Of a stretch of DNA of 50,172 nt, positions 1 to 50,172 are shown piece after piece. This DNA comes from a bacterium. GTDB taxonomy: Bacteria > Sysuimicrobiota > Sysuimicrobiia > Sysuimicrobiales > Segetimicrobiaceae. Position 1 is the stretch's first letter, and every line of letters begins with the position of its first letter. The notes under the pieces were generated by a model that had not been told where the DNA came from, did no database searches, and worked only from the letters and a program-made list of their open reading frames with translations. The stretch spans positions 1-50,172 of the forward strand of contig DATGHU010000050.1 in NCBI GenBank assembly GCA_035307765.1. The letters run 5' to 3'. The position numbers and the translations under genes were made by a program.

Positions 1-380
1 GAGCTCCGCTCGCCGGTCGCCGGGTCGACCTCCAGCACGGTCACCCCTGCCGCGGCGACGACGGCCTGGCGCGCGGCGTCGCACAGCGGGGCACGTCCGA
101 GGTTGGTGTGGATGACGATGCCGGTCGCGTTGATCGCCGGCGCGAGGCTCGGCGCGACCCGATCGACAAGCCGCGCCTGCACGTCGGCGAGCAGCGCATC
201 CACGCTCACCGCGGCAGGTTCCGGGCCCCCCCGGAGCAACGTCGCGCGGGCCTGCTCGACCGCGTCCCGCGTACACGCCACGACGAGCGCGCGGGGATAC
301 GCGGCCAGCGTCCCCAACGCTTCGAGCCGATGGAGAATGCGCTCGACCGAAGGTAGCTGGCGGAGCGGGGTGGCCCCCAT
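1..380 (-). CDS. selA: L-seryl-tRNA(Sec) selenium transferase, N-terminal part (runs off left edge)
   Basis: SelA is a PLP enzyme that converts seryl-tRNA(Sec) to selenocysteinyl-tRNA(Sec) with selenophosphate. About 126 residues are in the window. The translation starts MGATPLRQLPSVERIL and later reads NATGIVIHTNLGRAPL, the two landmark stretches of the SelA N-terminus; the PLP lysine lies beyond the edge. The ATG at 378-380 is chosen because the only upstream in-frame codons end at a TAG at 402-404, which is also the stop of the preceding gene. It is the last visible gene of the minus-strand run from rny. The presence of SelA suggests selenocysteine use, but no selC, selB or selenoprotein is visible here. 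Family assignment is firm; function is inferred from the family. Confidence 0.88.
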   Translation of the reverse strand, partial: MGATPLRQLPSVERILHRLEALGTLAAYPRALVVACTRDAVEQARATLLRGGPEPAAVSVDALLADVQARLVDRVAPSLAPAINATGIVIHTNLGRAPLCDAARQAVVAAAGVTVLEVDPATGERS

Positions 381-401
381 CCCCTGCCTACCGCACGCCG
401 G

Positions 402-626
402 CTACTTGAAGAAGGTGCCCAAGCCGAGTCCGACGACGATGACCACGGCGATCACCCACACGATGCGCAGCAGGTCGTACGTCAGCCGCCGCCTGAGCTC
501 GTCGTCGCTCTCGCGGGCAGCCACCCCTCCGGGCGTCCCCGCCGCGATCGGCCGAATCCGGGCGCCGCAAACCCGGCAGATGATCTTGCCGGTCGGGTTC
601 TCAGCACCGCACTTTGCACACTGCAT
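402..626 (-). CDS. Small zinc-ribbon protein with one C-terminal membrane helix
   Basis: This 74-residue protein begins MQCAKCGAENPTGKIICRVC, so it has two CxxC knuckles (C3/C6 and C17/C20) typical of the small zinc-ribbon domain found at the N-terminus of many unknown membrane proteins. Residues about 52-72 (IVWVIAVVIVVGLGLGTFF) form one hydrophobic helix near the C-terminus, so the ribbon probably faces the cytoplasm. The ATG at 624-626 has a GGAGGG ribosome site just upstream. It sits between the PHP phosphoesterase and selA in the same direction with short spacers. No specific function is recognised. Confidence 0.72.
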   Translation of the reverse strand: MQCAKCGAENPTGKIICRVCGARIRPIAAGTPGGVAARESDDELRRRLTYDLLRIVWVIAVVIVVGLGLGTFFK

Positions 627-653
627 GGTTACCCTCCATCTGCGATAACGAAC

Positions 654-1520
654 TCAGGACAGCCGCGCATCCCGGGCGGAAACTCCGGGACGCCGCCCGG
701 CCCAGCGCGCTCGGAGGGCCGGAACGACCTCCGGAGGGACCGGGACGCTCCCCAGCTGAACGCGGGTGGCAAACGCGCCCCCGTGGAAATCGGTGCCGCC
801 CGTCGCCACCAGCCCATACCGACGGACCATGGCCAGGTAGGCCGCCAACATCTCCGGGGTGTGGTCGGGATAGTACACCTCGATCCCCGCGAGGCCGTGC
901 GCGACGAGTTTCGGCACCCGATCGATCACCGGCCCACTGGCCTCCCAGCCCGGGTGGGCCAGCACCGGGACCCCCCCGTGACGCGCGATCACCTCAACCG
1001 CCTCTTCGGGCGCCAGCTTCAACCGTGCGACATACGCGGGTCCGTTCCGGCCAAGGTACCGTTCGAACGCCTCCTGGGGCGTGTCAACCCGGCCTGCCTC
1101 GACCAGCGCGCGGGCGATGTGCGGGCGCCCCACCGCGGCGCCGGCGGCGATCCTCTGGACTCTCGCCCACTCCACCGTCACACCGAGCGCGGCCAGCTTC
1201 CGCACCATTTCCTCGGCCCGGCGCAACCGCCCATCTCTCATCCGCCGCAGGAACGCCTGGAACGCGGGGTCGGCGAGGTCGATGAAGTATCCCAGGATAT
1301 GGACCTCGTACGCGTCGACATCGGTGTTGATCTCGACCCCCGGGATCACCTCGACCCCGTACGTCCGGCCCGCGGCGATGGCCTCGGCCAAGCCATCGGT
1401 GGTGTCGTGATCGGTCAGCGCCAGGATCGTCACCCCGTGCTCGCGCGCGGCCATGACGAGGCGGGCGGGGGGGAGGAGACCGTCCGATGCCGTACTGTGG
1501 GTGTGCAGGTCGATCCGCAG
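654..1520 (-). CDS. PHP-domain phosphoesterase (TrpH/RNase AM type) with probable CTG start
   Basis: A PHP metal-dependent phosphoesterase of about 288 residues. All PHP metal motifs are visible in order: RIDLHTHSTASDG (HxH), ALTDHDTTDG, the GVEINTD glutamate, HILGYF, VLAHPGW and GTDFHGG (DxH). The family includes YciV/RNase AM (3',5'-nucleotide and RNA 5'-end hydrolysis); the exact substrate here is not known. The nearest ATG, at 1452-1454, would remove the essential first HxH motif. Upstream in the same frame there is no ATG, GTG or TTG before a TGA, only CTG at 1518-1520 directly before RIDLHTH. I therefore extend the gene to that CTG. It follows spoVS by 13 bases, so translational coupling may help the weak start. 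Confidence 0.82.
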   Translation of the reverse strand: MRIDLHTHSTASDGLLPPARLVMAAREHGVTILALTDHDTTDGLAEAIAAGRTYGVEVIPGVEINTDVDAYEVHILGYFIDLADPAFQAFLRRMRDGRLRRAEEMVRKLAALGVTVEWARVQRIAAGAAVGRPHIARALVEAGRVDTPQEAFERYLGRNGPAYVARLKLAPEEAVEVIARHGGVPVLAHPGWEASGPVIDRVPKLVAHGLAGIEVYYPDHTPEMLAAYLAMVRRYGLVATGGTDFHGGAFATRVQLGSVPVPPEVVPALRARWAGRRPGVSARDARLS

Positions 1521-1533
1521 GGGTCGGCCGGGC

Positions 1534-1794
1534 CTACCGCGGGGAGACGATCAACTTGATCGCCGTCCGATCTTGACCGTCGATCTGCACGTCCGCGAAC
1601 GCGGGCACGCACACCAAGTCCAGCCCGCTGGGGGCCACGTACCCGCGGGCAATGGCGATCGCCTTCACCGCCTGGTTGATGGCCGCCGCCCCGATCGCCT
1701 GCAACTCTGCGGTCCCCTTCTCGCGCACGACCCCTGCCAGCGCGCCTGCAACGGCCGTGGGATTCGACTTAGCGGCGACTTTGAGAACGTCCAT
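1534..1794 (-). CDS. spoVS: Stage V sporulation protein S family
   Basis: An 86-residue protein, the exact length usual for SpoVS, starting MDVLKVAAKSNPTAVAGALA and ending AIKLIVSPR. SpoVS is a small Alba-like fold protein known from Bacillus sporulation and also found in many non-spore-formers, where its role is unclear. The ATG at 1792-1794 has a strong AGGAGG site about ten bases upstream. An open frame continues upstream but that part is low-complexity and resembles no family, so it is excluded. Position after rny and ymdB is the same as in Bacillus. Presence of spoVS alone is not evidence of sporulation. Confidence 0.93.
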   Translation of the reverse strand: MDVLKVAAKSNPTAVAGALAGVVREKGTAELQAIGAAAINQAVKAIAIARGYVAPSGLDLVCVPAFADVQIDGQDRTAIKLIVSPR

Positions 1795-1826
1795 GGGTGC
1801 GTGCCTCCTCAACGGAGCGGCGACGT

Positions 1827-1851
1827 GTCCCCGCGGGGTGCCGCAGGGGAC
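1827..1851 (-). other. Stable hairpin in the spoVS leader (no gene in 1795-2104)
   Basis: The 310-base gap between ymdB and spoVS holds no convincing gene. Within it GTCCCCGCGG (1827-1836) pairs with CCGC-A-GGGGAC (1841-1851): ten base pairs with a single bulged A and a 4-base loop. It lies 33 bases before the spoVS start codon and lacks a U-run on either strand, so it is better read as an mRNA leader or processing structure than as a terminator. The function is unknown. Confidence 0.5.
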
Positions 1852-2104
1852 CCTATTCTTTCGCGGGCACCCTGGAGAATCCTCCCCCCTGAGCCCTGGC
1901 GGGGCGGCCAAAAGCGCGTGAAAGGGAAGAACGGCCAACCCCTCGGGGCCCGGCGCGCGGGGCGTTTGGGGTCCTAGGGACGCCAGGACGGCGGCCCGCA
2001 CCCCCGGGACGCCGCCACTGCCGCCGTCCCCCACCTTCGACTCTTGAGGGTGCCGGACCGCCTGGGCGGCAGGGCCCGATTGTGAGGATGCACGCCTTCC
2101 GGGA

Positions 2105-2896
2105 CTATCCTTCCGCCCGGTATACGCGCTGGATGTGCGTGGTGCGACCGGTCTGATCGTCCACCTCGAGGACGACCGCGTTGAGCTGAGCGGGGCCCTT
2201 CGCAACGTCGAACCGCGCGGGGAGCAGGGTAAGGAACCGCTGGAGAACCTCCTCACGACCCATCCCGATGACCGAGTCCCGCGGCCCCGTCATGCCGACA
2301 TCGGTGATGAACCCCGTCCCGCTCGGCAGAATCCGCTCGTCGGCCGTCTGGACGTGGGTGTGGGTCCCGAGGACCGCAGATACTTGACCGTCGAGGTGCC
2401 AGGCGAGGGCGATCTTCTCCGAGGTGGCCTCGGCGTGGAAATCGACGACGATCACGGGCGTTTCCTGCCGCAGCCGCTCCGCCTGCTCCTGCCCGACCCG
2501 GAAGGGCGACTCCAGGGGATCGAGGAAAATCCGGCCCTGCATATTGAGCACGCCCACCGACGGCCCGCGGCGCCCCCCCGAGAGCGGGAAGACCCCCGCC
2601 CCCCGCCCCGGCGTTCCGGGAGGATAATTGGCCGGCCTCAAGAGCCGCAGGTCGCTGTCGAGCAGGGAGAAGACTTCGCGCGCCTGCCAGGTATGGTTGC
2701 CCCCGGTGACCACGTCCACCCCGGCGGCGACGATCTCCTCGAACGTCTCGCGGGTGATCCCGAATCCGCCGGCGGAATTTTCCCCGTTGGCAATCGCCAG
2801 GTCGACGCCCAACTCGCGGCGCAAGCCGGGGAGCATCTGAGCAAGCACTCGCCGCCCGGGTTTGCCCACGATATCGCCGATGAACAAGAGCTTCAT
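2105..2896 (-). CDS. ymdB: YmdB-family metallophosphoesterase (2',3'-cyclic nucleotide phosphodiesterase)
   Basis: A 263-residue metallophosphoesterase matching YmdB in length and motifs: MKLLFIGDIVGKPGRR at the N-terminus, then IANGENSAGGFGI, VTGGNHTW, VIVVDFHAEATSEK and LGTHTHVQTAD. YmdB hydrolyses cyclic nucleotides and in Bacillus affects biofilm and colony development. I start at the ATG at 2894-2896 (MKLLFIG) because 14 extra residues upstream are not family-like and a GGAGGAG site precedes this start. It lies between rny and spoVS as in Bacillus, with a short spacer to rny, so the genes are probably co-transcribed. Confidence 0.95.
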   Translation of the reverse strand: MKLLFIGDIVGKPGRRVLAQMLPGLRRELGVDLAIANGENSAGGFGITRETFEEIVAAGVDVVTGGNHTWQAREVFSLLDSDLRLLRPANYPPGTPGRGAGVFPLSGGRRGPSVGVLNMQGRIFLDPLESPFRVGQEQAERLRQETPVIVVDFHAEATSEKIALAWHLDGQVSAVLGTHTHVQTADERILPSGTGFITDVGMTGPRDSVIGMGREEVLQRFLTLLPARFDVAKGPAQLNAVVLEVDDQTGRTTHIQRVYRAEG

Positions 2897-2988
2897 CCCG
2901 ATCCCCGCTCCTCCACACGCAATGAGGGGACGGGCCATCGCGACCCGTCCCCCCGAGCTTCCCGCAGACGCCGCTCGGGCTCGGTGGT

Positions 2989-4551
2989 CTACTTGGCGTA
3001 TTCGATCGCCCGAGTCTCGCGCAGCACCGTCACCTTGATCTGCCCCGGGTACTGCAACTCCTCCTCGATCTTTTTGGCCATGTCCCGCGCCATCGACGCG
3101 GCAGTGGCGTCATCGATCTCCTGCGGCTTGACCAAGACGCGGATCTCCCGGCCAGCTTGGATGGCGTACGCTTTCTCGACCCCGATGAAGGACGTGGCGA
3201 TGCGCTCGAGGTTCTCCAGCCGCTTGATGTACATCTCCACCGTTTCTTTCCGTGCCCCCGGGCGCGAGGCCGAAATCGCGTCGGCCGCAGCCACCAGGAT
3301 CGACTCAACGCACGTCGCCTCGGCGTCCCCGTGGTGGTAGGCGATCGCGTTCAGCACCTCCGGGGGCTCGTGGTACCGTCGGGCGATATCCATGCCGAGG
3401 TCGCTGTGGGTTCCTTCCGCCTCGTGAGTGAGCGCTTTCCCGATATCGTGCAGCAACGCGGCTCGGCGCGCGAGCTCGACGTTGGCCTCGAGTTGCGTCG
3501 CCATCAGTCCCGCGAGCAGCGACACCTCGATCGAGTGTTGCATCAGGTTCTGTCCGTAGCTGAATCGGAAGTTCAGCCGGCCGAGGAGCTTCAACTCCTC
3601 CGGGTGGAGCCCGTGAACGCCGGCCTCGAAGGCCGCGCGCTCGCCGGCTTCGCGGATCCGGGTGTCGATCTCTTTTTGCGCCTTCTCGACCATTTCCTCG
3701 ATCCGCGCGGGATGAATCCGGCCGTCGCTGAGGAGCTTCTCCAGAGCCATCTTGGCGACTTCGCGACGAATCGGATCAAACGACGAGAGGGTCACCGATT
3801 CGGGAGTGTCGTCGATGATCAGATCGACCCCGGTCAAACTCTCCAGGGCACGGATGTTCCGGCCTTCCCGGCCGATGATCCGCCCCTTCATCTCGTCGTT
3901 TGGAAGCGGGATCACCGACACCGTTACCTCGGCGGTGTGGTCGGCAGCGCACCGCTGAATGGCCAGGGCCACAATCTCCCGCGCCGTCCGCTCGGCTGTC
4001 TCCCGAGCCTCCGTCTCGATTTTCTTGGCGGTTTGAGCCGCCTCGTGCTGAATTTCGACCTCGACCTTTGCCAGCAGTTCGTGACGCGCCTGCTCCAGCG
4101 TCAGACCCGCGATCCGTTCCAGCTCGGTCCGCTGACGCCGCTCCTGATCGTGCAGCTCCTCCCTAACCTTGGTAACCTCCTGCTCTCGCTGCGCGAGGGT
4201 CTGGTCCCGCTTCTCCACTGCCTCGAGCTTCCGGTCCAGGACCTCCTCACGTTGAATCAGCCGTCGCTCGAGCCGCTGAGACTCCGCGCGCTGCTCCCGG
4301 ATCTCCCGTTCGGCATCCCGCTTGATTCGGAACGCCTCATCTCTGGCCTCCAGAAGGGCTTCGCGCTTCTTATTGTCCGCCTCCCGCTCCGCTGTGGCTT
4401 TCGCGTTCTCAACGATTTTCTGCGCAGCGACTTCGGCCGTGCCGATCTTCGCCTCGCCGGCGAACTTCCGCAGAAGGTATCCAAGGAGGAAGGCCACCAC
4501 CAACAACCCAAGTCCCGCACCAACATACAGAACGGGGTTCAAGGGTGTCAC
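2989..4551 (-). CDS. rny: Ribonuclease Y
   Basis: A 520-residue endoribonuclease, the usual RNase Y length. An N-terminal membrane helix ([20 protein letters not shown]) is followed by a long charged coiled coil (about residues 40-195), a KH domain with [15 protein letters not shown], and an HD domain with [13 protein letters not shown] and AYHHGD. RNase Y starts bulk mRNA turnover at the inner face of the membrane in organisms lacking RNase E. With RNase J and PNPase also encoded in this window, the Gram-positive type RNA degradation set is complete. It is the first gene of the minus-strand run and has a strong promoter at 4661-4689. Confidence 0.97.
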
Positions 4552-4660
4552 CCCCCCCAGTCAGCGTATGATCTATCTGTCGGCCGCTACCCCTCCATCC
4601 TGACCGCGTGGCCAGTGTTTGGTGTTGATGCTGGCATCCTCATCGGCAGATCTTCACCCT

Positions 4661-4689
4661 ATTGTATCGTGATGGTAAAATGCGGTCAA
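4661..4689 (-). promoter_or_regulatory. Sigma-70-type promoter for rny
   Basis: Read on the minus strand, TTGACC (4684-4689) and TACAAT (4661-4666) are separated by 17 bases, a near-consensus housekeeping promoter. It points to rny about 110 bases downstream and is divergent to the SCO1 gene. Assignment is by sequence match only. Confidence 0.78.
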
Positions 4690-4729
4690 GAAACCCTCAA
4701 CGCGGGCGGTAACACCTCGGCGTCCATGG

Positions 4730-4735
4730 TATACT
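4730..4735 (+). promoter_or_regulatory. -10 box (TATACT) of an apparently leaderless SCO1 transcript
   Basis: TATACT ends six bases before the GTG start codon at 4742. Transcription would therefore begin at or within one base of the start codon, leaving no room for a ribosome site. No good -35 hexamer is seen 16-18 bases upstream. Confidence 0.5.
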
Positions 4736-4741
4736 CGAAAC

Positions 4742-5431
4742 GTGGCAGCTTCGAGGCAAGAACCAGAGGCACCCGCGACGGGGGCGTCCCGTCGGCGCCG
4801 CCTGCCGTGGGCCTGGGTCGTCGTCGGACTCGTCGTGATCGCCGCCGCCGCGGCGGTCGTGGCGCGGACGCACGTCGCCGCGGTGACCCTCCAGGGGGCC
4901 GTCGTCACCCCGCCCGCGCCCGCACCGGACTTCACCCTCTTCGATCAGGATCGCCGGCCGGTTCGGCTCTCAGATCTCCGCGGCAAGAGCGTCGCGCTGA
5001 CGTTCCTGTACACGCACTGCCCGGACGTCTGTCCGCTGATCGCGACCAAGATGCACGAGACCTATCTCCAGCTTGGGGGCGCCGCAACACGGATCCAGTT
5101 CATCGCCGTCACCGTCGACCCGAAGGGCGACACCCCGGGCGCCGTCCGCGGGTTCCTCGCCACGCATCAGGTGGACGGTGAACTCCTCTATCTCACCGGG
5201 CCCGTCCCGGAGCTCCGGTCAGTGTGGGGCGAATACTTCGTCGGCACTGATGCCAAAGAGGTAAACCCCCAAGCGGTTTCCGCAGGGCCCACGTCCCCTG
5301 ACGTAGTGGACCACACCGCGATCGTGTACGTGATCGACCCGCGTGGGATGCTCCGCGTCTTCCTTCCTGCGAACTTCGACCCCAAGGACCTTGCCGCCGA
5401 CCTTCGGATTCTCAGCGCGGGCGCAAAGTAG
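4742..5431 (+). CDS. SCO1/SenC/PrrC family copper-binding thioredoxin-fold protein
   Basis: A 229-residue membrane-anchored protein. Residues about 20-42 form a signal anchor (LPWAWVVVGLVVIAAAAAVV), followed by a thioredoxin-like domain with the copper motif CPDVCP (within FLYTHCPDVCPLI) and the conserved distal histidine in DHTAIVYVID. SCO1 proteins deliver copper to the CuA site of cytochrome c oxidase or act as thiol reductases. No oxidase genes are adjacent, so the partner is not shown. The start is GTG at 4742, with a -10 box just upstream. It is transcribed divergently from rny and converges on the SbcC-like gene. Confidence 0.92.
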   Translation: MAASRQEPEAPATGASRRRRLPWAWVVVGLVVIAAAAAVVARTHVAAVTLQGAVVTPPAPAPDFTLFDQDRRPVRLSDLRGKSVALTFLYTHCPDVCPLIATKMHETYLQLGGAATRIQFIAVTVDPKGDTPGAVRGFLATHQVDGELLYLTGPVPELRSVWGEYFVGTDAKEVNPQAVSAGPTSPDVVDHTAIVYVIDPRGMLRVFLPANFDPKDLAADLRILSAGAK

Positions 5432-5525
5432 CGGCACCGGTCAAGACCATCGCGGGTCGCCGGGCGCGGGCTCGCCCCTCCCGCCACAGCGCACCGCTCG
5501 CTCCGATCAGGAGTGACCCGCCCGG

Positions 5526-7739
5526 TTACGGGCCGTTCGCGGAGACTTCGTCGGGGGCGGCCGCGGAAAGGCCCAACTCCTGAGGGATGGCGCCGACGTC
5601 GTGTCCCAGGATGATCAGGTGATCCGCGTAGCGATGGTAGTCCTCGTGGCATGTAAAGAGAAAGATCTGCCGCTCGCGGGAGAGGTCCCCGAGGAGGCGC
5701 ATCGCCGCGGCCTTTCGCCCTTCGTCGTAGGCGAGGAAGGGATCATCAAGAAAGAGGGGCGGGCGGCGGCCCTCGCACAGCACATCGATCAAGGCGAGCC
5801 GTAGAGCGAGATAACACTGATCCGCGGCCCCGCTGCCGATCTCCCGGGACGCCGCGTCGACCTCCGCCCACCCCTTGGGAGGACCCACCCACACGCGCGG
5901 CGCAAGGGTGTGTTCGTCCACCTCCACGCGGTCGTAGGCACCGTCCGAGACCACGCGCAGGTACCGACTCGCCCGTTCCTCGAGCAACGCCTTCCCCGGA
6001 ACCACGGTGAGCCGGTGGGCCTCCCCCAGCACGCGGCGGGTCAGTCGGAGAATTTCGATGAATCGTTGGAACCGCACGATCCGCTCGCGGACCTCCGCGA
6101 GCTCCTCCTCCACCCGGGCCAGCTCTTCGTTCGGTGACCGTCCGCTCAACCGGCCGTCCAGCCGTTGCAGAGCCCCCCGCCCCTCCTCGAGCCGGCGTGC
6201 TCGGGCTGCCGCGTCGTTTTGGAGTCGTTGAAACCCTACGGGATCCAGCCGCCGCAGCGCCAAGTTGGGATCCTCTCGTTCCGCGCGGACCATCGCGAGG
6301 TCGAGCAGGCCCCGCCGGTGCTCGTCGACGATCTCCTGCAGCCGCCGGCCCCCCAGGAGCTCGTCGACGAGTTTGCCTGACGAGGCCTGCCGGTGGCGGG
6401 CGCGCCGACACCGATCGGCGAGGTCCGTCGCGGCCTGAACCGATGGCACGCCGAGCGATTCCAGTTGATGGCGGAGCGCGGCGGCGGCCTCCTCGGCGGC
6501 CCGGCGCCGCTCCTCGAGGTCGCGAACCCGGCCCTGACGGGCCGCCCGGGTCACCGCTTCCAGCGCTGCCGCCCTGCCCCGCACCCGCGCCGCGACCGCA
6601 GCACTCCCCAGCAGCCCTGCGACAACCAACAGGGTTATACTCCAGCCGATCCTATCGACGGCGAGGAGCGCCACCCCCACCGCTCCAGCCACCACGGCCG
6701 CGAGACCGAACCCGGCCGGGCCCACCCCCAAGAGCGCGTGGTCGACAAACGATCGTGCCGCCGGCCCGGACCTCTCGATCGGGAGATCCGCGTCCCCCCC
6801 GTCCCCGAGAGCGGCCCGGAGAATGCGAAGCCGGGCGTCTGCCTCTTGCAGCCGCTGCAGGGCCTCGGCGTCCGGCTCAGAGAGGTGCAGAGCCTCGTCC
6901 TCGGCGGCCAGGGCGGCCTCGCGACCCGCTTTCTCCAGGCGGTCGAGCAGCGATTGCAGTTCCGTAGCCCGCTCGGTCAGCTGCGTCGACCGGGCGTCGA
7001 GCTCCAGGAGCCGCCGATTGCCCCTCATCAGCTCCCCGTCGTCCCGAACCTGCTGCTCCAATTCCCCGACCTGGGCGAGCAGGCGGTCCCGATCGGTGGC
7101 CGCCCGCTCGATCGCCTCGACTTCCGAGGCCAGCCGGCTCTGCTCGGCGGTGAGCGCCGCGATGCGGTCCTGATTCCGCTTGAGCGGGCCCGGCGTCTTC
7201 GAGGGGTGCGAGAGCCCGACTTCGAGCCCCCGGATCTTGTCGTCGATCGTTCGGAGCACGCGAGTCGCATCGGTGTCGGCCCCGGTCACAATTCTCGCCA
7301 GGCGGGTCCCGATCTCGCGACCTTCGTGCTGGATTCCCGCGAGGTCCCACTGGCGAATGTGCGCGGTGGCACGAAACAGGGTGAGGCTGGTCAGGCCGAG
7401 CACCTCGCCGATCTGCCGCTCTACGTCCTTGGGGTTGTCCCACGTCTCGCCGCCAGCCGCCAGCGAGACCTTCTTTGCCCCGAGGTCTCGGTGCAACCGA
7501 TACGAGCGATCCCCGGCCTCAAACTCCATGCTAACTTCGCCGGCCTCCGCCTCTCCCCAGGTCGCGTACGATCTGGCTTCCGCCGGCCTGACGGGAAACA
7601 GCGCCGCGGACACGGCAAGGTGGAGGGTCGACTTGCCGGCGTCGTTGCGTCCGTAGATGACGTTGAGCCCCGGGCCGCACTCCAGCGCCTGATCGACCAG
7701 TTTTCGAAACCCTCGGATCCGCAGGCGGCGGATGATCAT
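5526..7739 (-). CDS. SbcC/YhaN-like AAA ATPase with two central membrane helices
   Basis: A 737-residue SMC-like ATPase. The N-terminus MIIRRLRIRGFRKL is followed by a Walker A GRNDAGKST (residues 30-38); the C-terminal half has a signature-like GSGAADQCYLALRLALIDVL and Walker B PPLFLDDPFLAYDE. Between them lie coiled coils interrupted at about residues 336-385 by two strongly hydrophobic stretches, unlike classical SbcC but like Bacillus YhaN. With the overlapping SbcD-like partner it should form a nuclease complex acting on DNA ends, possibly at the membrane. The ATG at 7737-7739 overlaps the partner's stop by four bases; a longer open frame upstream is the shadow of that gene and is excluded. 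Confidence 0.87.
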   Translation of the reverse strand: MIIRRLRIRGFRKLVDQALECGPGLNVIYGRNDAGKSTLHLAVSAALFPVRPAEARSYATWGEAEAGEVSMEFEAGDRSYRLHRDLGAKKVSLAAGGETWDNPKDVERQIGEVLGLTSLTLFRATAHIRQWDLAGIQHEGREIGTRLARIVTGADTDATRVLRTIDDKIRGLEVGLSHPSKTPGPLKRNQDRIAALTAEQSRLASEVEAIERAATDRDRLLAQVGELEQQVRDDGELMRGNRRLLELDARSTQLTERATELQSLLDRLEKAGREAALAAEDEALHLSEPDAEALQRLQEADARLRILRAALGDGGDADLPIERSGPAARSFVDHALLGVGPAGFGLAAVVAGAVGVALLAVDRIGWSITLLVVAGLLGSAAVAARVRGRAAALEAVTRAARQGRVRDLEERRRAAEEAAAALRHQLESLGVPSVQAATDLADRCRRARHRQASSGKLVDELLGGRRLQEIVDEHRRGLLDLAMVRAEREDPNLALRRLDPVGFQRLQNDAAARARRLEEGRGALQRLDGRLSGRSPNEELARVEEELAEVRERIVRFQRFIEILRLTRRVLGEAHRLTVVPGKALLEERASRYLRVVSDGAYDRVEVDEHTLAPRVWVGPPKGWAEVDAASREIGSGAADQCYLALRLALIDVLCEGRRPPLFLDDPFLAYDEGRKAAAMRLLGDLSRERQIFLFTCHEDYHRYADHLIILGHDVGAIPQELGLSAAAPDEVSANGP

Positions 7740-8863
7740 CCGAGGACCTCCTTCCCCTCCAGCAGCGCGATCCCGAGCCGGAGGGCATCCTCCCCCACCG
7801 CGCGGGCCTCCCCTTCCCGGGCGGAGATTTCCGTCTGCATCAATTGCACGAAGCGACCGAGCACAGTGCTCTCGGGAAACTGCGCGGGATCGATCACATC
7901 GGGGCGGAGGTGCGATTCGTCGCGGATCTCGAGTCGGAAGAATTCCCCGGCAAGGTCCTGGCGGAGGCGGTTGGGGCTGAGGCGATCGGCCAGGGCGGCC
8001 AACCCGGTCAAGACGACCGTAAGGGCAAGATCCGGGTGCGCCTCGGCTTGGATCATGCGGGCCGCCTCTTCCTCCCCGCCCACGGTGGCGACGTCCAAGC
8101 TCAGGCGGCGGCTCCGGCGGCGCCCGACCCGCCGCGGAGTGACCTCGACGCGCCCCGGAGCCTCCAGGGTCACGAGGCAGACGTTCCCCGAGTCGGGCTC
8201 GTCCAGGTCGATCATCTCCGGCGCGCCGCTGTACCAGGCGGCCACCCCGCCGCTCGACACTTCCCGAGTGGAATGCCAGTCCCCCAACGCGAGGTAGTCG
8301 ACCTTGCTCGCCGCGATCTCCTCCGGGGTGATGAGCCCGAACTGAACGGGGAGGTCCGGACGCTGGATGCTGCCGTGGGCGAGGCCGACCAGGAACCGGG
8401 TCGGGCGTTCGGCGGGCGGCGCTGCCAGCGCACTCTCGGCGGAGAGCTGACGCTGCCGCGAGCGGCCGATCACCGTCAGATCCAGGTCGGGGAATACCTG
8501 CGCGCCGGGCTCGGGGCCGAAGACCGTGACGGCCGCCGAGGCGGCGGCGAGATCTCGCCACACGACGGCACTTCCCTCGCCGAGGGGATCGTGGTTGCCG
8601 GCCACGGCGCACACCCGAATCCCGGCCGCCCCCAGGCGGCGGAGTTCCGGGACCGCGAACCCGACCCCGGCGCGGGACGCGGCCACGGAATCGAAGAGAT
8701 CGCCCGCGATCAACATGAGATCCACGCGCTCCTCGATCGCCAGGGTAACGACCCGGGTGAACGTCGCTTCGAGCTGGCGCCGCTGCTCGCGTCCCCGCTC
8801 GCCCAGCATCCGGAAGGTGGCCCCCAGATGGACGTCGCTCGTGTGCAGCAGGCGCACGCTCAT
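7736..8863 (-). CDS. SbcD/YhaO-like DNA-repair metallophosphoesterase
   Basis: A 375-residue calcineurin-like nuclease subunit starting MSVRLLHTSDVHLGATFR. The five phosphoesterase motifs are visible: DVHLG, AGDLFD, GNHDPLGEG, GLAHGS and LGDWHS. This is the Mre11/SbcD family, which cuts DNA ends and hairpins with an SbcC/Rad50 partner. Its ATG (8861-8863) overlaps the upstream helicase-nuclease stop and its own stop overlaps the start of the SbcC-like gene, each by four bases, so the three products are translationally coupled. Whether it is closer to SbcD or to YhaO needs a tree. Confidence 0.93.
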   Translation of the reverse strand: MSVRLLHTSDVHLGATFRMLGERGREQRRQLEATFTRVVTLAIEERVDLMLIAGDLFDSVAASRAGVGFAVPELRRLGAAGIRVCAVAGNHDPLGEGSAVVWRDLAAASAAVTVFGPEPGAQVFPDLDLTVIGRSRQRQLSAESALAAPPAERPTRFLVGLAHGSIQRPDLPVQFGLITPEEIAASKVDYLALGDWHSTREVSSGGVAAWYSGAPEMIDLDEPDSGNVCLVTLEAPGRVEVTPRRVGRRRSRRLSLDVATVGGEEEAARMIQAEAHPDLALTVVLTGLAALADRLSPNRLRQDLAGEFFRLEIRDESHLRPDVIDPAQFPESTVLGRFVQLMQTEISAREGEARAVGEDALRLGIALLEGKEVLG

Positions 8864-11800
8864 TCGGCGGTCGCGGTGAACGGGCAGATCTCGTTGAACG
8901 CACAGTACGGGCACGCTCGGTAGGGATCTGGGGTGGCGAGAAACTGCTGCGCGCGGATCCCGCCCGCCGCGTGCAGGATCATCTCCCGGGTTCGGGCCAG
9001 CTCGGCATCGGTCTTGCGGGCGCGGCCGACGAGCACCTGCGTCCCCAGGAAGTGGAGCTCGACGCGATCCGGGAGGCGGCCGAACACCTCCGAGTAGGCC
9101 AGCGTGTAAATGGCCAGCTGTTCGCTGTCCTTGGCGCGGCGATCGGCGTCCTGCTGGGTGCGGACATCGGTGCTCTTGAAGTCGATGATCGCCACTTCTC
9201 CGCCCCGGACGTCGACGCGGTCCCATCGGCCGCGGATCATCGTCGCGCCGACATGGAACCGAAATTCGCGCTCCACGAACGTGGGGACGGTCCCGCTGGC
9301 CTCCTGGTAGGCGTAGAAGCGCCGCAGCGCGACCCGGCCGGCCTCAAGGCGCTGGTCCTCGTGCTCGCGGCTGAGGAAGCCCTCGTTCACCCAGGCCCGC
9401 TCGAAGTGCGCGATCAGGTCGTCCGCGGTCACCGGCTGGTGACGCGCCTTCCGGCGGTTGTACTCTTGAACGGCGTCATGGAGCGCGGCCCCGTAGACCA
9501 CCCGATGATCGCGGAGCACCGGAACGCGCAGGATGTGGATGTACTTGTACTTGAGCGGACACGTCGAGTAGTCGTCGACCTGCCGGAACGAAAGCGGGAT
9601 CACCTGATCGCCCGGCGGCACGAGCGTGAGCTGCGGGTGCAGATCAACCGGGGGGGCGTGGCGCTCCACCGCCTGGACCACAGATGCGCGGAACGTTTCC
9701 GGATCCGCCCGTGGCAGATCGAGCGTCTCGAGGACGAAGCGGCTGACCTTCCGCGGGCGCGCGCCCCCGTAGTCCTGGGCGCTGGTCAGGTAGAGATCGC
9801 GCTTGGCCCGGGTCATCCCGACGTAGAACAGCCGGCGCTCCTCCTGCAGGTGGAAGTCTCCGCTCGGCAGCAGATCCTTCATCAGCGCGTCCGGCAGCGG
9901 GATCGGTTCGCCTCGGGCCCGCGATGGGAACTTGTCAGACACGAGGCTCACCAGAAACACGACGGGAAACTCCGACCCCTTGGCCTTGTGGATCGTGAGC
10001 ACACGGACGGCGTCGGCCTCGGTGTCGAACTCGGCCGTCGGCGGGTCGTCGCCGGCCTCGATCAGCAGGTCGAGATACCCCACGAACCCCGGCACCCGAT
10101 CGACCTGGGCGATCGCGCCGTACCGCGACACCAGGTCGAAGAACTTGGAGAGGTTGGCGACCTTCTGCTCGTCTTCCGGCCGGCCGGAGGCGGCCAAACG
10201 GCCGACGTACCCGGTGCGGGTCACCAGGTATTCGTAGAGCACCCGGCCGGTGGGATACCGCGAAGCCATCTCCGTCATCGCGTCGAGATCCTCGACGACC
10301 TTGGCGATCGAGGCGCGGCCCTCCGCGCTGACCTCGATTCCCTCGATCCGGTCGAGCTGCCGGTAGACGTGGCTCAGCGATCGATTCTTGCGGTTCGCAT
10401 AGCTCATGCAGAGGGCGAGGTCCTGGGGGGGGACCTCGTAGAACGGGGCGGTGCTGAGCAGGTACAACGACAGGCCGTCCTGGGGATTGGCGAAACAGCG
10501 CAGGGCCGCGATCACCAACCGGATCTCCTCGCGGTCGTAGAGGCCCCGGGTTCCCGAGAACCGGAAGGGGATCCCCCGAAGGTTGAGCGCGCGCAGGAAC
10601 GGATCGGCGTCACGGTTCGCGCGGACGAGAATCGCCACGTCCCCATACCGCCACTGGCCGTCGGCCACGCGGCGGACGATGCGCTCCGCCACACCATCGG
10701 CTTCGCTGTTCAAGGTGTCGAAGTGCAGGTGCCGGGGAAGACTCCCGGGGCCCGCGACGGCCACGAGGTGCTTGTCGATGTGGTGGCGGACCTCAAGCCG
10801 GTCCGGGTCGTTGTGTCGGATCAGGCGGTACGCCGTGTCGAGGATGAACTGCGTCGAGCGGTAGTTCTGCGTGAGCACGACGATCTTGGCATCGGCATAG
10901 GTTTCGGTAAAATAGGTGATGTTGCTGTAGGACGCCCCACGCCATCGGTAGATCGCCTGGTCATCGTCGGCGACCACGGTGAGGCACCTCCGGCCGCCGG
11001 CGAGGAGCTTCACGAGCTCGAATTGCGCGTAGTTGGTGTCTTGAAACTCGTCGACCAGCACGTATCGGAACTGCTCGCGGTACCGCTGCAGCACGGTGGG
11101 ATGCTCGCGGAGCACGCGCAGCGTCATGGTGATGAGGTCGCCGAAGTCCACCCGGCCCTCCCGCGCGAGCAGCCGCTGGTACGCCCCGTAGGCCGCGGCG
11201 ACCTCGCGCTGCTGGCGGACCTGTTCGGCGGCGGCGGGGTCATCGGGAGCGGCAGCGGCGGCGAGCCGCTCGGCGTAGGCGGCGTACTCCTCGGGGGTGG
11301 TGTCCTCGTCCTTCGCCCGGCTGAACAGCGAGGCCAGCGCGTCGATGTGCCGGGTCGGATCCCCCAGCGGGCGGTAGTATTCCAAGGGCAGCTCGAAGAG
11401 GCGCTCGCGGATGAAGATGATCTGTTCGGGCTTCGTCAGCACCCGGAAATCGGGGGAGAGCCCAAGGTGGAGCGCATGCTCCCGCAGCACCCTGTCCCCA
11501 AAGGCGTGAAACGTGCTGATCCACGCCTGCGTGTACCCGTACGGGACGAGCCGATCCACCCGCTCTTCCATCTCGGCCGCGGCGCGGTCGGTAAAGGTCA
11601 GCGCCAGGATCTCTTCCGGGCGCGCCCGGCGCGTGGTGATCAAATGGGCGATCCGCCGCGTAATCACGGTGGTCTTCCCGGTGCCGGCTCCGGCGACGAT
11701 CAACAGCGGCCCTTCGGGGTGCACAACGGCCGCGAGCTGCTCGTCGGTCAGCCCGTCGAGGATCGCGTCCCCCGGGATCGGACGGGCCGCGGGCGCGGGC

Positions 11801-11892
11801 GGCGCAGCCAAGCCTGCGCCCGCGCCGTCCGACGGCGCAAGGGCGAGCACCAGCTGATCGTGCCGCAGCCGATCACCCTTCCGGTCAGCCAT
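8860..11892 (-). CDS. UvrD-family helicase fused to Fe-S PD-(D/E)XK nuclease
   Basis: A 1010-residue protein. The UvrD/PcrA superfamily 1 helicase has Walker A VAGAGTGKTTVITRR, DEFQDTNYAQFELV, DDDQAIYRWRGA, QNYRST and TIHKAKGSEFPVVFL. The C-terminal third is a RecB-type nuclease: RWDRVDVRGGEVAIIDFKS supplies D891, D904 and K906. Four cysteines, C778, C994, C997 and C1003 (CPYCAFNEICPF), follow the C-Xn-C-x2-C-x5-C pattern of the iron-sulfur staple in AddB, AdnA/B and Cas4. It probably resects broken DNA ends for RecA. The start ATG (11890-11892) overlaps the recX stop by eight bases. No AddA-like second subunit is seen nearby. Confidence 0.93.
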   Translation of the reverse strand: MADRKGDRLRHDQLVLALAPSDGAGAGLAAPPAPAARPIPGDAILDGLTDEQLAAVVHPEGPLLIVAGAGTGKTTVITRRIAHLITTRRARPEEILALTFTDRAAAEMEERVDRLVPYGYTQAWISTFHAFGDRVLREHALHLGLSPDFRVLTKPEQIIFIRERLFELPLEYYRPLGDPTRHIDALASLFSRAKDEDTTPEEYAAYAERLAAAAAPDDPAAAEQVRQQREVAAAYGAYQRLLAREGRVDFGDLITMTLRVLREHPTVLQRYREQFRYVLVDEFQDTNYAQFELVKLLAGGRRCLTVVADDDQAIYRWRGASYSNITYFTETYADAKIVVLTQNYRSTQFILDTAYRLIRHNDPDRLEVRHHIDKHLVAVAGPGSLPRHLHFDTLNSEADGVAERIVRRVADGQWRYGDVAILVRANRDADPFLRALNLRGIPFRFSGTRGLYDREEIRLVIAALRCFANPQDGLSLYLLSTAPFYEVPPQDLALCMSYANRKNRSLSHVYRQLDRIEGIEVSAEGRASIAKVVEDLDAMTEMASRYPTGRVLYEYLVTRTGYVGRLAASGRPEDEQKVANLSKFFDLVSRYGAIAQVDRVPGFVGYLDLLIEAGDDPPTAEFDTEADAVRVLTIHKAKGSEFPVVFLVSLVSDKFPSRARGEPIPLPDALMKDLLPSGDFHLQEERRLFYVGMTRAKRDLYLTSAQDYGGARPRKVSRFVLETLDLPRADPETFRASVVQAVERHAPPVDLHPQLTLVPPGDQVIPLSFRQVDDYSTCPLKYKYIHILRVPVLRDHRVVYGAALHDAVQEYNRRKARHQPVTADDLIAHFERAWVNEGFLSREHEDQRLEAGRVALRRFYAYQEASGTVPTFVEREFRFHVGATMIRGRWDRVDVRGGEVAIIDFKSTDVRTQQDADRRAKDSEQLAIYTLAYSEVFGRLPDRVELHFLGTQVLVGRARKTDAELARTREMILHAAGGIRAQQFLATPDPYRACPYCAFNEICPFTATAE

Positions 11893-12586
11893 CGAACCGC
11901 TCCGCCTCAACCTCCCCGATCTCCCGCAGCGCCCGGATGATCGTCGCGTGCGCAAACCCTCGCCGCTCCAGCATCGCCGCGATGCGGCGTGTCCGTTGCG
12001 CCGGGGACAACCGCCGACAGGCCGGGAGGCGGCGCCGGACCAGCGCGGACGCAGACCGCTCCTCGACCGCGGCGAGATCGGGGTCCACCTCAAATGCCTC
12101 GCGGACCGCCCGGGCGATCAGTGCGGGGGCGACACCCTTCTGGCGGAGCTCCCACCGGATCCGCCCCACCCCGTACGCGCGCGACGCCAGGCGCGCGGTG
12201 ATCCAGTCTTTGGCAAAGGCGAGATCGTCCAGGTACCCTCTTCCCTCGAGGTCCGCGATCACCGCCCGCAGCGTCTCCCGGGGGATCCGGTACCGAGTCA
12301 AGCGGGATCGCAGCTCCGCGGCGCTCCTCGGCCGGATCGCCAAAAGACGAAGGGCCCGATCCCGGGCCCGCAGGTAGCCATCGCGCGCCTCCAACTGCGC
12401 CACGAGACCCGGCGCGACCGCCTCGCCGATGGCGAGCCCGCACCGAGCCACCTCCGCGGCATCGACGCGGAACCGCCGGCCGTCGTCGAGCCGTACGATG
12501 CATCGTCCGCCGGCGCCGTCAGGGCTGGCGAGCGCCGTCACCGTCCGTAAGGAACCGGCGCGGCGCGGATCGTCGCTCAGCGGCAC
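11885..12586 (-). CDS. recX: RecX regulatory protein
   Basis: RecX binds RecA filaments and limits their activity. The tandem three-helix repeats are recognisable: LRLLAIRPRSAAELRSRL, then YLDDLAFAKDWITARL, YGVGRIRWELRQKGV and the C-terminal RRIAAMLERRGFAHATIIRAL. It lies directly downstream of recA, the usual place. The start is uncertain: GTG at 12584-12586 is given (about 233 residues), but TTG at 12668-12670, GTG at 12611-12613 or GTG at 12539-12541 (just before TALASPDG) are possible; none has a good ribosome site. Family assignment is firm. Confidence 0.87.
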   Translation of the reverse strand: MPLSDDPRRAGSLRTVTALASPDGAGGRCIVRLDDGRRFRVDAAEVARCGLAIGEAVAPGLVAQLEARDGYLRARDRALRLLAIRPRSAAELRSRLTRYRIPRETLRAVIADLEGRGYLDDLAFAKDWITARLASRAYGVGRIRWELRQKGVAPALIARAVREAFEVDPDLAAVEERSASALVRRRLPACRRLSPAQRTRRIAAMLERRGFAHATIIRALREIGEVEAERFDG

Positions 12587-12704
12587 ATCCGGAGGACCCG
12601 GGAGAAGAACCACCCCGCCCCCAACGTCCCTCGAAACCCTGCGGCGCCGACGGAGCCTCCCCGGCGCCAACGCACGCGCCCGGAGGTTCCGGCCGGCGTA
12701 TCGG

Positions 12705-13823
12705 TCATCGAGGCGCGCGAGCCGCTACCCCCTTCGTGACCGGCGCGCCCGAGCGGGCATCGCGGGGCTGCGGCCCCACCTCCCCGTTGGCCGAGGCCTC
12801 GCGGCCCGCCGGGGGCTCGGGGACCGCGCCGGGGCGGCTGATCCCGAGTTTCTCCCGAAGGCGCCCTTCGATCTCCTTGGCCAACTCGGGGTTGCTCTCC
12901 AGAAACTCCCGTGCGTTATCGCGCCCCTGCCCGAGGCGCATTTCCTTGTAGGCGAACCAGGTGCCCGACCGGGCCACGAGGTTCTGCGCCACCGCCAGGT
13001 CGAGCAGGCTGCCAACCTTGCTGATGCCCTTTGGGAAGATGATGTCCAGCTCGGTGTCCCGGAACGGCGCGGCCAGCTTATTCTTCACGACCTTGACCCG
13101 TACCCGCTGGCCGAGGACCACGTCCCCCGACTTGATGGATTCGGTCCGGCGGATCTCCATGCGCACGGACGAATAAAACTTCAGCGCGCGCCCGCCCGTC
13201 GTCACCTCCGGGGACCCGAACATGACGCCGACCTTCTCGCGGAGTTGGTTGATGAAGATCACCGTGGTGCGGGACTTGCTGATCGCCCCCACAAGCTTGC
13301 GCAGCGCCTGGGACATCAGGCGTGCCTGGAGGCCCACATGGGCGTCCCCCATCTCCCCCTCCAGCTCCGCGCGCGGGACCAACGCGGCCACGGAGTCCAC
13401 CACGATCACGTCGATCGCACCGGACCGCACCAACATCTCGGCGATCTCCAGCGCCTGCTCACCGGAGTCCGGCTGGGAGATCAGCAGGTTGTCGATGTCC
13501 ACGCCCACGTTGCGGGCGTACTCGGGGTTGAGGGCGTGCTCGGCATCAATGAAGGCGGCCACCCCACCTTCCCGCTGCGCCTCGGCGATGATGTGATATC
13601 CCAGGGTGGTCTTCCCCGACGACTCCGGGCCGTAGATCTCCACTACCCGGCCCCGGGGCACCCCCCCGACACCCAGAGCCACATCGAGCGTGATCGCTCC
13701 CGTGGGGATGACCTCCACGCTTAGCCTGGCCTGGTGTTCACCGAGCTTCATGATCGAGCCCTTGCCGAACTGCTTCTCAATCTGCGTGAGAGCGAGGTCC
13801 AGGCTCCGCTGCCGCTCGTTCAT
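12705..13823 (-). CDS. recA: Recombinase RecA
   Basis: A 372-residue RecA. It begins [20 protein letters not shown], with Walker [14 protein letters not shown], the [20 protein letters not shown] catalytic region, [15 protein letters not shown] and the L2-adjacent [20 protein letters not shown]. The C-terminal tail is Pro/Gly/Ala-rich rather than acidic. The ATG at 13821-13823 is chosen for family fit and a GGGGAGGAG site; the open frame upstream crosses the promoter and is not coding. RecA performs strand exchange and triggers LexA self-cleavage. It heads an operon with recX, the helicase-nuclease and the SbcDC-like pair. Confidence 0.98.
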
Positions 13824-13900
13824 CTTCCGCTCCTCCCCGGCGTCCTCAGACCGCCCTGAGGGCTTTCTGAGGCGGCTGGCTCGTTCGATTGACGGGCCCC

Positions 13901-13930
13901 AGTATACCAAACATATGTTCGCTTTGTCAA
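13901..13930 (-). promoter_or_regulatory. recA promoter with LexA (SOS) operator
   Basis: On the minus strand TTGACA (13925-13930) and TATACT (13901-13906) are 18 bases apart. The spacer contains CGAACATATGTTTG (13908-13921), one base from the palindromic Gram-positive LexA/DinR box CGAACATATGTTCG. An operator between -35 and -10 would block polymerase when LexA is bound, so recA and the genes behind it are probably SOS-induced. No lexA gene is in the window. Confidence 0.85.
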
Positions 13931-13943
13931 GGAACCCAGCACC

Positions 13944-14594
13944 TCAGCCCGATTCACCGAGTCCCACCTCTTGGACCTGCCGGTACACCGCCCCGGACGG
14001 ATGCAGCGTGCTCTCCATGACGAGGAGGTTGGTGACGTCCTGAGCCCCGAGCGCGAACTCGCTGAAAGGGGCGATGGCCGCGGTGAGATCCGGCGCGGGG
14101 CCCGTACGCCGCACCCGGGCGATCGTGAGGTGCGGCCGAAAGGGCCGGGCCTCTTTCGGGAACGTCATCCGATGCAGCGCCCCATCGAGGTCGGAGGCGA
14201 GGGCGGCCAGACGATCGGCACCCTCGGCCACCCCCACCCAGACGACCTGCGGCCGGCGCGGGGAAGGAAACGCTCCCAGTCCCGCGAGTGCGATGCGAAA
14301 TCCCTGGGCACGCGCGGCCACATCCTTGGCGGCGGCTGCGACCCGTGCCAGTTGCGCGGGCGTGATCTCGCCGAGGAACTTGAGGGTGAAGTGCAGGTTG
14401 TCGGGGGGGACCCAGCGGAGACTTTGCTCGGCCTCCCTCAGGTGGGGCGCGAGGCCGGCGACCGCGCGGCGCAGAGCCGAGGCCAGCGGCACGGCGACGA
14501 AGATCCGGCGGCGCGCCTGAGCCACCCCCGTCCCGGGTGGCACAGGTGCGGAGGTCTCCGTGGACCTTGGCGACATGCTCACGCCGTGGATCAC
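13944..14594 (-). CDS. thpR: RNA 2',3'-cyclic 3'-phosphodiesterase (2H family)
   Basis: A 216-residue 2H phosphoesterase (formerly LigT). Both catalytic HxT motifs are present: DNLHFTLKFLG (H68, T70) and RPHLTIARV. These enzymes open 2',3'-cyclic phosphates on RNA; the natural substrate is usually unknown. The ATG at 14592-14594 overlaps the cinA stop by four bases; the ATG at 14574-14576 (MSPRST) is an alternative, since the first ~25 residues are not conserved in type. It sits between cinA and recA in an otherwise conserved order. Confidence 0.92.
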   Translation of the reverse strand: MIHGVSMSPRSTETSAPVPPGTGVAQARRRIFVAVPLASALRRAVAGLAPHLREAEQSLRWVPPDNLHFTLKFLGEITPAQLARVAAAAKDVAARAQGFRIALAGLGAFPSPRRPQVVWVGVAEGADRLAALASDLDGALHRMTFPKEARPFRPHLTIARVRRTGPAPDLTAAIAPFSEFALGAQDVTNLLVMESTLHPSGAVYRQVQEVGLGESG

Positions 14595-15892
14595 CTCAGC
14601 AGGTGCAGCCGGATCATGTCGAGGGCCGACTGGGACGCAAGATAGCGCACCCCCGAGCGACCCGGCTCTGTCCCGTACCGCACCTCGCGCACGTCGGTCC
14701 CCTCGCTGTGGGCCAGCGCGATGTAGACGAGCCCGATGGGCTTTTCGGCTGTGGCGCCGGTCGGGCCGGCGATCCCCGTCGTCGCAATCCCGATGTCGGT
14801 GCCCGCCTGCGTGCGAACCGCCTCCGCCATGGCCCGGGCCGCTTCGACGCTGACCGCCCCGTGCCGCTCCAGGACGTCCGCGCCCACGTCGAGCCAGCGT
14901 TGTTTGGCCGCGTTGCTGTAGGTGATGATCCCCCCATCAAGAAAGGCCGACGCTCCGGCCGGGGTGGCGAGACGGTGGCCGAGGAGCCCCGCCGTGCACG
15001 ACTCCGCAACCGCGACCGACACCCGCTTGGCGGTCAGGGCCCGCGCCACAACTTCCTCCAGGGTCGCCTCCCCCGCCGAGTAGATGGCCGGCCCGAGGCG
15101 CTCGCGGGCGGCCCCCTCGGTGCGATCGAGCAGCGACTCCACCTCGGCCTCGGTCCCCCGCGCGGTCAGCCGGACGTGGCACTCACCGGTGTGCGCGTAG
15201 GGAGCGATCGTGGGGTTCACGCTGCTCCGCATCAGGTCCCGGAGGCGGTCCTCCACCCCGGACTCCCCCAGCCCGGTGATCCGCAGGACGCGCGAGCGGA
15301 TCACCTCGCGTCCGGCAAGTCCCCGCTCGCGGAGGTAGGGGACGATGGAATCCTGCACCATCCCCTTCATCTCGCGCGGCACTCCCGGGGTGAAGATCAA
15401 CGTCTTCCCGTGGTGCTCGATGATCACCCCGGGCGCGCTGCCCCGGGGGTTTGGGATCATCCGCGCCCCCCGCGGCAGCATCGCCTGCTTGACCTGCTGG
15501 CTGCTGAGCGGGCGGTTGCGCTTGCGGAAGAACTCCTGAATGTGCGCCCAGGCCTCTTCGTGGCGCTCGATCGGCAGAGCCAGCGCCTCGGCCACGGCGG
15601 CGACGGTCAGATCGTCGTCGGTGGGGCCCAGCCCCCCGGTGGAGAGGATGAGATCGGCGCGGTCGAGCGCGTGCAGGAACACGTCCTGCACGCGCCGGAC
15701 GTTGTCGCCGACCGTGGAGCGGAAGTAGACGGCGATGCCCAGGTCCGCGAGCACCGTGCACAGAAACGTGGCGTTGGTGTCGACGATCTGGCCGAGCAGG
15801 TGCTCGGTCCCCACCGAGATGATCTCGGCACGGACCAGCTGCCGCGGGTGGGGGCTGCCGCCATCGGCTGCGGGTTTGGCGGGATCTGTCAC
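14591..15892 (-). CDS. cinA: CinA family protein (nicotinamide-nucleotide amidase)
   Basis: A full-length 433-residue CinA. The N-terminal molybdopterin-binding-like domain has AEIISVGTEHLLGQIVDTNA and STGGLGPTDDDLT; the C-terminal deamidase domain has VAVAESCTAGLLGHRLA and IGIATTGIAGPTG. The C-terminal domain converts NMN to nicotinate mononucleotide and the N-terminal domain of some members hydrolyses ADP-ribose; the name reflects competence induction in Firmicutes. Start ATG (15890-15892) overlaps the rodZ stop, and its own stop overlaps thpR. The rodZ-cinA-recA order is conserved in Bacillus, where pgsA sits between rodZ and cinA; here it is absent. Confidence 0.96.
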   Translation of the reverse strand: MTDPAKPAADGGSPHPRQLVRAEIISVGTEHLLGQIVDTNATFLCTVLADLGIAVYFRSTVGDNVRRVQDVFLHALDRADLILSTGGLGPTDDDLTVAAVAEALALPIERHEEAWAHIQEFFRKRNRPLSSQQVKQAMLPRGARMIPNPRGSAPGVIIEHHGKTLIFTPGVPREMKGMVQDSIVPYLRERGLAGREVIRSRVLRITGLGESGVEDRLRDLMRSSVNPTIAPYAHTGECHVRLTARGTEAEVESLLDRTEGAARERLGPAIYSAGEATLEEVVARALTAKRVSVAVAESCTAGLLGHRLATPAGASAFLDGGIITYSNAAKQRWLDVGADVLERHGAVSVEAARAMAEAVRTQAGTDIGIATTGIAGPTGATAEKPIGLVYIALAHSEGTDVREVRYGTEPGRSGVRYLASQSALDMIRLHLLR

Positions 15893-16935
15893 GGGGTCAT
15901 CTCTCCTCCAACTTGATATGTGCGCTCGACGACCTGTCCGGCTCCCCCCAGGTGGCCAAGATCGCGCCCGTTGACCGAGACATTGACGCCGCTGGCGTTT
16001 CCCACCCGAATAATCAGTTCGCGCTTCGCGGACCAGACCTGCCGGTCGCCGGAGTTGACAATCCCCTCGAAGACGGTCGCCCCATCGGCGACCGCGCGTA
16101 CCCAGGAGCGGTCGGAAGCCACCACGACGATCTGCAGCGGGGACGTCAGCCGGGCACCCGCCTGGGGCGCCCCGGCAGGAGGCGCCCCCGGCGGGGTACC
16201 CTGCCCCGCGGGGGGCGTAGCCGGCGGAGGGGTCGGGGATGGCGAAGCTGCGGGCGCGGGAGGCGGCTTGGGGGACGGTATGGGCTTGGCAGGTGCGGCG
16301 GGAGGCGACGTCTGGGGTGCAGACGCAGGGGCGAGCGAACTGGGGCCGCCAACGGCTGGCGCAATGGACGGAGCTGCCGCCGGGTGGGGCAGCGGAGCGA
16401 CACGCTGAATCGGTGGAGCCTGGGGCGGGACGGGCTCGGTCCTCACCGGCGCCGTCGCACTCGAACGAACGGCCGGCGAAGTGGATCCGGAGGCGGGTCG
16501 GGATGCTTTTGGGAGAGGCGTCTGCGCGAACTGGCGGATCTGGCTGAGGAGGACGTAGCCCACGAGCAGAATTCCCACGCCGGCAACGATCCCGAGGCCG
16601 ATCAGGAGCCCGCGCGTCCGCGAGAATCGGGTGGCCGGCGTGATCCGCACCTCGACCGGAGAATCCCTCCGGCCCAGCACCCCCGCGGCGCCGTGCAGCG
16701 GCGGGTTGCGGGGGTACGCCCCGAGCAGTTCCTCGGCGGGGATGCCCAGATAATCGGCGTAGCTGCGAAGAAATCCCCGGACGTAGGCGGGACCGGGGAG
16801 ATCGCCAAACGCTTCTCGCTCCAGCGCGTCAAGGAAGGCGCAGCGGATTCGGGTGACGCTTTCGATTTCCTCGAGGGACAAACCGAGAGCCTGACGGGCA
16901 CTCCGCAGCCGTTCGCCGATCCCAAGCGCTGCCAT
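15889..16935 (-). CDS. rodZ: RodZ-like cytoskeletal protein (HTH, membrane helix, DUF4115)
   Basis: A 348-residue protein with the RodZ layout: an N-terminal helix-turn-helix (GERLRSARQALGLSLEEIE, PAYVRGFLRSYADYLG), a membrane helix at about residues 107-130 (LLIGLGIVAGVGILLVGYVL), a long Pro/Ala/Ser-rich linker and a C-terminal DUF4115 domain (LQIVVVASDRSWVRAVADG). RodZ couples MreB filaments to wall synthesis. The ATG at 16933-16935 (MAALGIGERL) is chosen for fit; GAGG lies immediately before it, so ribosome binding is weak, and a TTG three codons upstream is possible. The linker is extreme in proline content and probably disordered. Confidence 0.9.
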   Translation of the reverse strand: MAALGIGERLRSARQALGLSLEEIESVTRIRCAFLDALEREAFGDLPGPAYVRGFLRSYADYLGIPAEELLGAYPRNPPLHGAAGVLGRRDSPVEVRITPATRFSRTRGLLIGLGIVAGVGILLVGYVLLSQIRQFAQTPLPKASRPASGSTSPAVRSSATAPVRTEPVPPQAPPIQRVAPLPHPAAAPSIAPAVGGPSSLAPASAPQTSPPAAPAKPIPSPKPPPAPAASPSPTPPPATPPAGQGTPPGAPPAGAPQAGARLTSPLQIVVVASDRSWVRAVADGATVFEGIVNSGDRQVWSAKRELIIRVGNASGVNVSVNGRDLGHLGGAGQVVERTYQVGGEMTP

Positions 16936-17173
16936 CCTCAGCAAGAGTTCTTGACTCGGGAAACACTTTCCTGCGACGTGAGTGCGGGGCACTGCGGCTC
17001 GAACTCGTAAACTCGAGGAACACACTGCGGCCGGCGAGGCGAATGTCCAATTTGACCAAAGAAAAGTGCATATATTCAGTGTGGGGGGCTCACGGACCCG
17101 CTTCCACGGAGCCCTCCGCCCTCATTTCCGCCACGTCAGACTCGGGGGGCAGATCCGATTGCCAGACGAAGCC

Positions 17174-17623
17174 ATGAGGCGTTCGGCCACATCGACGAGT
17201 TCCACCCGGGGCATGTCGATCATCCAGTTCGTCGTCATGCTCGCGTTGATGGCGGCCGTCCTCACGGGCGGGGTGATGGGCATCAGCAAAGCGCTGGCCC
17301 ACGAGCACCTCGACGGGTGGACCCGCACCATGACCTTCGACATCGCGGCGGGGCGGCAGGCGGCGCAAACGGAGCGGGCGACGGTGACGGTGACCCTGGG
17401 GACATCGTCGTACCTTATCGCCGTAACCGGTGGGAGCACCCTCAAGTACGGGGCCATGCCGACAGACATCGCGGTTACCACGACGTGTCCGGCGAGCATC
17501 TGTTCGTTCGACCGCCGTGGGGTGCCGATCGCGCCGGGGACCATCACCCTGACAAGCACCTCGCTCGGGCTCACCCACACGGTGACGATCCAGGCGGGCA
17601 CGGGGAGGGTTTCCTACCAATGA
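17174..17623 (+). CDS. Type IV pilin-like / GspH-FimT-like pseudopilin with Gln at +5
   Basis: A 149-residue minor pilin candidate. After a short basic leader the sequence reads STRGMSIIQFVVMLALMAAVLTGG, i.e. a prepilin peptidase site after G13 followed by a hydrophobic helix. The residue at mature position 5 is Gln, where most pilins have Glu. The globular part is beta-rich with one cysteine pair (CPASIC). It is first of four overlapping plus-strand pilin-like genes. The ATG at 17174 lacks a strong ribosome site. Upstream, TTGACC (17051-17056) and TATTCA (17072-17077) are 15 bases apart, a weak promoter candidate. Confidence 0.75.
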   Translation: MRRSATSTSSTRGMSIIQFVVMLALMAAVLTGGVMGISKALAHEHLDGWTRTMTFDIAAGRQAAQTERATVTVTLGTSSYLIAVTGGSTLKYGAMPTDIAVTTTCPASICSFDRRGVPIAPGTITLTSTSLGLTHTVTIQAGTGRVSYQ

Positions 17624-18048
17624 GGCGACCGCGGGGCGGCGAGGGCGGGTTCACGATCGTCGAAGCCGTGGTCGCCACCGCGCTCCTGGGCGTCATCGCG
17701 ATGACCGTCCTCGGCGGACTGCTCTTCGGGATGACCCAGGCCCACAGCGGCCTCAACCGGGCGGCGGCCGCCGCCTGGGCGCAGACCGAACTTGACTACC
17801 TCCGCCTGCAAGGATACGGGGGGCTGGGGGCGAATCCGCCGACCTGGACGCTCACTCCGACAAGCGTGCCCAAGACCTTTGCCAACATTGCGGAGCCATC
17901 CATCCCGGCGGGGTTTGACCACGCGGTGATCACGATCCAAACGCTGCCCGGGCTCCCCGTCAAACAAGTCACGGTCACCCTTTACCAGACCCCTTCATCC
18001 GTGTACGCGACCCTGGCGATGTATGTCTCCAACTACACGCACCCTTAG
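17620..18048 (+). CDS. Type IV pilin-like protein (PilV/GspI-like)
   Basis: A 142-residue protein with a clear class III signal, GGEGGFTIVEAVVATALLGVIAMTVL: cleavage after G10, Glu at mature position 5 (E15), then the N-terminal assembly helix. The region AAAAAWAQTELDYLRLQGYG after the helix resembles PilV/GspI minor pilins. The ATG at 17620 overlaps the previous stop by four bases. It probably helps prime pilus or pseudopilus assembly with its neighbours; the prepilin peptidase is encoded at 36885-37658. Confidence 0.82.
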   Translation: MRRPRGGEGGFTIVEAVVATALLGVIAMTVLGGLLFGMTQAHSGLNRAAAAAWAQTELDYLRLQGYGGLGANPPTWTLTPTSVPKTFANIAEPSIPAGFDHAVITIQTLPGLPVKQVTVTLYQTPSSVYATLAMYVSNYTHP

Positions 18049-18802
18049 CGGGCCGTCCCCCCGTCGCCCGTCGGGCACGATCGGCGGGGCGGCCGCTCGG
18101 GGGCAACGGGACGAGGCGGGCCTCACTCTGCTCGAGATGTTGGTCGGGATTATGATCATGGCGATCGTGGGCGGGGCGATCTCGATCCTGGTGGGCGGGG
18201 CCGTGCAGAGCAAGATGATCTCTTCGGTCAGATCGGCCGACACCGAAACGGCCCGAGGGACCCTGGAGTGGATTACGGAGCGGGTCCGCAACGCCGGCTT
18301 CAACCTCCTCCCAGGGGGGCAGACGCAACTGCGGTGCAAGGACCGGGTCGTGGCGCAGGACGCAAGCCTCCTGCCCACGACGACCAGTGTCTTTGTCAGT
18401 GGAGAGATTCTCAACACGGATACGGTCGCCGGGAATGAAGACCTCACGATCGGGTACTACCTGGGGGTCGACCCCGTCACCGCCGCGCCCGTCGTCATGG
18501 AGTACAATCAGCCCTGTTCTACGGGCGCCACGTCGATCGCCACATATTCCAAGCCCCTTTCCAATCCCAGCCTCACCGTCACCAGCCTCTCCTTCCAGTA
18601 TTACGACGCCAGCGGCAACACGGTGGCCGGCCTCACCACCCCCGCCACGATCCGCCAGATCCAGATCATCGGCATCTCGATCACGGTGCAGGGAGCGGAA
18701 GGCCGATCGGGAGTGCAGGCGCAAACCCTCACCCGGTATGTGCTGCTGCGGAATCCCGAGCCCAATACCAACAACTGGGTGGACCAAAATGAAAAGTTCT
18801 AG
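18023..18802 (+). CDS. Type IV pilin-like protein (PilW/GspJ-like)
   Basis: A 259-residue protein with a long 33-residue leader and then AGLTLLEMLVGIMIMAIVGGAI, which has the cleavage glycine G33 and Glu at mature position 5 (E38). The region TARGTLEWITERVRNAGFNLLP is typical of PilW-like minor pilins. It overlaps the preceding gene by 26 bases and the next by 14, so the operon is tightly packed. An internal start giving a shorter leader cannot be excluded. PilW/GspJ assignment rests on order and size, not on a search. Confidence 0.82.
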   Translation: MSPTTRTLSGPSPRRPSGTIGGAAARGQRDEAGLTLLEMLVGIMIMAIVGGAISILVGGAVQSKMISSVRSADTETARGTLEWITERVRNAGFNLLPGGQTQLRCKDRVVAQDASLLPTTTSVFVSGEILNTDTVAGNEDLTIGYYLGVDPVTAAPVVMEYNQPCSTGATSIATYSKPLSNPSLTVTSLSFQYYDASGNTVAGLTTPATIRQIQIIGISITVQGAEGRSGVQAQTLTRYVLLRNPEPNTNNWVDQNEKF

Positions 18803-20108
18803 CGGCGGGCGGCCGAGGCCCGTCACCTCGCTGATCGCCAGCGAGCGCGGGGCCCTCCTGATGTTCGTCCTGCTCGTGATGCTGCTGATCGCGGCGATCA
18901 CCCTCACCGTCATGCAGTTCATCGCCGCGGACCAAGCGGCGGGCATCCGCGAGCTGCAGGCCGTGGAGGTCTTTAACGTCGCGGAAGCGGGTGTCCACTA
19001 CGCGATCGGACAGCTGCAGCAGTCGGGGGCCAGCGCGGACAAGGCGTGGACGCAAACGATCACGGCGGGATCCACCACCCTGGGCACCGCTCAGATCACG
19101 GTCAACTGCATCGACACCGGCGCGGTCCCCCCGTGCAGCGGGACCTGGGCGGCGTACCGCCGGATCATCTCCATCGGCACGCTCCCGATCGCCGGGCCGA
19201 CCCGGACGATCGTCGCGGTCGTCCAGGGCAGCGGCTCGGCCGGGAATCCCTATGCCGTCTGCGGCTACCAGACGATCATGCTCGCCACCCAGGTGGACCT
19301 CTTCGGGGACTTGGGCAGCAACGGCGCGATCTCGCTCTTGGGCAACGCGGCGGTCAACGGGGACCCCAACACCCCCCAGAAGTACACCGGGGTCGCGCGC
19401 GCGAACGGATCCATCAGCTGTTCGGCGGGCTGCGGGAACATCCAGGGAGGCGCATTCCCCAACACTTCGGGGACCCTCTGTCCGGCGGTGGCCACCGGGC
19501 CCTTCGCCTTCAGCGGCAGCAACCTCACGGTGGGGTCCACGGGCTTTACCATAAATGCCCTCAACGGCCTGACGTGGTTCGATGTGCAGGTCAGCGCGGC
19601 CACGTGCGCGGGGGCCCAACCCTACAACGACCTGAAGATCCAAACCGGTGCCGCCGGGACGACGACCGTCGTGCAGATGCGGACGCTCACCATGGGAAAT
19701 TGCACGCGGCTCATTGTCGTCGGCGCGGGAAACGCCGACCTCAGAATCGGCCTGTCGTCCGGAGCGGGGTTGGTAGTGGGATCATCCGATCACTTCGGCG
19801 TCGGCCCGTCGGATACGCAAGGCTCGCCCGCGCCGGTAGCGGCCGGCCAGCTCACGGTCGAGGTCAATTCCAATTCGTCGTGCGCCACCACGTGCGCGGC
19901 GAGCCTCGGGGCCAGCGGCGTGATCTCGGGCGTGTTCCTGGTCCCGGCCGGGGAGATCGACGTCGCGGACTCCCAAGTCAGCGGCGCCCTGGTCGCGAAC
20001 GTGGACACGTTCGAGAAGGGGGCCACCTTCACGTATGACGCGAGCGCCGGCATCGGCGCCGCCACCTACAGCAACTTCAACAACCTGCGGTCCTGGAAGG
20101 ACCAGTAG
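18789..20108 (+). CDS. PilX/GspK-like pilin with large cysteine-rich beta domain
   Basis: A 439-residue protein. The N-terminus SERGALLMFVLLVMLLIAAITL fits a prepilin site after G21 but lacks Glu at +5, as in PilX/GspK-type tip proteins; EVFNVAEAGVHYAIGQL is the PilX-like helix that follows. The remaining 350 residues are Gly/Ser/Thr/Asn-rich and repetitive beta strand in character, with many cysteines (CSAGCGNIQ, SSCATTCAASL), suggesting an extended, disulfide-stabilised exported domain. The ATG at 18789 overlaps the previous stop by 14 bases. It ends five bases before the convergent ftsK end. Confidence 0.78.
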   Translation: MKSSSGGRPRPVTSLIASERGALLMFVLLVMLLIAAITLTVMQFIAADQAAGIRELQAVEVFNVAEAGVHYAIGQLQQSGASADKAWTQTITAGSTTLGTAQITVNCIDTGAVPPCSGTWAAYRRIISIGTLPIAGPTRTIVAVVQGSGSAGNPYAVCGYQTIMLATQVDLFGDLGSNGAISLLGNAAVNGDPNTPQKYTGVARANGSISCSAGCGNIQGGAFPNTSGTLCPAVATGPFAFSGSNLTVGSTGFTINALNGLTWFDVQVSAATCAGAQPYNDLKIQTGAAGTTTVVQMRTLTMGNCTRLIVVGAGNADLRIGLSSGAGLVVGSSDHFGVGPSDTQGSPAPVAAGQLTVEVNSNSSCATTCAASLGASGVISGVFLVPAGEIDVADSQVSGALVANVDTFEKGATFTYDASAGIGAATYSNFNNLRSWKDQ

Positions 20109-20113
20109 CGACC

Positions 20114-22534
20114 TCAGGCCTCCGCCGGCGTGGACTCGGCGGGCTTCGCCGCTACGGGGGAGGCGGGCTTGACGCCGAGGGGCTTCCCGCCTTTGAGCAC
20201 CCGTTCCAAGTCGTCGATCCCCATCAAGACCTCGCGGGGGCTGCTGCCCTGCGAGGGGCCGACGATCCCTTTCTCTTCCAGCTGATCGACCACCCGAGCG
20301 GCGCGCACGTAGCCGATGCGCATCTTCCGCTGCAGCAGCGACACCGATCCATAGCCGGCGCGGACCACCAGCCGGGCCGCATCGGCGAGCAGGCTGTCCT
20401 CGTTCTCGTCCTCTTCGGGCGGGGCGCCCTCCCCGGCCTGCACCAACTCCTCGACGTACTCGGGCTGCCCCTGCGCGCGCCAGAACTCCACCAGCCGCTC
20501 GCTCTCCGCGTCGCTGATGTACGATCCCTGCACCCTCGTGGGCCGGGTGGCGCCGATCGGCGCGAAGAGCATGTCGCCTCGACCGAGAAGCTTCTCGGCG
20601 CCGGGGTGGTCGAGGATCGTGCGGCTGTCGACCTGGGACATCACGGCAAACGCGATCCGGGAGGGAATGTTCGCCTTGATCAACCCGGTGATCACGTCGA
20701 CCGAGGGCCGCTGCGTGGCGACCACGAGGTGGATCCCCACCGCGCGGGTCATCTGCGCCAGCCGACAGATGATCTCCTCAAAGTCCTTCGGCGCCACCAT
20801 CATCAGATCGGCGAGCTCATCGATGACGATTAAGATGTACGCCAGCGGGCGGTCCGGGTGCTCGCCGTTGAAGGCCTGGATGTTGCGCACCCCTTCGGAG
20901 GCAAACAGCGCATAGCGGCTCTCCATCTCCTGGATCGCCCAGCGCAGCTTCGCGGACGCCTCGCGGGGACCGATGACGACGGGGCTGAGGAGATGAGGGA
21001 TGCCGTTGTAATTCGTCAGTTCGACCCGCTTCGGGTCGATCATCAAAAACCGCACCTGCTCCGGGGTGGCGCGGAACAGGATCGTCGCGATCATCGCGTT
21101 GAGCGCCACGCTCTTCCCGGCCCCCGTGGCCCCCGCGATCAGCAGGTGCGGCATCGCCACGAGATCGGCCACCACCGGCGTGCCGGCGATCCCCTTGCCC
21201 ACGGCGACGGTCAGCGGCGACGCCGAGCGGGCGAGCTCCTGGCTCGTCAGGATCTCGCGAAGATGCACGAGCCCGGGGCGCTCGTTCGGGAGTTCGACCC
21301 CGATCGCCGACTTGCCCGGGATGGGCGCCTCGAGCCGCACGCTGCTCGCGGCGAGCGCCAGGGCGATATCGTTCTGCAGCGTGGTGATCTTCTGGACCTT
21401 CACCCCGGGCGCGGGCTGCAGTTCGTACCGGGTCACCACCGGCCCGGTCTCCCATCGGATCACCCGGGCCTCCACCCCGAAACTCGCCAGGGTGCGCTCG
21501 AGGTGGCGTGCTACCTCTTCGGGCTCCACCTTCCCCGCCCGCGCCTTCCCGGCCGCGTAGGGCTCGAGCAGCGACAGCGGCGGGAGGGTGTAGCCCTGCT
21601 GCGGCGGGGCGGGAAAGGGCAGCAGCTCCTGCTCCACGACGGGCTTTCTGCGCCGCTTTCCGCTCCGCTCGCGGCCTTCCCCGGACGCGGCCGCAAACTC
21701 CGCGGGGTCGGGCGGCGCCTCCATGCTGTCGGAAGCTTCGTCCGGCTCGGCGGGAGCTTCCACCACTGCCTCGGCGGACCGATCGGCCGCGGGAGCTTCC
21801 GGGACGTTCGTCGCACTCCGCTCAGGATCGTCGGGAGCCCCCCACACCGGCCCCCCTACCGGGATCATCCGGGACCTGGGGTGCGTCCGGATCAGTGTCT
21901 TGGCGAGATCGGTCACCACCGCCTGTGTCATGCGGACAAGCCGGCCGGGCAAGGGACGGGCGGTGCGGTAGAGGGCCGCCGCCGCGAACGCGGCCACCCG
22001 TCTCGCCGACATCTCAAGCGCGCGCGCCGCCGCGCCCGCCATCTCGCCGGTCGCGCGGAGCAGGTCGGTGAGCGATCGCCCGGTGAAGAGCAGCGCCGCG
22101 CCCACCCCCCCCAGCGCGGTCACCGTCCACAGACCGGGGTCGCCGACGGCCCGGCGCAGCAGCACCTCGAGCCGGGCTCCCACGTACCCACCGCCGCGGC
22201 GGGCGGCGGCGGCGGCGAACTCTCGCCCTCCGGGATACCGAAAGTGCAGCGCGACCAGCGCCACCAGGTAGCCGAGGAGGACGCCGTAGAGGCGGGCGCT
22301 GAGGTGAAAGGATTCCCGGACGAAGAGGGTCAGCCCAATCACGAGGCACAACACGGGCACGATGGGAAGGCCCACCCCAAACATCACGCCCAACCGCGCC
22401 GCCACAAAACGGGGCGCGTGGGCCGTCTGTGTGGGCATGAGGCTGATGCCGATCAGCAAGGCGAGGGCGATCAGAAAGGCACCTGCGATTTTGGCGGGCA
22501 TCGACCCGCCGCGGGACCGTCTGCGTCTGGCCAC
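20114..22534 (-). CDS. ftsK: FtsK/SpoIIIE DNA translocase
   Basis: An 806-residue translocase with N-terminal membrane segments (GAFLIALALLIGISL, VGLPIVPVLCLVIGLTLF, LLGYLVALVAL, ALGGVGAALLF), a linker, and the motor with Walker A IAGATGAGKSVALNA, Walker B YILIVIDELADLM and the QRPSVDVITGLIKANIPSRI region. The C-terminal gamma winged helix (VRAGYGSVSLLQRKMRIGYVRAARVVDQLE) reads KOPS/SRS-type polarity sequences. It pumps chromosomes across the division septum. Start GTG at 22532-22534 has a GAGGAGG site. It follows RNase J as in Bacillus. Confidence 0.97.
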   Translation of the reverse strand: MARRRRSRGGSMPAKIAGAFLIALALLIGISLMPTQTAHAPRFVAARLGVMFGVGLPIVPVLCLVIGLTLFVRESFHLSARLYGVLLGYLVALVALHFRYPGGREFAAAAARRGGGYVGARLEVLLRRAVGDPGLWTVTALGGVGAALLFTGRSLTDLLRATGEMAGAAARALEMSARRVAAFAAAALYRTARPLPGRLVRMTQAVVTDLAKTLIRTHPRSRMIPVGGPVWGAPDDPERSATNVPEAPAADRSAEAVVEAPAEPDEASDSMEAPPDPAEFAAASGEGRERSGKRRRKPVVEQELLPFPAPPQQGYTLPPLSLLEPYAAGKARAGKVEPEEVARHLERTLASFGVEARVIRWETGPVVTRYELQPAPGVKVQKITTLQNDIALALAASSVRLEAPIPGKSAIGVELPNERPGLVHLREILTSQELARSASPLTVAVGKGIAGTPVVADLVAMPHLLIAGATGAGKSVALNAMIATILFRATPEQVRFLMIDPKRVELTNYNGIPHLLSPVVIGPREASAKLRWAIQEMESRYALFASEGVRNIQAFNGEHPDRPLAYILIVIDELADLMMVAPKDFEEIICRLAQMTRAVGIHLVVATQRPSVDVITGLIKANIPSRIAFAVMSQVDSRTILDHPGAEKLLGRGDMLFAPIGATRPTRVQGSYISDAESERLVEFWRAQGQPEYVEELVQAGEGAPPEEDENEDSLLADAARLVVRAGYGSVSLLQRKMRIGYVRAARVVDQLEEKGIVGPSQGSSPREVLMGIDDLERVLKGGKPLGVKPASPVAAKPAESTPAEA

Positions 22535-22588
22535 GTGCGGCCTCCTCTGCTGCGATGAGTGCTGCGTCCGTTGCCGGAACGTCGGGTG

Positions 22589-24364
22589 CTACACTTCCAC
22601 CAGCAATGGTAAGATCATCGGCTGCCTGTGGGTCTTTTCGAATACATAGCGGCTGAGCGTATCCCTAATGGCCGAGCGAACGCCTCCCCACTCCGTGATC
22701 CCGCGATCGTGACAGCGGGTCACGGTTTCCCGCACGCGCTGCTTGCATTCCTCGATCAGGCCCCCAGACTCGCGCACGTGCACGAACCCACGCGACACGA
22801 TATCCGGTTCCGCCAGCAGTTCCCCGCTCTGGCGGTCGAGCGCCACGAGCGCGATCACCACGCCGTCTTGGGCGAGGTGCCGGCGGTCGCGCAAGACCAC
22901 CGTCCCCACCCCCACCCCGAGCCCGTCGACGAGGATATTCCCCGCCTCCACGGTCCCGACGCGGGCGATCCGGGTCGGTGTCACCTCGACCACTTGTCCA
23001 TTCTCCATGAGGAGGGTCCGTTCCTTTGGGATCCCCACCTCCTGGGCCAGGAGCTGATTCAGGACGAGGTGCCGGTACTCTCCGTGCACCGGGATGAAGA
23101 AGTTGGGGCGCAGCAGCGTCAGCATCAATTTCAGTTCCTCCTGACAGGCGTGCCCGGAGACGTGCACCTGCGGGCCGTAGATCACCTCCGCCCCCTGCCG
23201 GAAGAGCTGATTGATCGTGCGGCCGACCATCGCCTCGTTCCCCGGGATGGGACTCGCGGACAGCACCACCGTGTCGCCGGGAGCGATCGTCACCAGACGG
23301 TGCGTGCCGGCCGCCATCCGCGTCATGGCGGAGAGGGGTTCGCCCTGGCTCCCGGTGGTCAGGATCGCCACCTGCTTGACGGGGAGCCGGCCGATCTGCT
23401 CCAACGGCACGAGGGTCCCGCGCGGAATCGTGAGGACGCCCAGTTCCGAGGCGATGGCGACCGTGTCCACCATGCTCCGCCCGGCCAGGGCGACCTTGCG
23501 ATCGTGCAGTGCCGCCGTTCGGAACACCTGCGCCACCCGGTGGACGTTGCTGGCAAACGTCGTCACGAGAATCCGCCCGCCGGCGCGGGCGAAGATCGCG
23601 TCGAGGGCGCCCCCCACCACGCGTTCCGACGGGGCATACCCGGGCCGCTCGACGTTGGTCGAGTCCATCAGCAGCAGCCGCACCCCGGCCTCCCCGATCT
23701 CCGCCAGGCGGGAGAAATCGGTCGGCTCGCCGTCGATCGGGGTTTGATCGAACTTAAAGTCCCCCGTGCAGACGATCGTCCCCGCGGGGGTGCGGACGAC
23801 GATCGCACAGGCCTGGGGGATGCTGTGGTTGACGTGGACGAACTCAACGTCAAACGGCCCGATGCGCACCGGGCGGCGCGGCCGGACCGGGATCCCCTTC
23901 ATGCGGGGAGCCTCCTTGGACTCCTCCACCCGGCGGCGGGCGAGCCCCAGGGTAAGGGGGGTGCCGTACACCGGGGCGGGTGCAGCCTGGAGAAGGTATG
24001 GCAGTCCGCCGATGTGATCTTCGTGCCCGTGCGTGAGCACCACGCCGCGGACGGTCCCCTCGGCCGCCAGGAGCCGAAAATCCGGGATGACGAGGTCGAT
24101 CCCGGGGAGCTCCTCGTCGGGAAACATCAGCCCCGCATCGACGACGAGGAGGTCGCGACCGAGCCGGATCAGCGTGCTGTTCTTTCCGATCTCCCCCAGC
24201 CCCCCGAGCGGAATGACCTGCAGCCCGTCCCCCCGCCGGGCGGCGGGGGCGCGGCCGGACGCAGGAGCAGAGGGCAACGGTTCCTCAAGGGGTACGACCA
24301 CCGGGGGCCCGGCCTGGGGAGGCGGGGGCAGGCGTCGGGAGCGCCGGCGCCGGCGGGCGCTCAC
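22589..24364 (-). CDS. rnj: Ribonuclease J
   Basis: A 591-residue metallo-beta-lactamase/beta-CASP nuclease: LTHGHEDHIGG carries the zinc ligands, CTGDFKFDQTP and FIPVHGEYRHL complete the active site, and the C-terminal domain ends with the usual small fold. RNase J is a 5'-3' exonuclease and endonuclease for mRNA decay and rRNA maturation. The N-terminal ~45 residues are a basic, Pro-rich extension (SARRRRRSRRLPPPP) longer than usual. The start is GTG at 24362-24364, overlapping the UDG stop (GTGA). A later start near GLQVIPLGGLGEIG is possible but lacks evidence. Confidence 0.96.
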   Translation of the reverse strand: MSARRRRRSRRLPPPPQAGPPVVVPLEEPLPSAPASGRAPAARRGDGLQVIPLGGLGEIGKNSTLIRLGRDLLVVDAGLMFPDEELPGIDLVIPDFRLLAAEGTVRGVVLTHGHEDHIGGLPYLLQAAPAPVYGTPLTLGLARRRVEESKEAPRMKGIPVRPRRPVRIGPFDVEFVHVNHSIPQACAIVVRTPAGTIVCTGDFKFDQTPIDGEPTDFSRLAEIGEAGVRLLLMDSTNVERPGYAPSERVVGGALDAIFARAGGRILVTTFASNVHRVAQVFRTAALHDRKVALAGRSMVDTVAIASELGVLTIPRGTLVPLEQIGRLPVKQVAILTTGSQGEPLSAMTRMAAGTHRLVTIAPGDTVVLSASPIPGNEAMVGRTINQLFRQGAEVIYGPQVHVSGHACQEELKLMLTLLRPNFFIPVHGEYRHLVLNQLLAQEVGIPKERTLLMENGQVVEVTPTRIARVGTVEAGNILVDGLGVGVGTVVLRDRRHLAQDGVVIALVALDRQSGELLAEPDIVSRGFVHVRESGGLIEECKQRVRETVTRCHDRGITEWGGVRSAIRDTLSRYVFEKTHRQPMILPLLVEV

Positions 24365-24927
24365 GGCGGCGGCACCTCCGCGGACGGATGCAGCAGTGCG
24401 GCGAGTGCCTGGATGTCACGGAACAGCACCGGGCGCACGCTGGGATTATGAAGCGCGTAGGACGGGTGGTAGAGAGGCAGGATCGTCATCGCGCCCCGCC
24501 GCTGCGATCGGCCGTGGACCTCCTTGATCTGCGCGCCAGGGAGAAACGCCTCAAGCGCGTAGCGGCCCAGGGTGACGACGATGCGGGGGCGAAGCAGCGC
24601 CACCTGCGCCGTCAGCCAGGGTGCGCACGCCGCGATCTCCTGTGGGGTCGGCGGGCGGTCCCGCGGACGATCCCCCCCCGTCGTGGCGCGGTCCTTGACG
24701 ACGTTCGTCACGTACACGTCCTCGCGTCCGAGCCCCACGCTTGCCAGTAGGGCATCGAGCAATCCGCCCGCCCGACCCACGAACGGCCGGCCGGTGAGAT
24801 CCTCCTCCCTGCCCGGGCCTTCCCCCACGACGATCACGCCGCCGCGGGCGGAACCGTCGCCCGGGACGGCGTAGGTCCGCGTGCGCCACAGCGGGCAGCG
24901 CCGGCACCGCCGAATCCGACCGTGCAG
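24361..24927 (-). CDS. Uracil-DNA glycosylase, family 4 (Fe-S type); start codon unusual
   Basis: A roughly 188-residue family 4 UDG. Motifs are VVGEGPGREEDLTGRPFVGRAG and the catalytic-loop LPLYHPSYALHN. The nearest standard start, GTG at 24835-24837, would cut off RRCRRCPLWRTRTYAVPG, which carries the first two iron-sulfur cysteines, so the real start is upstream. In that frame there is no ATG, GTG or TTG; CTG at 24925-24927 and ATT at 24961-24963 are the candidates. I give CTG, with low certainty about the exact base. It removes uracil from DNA and lies between dapA and RNase J. Confidence 0.83.
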   Translation of the reverse strand: MHGRIRRCRRCPLWRTRTYAVPGDGSARGGVIVVGEGPGREEDLTGRPFVGRAGGLLDALLASVGLGREDVYVTNVVKDRATTGGDRPRDRPPTPQEIAACAPWLTAQVALLRPRIVVTLGRYALEAFLPGAQIKEVHGRSQRRGAMTILPLYHPSYALHNPSVRPVLFRDIQALAALLHPSAEVPPP

Positions 24928-24970
24928 GGCGGGAAGGCCGCGGGGCGATCGCGCGACGAAAATCCCTCGC

Positions 24971-25864
24971 TCAGGCCGCGACCGGGGCGAGCGCGAGATC
25001 CCTGAGGACGGCCCCGATGCGCTCGCGCTCCGCGGGGGTCGCCTCGATGAGCGGCAGACGCAGGCCGCCCACCTCGAAGCCCGCCATGGCCATCGCCGCC
25101 TTCACCGGGGTCGGGTTCGTCGTGATGAAGATGACCTTAAACAGGGGCCAGAGGCGCAGATGGATTCCCAACGCCCGCTTGACGTCCCCCGTCTGAAACG
25201 CCTGGATCATCGCCTTGATCTCCCGGCCCGCCAGGTGGGACGCCACGCTGACGACGCCGGTCCCGCCCACGGCCAGCAGCGGAAGGGTCAGGCTGTCGTC
25301 CCCGCTGTAGAGGTGAAACTCCGGGGGCGTCAGCTTGCGGATCTGCGACATCTGGTCGAGGTTGCCGCTCGCTTCCTTCACGGCGACGATGTTGGGCACG
25401 TCGGCGAGACGGGCGATCGTGGCCGGCTCGCAGTTCACCGAGGTCCGGCTCTGGATGTTGTAGAGCATGACCGAGAGCCGGGTGCTCTCCGCCACGGCCT
25501 TGAAGTGCTGGTACAGCCCTTCCTGGGAGGGCTTGTTGTAGTAGGGGTTCACGAGGAGCACGCCGTCGCAGCCGACCCGCTCCGCTTCGCGCGTCAGGTG
25601 GACGCTGTGCGCGGTGTTGTAGGTGCCCGTCCCGGCGATGACCTTTGCCCGCGTGCCGACGGCCTCACGGACCGTGGCGAACAACCGGATCTTCTCCTCA
25701 TCGGTGAGCGTCGGCGACTCACCCGTCGTCCCGCACACCACCAGTCCGTCGGAGCCGGTATCAACGAGTCGCTTGGCCAGCGCCGCCGCCCGATCGTAGT
25801 CCACGGCCAGCGCGCGGTCCATCGGCGTCACCATGGCGGTGAGTACCTGTCCAAAACTGGCCAT
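24971..25864 (-). CDS. dapA: 4-hydroxy-tetrahydrodipicolinate synthase
   Basis: A 297-residue class I aldolase of the lysine/diaminopimelate pathway, condensing pyruvate with aspartate semialdehyde. Motifs: GLVVCGTTGESPTLTDEEK, VNPYYNKPSQEGLYQHF (catalytic tyrosine), NIVAVKEASGNL (Schiff-base lysine) and GGTGVVSVASHLAG. The ATG at 25862-25864 has a GGGAGGGAG site. It follows asd and dapB in the same direction, giving a compact DAP cluster for peptidoglycan and lysine. Confidence 0.97.
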   Translation of the reverse strand: MASFGQVLTAMVTPMDRALAVDYDRAAALAKRLVDTGSDGLVVCGTTGESPTLTDEEKIRLFATVREAVGTRAKVIAGTGTYNTAHSVHLTREAERVGCDGVLLVNPYYNKPSQEGLYQHFKAVAESTRLSVMLYNIQSRTSVNCEPATIARLADVPNIVAVKEASGNLDQMSQIRKLTPPEFHLYSGDDSLTLPLLAVGGTGVVSVASHLAGREIKAMIQAFQTGDVKRALGIHLRLWPLFKVIFITTNPTPVKAAMAMAGFEVGGLRLPLIEATPAERERIGAVLRDLALAPVAA

Positions 25865-25922
25865 CGCTCTCCCTCCCTGAGTGGTCTCGGCAGGCCCGGG
25901 GTGCGGCCGTCCTCAAAAATGT

Positions 25923-27014
25923 TCAGGATCCCCCGGCAAGGCTCCTGCTCGGCGGCTTCGGATTCTGGCGTTCGGCGGCAAGCCCATCGGCGATCAGCGC
26001 CTCCGCGATCTGCACCGCGTTGAGGGCCGCGCCCTTCCTGAGGTTGTCGGTCACCGCCACCAAGCAGAGACCGTGGGGAACCGTCGGGTCGGGCCGCAGC
26101 CGCCCGACGATGCACGCGTCCCGCCCGGTCGCGTACAGCGGCGTTGGAAACACGCCGTGATCGGGATCGTCGGCCACCTCAACCCCGGGAGCGGCGGCCA
26201 GCACCGCGCGCGCCCGGTCGACGGGGAACGGCCGGGCGAACTCCACGTGCAGCGCCATGAGGTGGCTGATGAGGATCGGCACCCGCACCGTCGTCACGCT
26301 GACGGGGAGGTCGGCCTCCATGATCTTCCTGGTCTCGTGAATCATCTTGTCTTCCTCTTCCGTCACGCCCCCGGGCATCCACTTCCACTGCGGCAGGAGG
26401 TTGAAGGCGATCGGCTGTGCGGTGCCGGCCACCCGCTCCACCGCGTCCGGTTGGGGCCGCTCCCGCAGCAGCGCCTCGTCGGCCAGCAGGCGGCGGGCCT
26501 GGTCCAGGAGCGCGTCCATCTGATCGCGGCCGGCCCCCGAGACGGATTGGTAGGTGCAGACCACCACCCGGCGGATGGGGACGACGGCGTGGAGGGGAGC
26601 GAGCGCCATCAGCATCGTGATCGTGGAGCAGTTCGGGTTCGCGATGATCCCCCGGTGCCCCCGCAGCGCGTGGCGGTTGACCTCCGGGATAACCAGCGGC
26701 ACGTCGGGGGCCATCCGAAAGGTGGAGCTCTTGTCGATGACCAGCGTCCCCGCCGCGGCGGCCGCCCGGGCGAAGCGTTCGCTGGCCCCGTCCCCGCCGC
26801 CGAAGAAGGCGATCTGGACGCCGGCGAGTGCCTCCGACGTCGTCTCCACCACCGTGTGGGGCTGGCCTCGAAACGTCACGGTGCGTCCGGCGGAGCGCGC
26901 GCTGGCCGTCGCCCGCAGCGCGGCGACGGGGAAGGATCGTTCCTCCAGCACCCGCAACACCGTCTGCCCCACCGCACCCGTCGCGCCGACGACCGCGACC
27001 TCAAACCCAGGCAT
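25923..27014 (-). CDS. asd: Aspartate-semialdehyde dehydrogenase
   Basis: A 363-residue ASADH making aspartate semialdehyde from aspartyl phosphate with NADPH. The NADP motif is VVGATGAVGQTVLRVLEER; the catalytic cysteine is in NPNCSTITMLMAL; the later QWKWMPGGVTEEEDKMIHET and VRVPILISH stretches are typical. The ATG at 27012-27014 (MPGFEVAVVG) with GGGAGGGAGAGGG upstream is preferred over one five codons earlier. It lies 14 bases after dapB and before dapA. Confidence 0.97.
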   Translation of the reverse strand: MPGFEVAVVGATGAVGQTVLRVLEERSFPVAALRATASARSAGRTVTFRGQPHTVVETTSEALAGVQIAFFGGGDGASERFARAAAAAGTLVIDKSSTFRMAPDVPLVIPEVNRHALRGHRGIIANPNCSTITMLMALAPLHAVVPIRRVVVCTYQSVSGAGRDQMDALLDQARRLLADEALLRERPQPDAVERVAGTAQPIAFNLLPQWKWMPGGVTEEEDKMIHETRKIMEADLPVSVTTVRVPILISHLMALHVEFARPFPVDRARAVLAAAPGVEVADDPDHGVFPTPLYATGRDACIVGRLRPDPTVPHGLCLVAVTDNLRKGAALNAVQIAEALIADGLAAERQNPKPPSRSLAGGS

Positions 27015-27028
27015 CCCTCTCCCTCCCA

Positions 27029-27835
27029 CTACAGATCGAGCACGTGCTCCAACCCTTCCACGAAGCGGCGCAGGGCCCCGACCCGCTGAATCGCGAGCAC
27101 CAGCCCCGGCATGAACGACTCCTCGCTCGTGGAGTCGTGCCGGATGGTCAGCGTCTGCCCCGGCCCGCCAAACAGCACCACCTGATGGGCGACCAATCCG
27201 GGCAGCCGCACGCTGTGGACCGGCACCGCATCGATCGAGGCACCCCGCGCGCCCTCGGCGACCACCGTCTCGGTCACGGGCGGCTCGGGCGCGGCTCCCC
27301 GCGCCTCGGCCACCAGACGCGCGGTGCGCGCGGCGGTGCCCGACGGCGCGTCGCGCTTACGGTCGTGGTGCAGTTCGATGATCTCCGCGTGCGGGAAGAA
27401 CCGGGCCGCACGCCGAGCAAACTCCATCATCAACACGGCTCCGAGCGCGAAGTTGGGGGCGAGGATGCCGCCCAGCTCTTGGGCGGCGCACCGCTCCCGC
27501 AGGACGGTGACGGCCTCGACGGAGAGCCCGGTCGCACCGATCACCACCGGCACCCGATGATCGAGGGCCACGGCGGCGTGCTCCGCGGCGGCGTCGCCGT
27601 GGGTGAGGTCGACCAGCACCGTCGGCCGACCCATCAGGAAGATGTCCACCAGGCTGGCGGTGATCGGCACGCCGATCGTTCCCGCTCCGGCCACGCCCCC
27701 CGCATCCTGGCCCACGCCGGTCTTGCGGCCGAGGGCACCCACCACGGTCATGTCCTCCCGCCGTGCGATCGTCCGCACGGCCGCCCGCCCCATCCGGCCG
27801 GCGGCGCCGGCCACGACCACCCTATGCACCTGCAC
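27029..27835 (-). CDS. dapB: 4-hydroxy-tetrahydrodipicolinate reductase
   Basis: A 268-residue DapB, reducing the dapA product with NAD(P)H. The dinucleotide motif VVVAGAAGRMGRAA is at the N-terminus; VVIGATGL, APNFALGAVLMMEFA and the active-site EIIELHHDRKRDAPSGTA follow. I start at GTG 27833-27835, which has GAGG about nine bases upstream; GTG at 27827-27829 is an alternative. It overlaps the M16 protease gene by 14 bases. A longer frame upstream is that gene's shadow. Confidence 0.95.
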   Translation of the reverse strand: MQVHRVVVAGAAGRMGRAAVRTIARREDMTVVGALGRKTGVGQDAGGVAGAGTIGVPITASLVDIFLMGRPTVLVDLTHGDAAAEHAAVALDHRVPVVIGATGLSVEAVTVLRERCAAQELGGILAPNFALGAVLMMEFARRAARFFPHAEIIELHHDRKRDAPSGTAARTARLVAEARGAAPEPPVTETVVAEGARGASIDAVPVHSVRLPGLVAHQVVLFGGPGQTLTIRHDSTSEESFMPGLVLAIQRVGALRRFVEGLEHVLDL

Positions 27836-29129
27836 GGGCCCGCACCTCTTCCTCGATGGCTGCGATGAGCGCGGGCTGCTGATCGAAGGGGCCGATCGCC
27901 GCGAGCGCCAGCCGATCGGGAACCAGAAGCGAATCTGCCAGGTGCCGCACGGCCTCGCCCTCGACGGCATCGACGTCGGCGATGATTTCGTCCAGGGTGA
28001 TCTGGCGCCCGAAGTACTGCTCCGAGCGGGCCAGTTTGCTCATCCGGCTGCCGGGGGTCTCCAGGGCGAGCATCAGGTTCCCCTTGAGCGATTCCTTGGC
28101 CCGGGCCACCTCGTCAACGGTCAGCCCGTCGCGCGCGCGCACCAGGCCGGCGAGGATCAGTCGCACGACCTCCCGCGTCGCGGCGGGGCTCGTGCCGGCG
28201 TAAACGACGAACGCCCCCGCATCGGCGTAGGCGGACTGGTAGGAGGAGATGGAGTACGCCAGCCCGCGCTCCTCCCGGATCTCCTGGAAGAGCCGGCTGC
28301 TCATCCCGCTCCCCAGCGCGGAGTCGAGGACCGCCAGGACGTACCGATCCGGGTGGGCCTGGGCGAGGCCGGGCACGCCGAGACAGAGGTGCACCTGCTC
28401 GATCTCCTTACTCCGGTAGGCTGTCGCCCGCTGGGGCCGGGGCGGCACGTGGACGGCCGGGGCGGCGCGCCCGGCCCATCCGCCCAGAAACTGGTCGGCG
28501 AGATCCACGATCTGCTCGTGATCCAACAACCCCGCCGCGGTGACCAGCACGGCGTCGGGGCGGTACCGCTCCGCCATGTAGGCCTGGAGATCCTCACGGG
28601 TCAGTCCGCCCAGGCTGGCCAGGCTCCCGGAAACCGGGCGGCCGAGCGGGTGCTCGGGCCACAGGGTCTCCGCGAACACGTCGTGCACGAGGTCGTCCGG
28701 AGCGTCCTCGTACATCTTGATCTCCTCGGCGAGCACCTGTCGCTCCTTTTCGACCGCCTCCGCGTCCATCGCCGGGTGGAGGAGCATGTCCGTGAGGATC
28801 GCCATCCCCTCCGCCAGGTGATCGCGCAGCACCCGCAGGTAGTAGCAGGTGTGTTCTTTGTCCGTGAACGCGTTGAGCTGGCCCCCGATCGCGTCCACCG
28901 CCTCGGCGATGGCCAGCGCCGATCGCGTCGCGGTGCCCTTGAACAGGATGTGCTCGATAAAATGGGAGATCCCGTTGTGCGGAGTGTCTTCGTACCGAGA
29001 CCCCGCCGCGATCCAGACGCCCAGCGCCACCGTGCGCACGTGGTCCATCGGTTCGGTGATCACCGTCACCCCGTTGGAAAGGGTCGCGCGCCGGTACAGC
29101 GCCTGGTCAACCGCCATCGTCATCCCCAT
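27822..29129 (-). CDS. M16 family zinc peptidase (processing-protease-like)
   Basis: A 435-residue pitrilysin-family peptidase like Bacillus MlpA. The inverted zinc motif HxxEH is seen in GISHFIEHILFKGTATR, with the distal glutamate in EEIKMYED; the C-terminal half includes GSGMSSRLFQEIREERGLAY. A single-chain homodimeric enzyme is expected. I start at ATG 29127-29129 (MGMTMAVDQ) because a GGGGGG site precedes it; ATG at 29115-29117 is possible. Its place just after pnp is conserved in Bacillus. The physiological substrate is unknown. Confidence 0.94.
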   Translation of the reverse strand: MGMTMAVDQALYRRATLSNGVTVITEPMDHVRTVALGVWIAAGSRYEDTPHNGISHFIEHILFKGTATRSALAIAEAVDAIGGQLNAFTDKEHTCYYLRVLRDHLAEGMAILTDMLLHPAMDAEAVEKERQVLAEEIKMYEDAPDDLVHDVFAETLWPEHPLGRPVSGSLASLGGLTREDLQAYMAERYRPDAVLVTAAGLLDHEQIVDLADQFLGGWAGRAAPAVHVPPRPQRATAYRSKEIEQVHLCLGVPGLAQAHPDRYVLAVLDSALGSGMSSRLFQEIREERGLAYSISSYQSAYADAGAFVVYAGTSPAATREVVRLILAGLVRARDGLTVDEVARAKESLKGNLMLALETPGSRMSKLARSEQYFGRQITLDEIIADVDAVEGEAVRHLADSLLVPDRLALAAIGPFDQQPALIAAIEEEVRARAGA

Positions 29130-29180
29130 GCCGCGGCCCCCCCACCGGGCGATCCCGCCCGGAGCCCCATAGGTAGCCGA

Positions 29181-29202
29181 GAAGCCTCCTCGCGGAGGCT
29201 TC
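29181..29202 (-). terminator. Perfect 9-bp hairpin between pnp and the M16 gene
   Basis: GAAGCCTCC (29181-29189) pairs perfectly with GGAGGCTTC (29194-29202) around a 4-base loop. It starts 27 bases after the pnp stop. No U-run follows on the minus strand, so it may be a weak terminator or an mRNA 3'-end stabiliser or processing signal rather than a full stop. Confidence 0.55.
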
Positions 29203-29228
29203 CCCAACGCCAGGATGAACGCCCGTCA

Positions 29229-31496
29229 CTACGGCCCCGGCTTTCGACGCGGGGGTCGTGGCCCCCGGTGATCCCGATCCCGAGGTCCGCGATCGTGCCG
29301 GTCGAACCGTTCGGCCCGGCGCGTCTCCCCGCCGCCGCCATCGCCCCCCTCGGGGGACAGCCCCGCCGGCACTTCGTCCCCCGGCACCAACCCCCGCCGG
29401 GTCAGGTTGACGCGCCCGAGGTTATCGATCTCCTTGACCTTCACCTCAAGTTCGTCGCCCACCTTGACGACGTCCTCCACCTTGTTGACCCGTTCGCGGG
29501 AGAGTTCGGAGATGTGGACCAGCCCCTCCTTGCCCGGGAAGATCTCCACAAACGCGCCGAAGTTCATCAGGCGGGTCACCCGTCCCTTGTAGATCTCGCC
29601 CGGCTTCGCCTCCTTGACGATGTCCTCGATCATTCGCTGCGCGCGCGCGGCGGCCTCTTCGTCCGCCGAGGCGATCAGCACGCGTCCGTCCTGCTCGATG
29701 TCGATCTTGACCCCGGTCTCCGCGGTGATCTTGTTGATCACCTTCCCGCCTGGACCGATCACCTCGCGGATCCGCTCCGGGTTGATGACGATCGTGATGA
29801 TCCGCGGCGCGTACGGCGACATCGTGGACCGTGGGGCGGGAATCGTCCGCACGATCGCATCGAGGATCCGCATCCGCGCCTCCCGCGCTTGGGCCAGGGC
29901 CTGGCGGAAGATCTCCCGGGAGAGCCCCCCGATCTTGATGTCCATCTGCAGCGCGGTCACCCCGTCTCGGGTCCCCGCCACCTTGAAGTCCATGTCGCCC
30001 ATCGCGTCCTCGATCCCCTGAATATCCGTGAGGATCGCGACGCGCGGATCCCCCGCCGGCCCGGTGATCAGCCCCATGGCGATCCCCCCGACCGGCTTGC
30101 GAATCGGCACCCCCGCATCCATCAAAGCCAGCGTGCTGCCGCAGACCGAAGCCATCGAGGTGGACCCGTTCGACTCGAGCACGAGGGAAACGAGACGGAT
30201 GGTGTACGGCCACTCCTCTTCCGGGGGCAACATCGGCTCCACGGCACGCTCGGCCAGGGCCCCGTGCCCGATCTCGCGTCGACCTGGACTGCGCATCGGA
30301 CGGGCCTCGCCCACGCTATAGGGCGGGAAGTCGTAGTGGTGCATGTATCGCTTCCGGTCCCGCGTGCTCAGGTCGTCGATGATCTGTTCGTCCTGTCCCG
30401 TCCCCAGCGTGCACGCCGTCAGGACCTGGGTCTGTCCCCGCACGAACAACCCGGAGCCGTGCACCCGAGGCAGCAGCCCCACCTGCGCGGAGAGCGGACG
30501 GATCTCCGTGGGGGTGCGGCCGTCGGTCCGGATGCCGTCGTTGAGAATCATCCGGCGGACTTCCGCCTTGATCACGCCGTCCACTAGGTCGCCGACGATC
30601 TTGGCCTGTCCGGGAAATCGATCCGCCAGCGTGGTCTGCGTGTCCGCGGCGACTTCGGCTAGCGCCGTTTCCCGCGCCAGCTTGTCGCCTCGGCGCAAGG
30701 CCTCGGCAATCTTCGCCGCCGCCGTTTCCCGCACCGCCGCCTCTATTTCGGGGTACGCGGGGGGCGTCACCGAAAGTTTGGCGCGCCCTACCCGGCGGAC
30801 CAGGTCGTCGATCCCGGCGATGATCCGCTTGATCTCCCCGTGGGCGAGGTCGAGGGCCTCGAGCAGGCGCTCCTCGGAGACCTCACGCGCGCCCGCTTCC
30901 ACCATGGTGATGCCGTCCCGGGTGCCGGCGACGACGAGATCCAAGTCCATCGCCTTCTCATCGATCAGCTTCAGCGAGGGGTTGACCACCAACTGACCGT
31001 CGACCTGGCCGATCCGGACCGCGGCGATCGGCCCATGGAACGGGATGTCTGAAATCGCCAGCGCCGCCCCCGCGCCGCACACCGCCAGCACGTCGGGAGT
31101 GTTGTCGAGGTCGCTGCTGAGCACCGTGGCGACCACCTGAACATCGTTCCGGAAGCCTTTGGGGAACAGCGGCCGGATCGGGCGGTCCATCAGGCGCGCG
31201 CTCAGAGTCGCCCGCTCTCCCGGCCGCCCCTCGCGCTTAAAAAAACCGCCGGGGATCTTCCCGGCGGCGAACATCTTCTCTTCGTAGTCGCAGGTCAGCG
31301 GGAAAAAATCGATCCCCTCACGGGGCGCCGACGACATCGTCGCGGTGACCAGAACGAGCGTGTCCCCGGACCGAACGACCACCGCGGCGTTGGCCTGTTT
31401 GGCTAAGGTGCCGGTCTCGATCGAGATCGGGCGGGCGCCCACCTCCACGTCCACGCGGCCCGTCCTCCCCCCGTGCGCGACCTGGTCCGTTGTCAC
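29229..31496 (-). CDS. pnp: Polyribonucleotide nucleotidyltransferase (PNPase)
   Basis: A 755-residue 3'-5' phosphorolytic exoribonuclease. Two RNase PH domains ([41 protein letters not shown] with [14 protein letters not shown]) flank a helical linker, then a KH domain ([19 protein letters not shown]) and an S1 domain ([32 protein letters not shown]). The C-terminus has an Arg/Asp/Gly-rich tail (about 35 residues). Start GTG at 31494-31496 has a GGAGGAGG site. It is downstream of rpsO, the near-universal arrangement. Confidence 0.98.
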
Positions 31497-31580
31497 CGCT
31501 GCCGTCCTCCTCCGTGCATTATGTGGGTCGGTCCAATTCCCCGCCGAAACGGCGACGGAGCGGGATCCCCGCTCCGTCGT

Positions 31581-31853
31581 CTACCGCCGCAACCCAAGCC
31601 GATCGACGATTGCGCGATATCGCTCCAAGTGGTGGGTGTTGAGGTACGTCAAGAGCCGACGCCGCAACCCGACCATGCGCAGCAAACCCCGCCGCGAATG
31701 AAAATCGTTCTTGTGGATCTTCAAATGTTCGCTGAGGTGGTTGATGCGTCCGGTCAAACGCGCGATCTGAACGTCGGCGGATCCACTGTCCTTGGCGTGT
31801 CGCTGAAACTCGTTCACCGGGACCTGCTGCGTCGTCTCACCCTCTGCGCTCAT
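31581..31853 (-). CDS. rpsO: 30S ribosomal protein S15
   Basis: A 90-residue S15 with the family core [39 protein letters not shown] and [19 protein letters not shown]. It binds 16S rRNA early in small-subunit assembly. The ATG at 31851-31853 has a GGGAGGTGGAG site; six residues upstream of it are not counted. It has its own promoter at 32011-32040 and a leader of about 150 bases, and is followed by pnp. Confidence 0.98.
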
Positions 31854-32010
31854 CGCTCCACCTCCCATCAACCGTGCTCACCGCCGGAATCTGGCCCGCC
31901 CGCCGAAGCGCCGCCGGAGCTGCGGCCGCCCCCGCCACCTGCCTGGGTGCCACCGGTAAGTGAGGTATACCCCGACCCGGGGAAAAGACATGCCTGCCAC
32001 ACTTCTACCT

Positions 32011-32040
32011 ATAATAACACACGCGTTCCGATGCTGGCAA
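32011..32040 (-). promoter_or_regulatory. Promoter for rpsO-pnp
   Basis: Minus-strand TTGCCA (32035-32040) and TATTAT (32011-32016) with an 18-base spacer. It lies in the gap after efp and leaves an rpsO leader of about 150 bases (31854 to about 32005), which contains a CCCCG-GGT-CGGGG hairpin and GC-rich complementary stretches where S15 autoregulation could act. Confidence 0.65.
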
Positions 32041-32067
32041 ACCTGGGTGGACGGAACCTTGCCGACG

Positions 32068-32628
32068 CTACCGCACGCGCTCGATGTAGTTCCCGGAGCG
32101 GGTATCGATCCGCACGGTCTCCCCGGCGGTCACAAAGAGGGGCACCTGCACGACGGTGCCCGTCTCCAATGTGGCGGGTTTGGTCCCGCCGCTTACAGTG
32201 TCGCCTCGAAAACCCGGCACGGTCTCGATGATCTTCAGGTCCACCGAATTGGGCAGCTCGATGCCGAGCGGCGTCTGCTCGTGGAAGACCACCGTCACAT
32301 CCATGTTCTCCCGGAGAAACCGGGTCGCGTCGCCGACCAGGGCCGCCGACAGATGGAGTTGCTCGTAGTTGGTCTTATCCATCATCACGTACTCGTCGCC
32401 GGTCGAGTACAGATACTGCATGGTCTTCCGCTCGAGATACACCAGCGGAACCCGCTCGGCCGTGCGAAACGTCCGCTCCGTCGTGGAGCCGGTCTTGATA
32501 TTCTTGATCTTGGCTTTGACGTAGGCCGGCCCCCGACCCACCTTCACATGGTCGGAAGCGATGATGACATACATCTCCCCGTCGAGCAGGAAATGCACCC
32601 CTGGACGAAAGTCATTGCTCGAGATCAC
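32068..32628 (-). CDS. efp: Elongation factor P with arginine at the tip position
   Basis: A 186-residue EF-P with three beta domains: MISSNDFRPGVHFLLDGEMY, then FLRENMDVTVVFHEQTPLGI and the signature LKIIETVPGFRGDTVSGGTK. EF-P rescues ribosomes stalled at polyproline, relevant here given the Pro-rich RodZ and PilP. The tip loop reads HVKVGRGPAYVK, so residue 32 is Arg rather than the Lys of Escherichia and Bacillus; Thermus EF-P also carries Arg here. Start GTG at 32626-32628. It has its own promoter at 32648-32677 with a very short leader. Confidence 0.97.
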   Translation of the reverse strand: MISSNDFRPGVHFLLDGEMYVIIASDHVKVGRGPAYVKAKIKNIKTGSTTERTFRTAERVPLVYLERKTMQYLYSTGDEYVMMDKTNYEQLHLSAALVGDATRFLRENMDVTVVFHEQTPLGIELPNSVDLKIIETVPGFRGDTVSGGTKPATLETGTVVQVPLFVTAGETVRIDTRSGNYIERVR

Positions 32629-32647
32629 ACACGATCACCCATTCGGC

Positions 32648-32677
32648 AGTGTACCCGCAACCCTGCCGCCCTGTCAA
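32648..32677 (-). promoter_or_regulatory. Promoter for efp
   Basis: Minus-strand TTGACA (32672-32677) and TACACT (32648-32653) are 18 bases apart, near consensus. The predicted start of transcription is only about 13 bases before the efp GTG, which still leaves room for a GGGTGA-type ribosome site. Confidence 0.75.
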
Positions 32678-32785
32678 ACGCGATGGAGCGGACGGCCCTC
32701 GAAACACCCGCGGACCCGGAGGCGGGAAGAGCCCACCCGCCCCACTCCCTTCGAAACCCGCCGCCGGATTTGCCGCACACCCGGG

Positions 32786-33877
32786 CTACCCCAACACGAC
32801 CCGGAGCTCTTTCGGCGCCCGCGTCAAGATGCGGCACCCGTCCGCGGTGACCACGACGTCGTCTTCGGTGCGCACCCCGCCCCACCCCGGGAGGTAGATC
32901 CCCGGCTCGACGGTGACGACCATGCCGGGGCCCAAGACGGCGTCCTCCAACGGCGAGAGCCGCGGCCCCTCGTGCACCTCCAACCCCAGACCGTGGCCGA
33001 GGGAGTGCCCGAACGCCTCCCCAAATCCCGCCGCGGCAATGACGGACCGGGCCGCCTCGTCCACAGACCGGCAAGGGACGCCCGGCCGGATCATGTCGAG
33101 GGCACGCCGCTGAGCGTCGAGCACAACCTGATACACCCGGCGCTGCTGGTCATCGGCGCTTCGGAGCGCGACCGTCCGGGTGCAATCCGAGCAGTACCCA
33201 CCGCATTGCGCGCCAAAGTCGAGGGTGACGAACTCCCCCCCGGCCATCACCCGGTCCGTCGCCCGGCCGTGCGGCAGGGCCGAGCGGGGGCCGCTGGCGA
33301 CCACGCTGTCGAAGGCGACCCGGTCCGCTCCGGCGCGGCGCATGAACGATTCCAGTTCGACCCCGGCCGCGCGTTCTGTGAGTCCGGGGCGGAGCACCTC
33401 GAGCATGTGCACGAATGCCTGATCCGCAATCTCCACCGCGCGCGAGATCGCCGCCAGTTCCTCGGCGTCTTTCACCCAGCGGAGACGGTCTACCGAATTG
33501 AGGGGCACCAGCTCGGCGGGAGCAAGCTTCTCCCGCAGCCGCAGCACCTGGGCGTAGGAGACAAACTCGGCCTCGAATCCGATCGTGCGCGGCTTTCGCT
33601 CACCGACGGCCGCCGCCAGCGCGCCCAGGGGATCCCGCCCGCCTCGCAGCACGGTCCAGCCGGGGGCCTCCGCCGCCGCCTGCTCCTCGTAGCGAAAATC
33701 GACCGCGAGGAGCGCCTCCGGCGGAGTGACGAGGGCCAATCCGGCCGACCCGGTGAATCCGGTCACGTACCGACGGTTCTCTGTCTTCAAGAGCAACAGG
33801 GCCTCGGTCCCGGATGTCCCGAGGTACTCCCGGGCGCGGTCGAGGTGGGAACGGAGCGTCGGGGTCGTCCCGGGCAT
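32786..33877 (-). CDS. M24B metallopeptidase (Xaa-Pro aminopeptidase type)
   Basis: A 363-residue pita-bread peptidase that should release N-terminal residues before proline. The five metal ligands are visible: D in VTLDFGAQ, D in YCSDCTRT, H in FGHSLGHGLGLEVHEGP, E in VTVEPGIYLPG and E in VRTEDDVVV. The N-terminal creatinase-like domain (GTEALLLLKTENRRYVTGF) is intact. ATG at 33875-33877 (MPGTTPTLRS) lies seven bases after the previous stop; a TTG at 33917-33919 is less likely. The gene next to efp is conserved in many bacteria. Confidence 0.94.
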   Translation of the reverse strand: MPGTTPTLRSHLDRAREYLGTSGTEALLLLKTENRRYVTGFTGSAGLALVTPPEALLAVDFRYEEQAAAEAPGWTVLRGGRDPLGALAAAVGERKPRTIGFEAEFVSYAQVLRLREKLAPAELVPLNSVDRLRWVKDAEELAAISRAVEIADQAFVHMLEVLRPGLTERAAGVELESFMRRAGADRVAFDSVVASGPRSALPHGRATDRVMAGGEFVTLDFGAQCGGYCSDCTRTVALRSADDQQRRVYQVVLDAQRRALDMIRPGVPCRSVDEAARSVIAAAGFGEAFGHSLGHGLGLEVHEGPRLSPLEDAVLGPGMVVTVEPGIYLPGWGGVRTEDDVVVTADGCRILTRAPKELRVVLG

Positions 33878-33884
33878 CACCGGC

Positions 33885-34373
33885 TCACCGGCGGCCTCCG
33901 GTGATGGCCCGCTCGACAAACCGCATCAACCGGGTGAGCACAAACTCCCGCCGACCCTGCGGGCGAACGAGAATCGTGTGCAGGCCGAGGCGGTTCCCCC
34001 CGAGAATATCGGTCAGCACCTGGTCTCCCACGAGAGCCGTCACCTCAGGGGTCGTCTCCATCACCGAGAGCGCCCGACGAAGCGCTTTCGTCCACGGCTT
34101 CAGCGCTCCCGTCACGACGGGGAGTCCGAGCATCATCGCCAGCTTCGTCACGCGACTCCCCATGTTGTTGCTGACGATGCACAAGCGCAGGTCGGCGGCG
34201 CGGGCGGCGGCGATCCACCCGGGGAGCTCGGGACTCGGCCGATGAGCGCCCCAGGGGACGATCGTGTTGTCCAAATCCAAGATCACACCGCGGATGCCCT
34301 GTGCGCGAAGGGCGCGCAGGTCAATGTCGTAGACCGTCGGGACCTGCGACGCCGGCCGCAGCCACCGAAGCAC
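33885..34373 (-). CDS. YqeG-family HAD phosphatase
   Basis: A 162-residue HAD hydrolase starting MLRWLRPASQVPTVYDIDL. Motif I is GVILDLDNTIVPWG (nucleophile Asp in DLDNT), motif II is CIVSNN, and motif IV is ALVGDQVLTDILGGNRLG. This is the YqeG/Gep4 type, related to phosphatidylglycerophosphate phosphatases, which would make phosphatidylglycerol; the assignment is by family. Start GTG at 34371-34373 has a GGTGA-type site. It is between the DUF1292 gene and the M24 peptidase. Confidence 0.92.
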   Translation of the reverse strand: MLRWLRPASQVPTVYDIDLRALRAQGIRGVILDLDNTIVPWGAHRPSPELPGWIAAARAADLRLCIVSNNMGSRVTKLAMMLGLPVVTGALKPWTKALRRALSVMETTPEVTALVGDQVLTDILGGNRLGLHTILVRPQGRREFVLTRLMRFVERAITGGRR

Positions 34374-34395
34374 ATGTCACCTGCAGTACTGACCA

Positions 34396-34728
34396 TCAGT
34401 GGGATGTCTCGCCGGAGCCCTCCGTCGACGAGCCGGACGCGGTTTCCACATGGACCTCGGTCTCTCCTTCATCCGAGGCCTCAAACGCCTGGCGGACTCG
34501 CTCGAACTCCGCATCGTCCTCAATCGTCACGAGGGTGTCATCCTCCATCCGGAAGATCACCGCGGTCTCCGACTCCTCCCCACCCATCACGGGCTGGAGC
34601 ACCGCGTATCGACGCTGATCCACTTCCAAAACATCGACGACGCTGAACTCGTGCTCGACCCCATCCTCATCGAGCAACTTAATGACGTCCTCGTCGCCGC
34701 CCACGCGGGACACCCCCTTGTGGTTCAT
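34396..34728 (-). CDS. DUF1292 family protein
   Basis: A 110-residue very acidic protein. The middle, VIKLLDEDGVEHEFSVVDVLEVDQRRYAVLQP, is the DUF1292 (YrzB-like) fold; the last 35 residues are Glu/Ser/Thr-rich and probably disordered. Function is unknown. The ATG at 34726-34728 is about 30 bases downstream of the predicted transcription start from a strong promoter at 34765-34793, which probably also serves the YqeG gene and peptidase behind it. Confidence 0.85.
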   Translation of the reverse strand: MNHKGVSRVGGDEDVIKLLDEDGVEHEFSVVDVLEVDQRRYAVLQPVMGGEESETAVIFRMEDDTLVTIEDDAEFERVRQAFEASDEGETEVHVETASGSSTEGSGETSH

Positions 34729-34764
34729 TACGATGCGCCCACCGCGGGCGTCAAGCGCAAGAGC

Positions 34765-34793
34765 AGTCTAACATTCGTCATCAGGATGGTCAA
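34765..34793 (-). promoter_or_regulatory. Promoter for the DUF1292-YqeG operon
   Basis: Minus-strand TTGACC (34788-34793) and TAGACT (34765-34770) are 17 bases apart. It is back-to-back with the plus-strand promoter at 34849-34878, 56 bases away. Confidence 0.72.
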
Positions 34794-34848
34794 CGCATCA
34801 TCCATGGAAGTTCCGCAGCACACGCAACGATGCTCTCGCTGACTTGCA

Positions 34849-34878
34849 TTGACACACGTTCCGCAGACCGCGTATCAT
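34849..34878 (+). promoter_or_regulatory. Promoter of candidate small RNA
   Basis: TTGACA (34849-34854) and TATCAT (34873-34878) with an 18-base spacer on the plus strand. No plus-strand gene follows before the terminator 60 bases on, so the promoter appears dedicated to the short transcript listed next. Confidence 0.68.
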
Positions 34879-34884
34879 CGTCGT

Positions 34885-34977
34885 GCAGACGCACCGTTCG
34901 AGGGCGGGGAGAGCATGCGTCATGCACCCCGCTCAGCAACGAGGCCGGATCCTCCTCCCGGCCTCGTTGTATTTTTT
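34885..34977 (+). ncRNA. Candidate structured small RNA (about 93 nt), no known family recognised
   Basis: Starting about seven bases after the -10 box, the predicted transcript has a nested stem in which GGGCGGGG (34902-34909) pairs with CCCCGCTC (34927-34934, one G-U pair), enclosing GCATG-CGT-CATGC (34913-34925). It ends in a strong intrinsic terminator. A small hairpin GTGC-AGAC-GCAC (34883-34894) overlaps the 5' end. No downstream plus-strand gene exists, so it is not an attenuator. It lacks the SRP RNA, 6S and T-box landmarks I know. A short frame beginning ATG at 34915 with GGGGAG upstream runs through the terminator and is less convincing. Existence rests on signals only. Confidence 0.5.
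34938..34977 (+). terminator. Strong Rho-independent terminator
   Basis: AACGAGGCCGG (34938-34948) pairs perfectly over 11 bp with CCGGCCTCGTT (34958-34968), loop of nine bases, followed by GTA and TTTTTT (34972-34977). This is the clearest intrinsic terminator in the window and it works on the plus strand, opposite to all neighbouring genes. Confidence 0.88.
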
Positions 34978-35070
34978 CCGGCGGACCGGTTGGGCATCGT
35001 GGACGCACTTGGGCGACGTGCGTGAGGCGTCGTCGGCTGGTGAACATGGAGTCGAGCGGGTCAGACCGCG

Positions 35071-35622
35071 TTAGGCGCGAAGCCCATCGAACACCCACAG
35101 GACCGCCCACACGTACCACTGCGTCTCCGCGAAGGGCGGGATCCCCTCCCAGCGATGGACCGCCCCGCTCCCCGCGTTGTACGCGGCCAGCACCAGGGGA
35201 AGATTCCGAAACTCATCGAGGTCGAGCCGAATCAGCCACGCCGCACCGAAGAGGTTCTGGAGGGGATCGTGGGGATTCACGCCCAGCCCGTTCGCGGTCC
35301 CGGGCATCAGCTGCCCGAGTCCCTCCGCCCCGGCCGAAGAGATGGATTGGTGATTGAACCGGCTTTCGATGTAGACCACCGAGGCGAGAAGGCGCGGATC
35401 CAGTCCGTAGCGTGTGGCCGCGGCAACCACGGCGTAGCCCAACCAGCGCGCCTGCCCGGATGTCAGCCGCGGGTTCGACGCCCGCACGAAGGCGGCGTAC
35501 TCCTCGGGGGTGCGCACGCGCCACCGCGGGCGGGTCACTTCGATCCCCAAGAGGTTGAGCCAGACCGCAGCGCACCTTGTTCCGCCGTGCTGGGATGCCG
35601 CCGGAGCGCTTCTGTAAACCAC
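35071..35622 (-). CDS. Lytic transglycosylase SLT domain (C-terminal piece, frame-shifted from its signal-peptide part)
   Basis: The frame encodes a transglycosylase domain: WLGYAVVAAATRYGLDPRLL, the catalytic glutamate in ASVVYIESRFNHQSISSAGA, then EGLGQLMPGTANGLGVNP and LVLAAYNAGSGAVHRWEG. Such enzymes cleave peptidoglycan glycan strands in the periplasm. The frame has no signal peptide; GTG at 35620-35622 is only a nominal start. The overlapping gene at 35535-35891 in another frame carries a signal peptide and TPR-like helices, and together the two make a normal secreted transglycosylase. A frameshift at about 35535-35622 is therefore likely. Confidence 0.8.
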   Translation of the reverse strand: MVYRSAPAASQHGGTRCAAVWLNLLGIEVTRPRWRVRTPEEYAAFVRASNPRLTSGQARWLGYAVVAAATRYGLDPRLLASVVYIESRFNHQSISSAGAEGLGQLMPGTANGLGVNPHDPLQNLFGAAWLIRLDLDEFRNLPLVLAAYNAGSGAVHRWEGIPPFAETQWYVWAVLWVFDGLRA

Positions 35623-35891
35623 GCCGTCGCCCCGGCCCGATCTCCCCGCGCCACCTCCACCGCCCCCATCCACAGCGCGGGGCGTGCGGACATCGGGGCT
35701 TCGGCCGCGGCCCGGCCAAACGCCTGCGCCGCCTCGACGAACGATCCCGCTCGGTAGTCGGCCGCCCCACGGATCATCCACGACTCGATGCCCTCGCCAT
35801 GCGCGGGAGGGCTGAAGGCGAAGGCAAAAACGAGGGCGATCGGCAGGATAACCGCGCCGGACCACGCGCGGCATCGTCTCAGGCCACGCAT
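35535..35891 (-). CDS. Signal peptide and TPR-like N-terminal piece of the split transglycosylase
   Basis: A 118-residue frame. It begins MRGLRRCRAWSGAVILPIAL, followed by FAFAFSPPAHGEG, a typical signal peptide with AxA-like cleavage, then one to two TPR-like helical pairs (DYRAGSFVEAAQAFGRAAAE, VEVARGDRAGATAWFTEALR). It ends just inside the region where the SLT frame begins, with an unconvincing last 15 residues. It could be an independent small periplasmic protein, but the missing export signal of the next frame makes a broken or recoded single gene the better reading. ATG at 35889-35891. Confidence 0.62.
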   Translation of the reverse strand: MRGLRRCRAWSGAVILPIALVFAFAFSPPAHGEGIESWMIRGAADYRAGSFVEAAQAFGRAAAEAPMSARPALWMGAVEVARGDRAGATAWFTEALRRHPSTAEQGALRSGSTSWGSK

Positions 35892-35897
35892 GGACGG

Positions 35898-36878
35898 TTA
35901 GGTCCGCGACTCCGCGTACACCGCGACGTGGTTCTTGCCCAGGTCCTTCGCGTGCTGACAGGCGCGGCGGGCGTGCTCGACAAGTTCCTCCGCGGTGGCA
36001 GCATCGTCGGGAAAACCCGCCACGCCGGCGGAGATCCGGACCGGGCCAGACGCTCGGAGTTCCGCGGCGAAAAACCCGTGCGCCTCGGCGGCCGCCCGGA
36101 TTCGCTGGGCGACCATGACGGCCTGCGCGATCGGCGTCTCCGGAAGGATCACCGCGAACTCGTCGACGTCCAGACGGCACATGATGTCGACCTCGCGAAC
36201 GCGTCCCGGCACAACCTCGGCGAGCTCTTTGAGCACGCGATCGCCCTCGAACGTCCCACTCTGGTCGACCAACCGCGAAAAGTCGTCGACGTCGAAGATC
36301 ACCAGCGACAACAGATGCTGGTACCGGCGCGCCCGCTGCACTTCCCGCGGCAGGTATTCGTTCAAGACCCGCACCGTGAATAACCCGGTGAGGTCGTCGA
36401 GGCTCGCCGACTGCTGGATCTGCCGGCTCAGCTCGTCCATCTCCTGCTGGTGCGCGGCGATCTGCTGCGCCAGCAGCCGCTGGTACTCCTTGACCGTCTC
36501 TTCGATGCTCACGGCAATGGCCCCGCCAAGATCCCACAGCGCCGGTCCCGCGGACTCACTCGTCCCCTCCCGTCCCACCCGTTCCCAGAGCAGATCCTGC
36601 AGCACCCGGTAGCCGGTCACCAGGTCCCCCAGCGGGAACCGGATGCGGCACCGCCTGGCCGCCTCCTTCGCCACGCCAATCCGCAGGGCCCGCTCGTCGC
36701 GGTGGAGGAGATAGTGGCCGAGGTCGGTGATGTAGACTTCGCACGTGCGCCGAACTTCATCGCGCGGCCGGTGGGTGAATCCGGAGCCGTCGGCCGCGAG
36801 CATCCGGTCGACCCAAGCAGCGGCGATCCCCCCCGCGTCGGCGACCAGCGCATCGCCCAGCGAGTGCGCGTCCGGCAA
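35898..36878 (-). CDS. GGDEF-like domain protein with degenerate motif
   Basis: A 326-residue protein. The N-terminal half is helical and resembles sensor domains such as the RsbR-type N-terminus (DLGHYLLHRDERALRIGVAK). A coiled coil (QQEMDELSRQIQQSAS) leads to a diguanylate cyclase fold starting LDDLTGLFTVRVLNEYLPRE. The signature is DVDEF at residues 237-241 instead of GGDEF, so GTP binding and cyclase activity are probably lost and the domain may act as a sensor or scaffold. Start TTG at 36876-36878 has a TGAGG site overlapping the pilD stop. Location with pilus genes suggests a role in pilus control. Confidence 0.85.
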   Translation of the reverse strand: MPDAHSLGDALVADAGGIAAAWVDRMLAADGSGFTHRPRDEVRRTCEVYITDLGHYLLHRDERALRIGVAKEAARRCRIRFPLGDLVTGYRVLQDLLWERVGREGTSESAGPALWDLGGAIAVSIEETVKEYQRLLAQQIAAHQQEMDELSRQIQQSASLDDLTGLFTVRVLNEYLPREVQRARRYQHLLSLVIFDVDDFSRLVDQSGTFEGDRVLKELAEVVPGRVREVDIMCRLDVDEFAVILPETPIAQAVMVAQRIRAAAEAHGFFAAELRASGPVRISAGVAGFPDDAATAEELVEHARRACQHAKDLGKNHVAVYAESRT

Positions 36879-36884
36879 CGGACC

Positions 36885-37658
36885 TCAGCCCACCAGCCTG
36901 CTCAAGTACCAATTCAGTAGACCCGGGCCCCACCACATCGCGGTGATCGCACCGGCGGCCAGCGCCGGGCCGAACGGAATTTGCTCCCGGCGCCCCTTGA
37001 TCCGCAGGGCCAGCAGGAACACGCCCAGCGCCCCGCCGATGAACACCCCCAGCAGGATCGCCACCCCGCCGATCGGCCACCCCAGAAAGGCGCCGATCAT
37101 TGCCGCCAGTTTCGCGTCCCCCATTCCCATCCCTTCTTGCTTGAGGAGGGGGATGCTCAAGAGGTTCACGAGGATAAACCCGCCTCCGAGCGCGATCGCG
37201 GTCACCGCGGCGACGGCCGCGTGCCGCACGTCCACCCCCCCGCCGGACACGGCGGCGAACACGAGCCCGACGACGATGCCCGGGTAGGTGATCCGGTTGG
37301 GGATGATGAAGTGGTCGAGATCAACAAAGAACACGATGAGGAGCAGGGTGCCCAAGACCATGCTCTGGACCGCCCGCAAGCTGGCCCCGAACGTCGCCAC
37401 GCTCACGAGAAACAGCACCCCCGTGAGAAGTTCGACGAGCGGGTAGCGCCAGCTGATCGGGGCACCGCACCGGCGGCAGCGCCCCCGGAGCAGGACAAAG
37501 CTGAGCAGCGGGATGTTATCGTACCACTGGATCGGCGCCTGGCACTGCGGGCAGTGCGACCCCGGCCAGACGACCGACTCCTGTCGTGGGAGTCGATAGA
37601 TACAGACGTTGGCAAAGCTGCCGCCAATGAGCCCCAGGACGAACGCGACACCGTCCAT
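36885..37658 (-). CDS. pilD: Prepilin peptidase / N-methyltransferase
   Basis: A 257-residue membrane aspartic protease. The N-terminal methyltransferase-type zinc domain has four cysteines (GSHCPQCQAPI; RGRCRRCGAPISWRYP). The two catalytic aspartates are in FFVDLDHFIIPNRITYPG and GMGMGDAKLAAMIG. It has about seven hydrophobic helices. It cleaves and methylates pilin leaders and should process the four pilin-like proteins at 17.2-20.1 kb. ATG at 37656-37658. It lies with the pilM-Q cluster in the same direction. Confidence 0.96.
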   Translation of the reverse strand: MDGVAFVLGLIGGSFANVCIYRLPRQESVVWPGSHCPQCQAPIQWYDNIPLLSFVLLRGRCRRCGAPISWRYPLVELLTGVLFLVSVATFGASLRAVQSMVLGTLLLIVFFVDLDHFIIPNRITYPGIVVGLVFAAVSGGGVDVRHAAVAAVTAIALGGGFILVNLLSIPLLKQEGMGMGDAKLAAMIGAFLGWPIGGVAILLGVFIGGALGVFLLALRIKGRREQIPFGPALAAGAITAMWWGPGLLNWYLSRLVG

Positions 37659-37747
37659 AAATGCTGCGGGGCGTCGCTAGTCCTGACCCGACCGGGCGCA
37701 TCGGGAGGCCCCGGGGCCTGAGCCCGGAGCCGACCGAACGGCGCTGA

Positions 37748-38443
37748 TCACGGAGGCGTGCAGACGGTGGCCGGCTTATACCCCCTGGCAAACGCCTCCC
37801 ACTTGGTCAAAAACAGCGCCGGGTGCGCGATCTTCGGAAGCGACGAGCAGGGGAATTGATACACGAGCTTCGAGTCCTGGTCGACAATCACGTAGAAGTC
37901 GGCCGGATTGTACTTCTGCCGGGTGGGCAGCGATGGATAGATCACCGCGATCTCACCATTGTGGGCGCCGGGACGGGGCGATCCCTTGTAGGCCACGGCG
38001 CGGTCCTCGCTCAGGTCGACCACCTTCTGGGCGGCCCGATCCCCCTTGTCGTCGTCGCTCAACTGGCCCTGGGGCGAGGCGCCGCTCGGCGCCGACCCCC
38101 GGGTCGGATACGCCTGCGCCAGCAGTTCCCAGGCCGCCAGGTTCTTGTCGTCGAGGCTCACGGCGTGCTCAAGCGCGTCGATGGCCCGGTCGAGGTACCC
38201 ACCGCCGTACGGCACGAGGCCGTTCCGGGATCGGATCGAGCCCTCCCAGTAGGCGAACCCGAGCCAGTAGTAGGCGTCCGAATCCTGAGGATTGGCGGCG
38301 AGGGCCCGCTGATAGACGGCAACCGACCGCACGAAATCGCCCTCGGTGGGGTAGATATTTGCAGGGTCGTACGGCGGCACGGCCGCAGAAACGCCCCCGA
38401 CCATGAGTGCCACCAGGCTTAGGACAGCCAGCGCGATCCGCAT
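37748..38443 (-). CDS. Secreted TPR-repeat protein of unknown function
   Basis: A 231-residue exported protein. MRIALAVLSLVALMVGGVSA is a signal peptide; two TPR units follow (FVRSVAVYQRALAANPQDSDAYYWLGFAYW and the AIDALEHAVSLDDKNLAAWELLAQAY stretch). The C-terminal 70 residues (FYVIVDQDSKLVYQF) form a beta-rich segment with two cysteines. It lies 14 bases downstream of pilQ and before pilD, so it may be a pilotin- or scaffold-like accessory of the pilus machine; that is inference from place only. Confidence 0.8.
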   Translation of the reverse strand: MRIALAVLSLVALMVGGVSAAVPPYDPANIYPTEGDFVRSVAVYQRALAANPQDSDAYYWLGFAYWEGSIRSRNGLVPYGGGYLDRAIDALEHAVSLDDKNLAAWELLAQAYPTRGSAPSGASPQGQLSDDDKGDRAAQKVVDLSEDRAVAYKGSPRPGAHNGEIAVIYPSLPTRQKYNPADFYVIVDQDSKLVYQFPCSSLPKIAHPALFLTKWEAFARGYKPATVCTPP

Positions 38444-38457
38444 CGACGGCGCCCTCG

Positions 38458-40266
38458 CTACCCGATCTTTTGGAGGATGTGCGGGGTGATCACGAAGATC
38501 ACCTCGTTGTCGGTCTTATCCGTGGACACGCTCTTGAACAGCCAGCCGATCAGGGGGATATCGCCGAGGAGCGGCACCTTTACGGTGTTCTGAACCTCGT
38601 TCTTTTGGATGAGCCCGGCGAGCACGATCGGCGTCCCGTCCTTCACCGTGAGCTCCGTATCCGCCTCGCGGGTGGCGATCGTCGGCGGGACGTTCGGCGC
38701 CGGCGCGGTCACGATGCTGCTCACCTCGGGGTGCATCTTAACGGTCACGTAGCCGTCGGCGTTGATCCGCGGCGTGATCTCCAACTGGACGCCGGCCTCG
38801 ATGATCACGACCGACGGGACCCCTTGGGCGTTGACGACCTGGAACGGGATCTTGTCGCCGATGTTCATCTTCGCGGTTTCCCCGTCGCGGACCGCGAGCC
38901 GGGGATTGGCGAGGAGCTTCGACTTGTTCTCCTGGATCAAGGTATTGAGCGTCGCCAGGATCGCCGGCGAGGTGATCGTCGCATTCGGGCAGCACGGGTA
39001 TTGACCCCCCGTGCTGGTGATGGTGAACGGCGTCGAGGTCTGCCACGCCACCCCGAGGTTCTTCGTCTCCTCCGTCGGCACTTCGACGACCATCGACTCG
39101 ATCAAGACCTGCGGAATCGCGGTGTCGACCTGGCCGAGCAGGCCGTCGATGATCTGCATCTGCGCCGCCGATGCGGTGAGGACGATGGAGTTACTCGCCT
39201 TGTCGATCTTTGTGGTCCCGGTCACGCTCGCGGGCAGCCGCGCGCCCATCAAATCCACGAAGGAGGCGGGGTCGAGATAGCTCAAGCGGATCACCCGCGT
39301 CACGGCCCGTTCGGCGGGAAGATCCACGCGTGCGAGCAGATCGGACACCTTTGCCTGGTCTTCGGCCGTCCCGACGACGAACAGTGAGTTGGTGTTGTCG
39401 TCCACGACGATCTGGGCCTTGTTGATCCCGGTGATAGGCAGGTAGCTGCCGGCAAACTGCGACGCCAGCATGTTGCTCACCTCGTACTGGCGCAGAACCG
39501 GCCGGGCCAGCTTCTCCTTCTTCGCCACGACGATGTTGTTCCCGACCATCGCATACCCCAAGCCATTGGGGTCGAGGATCAGGTGCATGGCCTCGTCAAA
39601 CGTCACGCCGATCAACCGGACGGTGATCTTCCCGGTGACATCGGTGTCGGTGACGATGTTGACATTCGCGAGCTTGGCCAGGGCAGACAACACGTCGGCG
39701 ATGTCCGCGTTCCGCAGCTCCAGGTTGATGGTCTTGCTGGACGAGGGCCCGGCGTTCATCGCCGGTGTGGGTGTGGGCTGCGACGTCTTCGATGGGGCGG
39801 TAGGCGGAAGCGGCAGCTGCGCCGACTCGGCCCGTTCAGGGATCGGCTGTCCGGCCTGGGTGGGGATGACGACGAGGACCGCCATGTTACCAGGGGAGGT
39901 GGTGACGTGGAATCTCACCGGCTGGGACAACTCCACAACCACCCGAACGGTATCGGTCGTGTACTCCCCCACCCTCACCTTCGTCACCGGCCCGCGCGCG
40001 ATCGGCAGGTCGCCGGCCGGCATCCCCAGACTTGTCCCGGGAATGTCCACGACGATCCAGTTCGGGTTGAGGTCGCGCACCTGGAACCGCACCGGGCCGG
40101 TGGCGACAATCGCCATCTGCACCTGGGTCGCGAGCTCCTTCAGGTTGATCCCGGTCACCTTCACGGGGGCAGCCTGCGCCTGAGCAACCGGCCAAGTCGC
40201 GAAGACAAACAGCAGCATCACTCCGAGCGCGATGGATCGCATAGGACCCCGCAAAGGGACTATCAT
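38458..40266 (-). CDS. pilQ: Type IV pilus secretin PilQ
   Basis: A 602-residue secretin forming the outer-membrane pore for pili. After a signal peptide (SIALGVMLLFVFATWPVAQAQA) come an AMIN-like domain (FQVRDLNPNWIVVDIPG), an STN/N0 domain (INLELRNADIADVLSALAKL), N1-type domains (QYEVSNMLASQFAGSYLPIT; VIRLSYLDPASFVDL) and the secretin core (IQENKSKLLANPRLAVRDGE, DGTPIVLAGLIQKNE, VPLLGDIPLIGWLFKS). ATG at 40264-40266 overlaps the pilP stop by four bases; MRSIALG at 40240-40242 is an alternative. Its presence implies an outer membrane. Confidence 0.96.
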   Translation of the reverse strand: MIVPLRGPMRSIALGVMLLFVFATWPVAQAQAAPVKVTGINLKELATQVQMAIVATGPVRFQVRDLNPNWIVVDIPGTSLGMPAGDLPIARGPVTKVRVGEYTTDTVRVVVELSQPVRFHVTTSPGNMAVLVVIPTQAGQPIPERAESAQLPLPPTAPSKTSQPTPTPAMNAGPSSSKTINLELRNADIADVLSALAKLANVNIVTDTDVTGKITVRLIGVTFDEAMHLILDPNGLGYAMVGNNIVVAKKEKLARPVLRQYEVSNMLASQFAGSYLPITGINKAQIVVDDNTNSLFVVGTAEDQAKVSDLLARVDLPAERAVTRVIRLSYLDPASFVDLMGARLPASVTGTTKIDKASNSIVLTASAAQMQIIDGLLGQVDTAIPQVLIESMVVEVPTEETKNLGVAWQTSTPFTITSTGGQYPCCPNATITSPAILATLNTLIQENKSKLLANPRLAVRDGETAKMNIGDKIPFQVVNAQGVPSVVIIEAGVQLEITPRINADGYVTVKMHPEVSSIVTAPAPNVPPTIATREADTELTVKDGTPIVLAGLIQKNEVQNTVKVPLLGDIPLIGWLFKSVSTDKTDNEVIFVITPHILQKIG

Positions 40267-40928
40267 AGCGACTTCTCACCTCCGACGCCCAACTCGAACG
40301 TCATATTATTTTGCTTCATGGTGACCTTGTCGGGGTCTATGGATACCACGACGGCGTCGTTCACGCGTTCCCCCACGCCCACGATATAGCTCTTACCCTG
40401 TGCCTCGATGATGGCCACCCGCGAACGCGAGCCCATGATCCCTGCGACCCGCATCCCCGCTCCGGGCGGGGGGGGCGGCGGCGCCGTGCCAGGCCCACCT
40501 CCTGGAGCGGTGAATCCCGGAGGTAGCGGTAAGCCGACCCCAGGAGAAGGCGGAAGGGTCGCGGTTGGGCGCGGTAGCTCCGCCGAAGCCAGCGGGGCAA
40601 ACGGATCCGATCGGCCTCGCCCACCCGTTCCCACGATGGTCTCCGTGGGATTCTGGGTCGGTGGCATCTTCCCCGATGGAGCCGGGGTGCCTGGGGCCGG
40701 GTTCCCCGTCGTCGACGGCGTCCCCGCTGCCGCCGCGCTCCCCGCGGCAGGGGTCGCCGCTTGAGGCGCAGATCCGGCGGGCGCCGACGAAGCGGTCTGG
40801 GTGGAGTGGATGGTCGCGCCGGGCCCAGGTAGCTTTCCCCCAAAGTTCTTGTACACCACCGCGGCGAGAATGACGACCAAAACAATGACGACGAGCGGGA
40901 GGGCTTTGCGGAGTTTATCAGGCGTCAT
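40263..40928 (-). CDS. pilP: PilP-like type IV pilus assembly protein
   Basis: A 221-residue inner-membrane-anchored protein. Residues about 9-28 (ALPLVVIVLVVILAAVVYKN) are a membrane helix; residues about 45-160 are a Pro/Ala/Gly-rich linker with GRGRSDPFAPLASAEL, the usual PilP/GspC entry motif; the C-terminal beta domain (MRVAGIMGSRSRVAIIEAQGKSYIVGVGE) resembles the HR domain that contacts the secretin. It overlaps pilQ and pilO by four bases each. Assignment is by layout and context; it could also be called GspC-like. Confidence 0.82.
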   Translation of the reverse strand: MTPDKLRKALPLVVIVLVVILAAVVYKNFGGKLPGPGATIHSTQTASSAPAGSAPQAATPAAGSAAAAGTPSTTGNPAPGTPAPSGKMPPTQNPTETIVGTGGRGRSDPFAPLASAELPRPTATLPPSPGVGLPLPPGFTAPGGGPGTAPPPPPPGAGMRVAGIMGSRSRVAIIEAQGKSYIVGVGERVNDAVVVSIDPDKVTMKQNNMTFELGVGGEKSL

Positions 40929-41548
40929 CGACCCGCCCCGCTTTCCGGCACCACGTACGTCGTCGCCTGAAGTGCCAGGGTGAGCTTCGGAGGATTCGTC
41001 CCGGCCTGTCCGTTTGGGCTCATCCGGATATCGGTCATGGAGATGAAGCGCGGGAACGTCTCGATCCCGTGCAAGAAGCTTTGGATCTGATCAAACGTGC
41101 CGTCGGCGGTGAGCTCCAAGCTGAAGGTCTGATAGCTGGGACCTCCGGCCGCCGCCGCCGCGGGAGCGCCCGGTTTGGGGGGCTGGCCCGGCGTCTGCTG
41201 GGGGGCCTGCAGGGGGCCCGGCTTGATCAGCGTCAGGTCCGCGCCGACCTGAGAGGCGAGACCCTCCAGCTGCACCAGCAGCACGGGGATCTCGCGAGCC
41301 GAGGGAAGCTTCGCTTCGCTCGATTGCACATCTTTCTGCAGCGCCGCGACCTGTCGCTCCAACTCGTCCTTTTGCGCCGCTTCGGCCTGCAGGCGGGCCA
41401 ACTCGGTCTGCTGGGTCTTCAGTTGCTGGGAGAGCAGGTTGATTTGCTTCATCTTGGGTGTGTAGATGTAATAATAGAAGCCAAGCGCCACTACCAGCGC
41501 GCCCAGGAACACCAGGATCGCCTTCTCACGCGGCTCGAGCCGTCTCAT
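40925..41548 (-). CDS. pilO: PilO type IV pilus inner-membrane platform protein
   Basis: A 207-residue bitopic protein with the PilO pattern: a short cytoplasmic N-terminus (MRRLEPREKA), a membrane helix (ILVFLGALVVALGFYYYIY), a coiled coil (LSQQLKTQQTELARLQAEAA) and a C-terminal ferredoxin-like domain (TFSLELTADGTFDQIQSFLH, FPRFISMTDIRM). PilO pairs with PilN to link PilM to the periplasmic part. It overlaps pilN by four bases. Confidence 0.9.
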   Translation of the reverse strand: MRRLEPREKAILVFLGALVVALGFYYYIYTPKMKQINLLSQQLKTQQTELARLQAEAAQKDELERQVAALQKDVQSSEAKLPSAREIPVLLVQLEGLASQVGADLTLIKPGPLQAPQQTPGQPPKPGAPAAAAAGGPSYQTFSLELTADGTFDQIQSFLHGIETFPRFISMTDIRMSPNGQAGTNPPKLTLALQATTYVVPESGAGR

Positions 41549-42171
41549 TGAGGATCACCACTCTTCTGGGCGGTGACGCGAGAGGGGGCCTCCCCCTCCG
41601 GAACCTCCGAAGGGGTGGCGCGTGCCGAGTGCGTCGGCGCCAGCTCTCCGGTCACCTGGAACTTGACCACTTCCCGTGCCCCGATTTTGTCCTTCTGCGT
41701 TGAGGTGAGATCGATGTTGCGAAACCGGTTTGAGTCCTTCAGCGCGACCATGAACCGGGCGACGCCCTTGTAGGAGAACGTGTACCCGTCGAAGAGGACC
41801 GCCTTACCCCCCGACGTCGTGAGGTTGACGAGCCAGACGTCCTGAGGAATCACGGTCCGGATCGCCGTCAACGAATCGGTCGCGGGCAGTTGGTTGGCCA
41901 AGAGCGCCTGGATGACGGCCTGGCGGGCCTGCAACTGGCGCACCGTCGCCCGGAGCTGCTCCACCTCGAGGGCGACCGGCCGAAGGGCCTCGATCTGCTG
42001 GGTAACCTCGGCCACTTGACGCTGCAAGGAGGCCACCCGGCTCCCCAAAAAGAGCGAGATCGCGATGAGGATGACGACAAGCAGCGCCGCCCCCGCGATC
42101 CCCAATATCGTCCCGGGCGTGGGGCCGACCGGCCGCCGTTTTCCCGGTGCGAGGAGGTTGATCGTGATCAT
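41545..42171 (-). CDS. pilN: PilN type IV pilus assembly protein
   Basis: A 208-residue bitopic protein. MITINLLAPGKRRP is the conserved N-terminal PilM-binding peptide (INLLP-like). A membrane helix (TILGIAGAALLVVILIAISLFLG), coiled coil (LQRQVAEVTQQIEALRPVAL) and C-terminal fold (VWLVNLTTSGGKAVLFDGYT, FMVALKDSNRFRNIDLTSTQ) follow. It sits six bases after pilM. The acidic C-terminal tail after RATPSEVPEG is probably disordered. Confidence 0.92.
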   Translation of the reverse strand: MITINLLAPGKRRPVGPTPGTILGIAGAALLVVILIAISLFLGSRVASLQRQVAEVTQQIEALRPVALEVEQLRATVRQLQARQAVIQALLANQLPATDSLTAIRTVIPQDVWLVNLTTSGGKAVLFDGYTFSYKGVARFMVALKDSNRFRNIDLTSTQKDKIGAREVVKFQVTGELAPTHSARATPSEVPEGEAPSRVTAQKSGDPQ

Positions 42172-42177
42172 CGAGTC

Positions 42178-43239
42178 TTACTCTCCTCTCAGCGCGAGGC
42201 CAACCGCCACGGCCATCGTGGGGCCGACGTCGTTCAGGTATTCTGGCGGAAATGCGTCCGCGCGGAAGGTGGTAAAGGGGTTGCCGATCTCCACCGGCAG
42301 CCCGAGCTCCTCGCTCAGGAACGGCCCGAGGTTCTTCAGCTTGGCGGTCCCACCCGTCAGGACCACTTTGGCCACCGCTTGCCCGCGGGATCGGGTCTGG
42401 TAGTAGTCGAGCGACCGGCGGACTTCGGTGAAGATGCTGTTGATCACCGGCAGGATAGCGGTGTGGACCTGCACGAGGGTCGGATCGTCGGGCTGTTGAC
42501 CCTCAAGCAGCAGTTGCGCCTTCTCCTCTTTCAGGGTCTGGGCTGCGGGGAACTCGAGGCTCAGGGCTTCGGCGATCGCTTTGGTCACCGCGTTGCCCCC
42601 GTTGGAGATATTGCGCGCGAGGCGAAGGCGGTCGCCTTCCATGATGATGATGTCGGAGCTCTCCGCCCCTAGATCAATGTAGACGATCGTCCCCTCCGCT
42701 TGACCGTTCCGCCGGCCGACGGAGCGGAGCATGGAGAACGGGGCGACATCGAGGACCCCCGCCGACAGCCCGATCGTCTGCAGGGCCGCTAGTTGACGGC
42801 TGACGACCTCCTTGCGCGCCGCGACGAGAAGGATCTCCACCTGTCCTTCCTCCACCGCCTTCCCCAGCACCTGGAAGTCCCGGCTGACCTCACGGACACC
42901 GTAGGGGAGGTAACGCTCGGCTTCGTACGCGACCGCCTGCTCCAGTTCCGCCGGGGGCATCTCGGGAAGCTTCAACTCGCGGACGATCACGGCTTCCCCG
43001 CCGAGCGCCGTGACGACCCGAGTCCCCTTGATCCCCGCGGCGATCATGAGGTTGCGGATGGCCGCACCCAGGACGTCGGCGCTCGCCGCCGCACCGTCAG
43101 CTACGGCGCCGGCGGGTGTCGGGGCCGCAGCGAGGTGAGTGACCTTAAATCCCCCACCGGAGGGCACCACCTCGACTGCCTTCAGGGTGTGGCTTCCGAG
43201 ATCCAGGCCAATGGATACCCGGCTACCGAACAAGCCCAT
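42178..43239 (-). CDS. pilM: PilM type IV pilus actin-like ATPase
   Basis: A 353-residue actin-fold protein: SIGLDLGSHTLKAVEV (phosphate 1), GTIVYIDLGAESSDIIIME (phosphate 2) and KVVLTGGTAKLKNLGPFLSE (adenosine motif). PilM lies under the inner membrane and binds the PilN N-terminal peptide. It is the first gene of the pilMNOPQ run, with a 377-base upstream region. ATG at 43237-43239 has a GGAGG site (AAGGAGGCCC). Confidence 0.95.
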   Translation of the reverse strand: MGLFGSRVSIGLDLGSHTLKAVEVVPSGGGFKVTHLAAAPTPAGAVADGAAASADVLGAAIRNLMIAAGIKGTRVVTALGGEAVIVRELKLPEMPPAELEQAVAYEAERYLPYGVREVSRDFQVLGKAVEEGQVEILLVAARKEVVSRQLAALQTIGLSAGVLDVAPFSMLRSVGRRNGQAEGTIVYIDLGAESSDIIIMEGDRLRLARNISNGGNAVTKAIAEALSLEFPAAQTLKEEKAQLLLEGQQPDDPTLVQVHTAILPVINSIFTEVRRSLDYYQTRSRGQAVAKVVLTGGTAKLKNLGPFLSEELGLPVEIGNPFTTFRADAFPPEYLNDVGPTMAVAVGLALRGE

Positions 43240-43616
43240 GGTTTTGGGCCTCCTTCAAGGTGGTGCGAACCCGTATTCGCCTTTCTAGGGCCTGGGTCCT
43301 GCAACCGGATGCGAACAACTGTTTGGATCACCAGCAACTCGAACTGCGCGACGGGCGACTCGGAGGTCCCGTCCGTCGGGTTTGCCTCCTGATGACTAAG
43401 GGTGCCTAAGAACCGGCCTCGCCGCCCTGCCAACGGCGTGGGTCGTACCGAACATGCTGGAAGCCGACGTCACCTAACTCCACTTTCCGAGATCCGCGTG
43501 GGTAATCGCCGCGAAGGCGCCTGCGGTTCACCACCGAACCGCGCTTGACTCTTAGAATGTATGCCGAAATTCCCCAGATCTTAGACACCGAACTTCGCCC
43601 CGGATCTCCCACGAGA
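43240..43616 (-). promoter_or_regulatory. Long structured region upstream of pilM
   Basis: No convincing gene is seen in these 377 bases. Two structures stand out. GCGGTTC (43523-43529) pairs perfectly with GAACCGC (43536-43542) about 75 bases after the glycosylphosphotransferase stop; it has no U-run. GGAGG (43362-43366) pairs with CCTCC (43385-43389), enclosing CCCG (43368-43371) paired with CGGG (43377-43380). The second is in the probable pilM leader and could regulate pilus gene expression. No clear promoter was found. Confidence 0.4.
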
Positions 43617-45062
43617 CTAACGCCCCCCCAAGATGACCGGAACGGTCTTCACGAGAACAATAACATCCAACCACAGGGACCAGTTGTTTACGTACCAGCG
43701 ATCCAGGCGCGCGCGCTCGCGCAGGTCCAATGCGTTCTTGCCACTCACCTGCCACAACCCCGTCATCCCGGGGAGCACGCCGCACATGCTGTCGTGGTCG
43801 AGCAGCGTCATCTCCGGAGGCAAGTACGGCCGAGGGCCGACCAAGCTCATCTCCCCGCGCACAACGTTAAGGAGCTGCGGGAGTTCATCGAGAGAGTATC
43901 GCCTGAGGATCTGCCCAAGGCGGGTGACCCTGGGATCGTAGCCGCGCAGCTTGCGGAAGCGTGCCCATTCGTCGGCCGAGTCCGGATGGGCGGCGAGGAA
44001 CTCGCTCAGGCGCTGATCGGCATCAACGAACATCGTCCGCAGCTTGTAGCAGGCGAACGGAATGTGTCTCCGGCCAACACGCGGTTCGACGTGGAAGACC
44101 GGCCCCCGGCTTTCGAGCCGGAGCAGCAGCGCTGCCGCCGCGATGAACGGAAGAAGCATCAGGCCGACCGCGGAGGCCACGGCCAAGTCGAAGGCCCGCT
44201 TCACGGCCAGGTTCCACGGCTTGAGGAGATTGTTCGGGACCCGGAGAAGCAGGGCGCGATCCTCCAGGAGCCCCAGAACCTCTACCCCGAGGACGGGCAC
44301 CTCAGCGAGGTCGGGGACGATCATGATGTTCTCGGCGACCTCACGCAATTGCTCCACGAGGCGAAGGAACTCGGCTCGTCCCAGGTCGGGCGTCGCCAAA
44401 ATAACCTCGCGGGCGCCGGCGGCAACAGCCCGGGCTGCCGCTAAGGCGGGGTCCGAGATCACCTCAACGACGTCATACCCGAGGGTGCGATTGCGCCGAA
44501 ACCCCTCCAGAAGCGTCTCAGCCATGACGCCCTCCCCGACGAGGAGGGCGCGCTTCCGCCACGGGCCCGCGATGAACAAGGCTTCCTTGACGGCACCTCG
44601 GGAGAGCGGCAACGTCACGAGCAGGAGACCCCACGCCATGGCGACGACCGGACGCGAGACGTCGTCAGAGATCTTTGCGACAGAGAGCACGGCAAAGATG
44701 AGGACCGTGCCGACCGTCGCGCCGATGAGGCAGCGCCGAACCTCCTCCCAATACGGATCGCGACGCGTATACAACCCCGCGTAGGCCAGCGCGCCGAGGT
44801 AGGCGGCGGGAATCCACCATAGGGCCGCGTAATGGGGCAGCGAGTAGGTCGGCCGATCAAACGCCTTGGAGATCACGGGAAGGATCGTGATTCGCACCCC
44901 GACGGCCGCCCCGAGGGCAATGGTCAATGCGCCCAAGTCGCAGAGCACCAGCGCGAGGAACGACACCCCCCGAGCCCACGCCCGGGACCGGGCCCAGACG
45001 GCGGGCAGCCAAAATGCGCGGGAGCTTACTTTCTGAAGGTCCGGGTCCGCTCTTTCCACCAT
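43617..45062 (-). CDS. Polyprenyl glycosylphosphotransferase (WbaP/WcaJ type) starting surface polysaccharide synthesis
   Basis: A roughly 481-residue initiating transferase that moves a sugar-1-phosphate onto undecaprenyl phosphate. Four or five N-terminal membrane helices, a Rossmann-like middle domain (KRALLVGEGVMAETLLEGFR) and the catalytic sugar transferase domain: KRAFDLAVASAVGLMLLPF, IPFACYKLRTMFVDADQRL, DELPQLLNVVRGEMSLVGPR and LPGMTGLWQVSGKNA. I choose ATG at 45060-45062, overlapping the WecG gene by 37 bases; an ATG at 45150-45152 would overlap by more than 120 bases. It is last in a three-gene polysaccharide run. Confidence 0.93.
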   Translation of the reverse strand: MVERADPDLQKVSSRAFWLPAVWARSRAWARGVSFLALVLCDLGALTIALGAAVGVRITILPVISKAFDRPTYSLPHYAALWWIPAAYLGALAYAGLYTRRDPYWEEVRRCLIGATVGTVLIFAVLSVAKISDDVSRPVVAMAWGLLLVTLPLSRGAVKEALFIAGPWRKRALLVGEGVMAETLLEGFRRNRTLGYDVVEVISDPALAAARAVAAGAREVILATPDLGRAEFLRLVEQLREVAENIMIVPDLAEVPVLGVEVLGLLEDRALLLRVPNNLLKPWNLAVKRAFDLAVASAVGLMLLPFIAAAALLLRLESRGPVFHVEPRVGRRHIPFACYKLRTMFVDADQRLSEFLAAHPDSADEWARFRKLRGYDPRVTRLGQILRRYSLDELPQLLNVVRGEMSLVGPRPYLPPEMTLLDHDSMCGVLPGMTGLWQVSGKNALDLRERARLDRWYVNNWSLWLDVIVLVKTVPVILGGR

Positions 45063-45853
45063 TCCTTCAGCAATATGCCCAGAAACGCGCCGTCTCGGAC
45101 CAGGTATCGCCTCCAAAGCCGCCTCGGGTCGAGAGCCAACCGCCACAGCCACTCAAGCCCCGCCCGCTGCATCCAGCGCGGCGCGCGGCGCTGAGTCCCC
45201 GCCGCAAAATCGAGGGCCGCCCCGACGCACACGACCACGGTGGCGTTGAGCCTGGCCCAATGGTGATGCACCCAGAATTCTTGCTTGGGGGCACCGAGGG
45301 CCACAAACAGCAGGGCCGGTTTAGTTGCATTGACTGCCCACAGGGCTGCCGCCCCCGCCTCGCCAAACGGTTCGAAACGATCGGGTGGAGTGTAAGTACC
45401 TGCGACACGCAGCCCTGGATACCGTGCGGCTAGACGTGCCGCAGCTTGATCCGCGACCCCCTTCTGACCCCCCAAGAGGAAGACGGTGTGGCCTCGCTCA
45501 GCCGCCATCTCGCATAGCGCGGGGAGGAGGTCAGCGCCGGCGACCCGGGCACGGAGCGACCGGCCGAGGAGGCGGGTTCCCCACACCACCGGCATACCGT
45601 CGGCAACGCGCAGCGCCGCGCCATCGCATGCGGCGCGGAAGGCCGGATCCCTCTGATACTGAACCACGTGGTCGACATTTGGGGTTACCACGTATCCTTG
45701 CGTGCCCCCGGTAATAGCTCGATCGAGGAGGGCAACGGTTTCGGCAAGATCGAGGTCGTCAAAGGCGATCCCCGCAAGCGCCAATCGTCGAGGCCGGAGG
45801 TCACCGTTCCCTTGAAGCAACCGCGCAAACGCGCCGCCCTCACTCTTTAGCAC
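45026..45853 (-). CDS. WecG/TagA/CpsF family glycosyltransferase
   Basis: A 275-residue GT26 enzyme. Landmarks: VVTPNVDHVVQYQRDPAF, ALRVADGMPVVWGTRLLG, HTVFLLGGQKGVADQAA and FVALGAPKQEFWVHHHW. The family adds the second sugar (ManNAc-type or glucose-type) to the lipid carrier in ECA, teichoic acid or exopolysaccharide synthesis. The start is GTG at 45851-45853, seven bases overlapping the GT4 gene, with a GGAAGGA site. The longer open frame upstream is excluded. Confidence 0.93.
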   Translation of the reverse strand: MLKSEGGAFARLLQGNGDLRPRRLALAGIAFDDLDLAETVALLDRAITGGTQGYVVTPNVDHVVQYQRDPAFRAACDGAALRVADGMPVVWGTRLLGRSLRARVAGADLLPALCEMAAERGHTVFLLGGQKGVADQAAARLAARYPGLRVAGTYTPPDRFEPFGEAGAAALWAVNATKPALLFVALGAPKQEFWVHHHWARLNATVVVCVGAALDFAAGTQRRAPRWMQRAGLEWLWRLALDPRRLWRRYLVRDGAFLGILLKEWWKERTRTFRK

Positions 45854-46971
45854 ACGACATTCCTTCCAAGGGCATGGCGATAAACTTGCTCCACCTGCCC
45901 CACCACAGCATCCCATCTGAACTGCGAGGCCGTTGCTCTCGCTTGCGCGCCAATCTTTACCCGCTCGACGAGCGGGAGTCGCATGGCGGCTACGATTGCG
46001 TGAGCGGCAGTCCGTGCATCTGCGAAATCGACCAGGAATCCGTTCACTCCCGAGTGGATAATCTCTCGGAACGCGATCATTGCATTCGCTACCACGAGTG
46101 CGCCGGCCGCCATCGCCTCCACGACGGAAATCCCAAAGCCCTCGTAGTCTGAGGGGGCGAGGACCAGATGCGCCCTCGCCACATACTCGCGTAGGGTCTC
46201 GTCGTCAACCGCACCGACAAAAAAGACGGACCTCCCCACCCCACGCGCTCTGGCCTGGGCCTCCAACGTTGCTCGCAACCCATCTGAATCTGGCCCTATA
46301 ATCACGAGCTGCGATTCTGGGATCTCCCGCCGGATCAACGGGAGCAAGTCAATCAGTCTGTCGATGCGCTTATTCTCGGCGATCCGCCCGACAACGAGCA
46401 GGAGTCCGGGCTCCGCTGACTCATGAGAGCGGAAGAACATGTCATCAATGCCATTTCCAATGACAACTCGTTTTGCCGACGGCACTATTGAGGCAAAGAG
46501 GCGATCATCCTGTCTGCTGACGCAAATAACCCGGTTTACCTGGCCCAGTGCCAAACGGGTTACGGTGTGGAAGTAGGCCCATTTGGCACCAAGCGCCCAG
46601 GAGGTGTGGAAGAATCCTCCGTGCGTGGAGACGATCAACGGCCTACCGTGGTACCACTTGGTGATGGCGAGGTAGTCCACGAAGAAATCAATAGCATGTA
46701 CATGCACCAAATTGTACTTCGTGACTCTTCCCAAAATGGTCGGGGCAAGGAAAAACCTGCGCCCCCCCGTGAACGGGAGCCTGAACACTTTCACGCCATC
46801 CACGACATCATTCGGAGGCAACACTTCGGAGGTCCGCCATAAACGTCTGAGTGTCGCAACATCGCAATCGTGCCCTCTTTGTTGTAGGTGATGACAGAGA
46901 GCCATTACCGCCTTCTCGATCCCACCCACGGAAGGATGGAACTGGCGGACGACGTGAAGAATCCTCAGCAT
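45847..46971 (-). CDS. GT4 family glycosyltransferase
   Basis: A 374-residue GT-B glycosyltransferase. The N-terminal MLRILHVVRQFHPSVGGIEK is the acceptor-domain start of GT4 enzymes, and the donor domain has LLVVGRIAENKRIDRLIDLL and LAPSDYEGFGISVVEAMAAG (EX7E). It probably extends the polysaccharide started by the two downstream enzymes. ATG at 46969-46971; the open frame continues upstream for 94 codons with no family resemblance. Base composition is less GC-rich than the repair and pil genes. Confidence 0.93.
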   Translation of the reverse strand: MLRILHVVRQFHPSVGGIEKAVMALCHHLQQRGHDCDVATLRRLWRTSEVLPPNDVVDGVKVFRLPFTGGRRFFLAPTILGRVTKYNLVHVHAIDFFVDYLAITKWYHGRPLIVSTHGGFFHTSWALGAKWAYFHTVTRLALGQVNRVICVSRQDDRLFASIVPSAKRVVIGNGIDDMFFRSHESAEPGLLLVVGRIAENKRIDRLIDLLPLIRREIPESQLVIIGPDSDGLRATLEAQARARGVGRSVFFVGAVDDETLREYVARAHLVLAPSDYEGFGISVVEAMAAGALVVANAMIAFREIIHSGVNGFLVDFADARTAAHAIVAAMRLPLVERVKIGAQARATASQFRWDAVVGQVEQVYRHALGRNVVC

Positions 46972-47279
46972 ATTCCTGTCCCCATTATCCCCCTTAAGTT
47001 CCCCGCCCCTCCCAATTGTGGACACTCTTACCCGACCCCCTTCTAAAGCAGCTCGAACATTCCACTTCTTGGCGCGCTGCACAACGGGCAAAGTTAGCTG
47101 GTTCGCGCAATACATCTCAACCGTAAGTTGGCAGGGCCGCGCGACCTCCCCGCAGATCTTGAAGTTTCGCCCGCCAAGGTTCGACAATAATTGGATCACA
47201 AAAAACACTCTATCCCACAAGAAAAAAGGGCCAGTCCCCTCCTTTACGCCCAAGGGCGTGGGCGCCGGTTCAACGGCTG
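46972..47279. other. Non-coding stretch upstream of the polysaccharide operon
   Basis: No gene is supported in these 308 bases. The sequence is clearly more AT-rich than the rest of the window, including A-rich runs near 47200-47225. Open frames exist on both strands but show no family features. A promoter for the minus-strand glycosyltransferase operon is expected here; I see no strong match. Confidence 0.4.
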
Positions 47280-47512
47280 CAAACCAAGCACAAGATCACG
47301 CGCCCCTTTCGGCCGCAGATCAACGAAAAAGCCGAGCGGTTCGTGCAAACGTTGCCGCACGAATCGGCGTACGCGTGGCTTTATTGCTTGAACCAGGAGC
47401 GCCGAATCACGTTTCCTAAATGGCTGGACTATTACAATCATTGTCACCTCTCGCACGGCGCTTGAAGGACGGGTACCAGCCATGTAAGTGTCAACAACGT
47501 GTAGGAAACACA
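47280..47512 (+). pseudogene. Decayed IS481-like transposase C-terminus and right end
   Basis: One plus-strand frame from 47280 to the TGA at about 47463 reads TKHKITRPFRPQINEKAERF, then VQTLPHESAYAWLYCLNQER and RITFPKWLDYYNHCHLS, the C-terminal part of an IS481-family DDE transposase, including the third acidic catalytic residue (E in INEKAERF). The rest of the gene is missing. About 25 bases after it, GTGTCAACAACGTGTAGG (from 47488) is the inverse of the GTTGTTGACAC terminal repeat at 50053-50063, so the element's right end is near 47512. Confidence 0.78.
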
Positions 47513-47894
47513 CCTCGGACCTGATCGCAATGCTTTCTCCGAACCCGCCGATCAAACGCTTTCTGCCGAAGGAACATTGTGGTGGACACTCACCCCGTTC
47601 CCCATGACTATCTCGATACTTCCCCCATTTTCCCGTTTGCGCTCATTAAAGCAGGCTCGTACGCAATGACCGCGCGGCCCACCAAAACCCAAGCACACGA
47701 GGTGCTCTCATAAAGAATCAGCGAGCATGGCTGCAAGTCCGACAGTCGCAAGGACCGCCGGGGGTCGGGTGGGGACGGGAAATTAATCCCCTAAGGCTAG
47801 CATGAAACCGCTAAACTCGGCCTTGAATTGGTAATAGGTATTGTGGAACCAATTGGTATGTTCGGGGAGAACATGATGGAAGGCATCGAGTGAC
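47513..47894. other. Intergenic region before the ABC exporter
   Basis: These 382 bases hold no supported gene. Short inverted repeats lie close to the permease start: ACCAATTGGT (47848-47857) and TGTTC-GGGGA-GAACA (from about 47859). They could be operator sites, but no regulator is adjacent and no good promoter hexamers were found. Confidence 0.35.
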
Positions 47895-48719
47895 ATGAAT
47901 GAGCTGGTGATCAAGGGAAACCGGCCCCCAGGGGTCCTCGACGGTTTGCGAGAGGTCTGGTTCTTCCGGGAGGTCGTTTGGGCTTTCGCTGAGCGCAACG
48001 TCCGGCTGAAGTACAAGCAGGCCACTCTCGGCGTCGCGTGGGCAATTATCCAGCCGCTTGCCTTTCTCGGCATTTTTACGGTCATCTTTGGGCGATTCGC
48101 TGAATTGTCAAAAGGGAACCACTCGTATGCCGCGTACGCCCTGTCCGTACTGGTGCCGTGGATATTCCTCCAAACCGCCGTTTCGATCGGTGCACAGATG
48201 CTCGTGTTAGATGGGACACTTGTGAAGAAAGTGTACTTTGCTCGCGAGGCACCAATTTTAGGCGCGGTGCTTGCAACAGGACTTGATTTCATCATTGGGC
48301 TTGCCTTAGTGCTCATCATGAACCGGTATCTCGGTGGGCGGCTGGCATGGACCGTGCTGCTCGCCGCGCCCCTTTGGTTATTGATGGCCATCCTGGCCGC
48401 GGGCTTAGCCATGACATTCGGGGCGCTAACAGTCTACTATCGCGACTTTCGATATGCACTGCCGATTCTCTTGCAGCTCTGGATGTTTGCCAGTCCAGTC
48501 GCTTATCCCCTAACAGCTGTGCCGGCGAAGTGGCGGGCACTGTATGTGTTGGCAAACCCTGCGGCCGGGATCCTTGACGCCTTTCGGCGGATCCTCGTTG
48601 AAGGAGTGGCCCCTGATGGGGGGCTCCTCTTCACCAGCACGATAATCACGTTGATCACGGCCTGGGTGGGCTATCTGATCTTCAAACGCATGGAGCCCGG
48701 GTTCGCCGATGCGATTTAG
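47895..48719 (+). CDS. ABC-2 type polysaccharide exporter permease (Wzm/TagG-like)
   Basis: A 274-residue membrane protein with about six helices. The N-terminal amphipathic FFREVVWAFAERNVRLKYKQ and TLGVAWAIIQPLAFLGIFTVIF are typical of ABC-2 permeases that export O-antigen or teichoic acid; later landmarks are VPWIFLQTAVSIG and LQLWMFASPVAYPLTAVP. The ATP-binding partner begins three bases after its stop. ATG at 47895 lacks a strong ribosome site. The region between two IS481-type ends and its lower GC suggest acquisition. Confidence 0.93.
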   Translation: MNELVIKGNRPPGVLDGLREVWFFREVVWAFAERNVRLKYKQATLGVAWAIIQPLAFLGIFTVIFGRFAELSKGNHSYAAYALSVLVPWIFLQTAVSIGAQMLVLDGTLVKKVYFAREAPILGAVLATGLDFIIGLALVLIMNRYLGGRLAWTVLLAAPLWLLMAILAAGLAMTFGALTVYYRDFRYALPILLQLWMFASPVAYPLTAVPAKWRALYVLANPAAGILDAFRRILVEGVAPDGGLLFTSTIITLITAWVGYLIFKRMEPGFADAI

Positions 48720-48722
48720 CTC

Positions 48723-49970
48723 ATGACCTGGGCGGTCAGATTTGAGGAGGTCAGTAAGCGGTATCGTGGAGGAGGACCACGCCATGCCTCCTTACGAGAA
48801 GATCTAACACAATTGGGGGCAAGAGCCGTTGCCCTTCTTCGTCGCCGCGAAACCGTCGACCAAGGAAGAATAGCTCTCGATAAAGTCTCCTTCGAGGTGG
48901 AAGCTGGGGAGTCATTCGCCCTTATAGGGCCTAACGGAGCTGGCAAGACGACCGCCTTAAAGCTCCTGGCTCGGATTTCATACCCAACGCGTGGAAGCGT
49001 TCGTTTTCGTGGACGCGTGGGCGCGCTCATTGAAGTTAGCACGGGCATACATCCTGAGTTGTCCGGGCGTGAAAACATTTGGATGTACGGACGGATCATG
49101 GGAATGTCCGGGCGTGAGATCAAACGACGGTTCTTCAACATCGTAGATTTTGCTGAACTCGGCAGTGTATTGGATATGCCGACAAAAATGTATTCGAGCG
49201 GCATGCAGTTGCGCCTCGGATTTGCGATCGCCAGTCACATCGATCCAGACATCTTCGTTGTTGATGAGGCTCTGGCTGTTGGAGATGCGGGGTTTCAAGC
49301 GAAATGCGTGGAACGGATGACGGCGTTAGTGAATGAAGGCAGAACGCTTCTCTTTGTTTCGCACAATCTCTCCGCGGTCGAAACCATTTGCCGGCGAGGA
49401 ATGTTCTTGCTCGATGGGCGTGTCGAGGTCATCGGCAAGAGCGACGAAGTTCTGCGTCGCTATCTGGACTGGGTAGATACACGCCAGCTTGAGCGGATCG
49501 GGCGCGAAGTACAATTCCGGCCCTCAGGTCTTCTCCGGATCGACCACGTTTCGTTCCACGATGGCACAGGCATAGAGAAAGGAGTCTTCCGCACCGGCGA
49601 CGATGTGGAGATTCGCCTCGCGGTAACGGCTGAGGCGCGCATCGCCCGGCCATTTTTTTCCATTGGGATCACAGACGGGCGCCCGGGCAGCCTAATCCTT
49701 TGCTCGATGCTGGTCGATGGAAAAGTTCCGGACGAGATTGAGGGCATGTCCACTTTGGCCTGCCGCATCCGGCGGATTCCCCTCCTTCCCCGAGTCTATC
49801 AGGTCTGGTGCTCGGTCCGGAGCAACCATGGCTATGGGGAAATCTTTGACGGCCAGATCGTTGGCGCTTTTCGGGTCGCGGAGACCTCTCTGAAGTTTAA
49901 TGGCCCCGGAGCGATTGCCCACACCACTGCCGACGCTCCCATTTTTACCGAATATGAGTGGCTCTGGTGA
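48723..49970 (+). CDS. ABC exporter ATPase with C-terminal carbohydrate-binding-like domain (Wzt-like)
   Basis: A 415-residue ATPase. Walker A is FALIGPNGAGKTTALKLLAR, the signature is MYSSGMQLRLGFAIASHI and Walker B is DIFVVDEALAVGD, followed by LLFVSHNL. The first 250 residues are the nucleotide-binding domain; residues about 265-415 form a beta-sandwich like the Wzt C-terminal domain that recognises the modified end of the exported glycan (TGDDVEIRLAVTAEARIARP). With the permease it should move a lipid-linked polysaccharide across the inner membrane after synthesis by the enzymes at 43.6-47.0 kb. Confidence 0.94.
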   Translation: MTWAVRFEEVSKRYRGGGPRHASLREDLTQLGARAVALLRRRETVDQGRIALDKVSFEVEAGESFALIGPNGAGKTTALKLLARISYPTRGSVRFRGRVGALIEVSTGIHPELSGRENIWMYGRIMGMSGREIKRRFFNIVDFAELGSVLDMPTKMYSSGMQLRLGFAIASHIDPDIFVVDEALAVGDAGFQAKCVERMTALVNEGRTLLFVSHNLSAVETICRRGMFLLDGRVEVIGKSDEVLRRYLDWVDTRQLERIGREVQFRPSGLLRIDHVSFHDGTGIEKGVFRTGDDVEIRLAVTAEARIARPFFSIGITDGRPGSLILCSMLVDGKVPDEIEGMSTLACRIRRIPLLPRVYQVWCSVRSNHGYGEIFDGQIVGAFRVAETSLKFNGPGAIAHTTADAPIFTEYEWLW

Positions 49971-50036
49971 CTCCGCCGGGCGACACCCAAGGACGCCATA
50001 CCGTATTGACCTTTAGTGCGTCGGTAGGCATCTAGT

Positions 50037-50172
50037 TGCAGTTCCCATTTAGGTTGTTGACACTGGAACGCCTTCCAGCGTTTGTGTGGGGCGGAAGCAG
50101 TGAGCCCCAAGCTGGGAGGCGTTCATGGGTCATACACGGGGCAAGCTCACGCCGGTGGGCCGGTTGTTGCTC
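50037..50172 (+). mobile_element. Left end of an IS481-like insertion sequence (continues past the window)
   Basis: A probable terminal inverted repeat starts near 50037 (TGCAGTTCCCATTTAGGTTG) and ends in GTTGTTGACAC (50053-50063), matching in inverse the end of the remnant near 47488-47512. A transposase start follows at 50125. The exact outer end and any target duplication cannot be fixed without the other end. Confidence 0.8.
50125..50172 (+). CDS. IS481 family transposase, first 16 residues (runs off right edge)
   Basis: The translation MGHTRGKLTPVGRLLL matches the conserved opening of IS481 transposases (helix-turn-helix side of the protein). The ATG at 50125 has GGGAGGC six bases upstream. 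Integrity of the remainder is unknown. Confidence 0.8.
   Translation, partial: MGHTRGKLTPVGRLLL

Follow-up and report, generated by a model that had tools for sequence, protein, structure and literature searches.

A short intergenic region in the DNA of a member of Ca. Sysuimicrobiota (formerly CSP1-3, according to the taxonomy lookup, which places Ca. Segetimicrobium there) very probably harbors a free-standing small RNA (sRNA) gene. It lies in a stretch of 50,172 nucleotides, which we call the window. The most informative feature of the locus appears to be the invariant CCUCCUCCC loop of its terminator hairpin, which was overlooked in an earlier sequence-only reading of the same DNA. We favor, with some reserve, a genus-restricted trans-acting sRNA that would mask Shine-Dalgarno sites with this terminator loop.

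Promoter, transcript and terminator of the candidate sRNA

As the sequence-only reading had described, the candidate lies between minus-strand genes, and no plus-strand gene was found 3' of it among the open reading frames of the window. Its left-hand neighbors are DUF1292 and a YqeG-like HAD hydrolase; the gene to its right encodes an SLT-domain lytic transglycosylase. Pfam analysis of the seven surrounding frames gave DUF1292, HAD hydrolase, SLT, TPR, M24, EF-P, and GGDEF. The elements of the locus are as follows.

34765-34793, minus strand: divergent DUF1292-YqeG promoter TTGACC-17-TAGACT, belonging to the neighbor and outside the sRNA gene
34797-34809, plus strand: conserved upstream box ATCATCCATGGAA, 13/13 columns identical in G000, G002, and G003
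34849-34854, plus strand: -35 hexamer TTGACA, from sequence, 6/6 columns kept in three species
34873-34878, plus strand: -10 hexamer TATCAT, from sequence, 6/6 columns kept in three species
34885-34977, plus strand: predicted sRNA transcript of ~93 nt, its start placed from the -10 hexamer, backed by the z-score of the fold and by homologous predicted transcripts
34902-34934, plus strand: first hairpin, a 5-bp hairpin inside an 8-bp stem, from the fold, not conserved
34936-34970, plus strand: terminator hairpin of 13 bp with a 9-nt loop, 33/35 columns conserved
34951-34959, plus strand: putative anti-Shine-Dalgarno motif CCTCCTCCC in the terminator loop, with its final two C in the stem, based on 9/9 loop invariance and accessibility
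34972-34977, plus strand: terminator T-run TTTTTT, from sequence, TTTT in G003 and TTT in G002

The promoter at 34849-34878 (TTGACA-18-TATCAT, plus strand) matches the consensus at 11 of 12 positions and is, judged by its letters, of the sigma-70 type. The RNA from 34885 to 34977 has a fold energy of -48.7 kcal/mol, with z = -5.25 against 200 dinucleotide shuffles. Thus the promoter, the structured ~93-nt stretch, and the terminator that had been noticed on the plus strand are all present. The terminator stem, formed by 34936-34948 and 34958-34970 with G-U as the outermost pair, is 13 bp long rather than the 11 bp first counted, and a single A separates it from the six-T run, which stands as reported.

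We compared these elements with shuffled sequences. Promoters with at least 11/12 matches occurred 0.017 times per shuffled 50-kb window (both strands), versus two in the actual window, namely the sRNA promoter and the promoter before recA. Since the other strong promoter belongs to recA, the promoter scan finds plausible promoters in this window. A promoter-plus-terminator unit, defined as a promoter with at least 10/12 matches and, 40-150 nt further on, a stem of 9 bp or more plus a T-run, occurred once in the window and not at all in 60 shuffles.

Conservation of the locus within the genus

The DUF1292 gene was present in 11 of 12 family genomes; G001 gave no match, which is uninformative since these are draft genomes. 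The gap between DUF1292 and the SLT gene exists in four genomes of the genus, that of the window (G000) and the congeneric G002, G003, and G004, and it contains the sRNA gene in G000, G002, and G003, while in G004 it is short and empty. In the stretches examined from other family genomes, no lytic transglycosylase adjoining DUF1292 was found.

In the three-way alignment of the locus (G000, G002, and G003), the promoter hexamers were identical in 12/12 columns versus 4/18 for the spacer, whose length was 18, 17, and 17 nt, respectively. The terminator hairpin was conserved in 33/35 columns and its loop in 9/9, and only 9/56 columns were conserved in the 5' half of the RNA. Flanking DNA was merely ~70-75% identical; therefore, the hexamers, the upstream box, and the terminator hairpin are islands of conservation. 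Homologous transcripts of ~101 nt in G002 and ~80 nt in G003 were predicted. The 8-bp/5-bp first hairpin folds in the window as it had been described, but it adopts another fold in G002 and is weak in G003, which, with the poorly kept 5' half, does not bear out the importance given to it. The T-run shrinks from six in the window to four in G003 and three in G002 with the loop unchanged, so the 'perfect terminator' of the sequence-only reading is not a general feature of the locus.

Within the terminator stem, which is the stem retained in the relatives, one pair shows a compensatory change from A-U to G-C in G002. The outermost pair changes from G-C to G-U in the window, which suits the plus strand; on the opposite strand, C would face A without pairing. 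One compensatory pair from three sequences is a count equalled in 173 of 500 shuffles; covariation support is weak, and the case for the sRNA is independent of it. That case, as a stand-alone gene, is strengthened by the hexamers and the terminator hairpin, which two other species retain at the syntenic position.

A DNA search of 61 genomes and a covariance search of 43 genomes gave convincing matches only in G000, G002, and G003. The weaker matches inspected, in G027, G030, G011, and G012, had ordinary stems of the terminator type and lacked the CCTCCTCC loop. The exact pattern CCGG..CCTCCTCCCGG had no further match with a comparable hairpin in the 43 phylum genomes, and CCTCCTCC followed by a T-run gave no second comparable hairpin in the phylum. 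Among GTDB contigs, GGCCGG..CCTCCTCCCGGCC had 40 matches, one of which was the known G003 contig (G003:C38, 9,667 bases; L073); L058, L059, and L076 had an extended stem or a T-rich tail but were unlike the sRNA locus. Because three methods found no other copy among the 43 phylum genomes, we regard the putative sRNA as a genus-level gene, either gained after the split of the G004 line or lost from that line.

Two look-alikes were seen in distant genomes. In G051 (L004, 1501-1534), an almost identical hairpin, GAGGCCGGAACCTCCTCCCGGCCTC, with a T-run follows another GC-rich hairpin. This genome is related at the domain level only, and there the hairpin is the terminator of a pilus-type gene that converges with lon; we treated the resemblance as coincidence. 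In a Nitrospinota MAG, CCCCGGCCGGACCCTCCTCCCGGCCGGGGTTTTTTT (L076, 3687-3707, minus strand) is a terminator-like hairpin displaying the CCTCCTCCC motif.

The upstream box ATCATCCATGGAA is missing from G004, which lacks the sRNA, and at this locus it occurs only in sRNA-bearing genomes. Its 12-nt core has only one further copy in five congeneric genomes. The box is possibly a regulator site, and a factor bound there would perhaps modulate the sRNA promoter. The -35 hexamer follows it after 52 bases in G000 and G002 and after 30 bases in G003, a difference of 22 bases or about two turns of the helix.

The putative anti-Shine-Dalgarno loop and its relation to known RNAs

The terminator loop is AUCCUCCUC; together with the two stem bases that follow, it includes CCUCCUCCC, which is perfectly complementary to extended Shine-Dalgarno sequences. 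In the predicted ensembles of the RNAs of all three species, CCUCCUC is unpaired with a probability of 0.82-1.0. Each homologue (G000, G002, and G003) has one such motif. These features suggest that a sigma-70-type promoter would drive an RNA of ~80-100 nt ending at its own intrinsic terminator, whose hairpin would double as the effector: the invariant loop would expose CCUCCUC(CC), pair with GGAGG-type Shine-Dalgarno sequences (e.g., GGAGGAGG), and block translation initiation of the target mRNAs. Such an anti-Shine-Dalgarno mechanism is somewhat favored by analogy with known RNAs, and the sRNA probably lowers translation of mRNAs with GGAGG-type sites. Transcription of the locus, base pairing with mRNAs, the direction of regulation, and the targets are what we infer from the DNA.

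It is less likely, though the best of the alternatives, that the sRNA is real and its loop incidental, the RNA acting by protein binding, by antisense pairing with the 3' UTR of the mRNA from the convergent transglycosylase gene, or through its CCCCGC stretch, with the hairpin retained mainly as a terminator. This would fit the recurrence of terminator-like hairpins with GAGGCC-type stems in the phylum and the orientation of the transglycosylase, which reads toward the sRNA and has its stop ~20 nt beyond the hairpin in G002 and G003. However, in a plain terminator the loop should be under weaker constraint than any other part, whereas here it is invariant at 9/9 positions; because it is unchanged even where the T-run decays, termination alone fails to explain it. 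The minus strand of the hairpin also has no U-run for termination. Rather improbable is a locus without functional RNA, in which promoter and terminator serve only to bound transcription locally or to interfere with it and the RNA is a by-product. Its restriction to the genus and its absence in G004 are compatible with such an element, which would nevertheless need neither a near-consensus promoter kept in three species with a drifting spacer nor an invariant loop.

Rfam returned no family at the gathering score in the window, 6S, SRP, tmRNA, and T-box included, in line with the lack of such landmarks in the sequence-only reading, and a dedicated search found no tRNA or tmRNA. At a relaxed threshold, CcsR1 (RF02791) was the best match in the window and the sole match in the G002 and G003 loci, with 21.1, 26, and 22.5 bits, respectively (E-values 0.0064, 0.0054, and 0.058), about one third of the gathering score of 65.3. 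CcsR1 stands for 'conserved CCUCCUCCC motif stress-induced RNA'. The 11-nt AUCCUCCUCCC of the terminator loop is identical to that of Rfam CcsR1, and the covariance alignment to CcsR1 is full-length, though weak. Like CcsR1-4 of Rhodobacter sphaeroides (RF02791), the candidate would be a short RNA with a AUCCUCCUCCC loop hairpin near its 3' end; unlike them, it is one gene with its own promoter in a different phylum. CcsR1-4 are four RNAs processed from a single transcript with the DUF1127 gene ccaF1 (PMC10253847).

The alpha-r14 (NfeR1) family and the 'cuckoo' RNAs of Alphaproteobacteria also have the CCUCCUCCC anti-Shine-Dalgarno hairpin loop, a sigma-70-type promoter, and a stand-alone gene, but the alpha-r14 RNAs have three hairpins, each bearing the motif, with variable stems (PMC10746234). 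In the sRNA described here, the CCUCCUCCC loop occurs in one hairpin instead of several; this hairpin is the terminator, and conservation extends to its stem. The CCUCCUCCC loops of rhizobial RNAs have been described as anti-Shine-Dalgarno motifs (PMC3927594). Mutation of the NfeR1 seeds abolishes silencing of ntrB, and NfeR1 is Hfq-independent (PMC10746234). In our searches Hfq gave just a marginal domain match within long frames (282-420 aa), and a canonical chaperone is therefore not evident. RNAIII, CyaR, and AbcR1, with partial anti-Shine-Dalgarno loops, resemble the candidate in the pairing of a loop with ribosome-binding sites (as cited in PMC3927594), which in the candidate is predicted; no sequence relationship to them was found, and none was returned by Rfam. 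Features of the anti-Shine-Dalgarno sRNA class that the candidate shares are a predicted accessible seed and a free-standing unit with its own promoter and terminator.

By this analogy, the sRNA probably works like the cuckoo/CcsR RNAs, although it is not a demonstrated member of them. That it is a highly diverged true member, by common descent or by transfer from Alphaproteobacteria, is very improbable: the identical AUCCUCCUCCC loop and the top rank of CcsR1 in Rfam speak for it, but the scores of 21-26 bits fall far short of the gathering score, only one hairpin bears the motif, the seven Pfam-searched frames around the sRNA include no DUF1127 gene, and no copy was found elsewhere among the 43 phylum genomes. 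Finally, a gene for a small protein or leader peptide is scarcely credible, since the open frame from ATG 34915 (plus strand), although present in the window, passes through the terminator as had been remarked, the frame that enters the conserved hairpin differs between G000 and G002, and a counterpart is missing from G003; no conserved peptide unites the three.

Chances seem even that the predicted sRNA opens a new family in Ca. Sysuimicrobiota as its first recognised member, with the terminator hairpin as anti-Shine-Dalgarno effector and with an 11-nt loop that arose independently of the alphaproteobacterial cuckoo/CcsR RNAs but is identical to theirs. We came across no published account of regulatory small RNAs from Sysuimicrobiota, and the 2024 description of the phylum does not contain 'small RNA' or 'noncoding'. 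Segetimicrobiaceae is the most abundant soil family of Sysuimicrobiota (PMC11604079). If the sRNA is real, an identical anti-Shine-Dalgarno loop so far from Alphaproteobacteria would mean that one regulatory solution has either been reached convergently or spread deeply. The sRNA would then offer a compact model with one loop and one terminator. The surprise is only moderate because this kind of mechanism is already known.

Candidate targets and neighboring genes

We searched G000 for GGGAGGAGGAT, the perfect 11-nt complement, and found 11 sites, including the opposite strand of the sRNA itself and a tRNA-like 3' end. Two sites lie at the Shine-Dalgarno position of long frames which, judged by eye, encode one beta-propeller-like and one TIM-barrel-like protein. 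These two complements are not retained in the orthologues of either gene, and therefore no conserved target emerged. ATCCTCCTCCC is also seen at the tRNA-like 3' end (GGGGGTTCGAATCCTCCTCCCCCAGCCA) in G000, G001, G003, and G004 (L120, L122, L119, and L104). The sequence-only reading had also considered action on the divergent DUF1292-YqeG operon, which gained no specific support.

The GTTGAC block of the DUF1292-YqeG promoter is kept in intergenic regions family-wide. Family conservation indicates that DUF1292 (34396-34728) probably starts at a downstream GTG after an AAGGGGG Shine-Dalgarno site and not at ATG 34728. The lytic transglycosylase of the window is apparently frameshifted, with its TPR N-terminal part and its SLT domain in different frames (35535-35891 and 35071-35583, minus strand); both parts are in one frame in G002, G003, and G004. 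The frameshift may be an assembly error or a real disruption. At some distance, the gene that we take to be recA (13910-12705, minus strand) has a near-consensus promoter, TTGACA-18-TATACT (11/12), at 13930-13901, and the spacer of this promoter contains CGAACATATGTTTG, presumably a LexA/SOS-like box.
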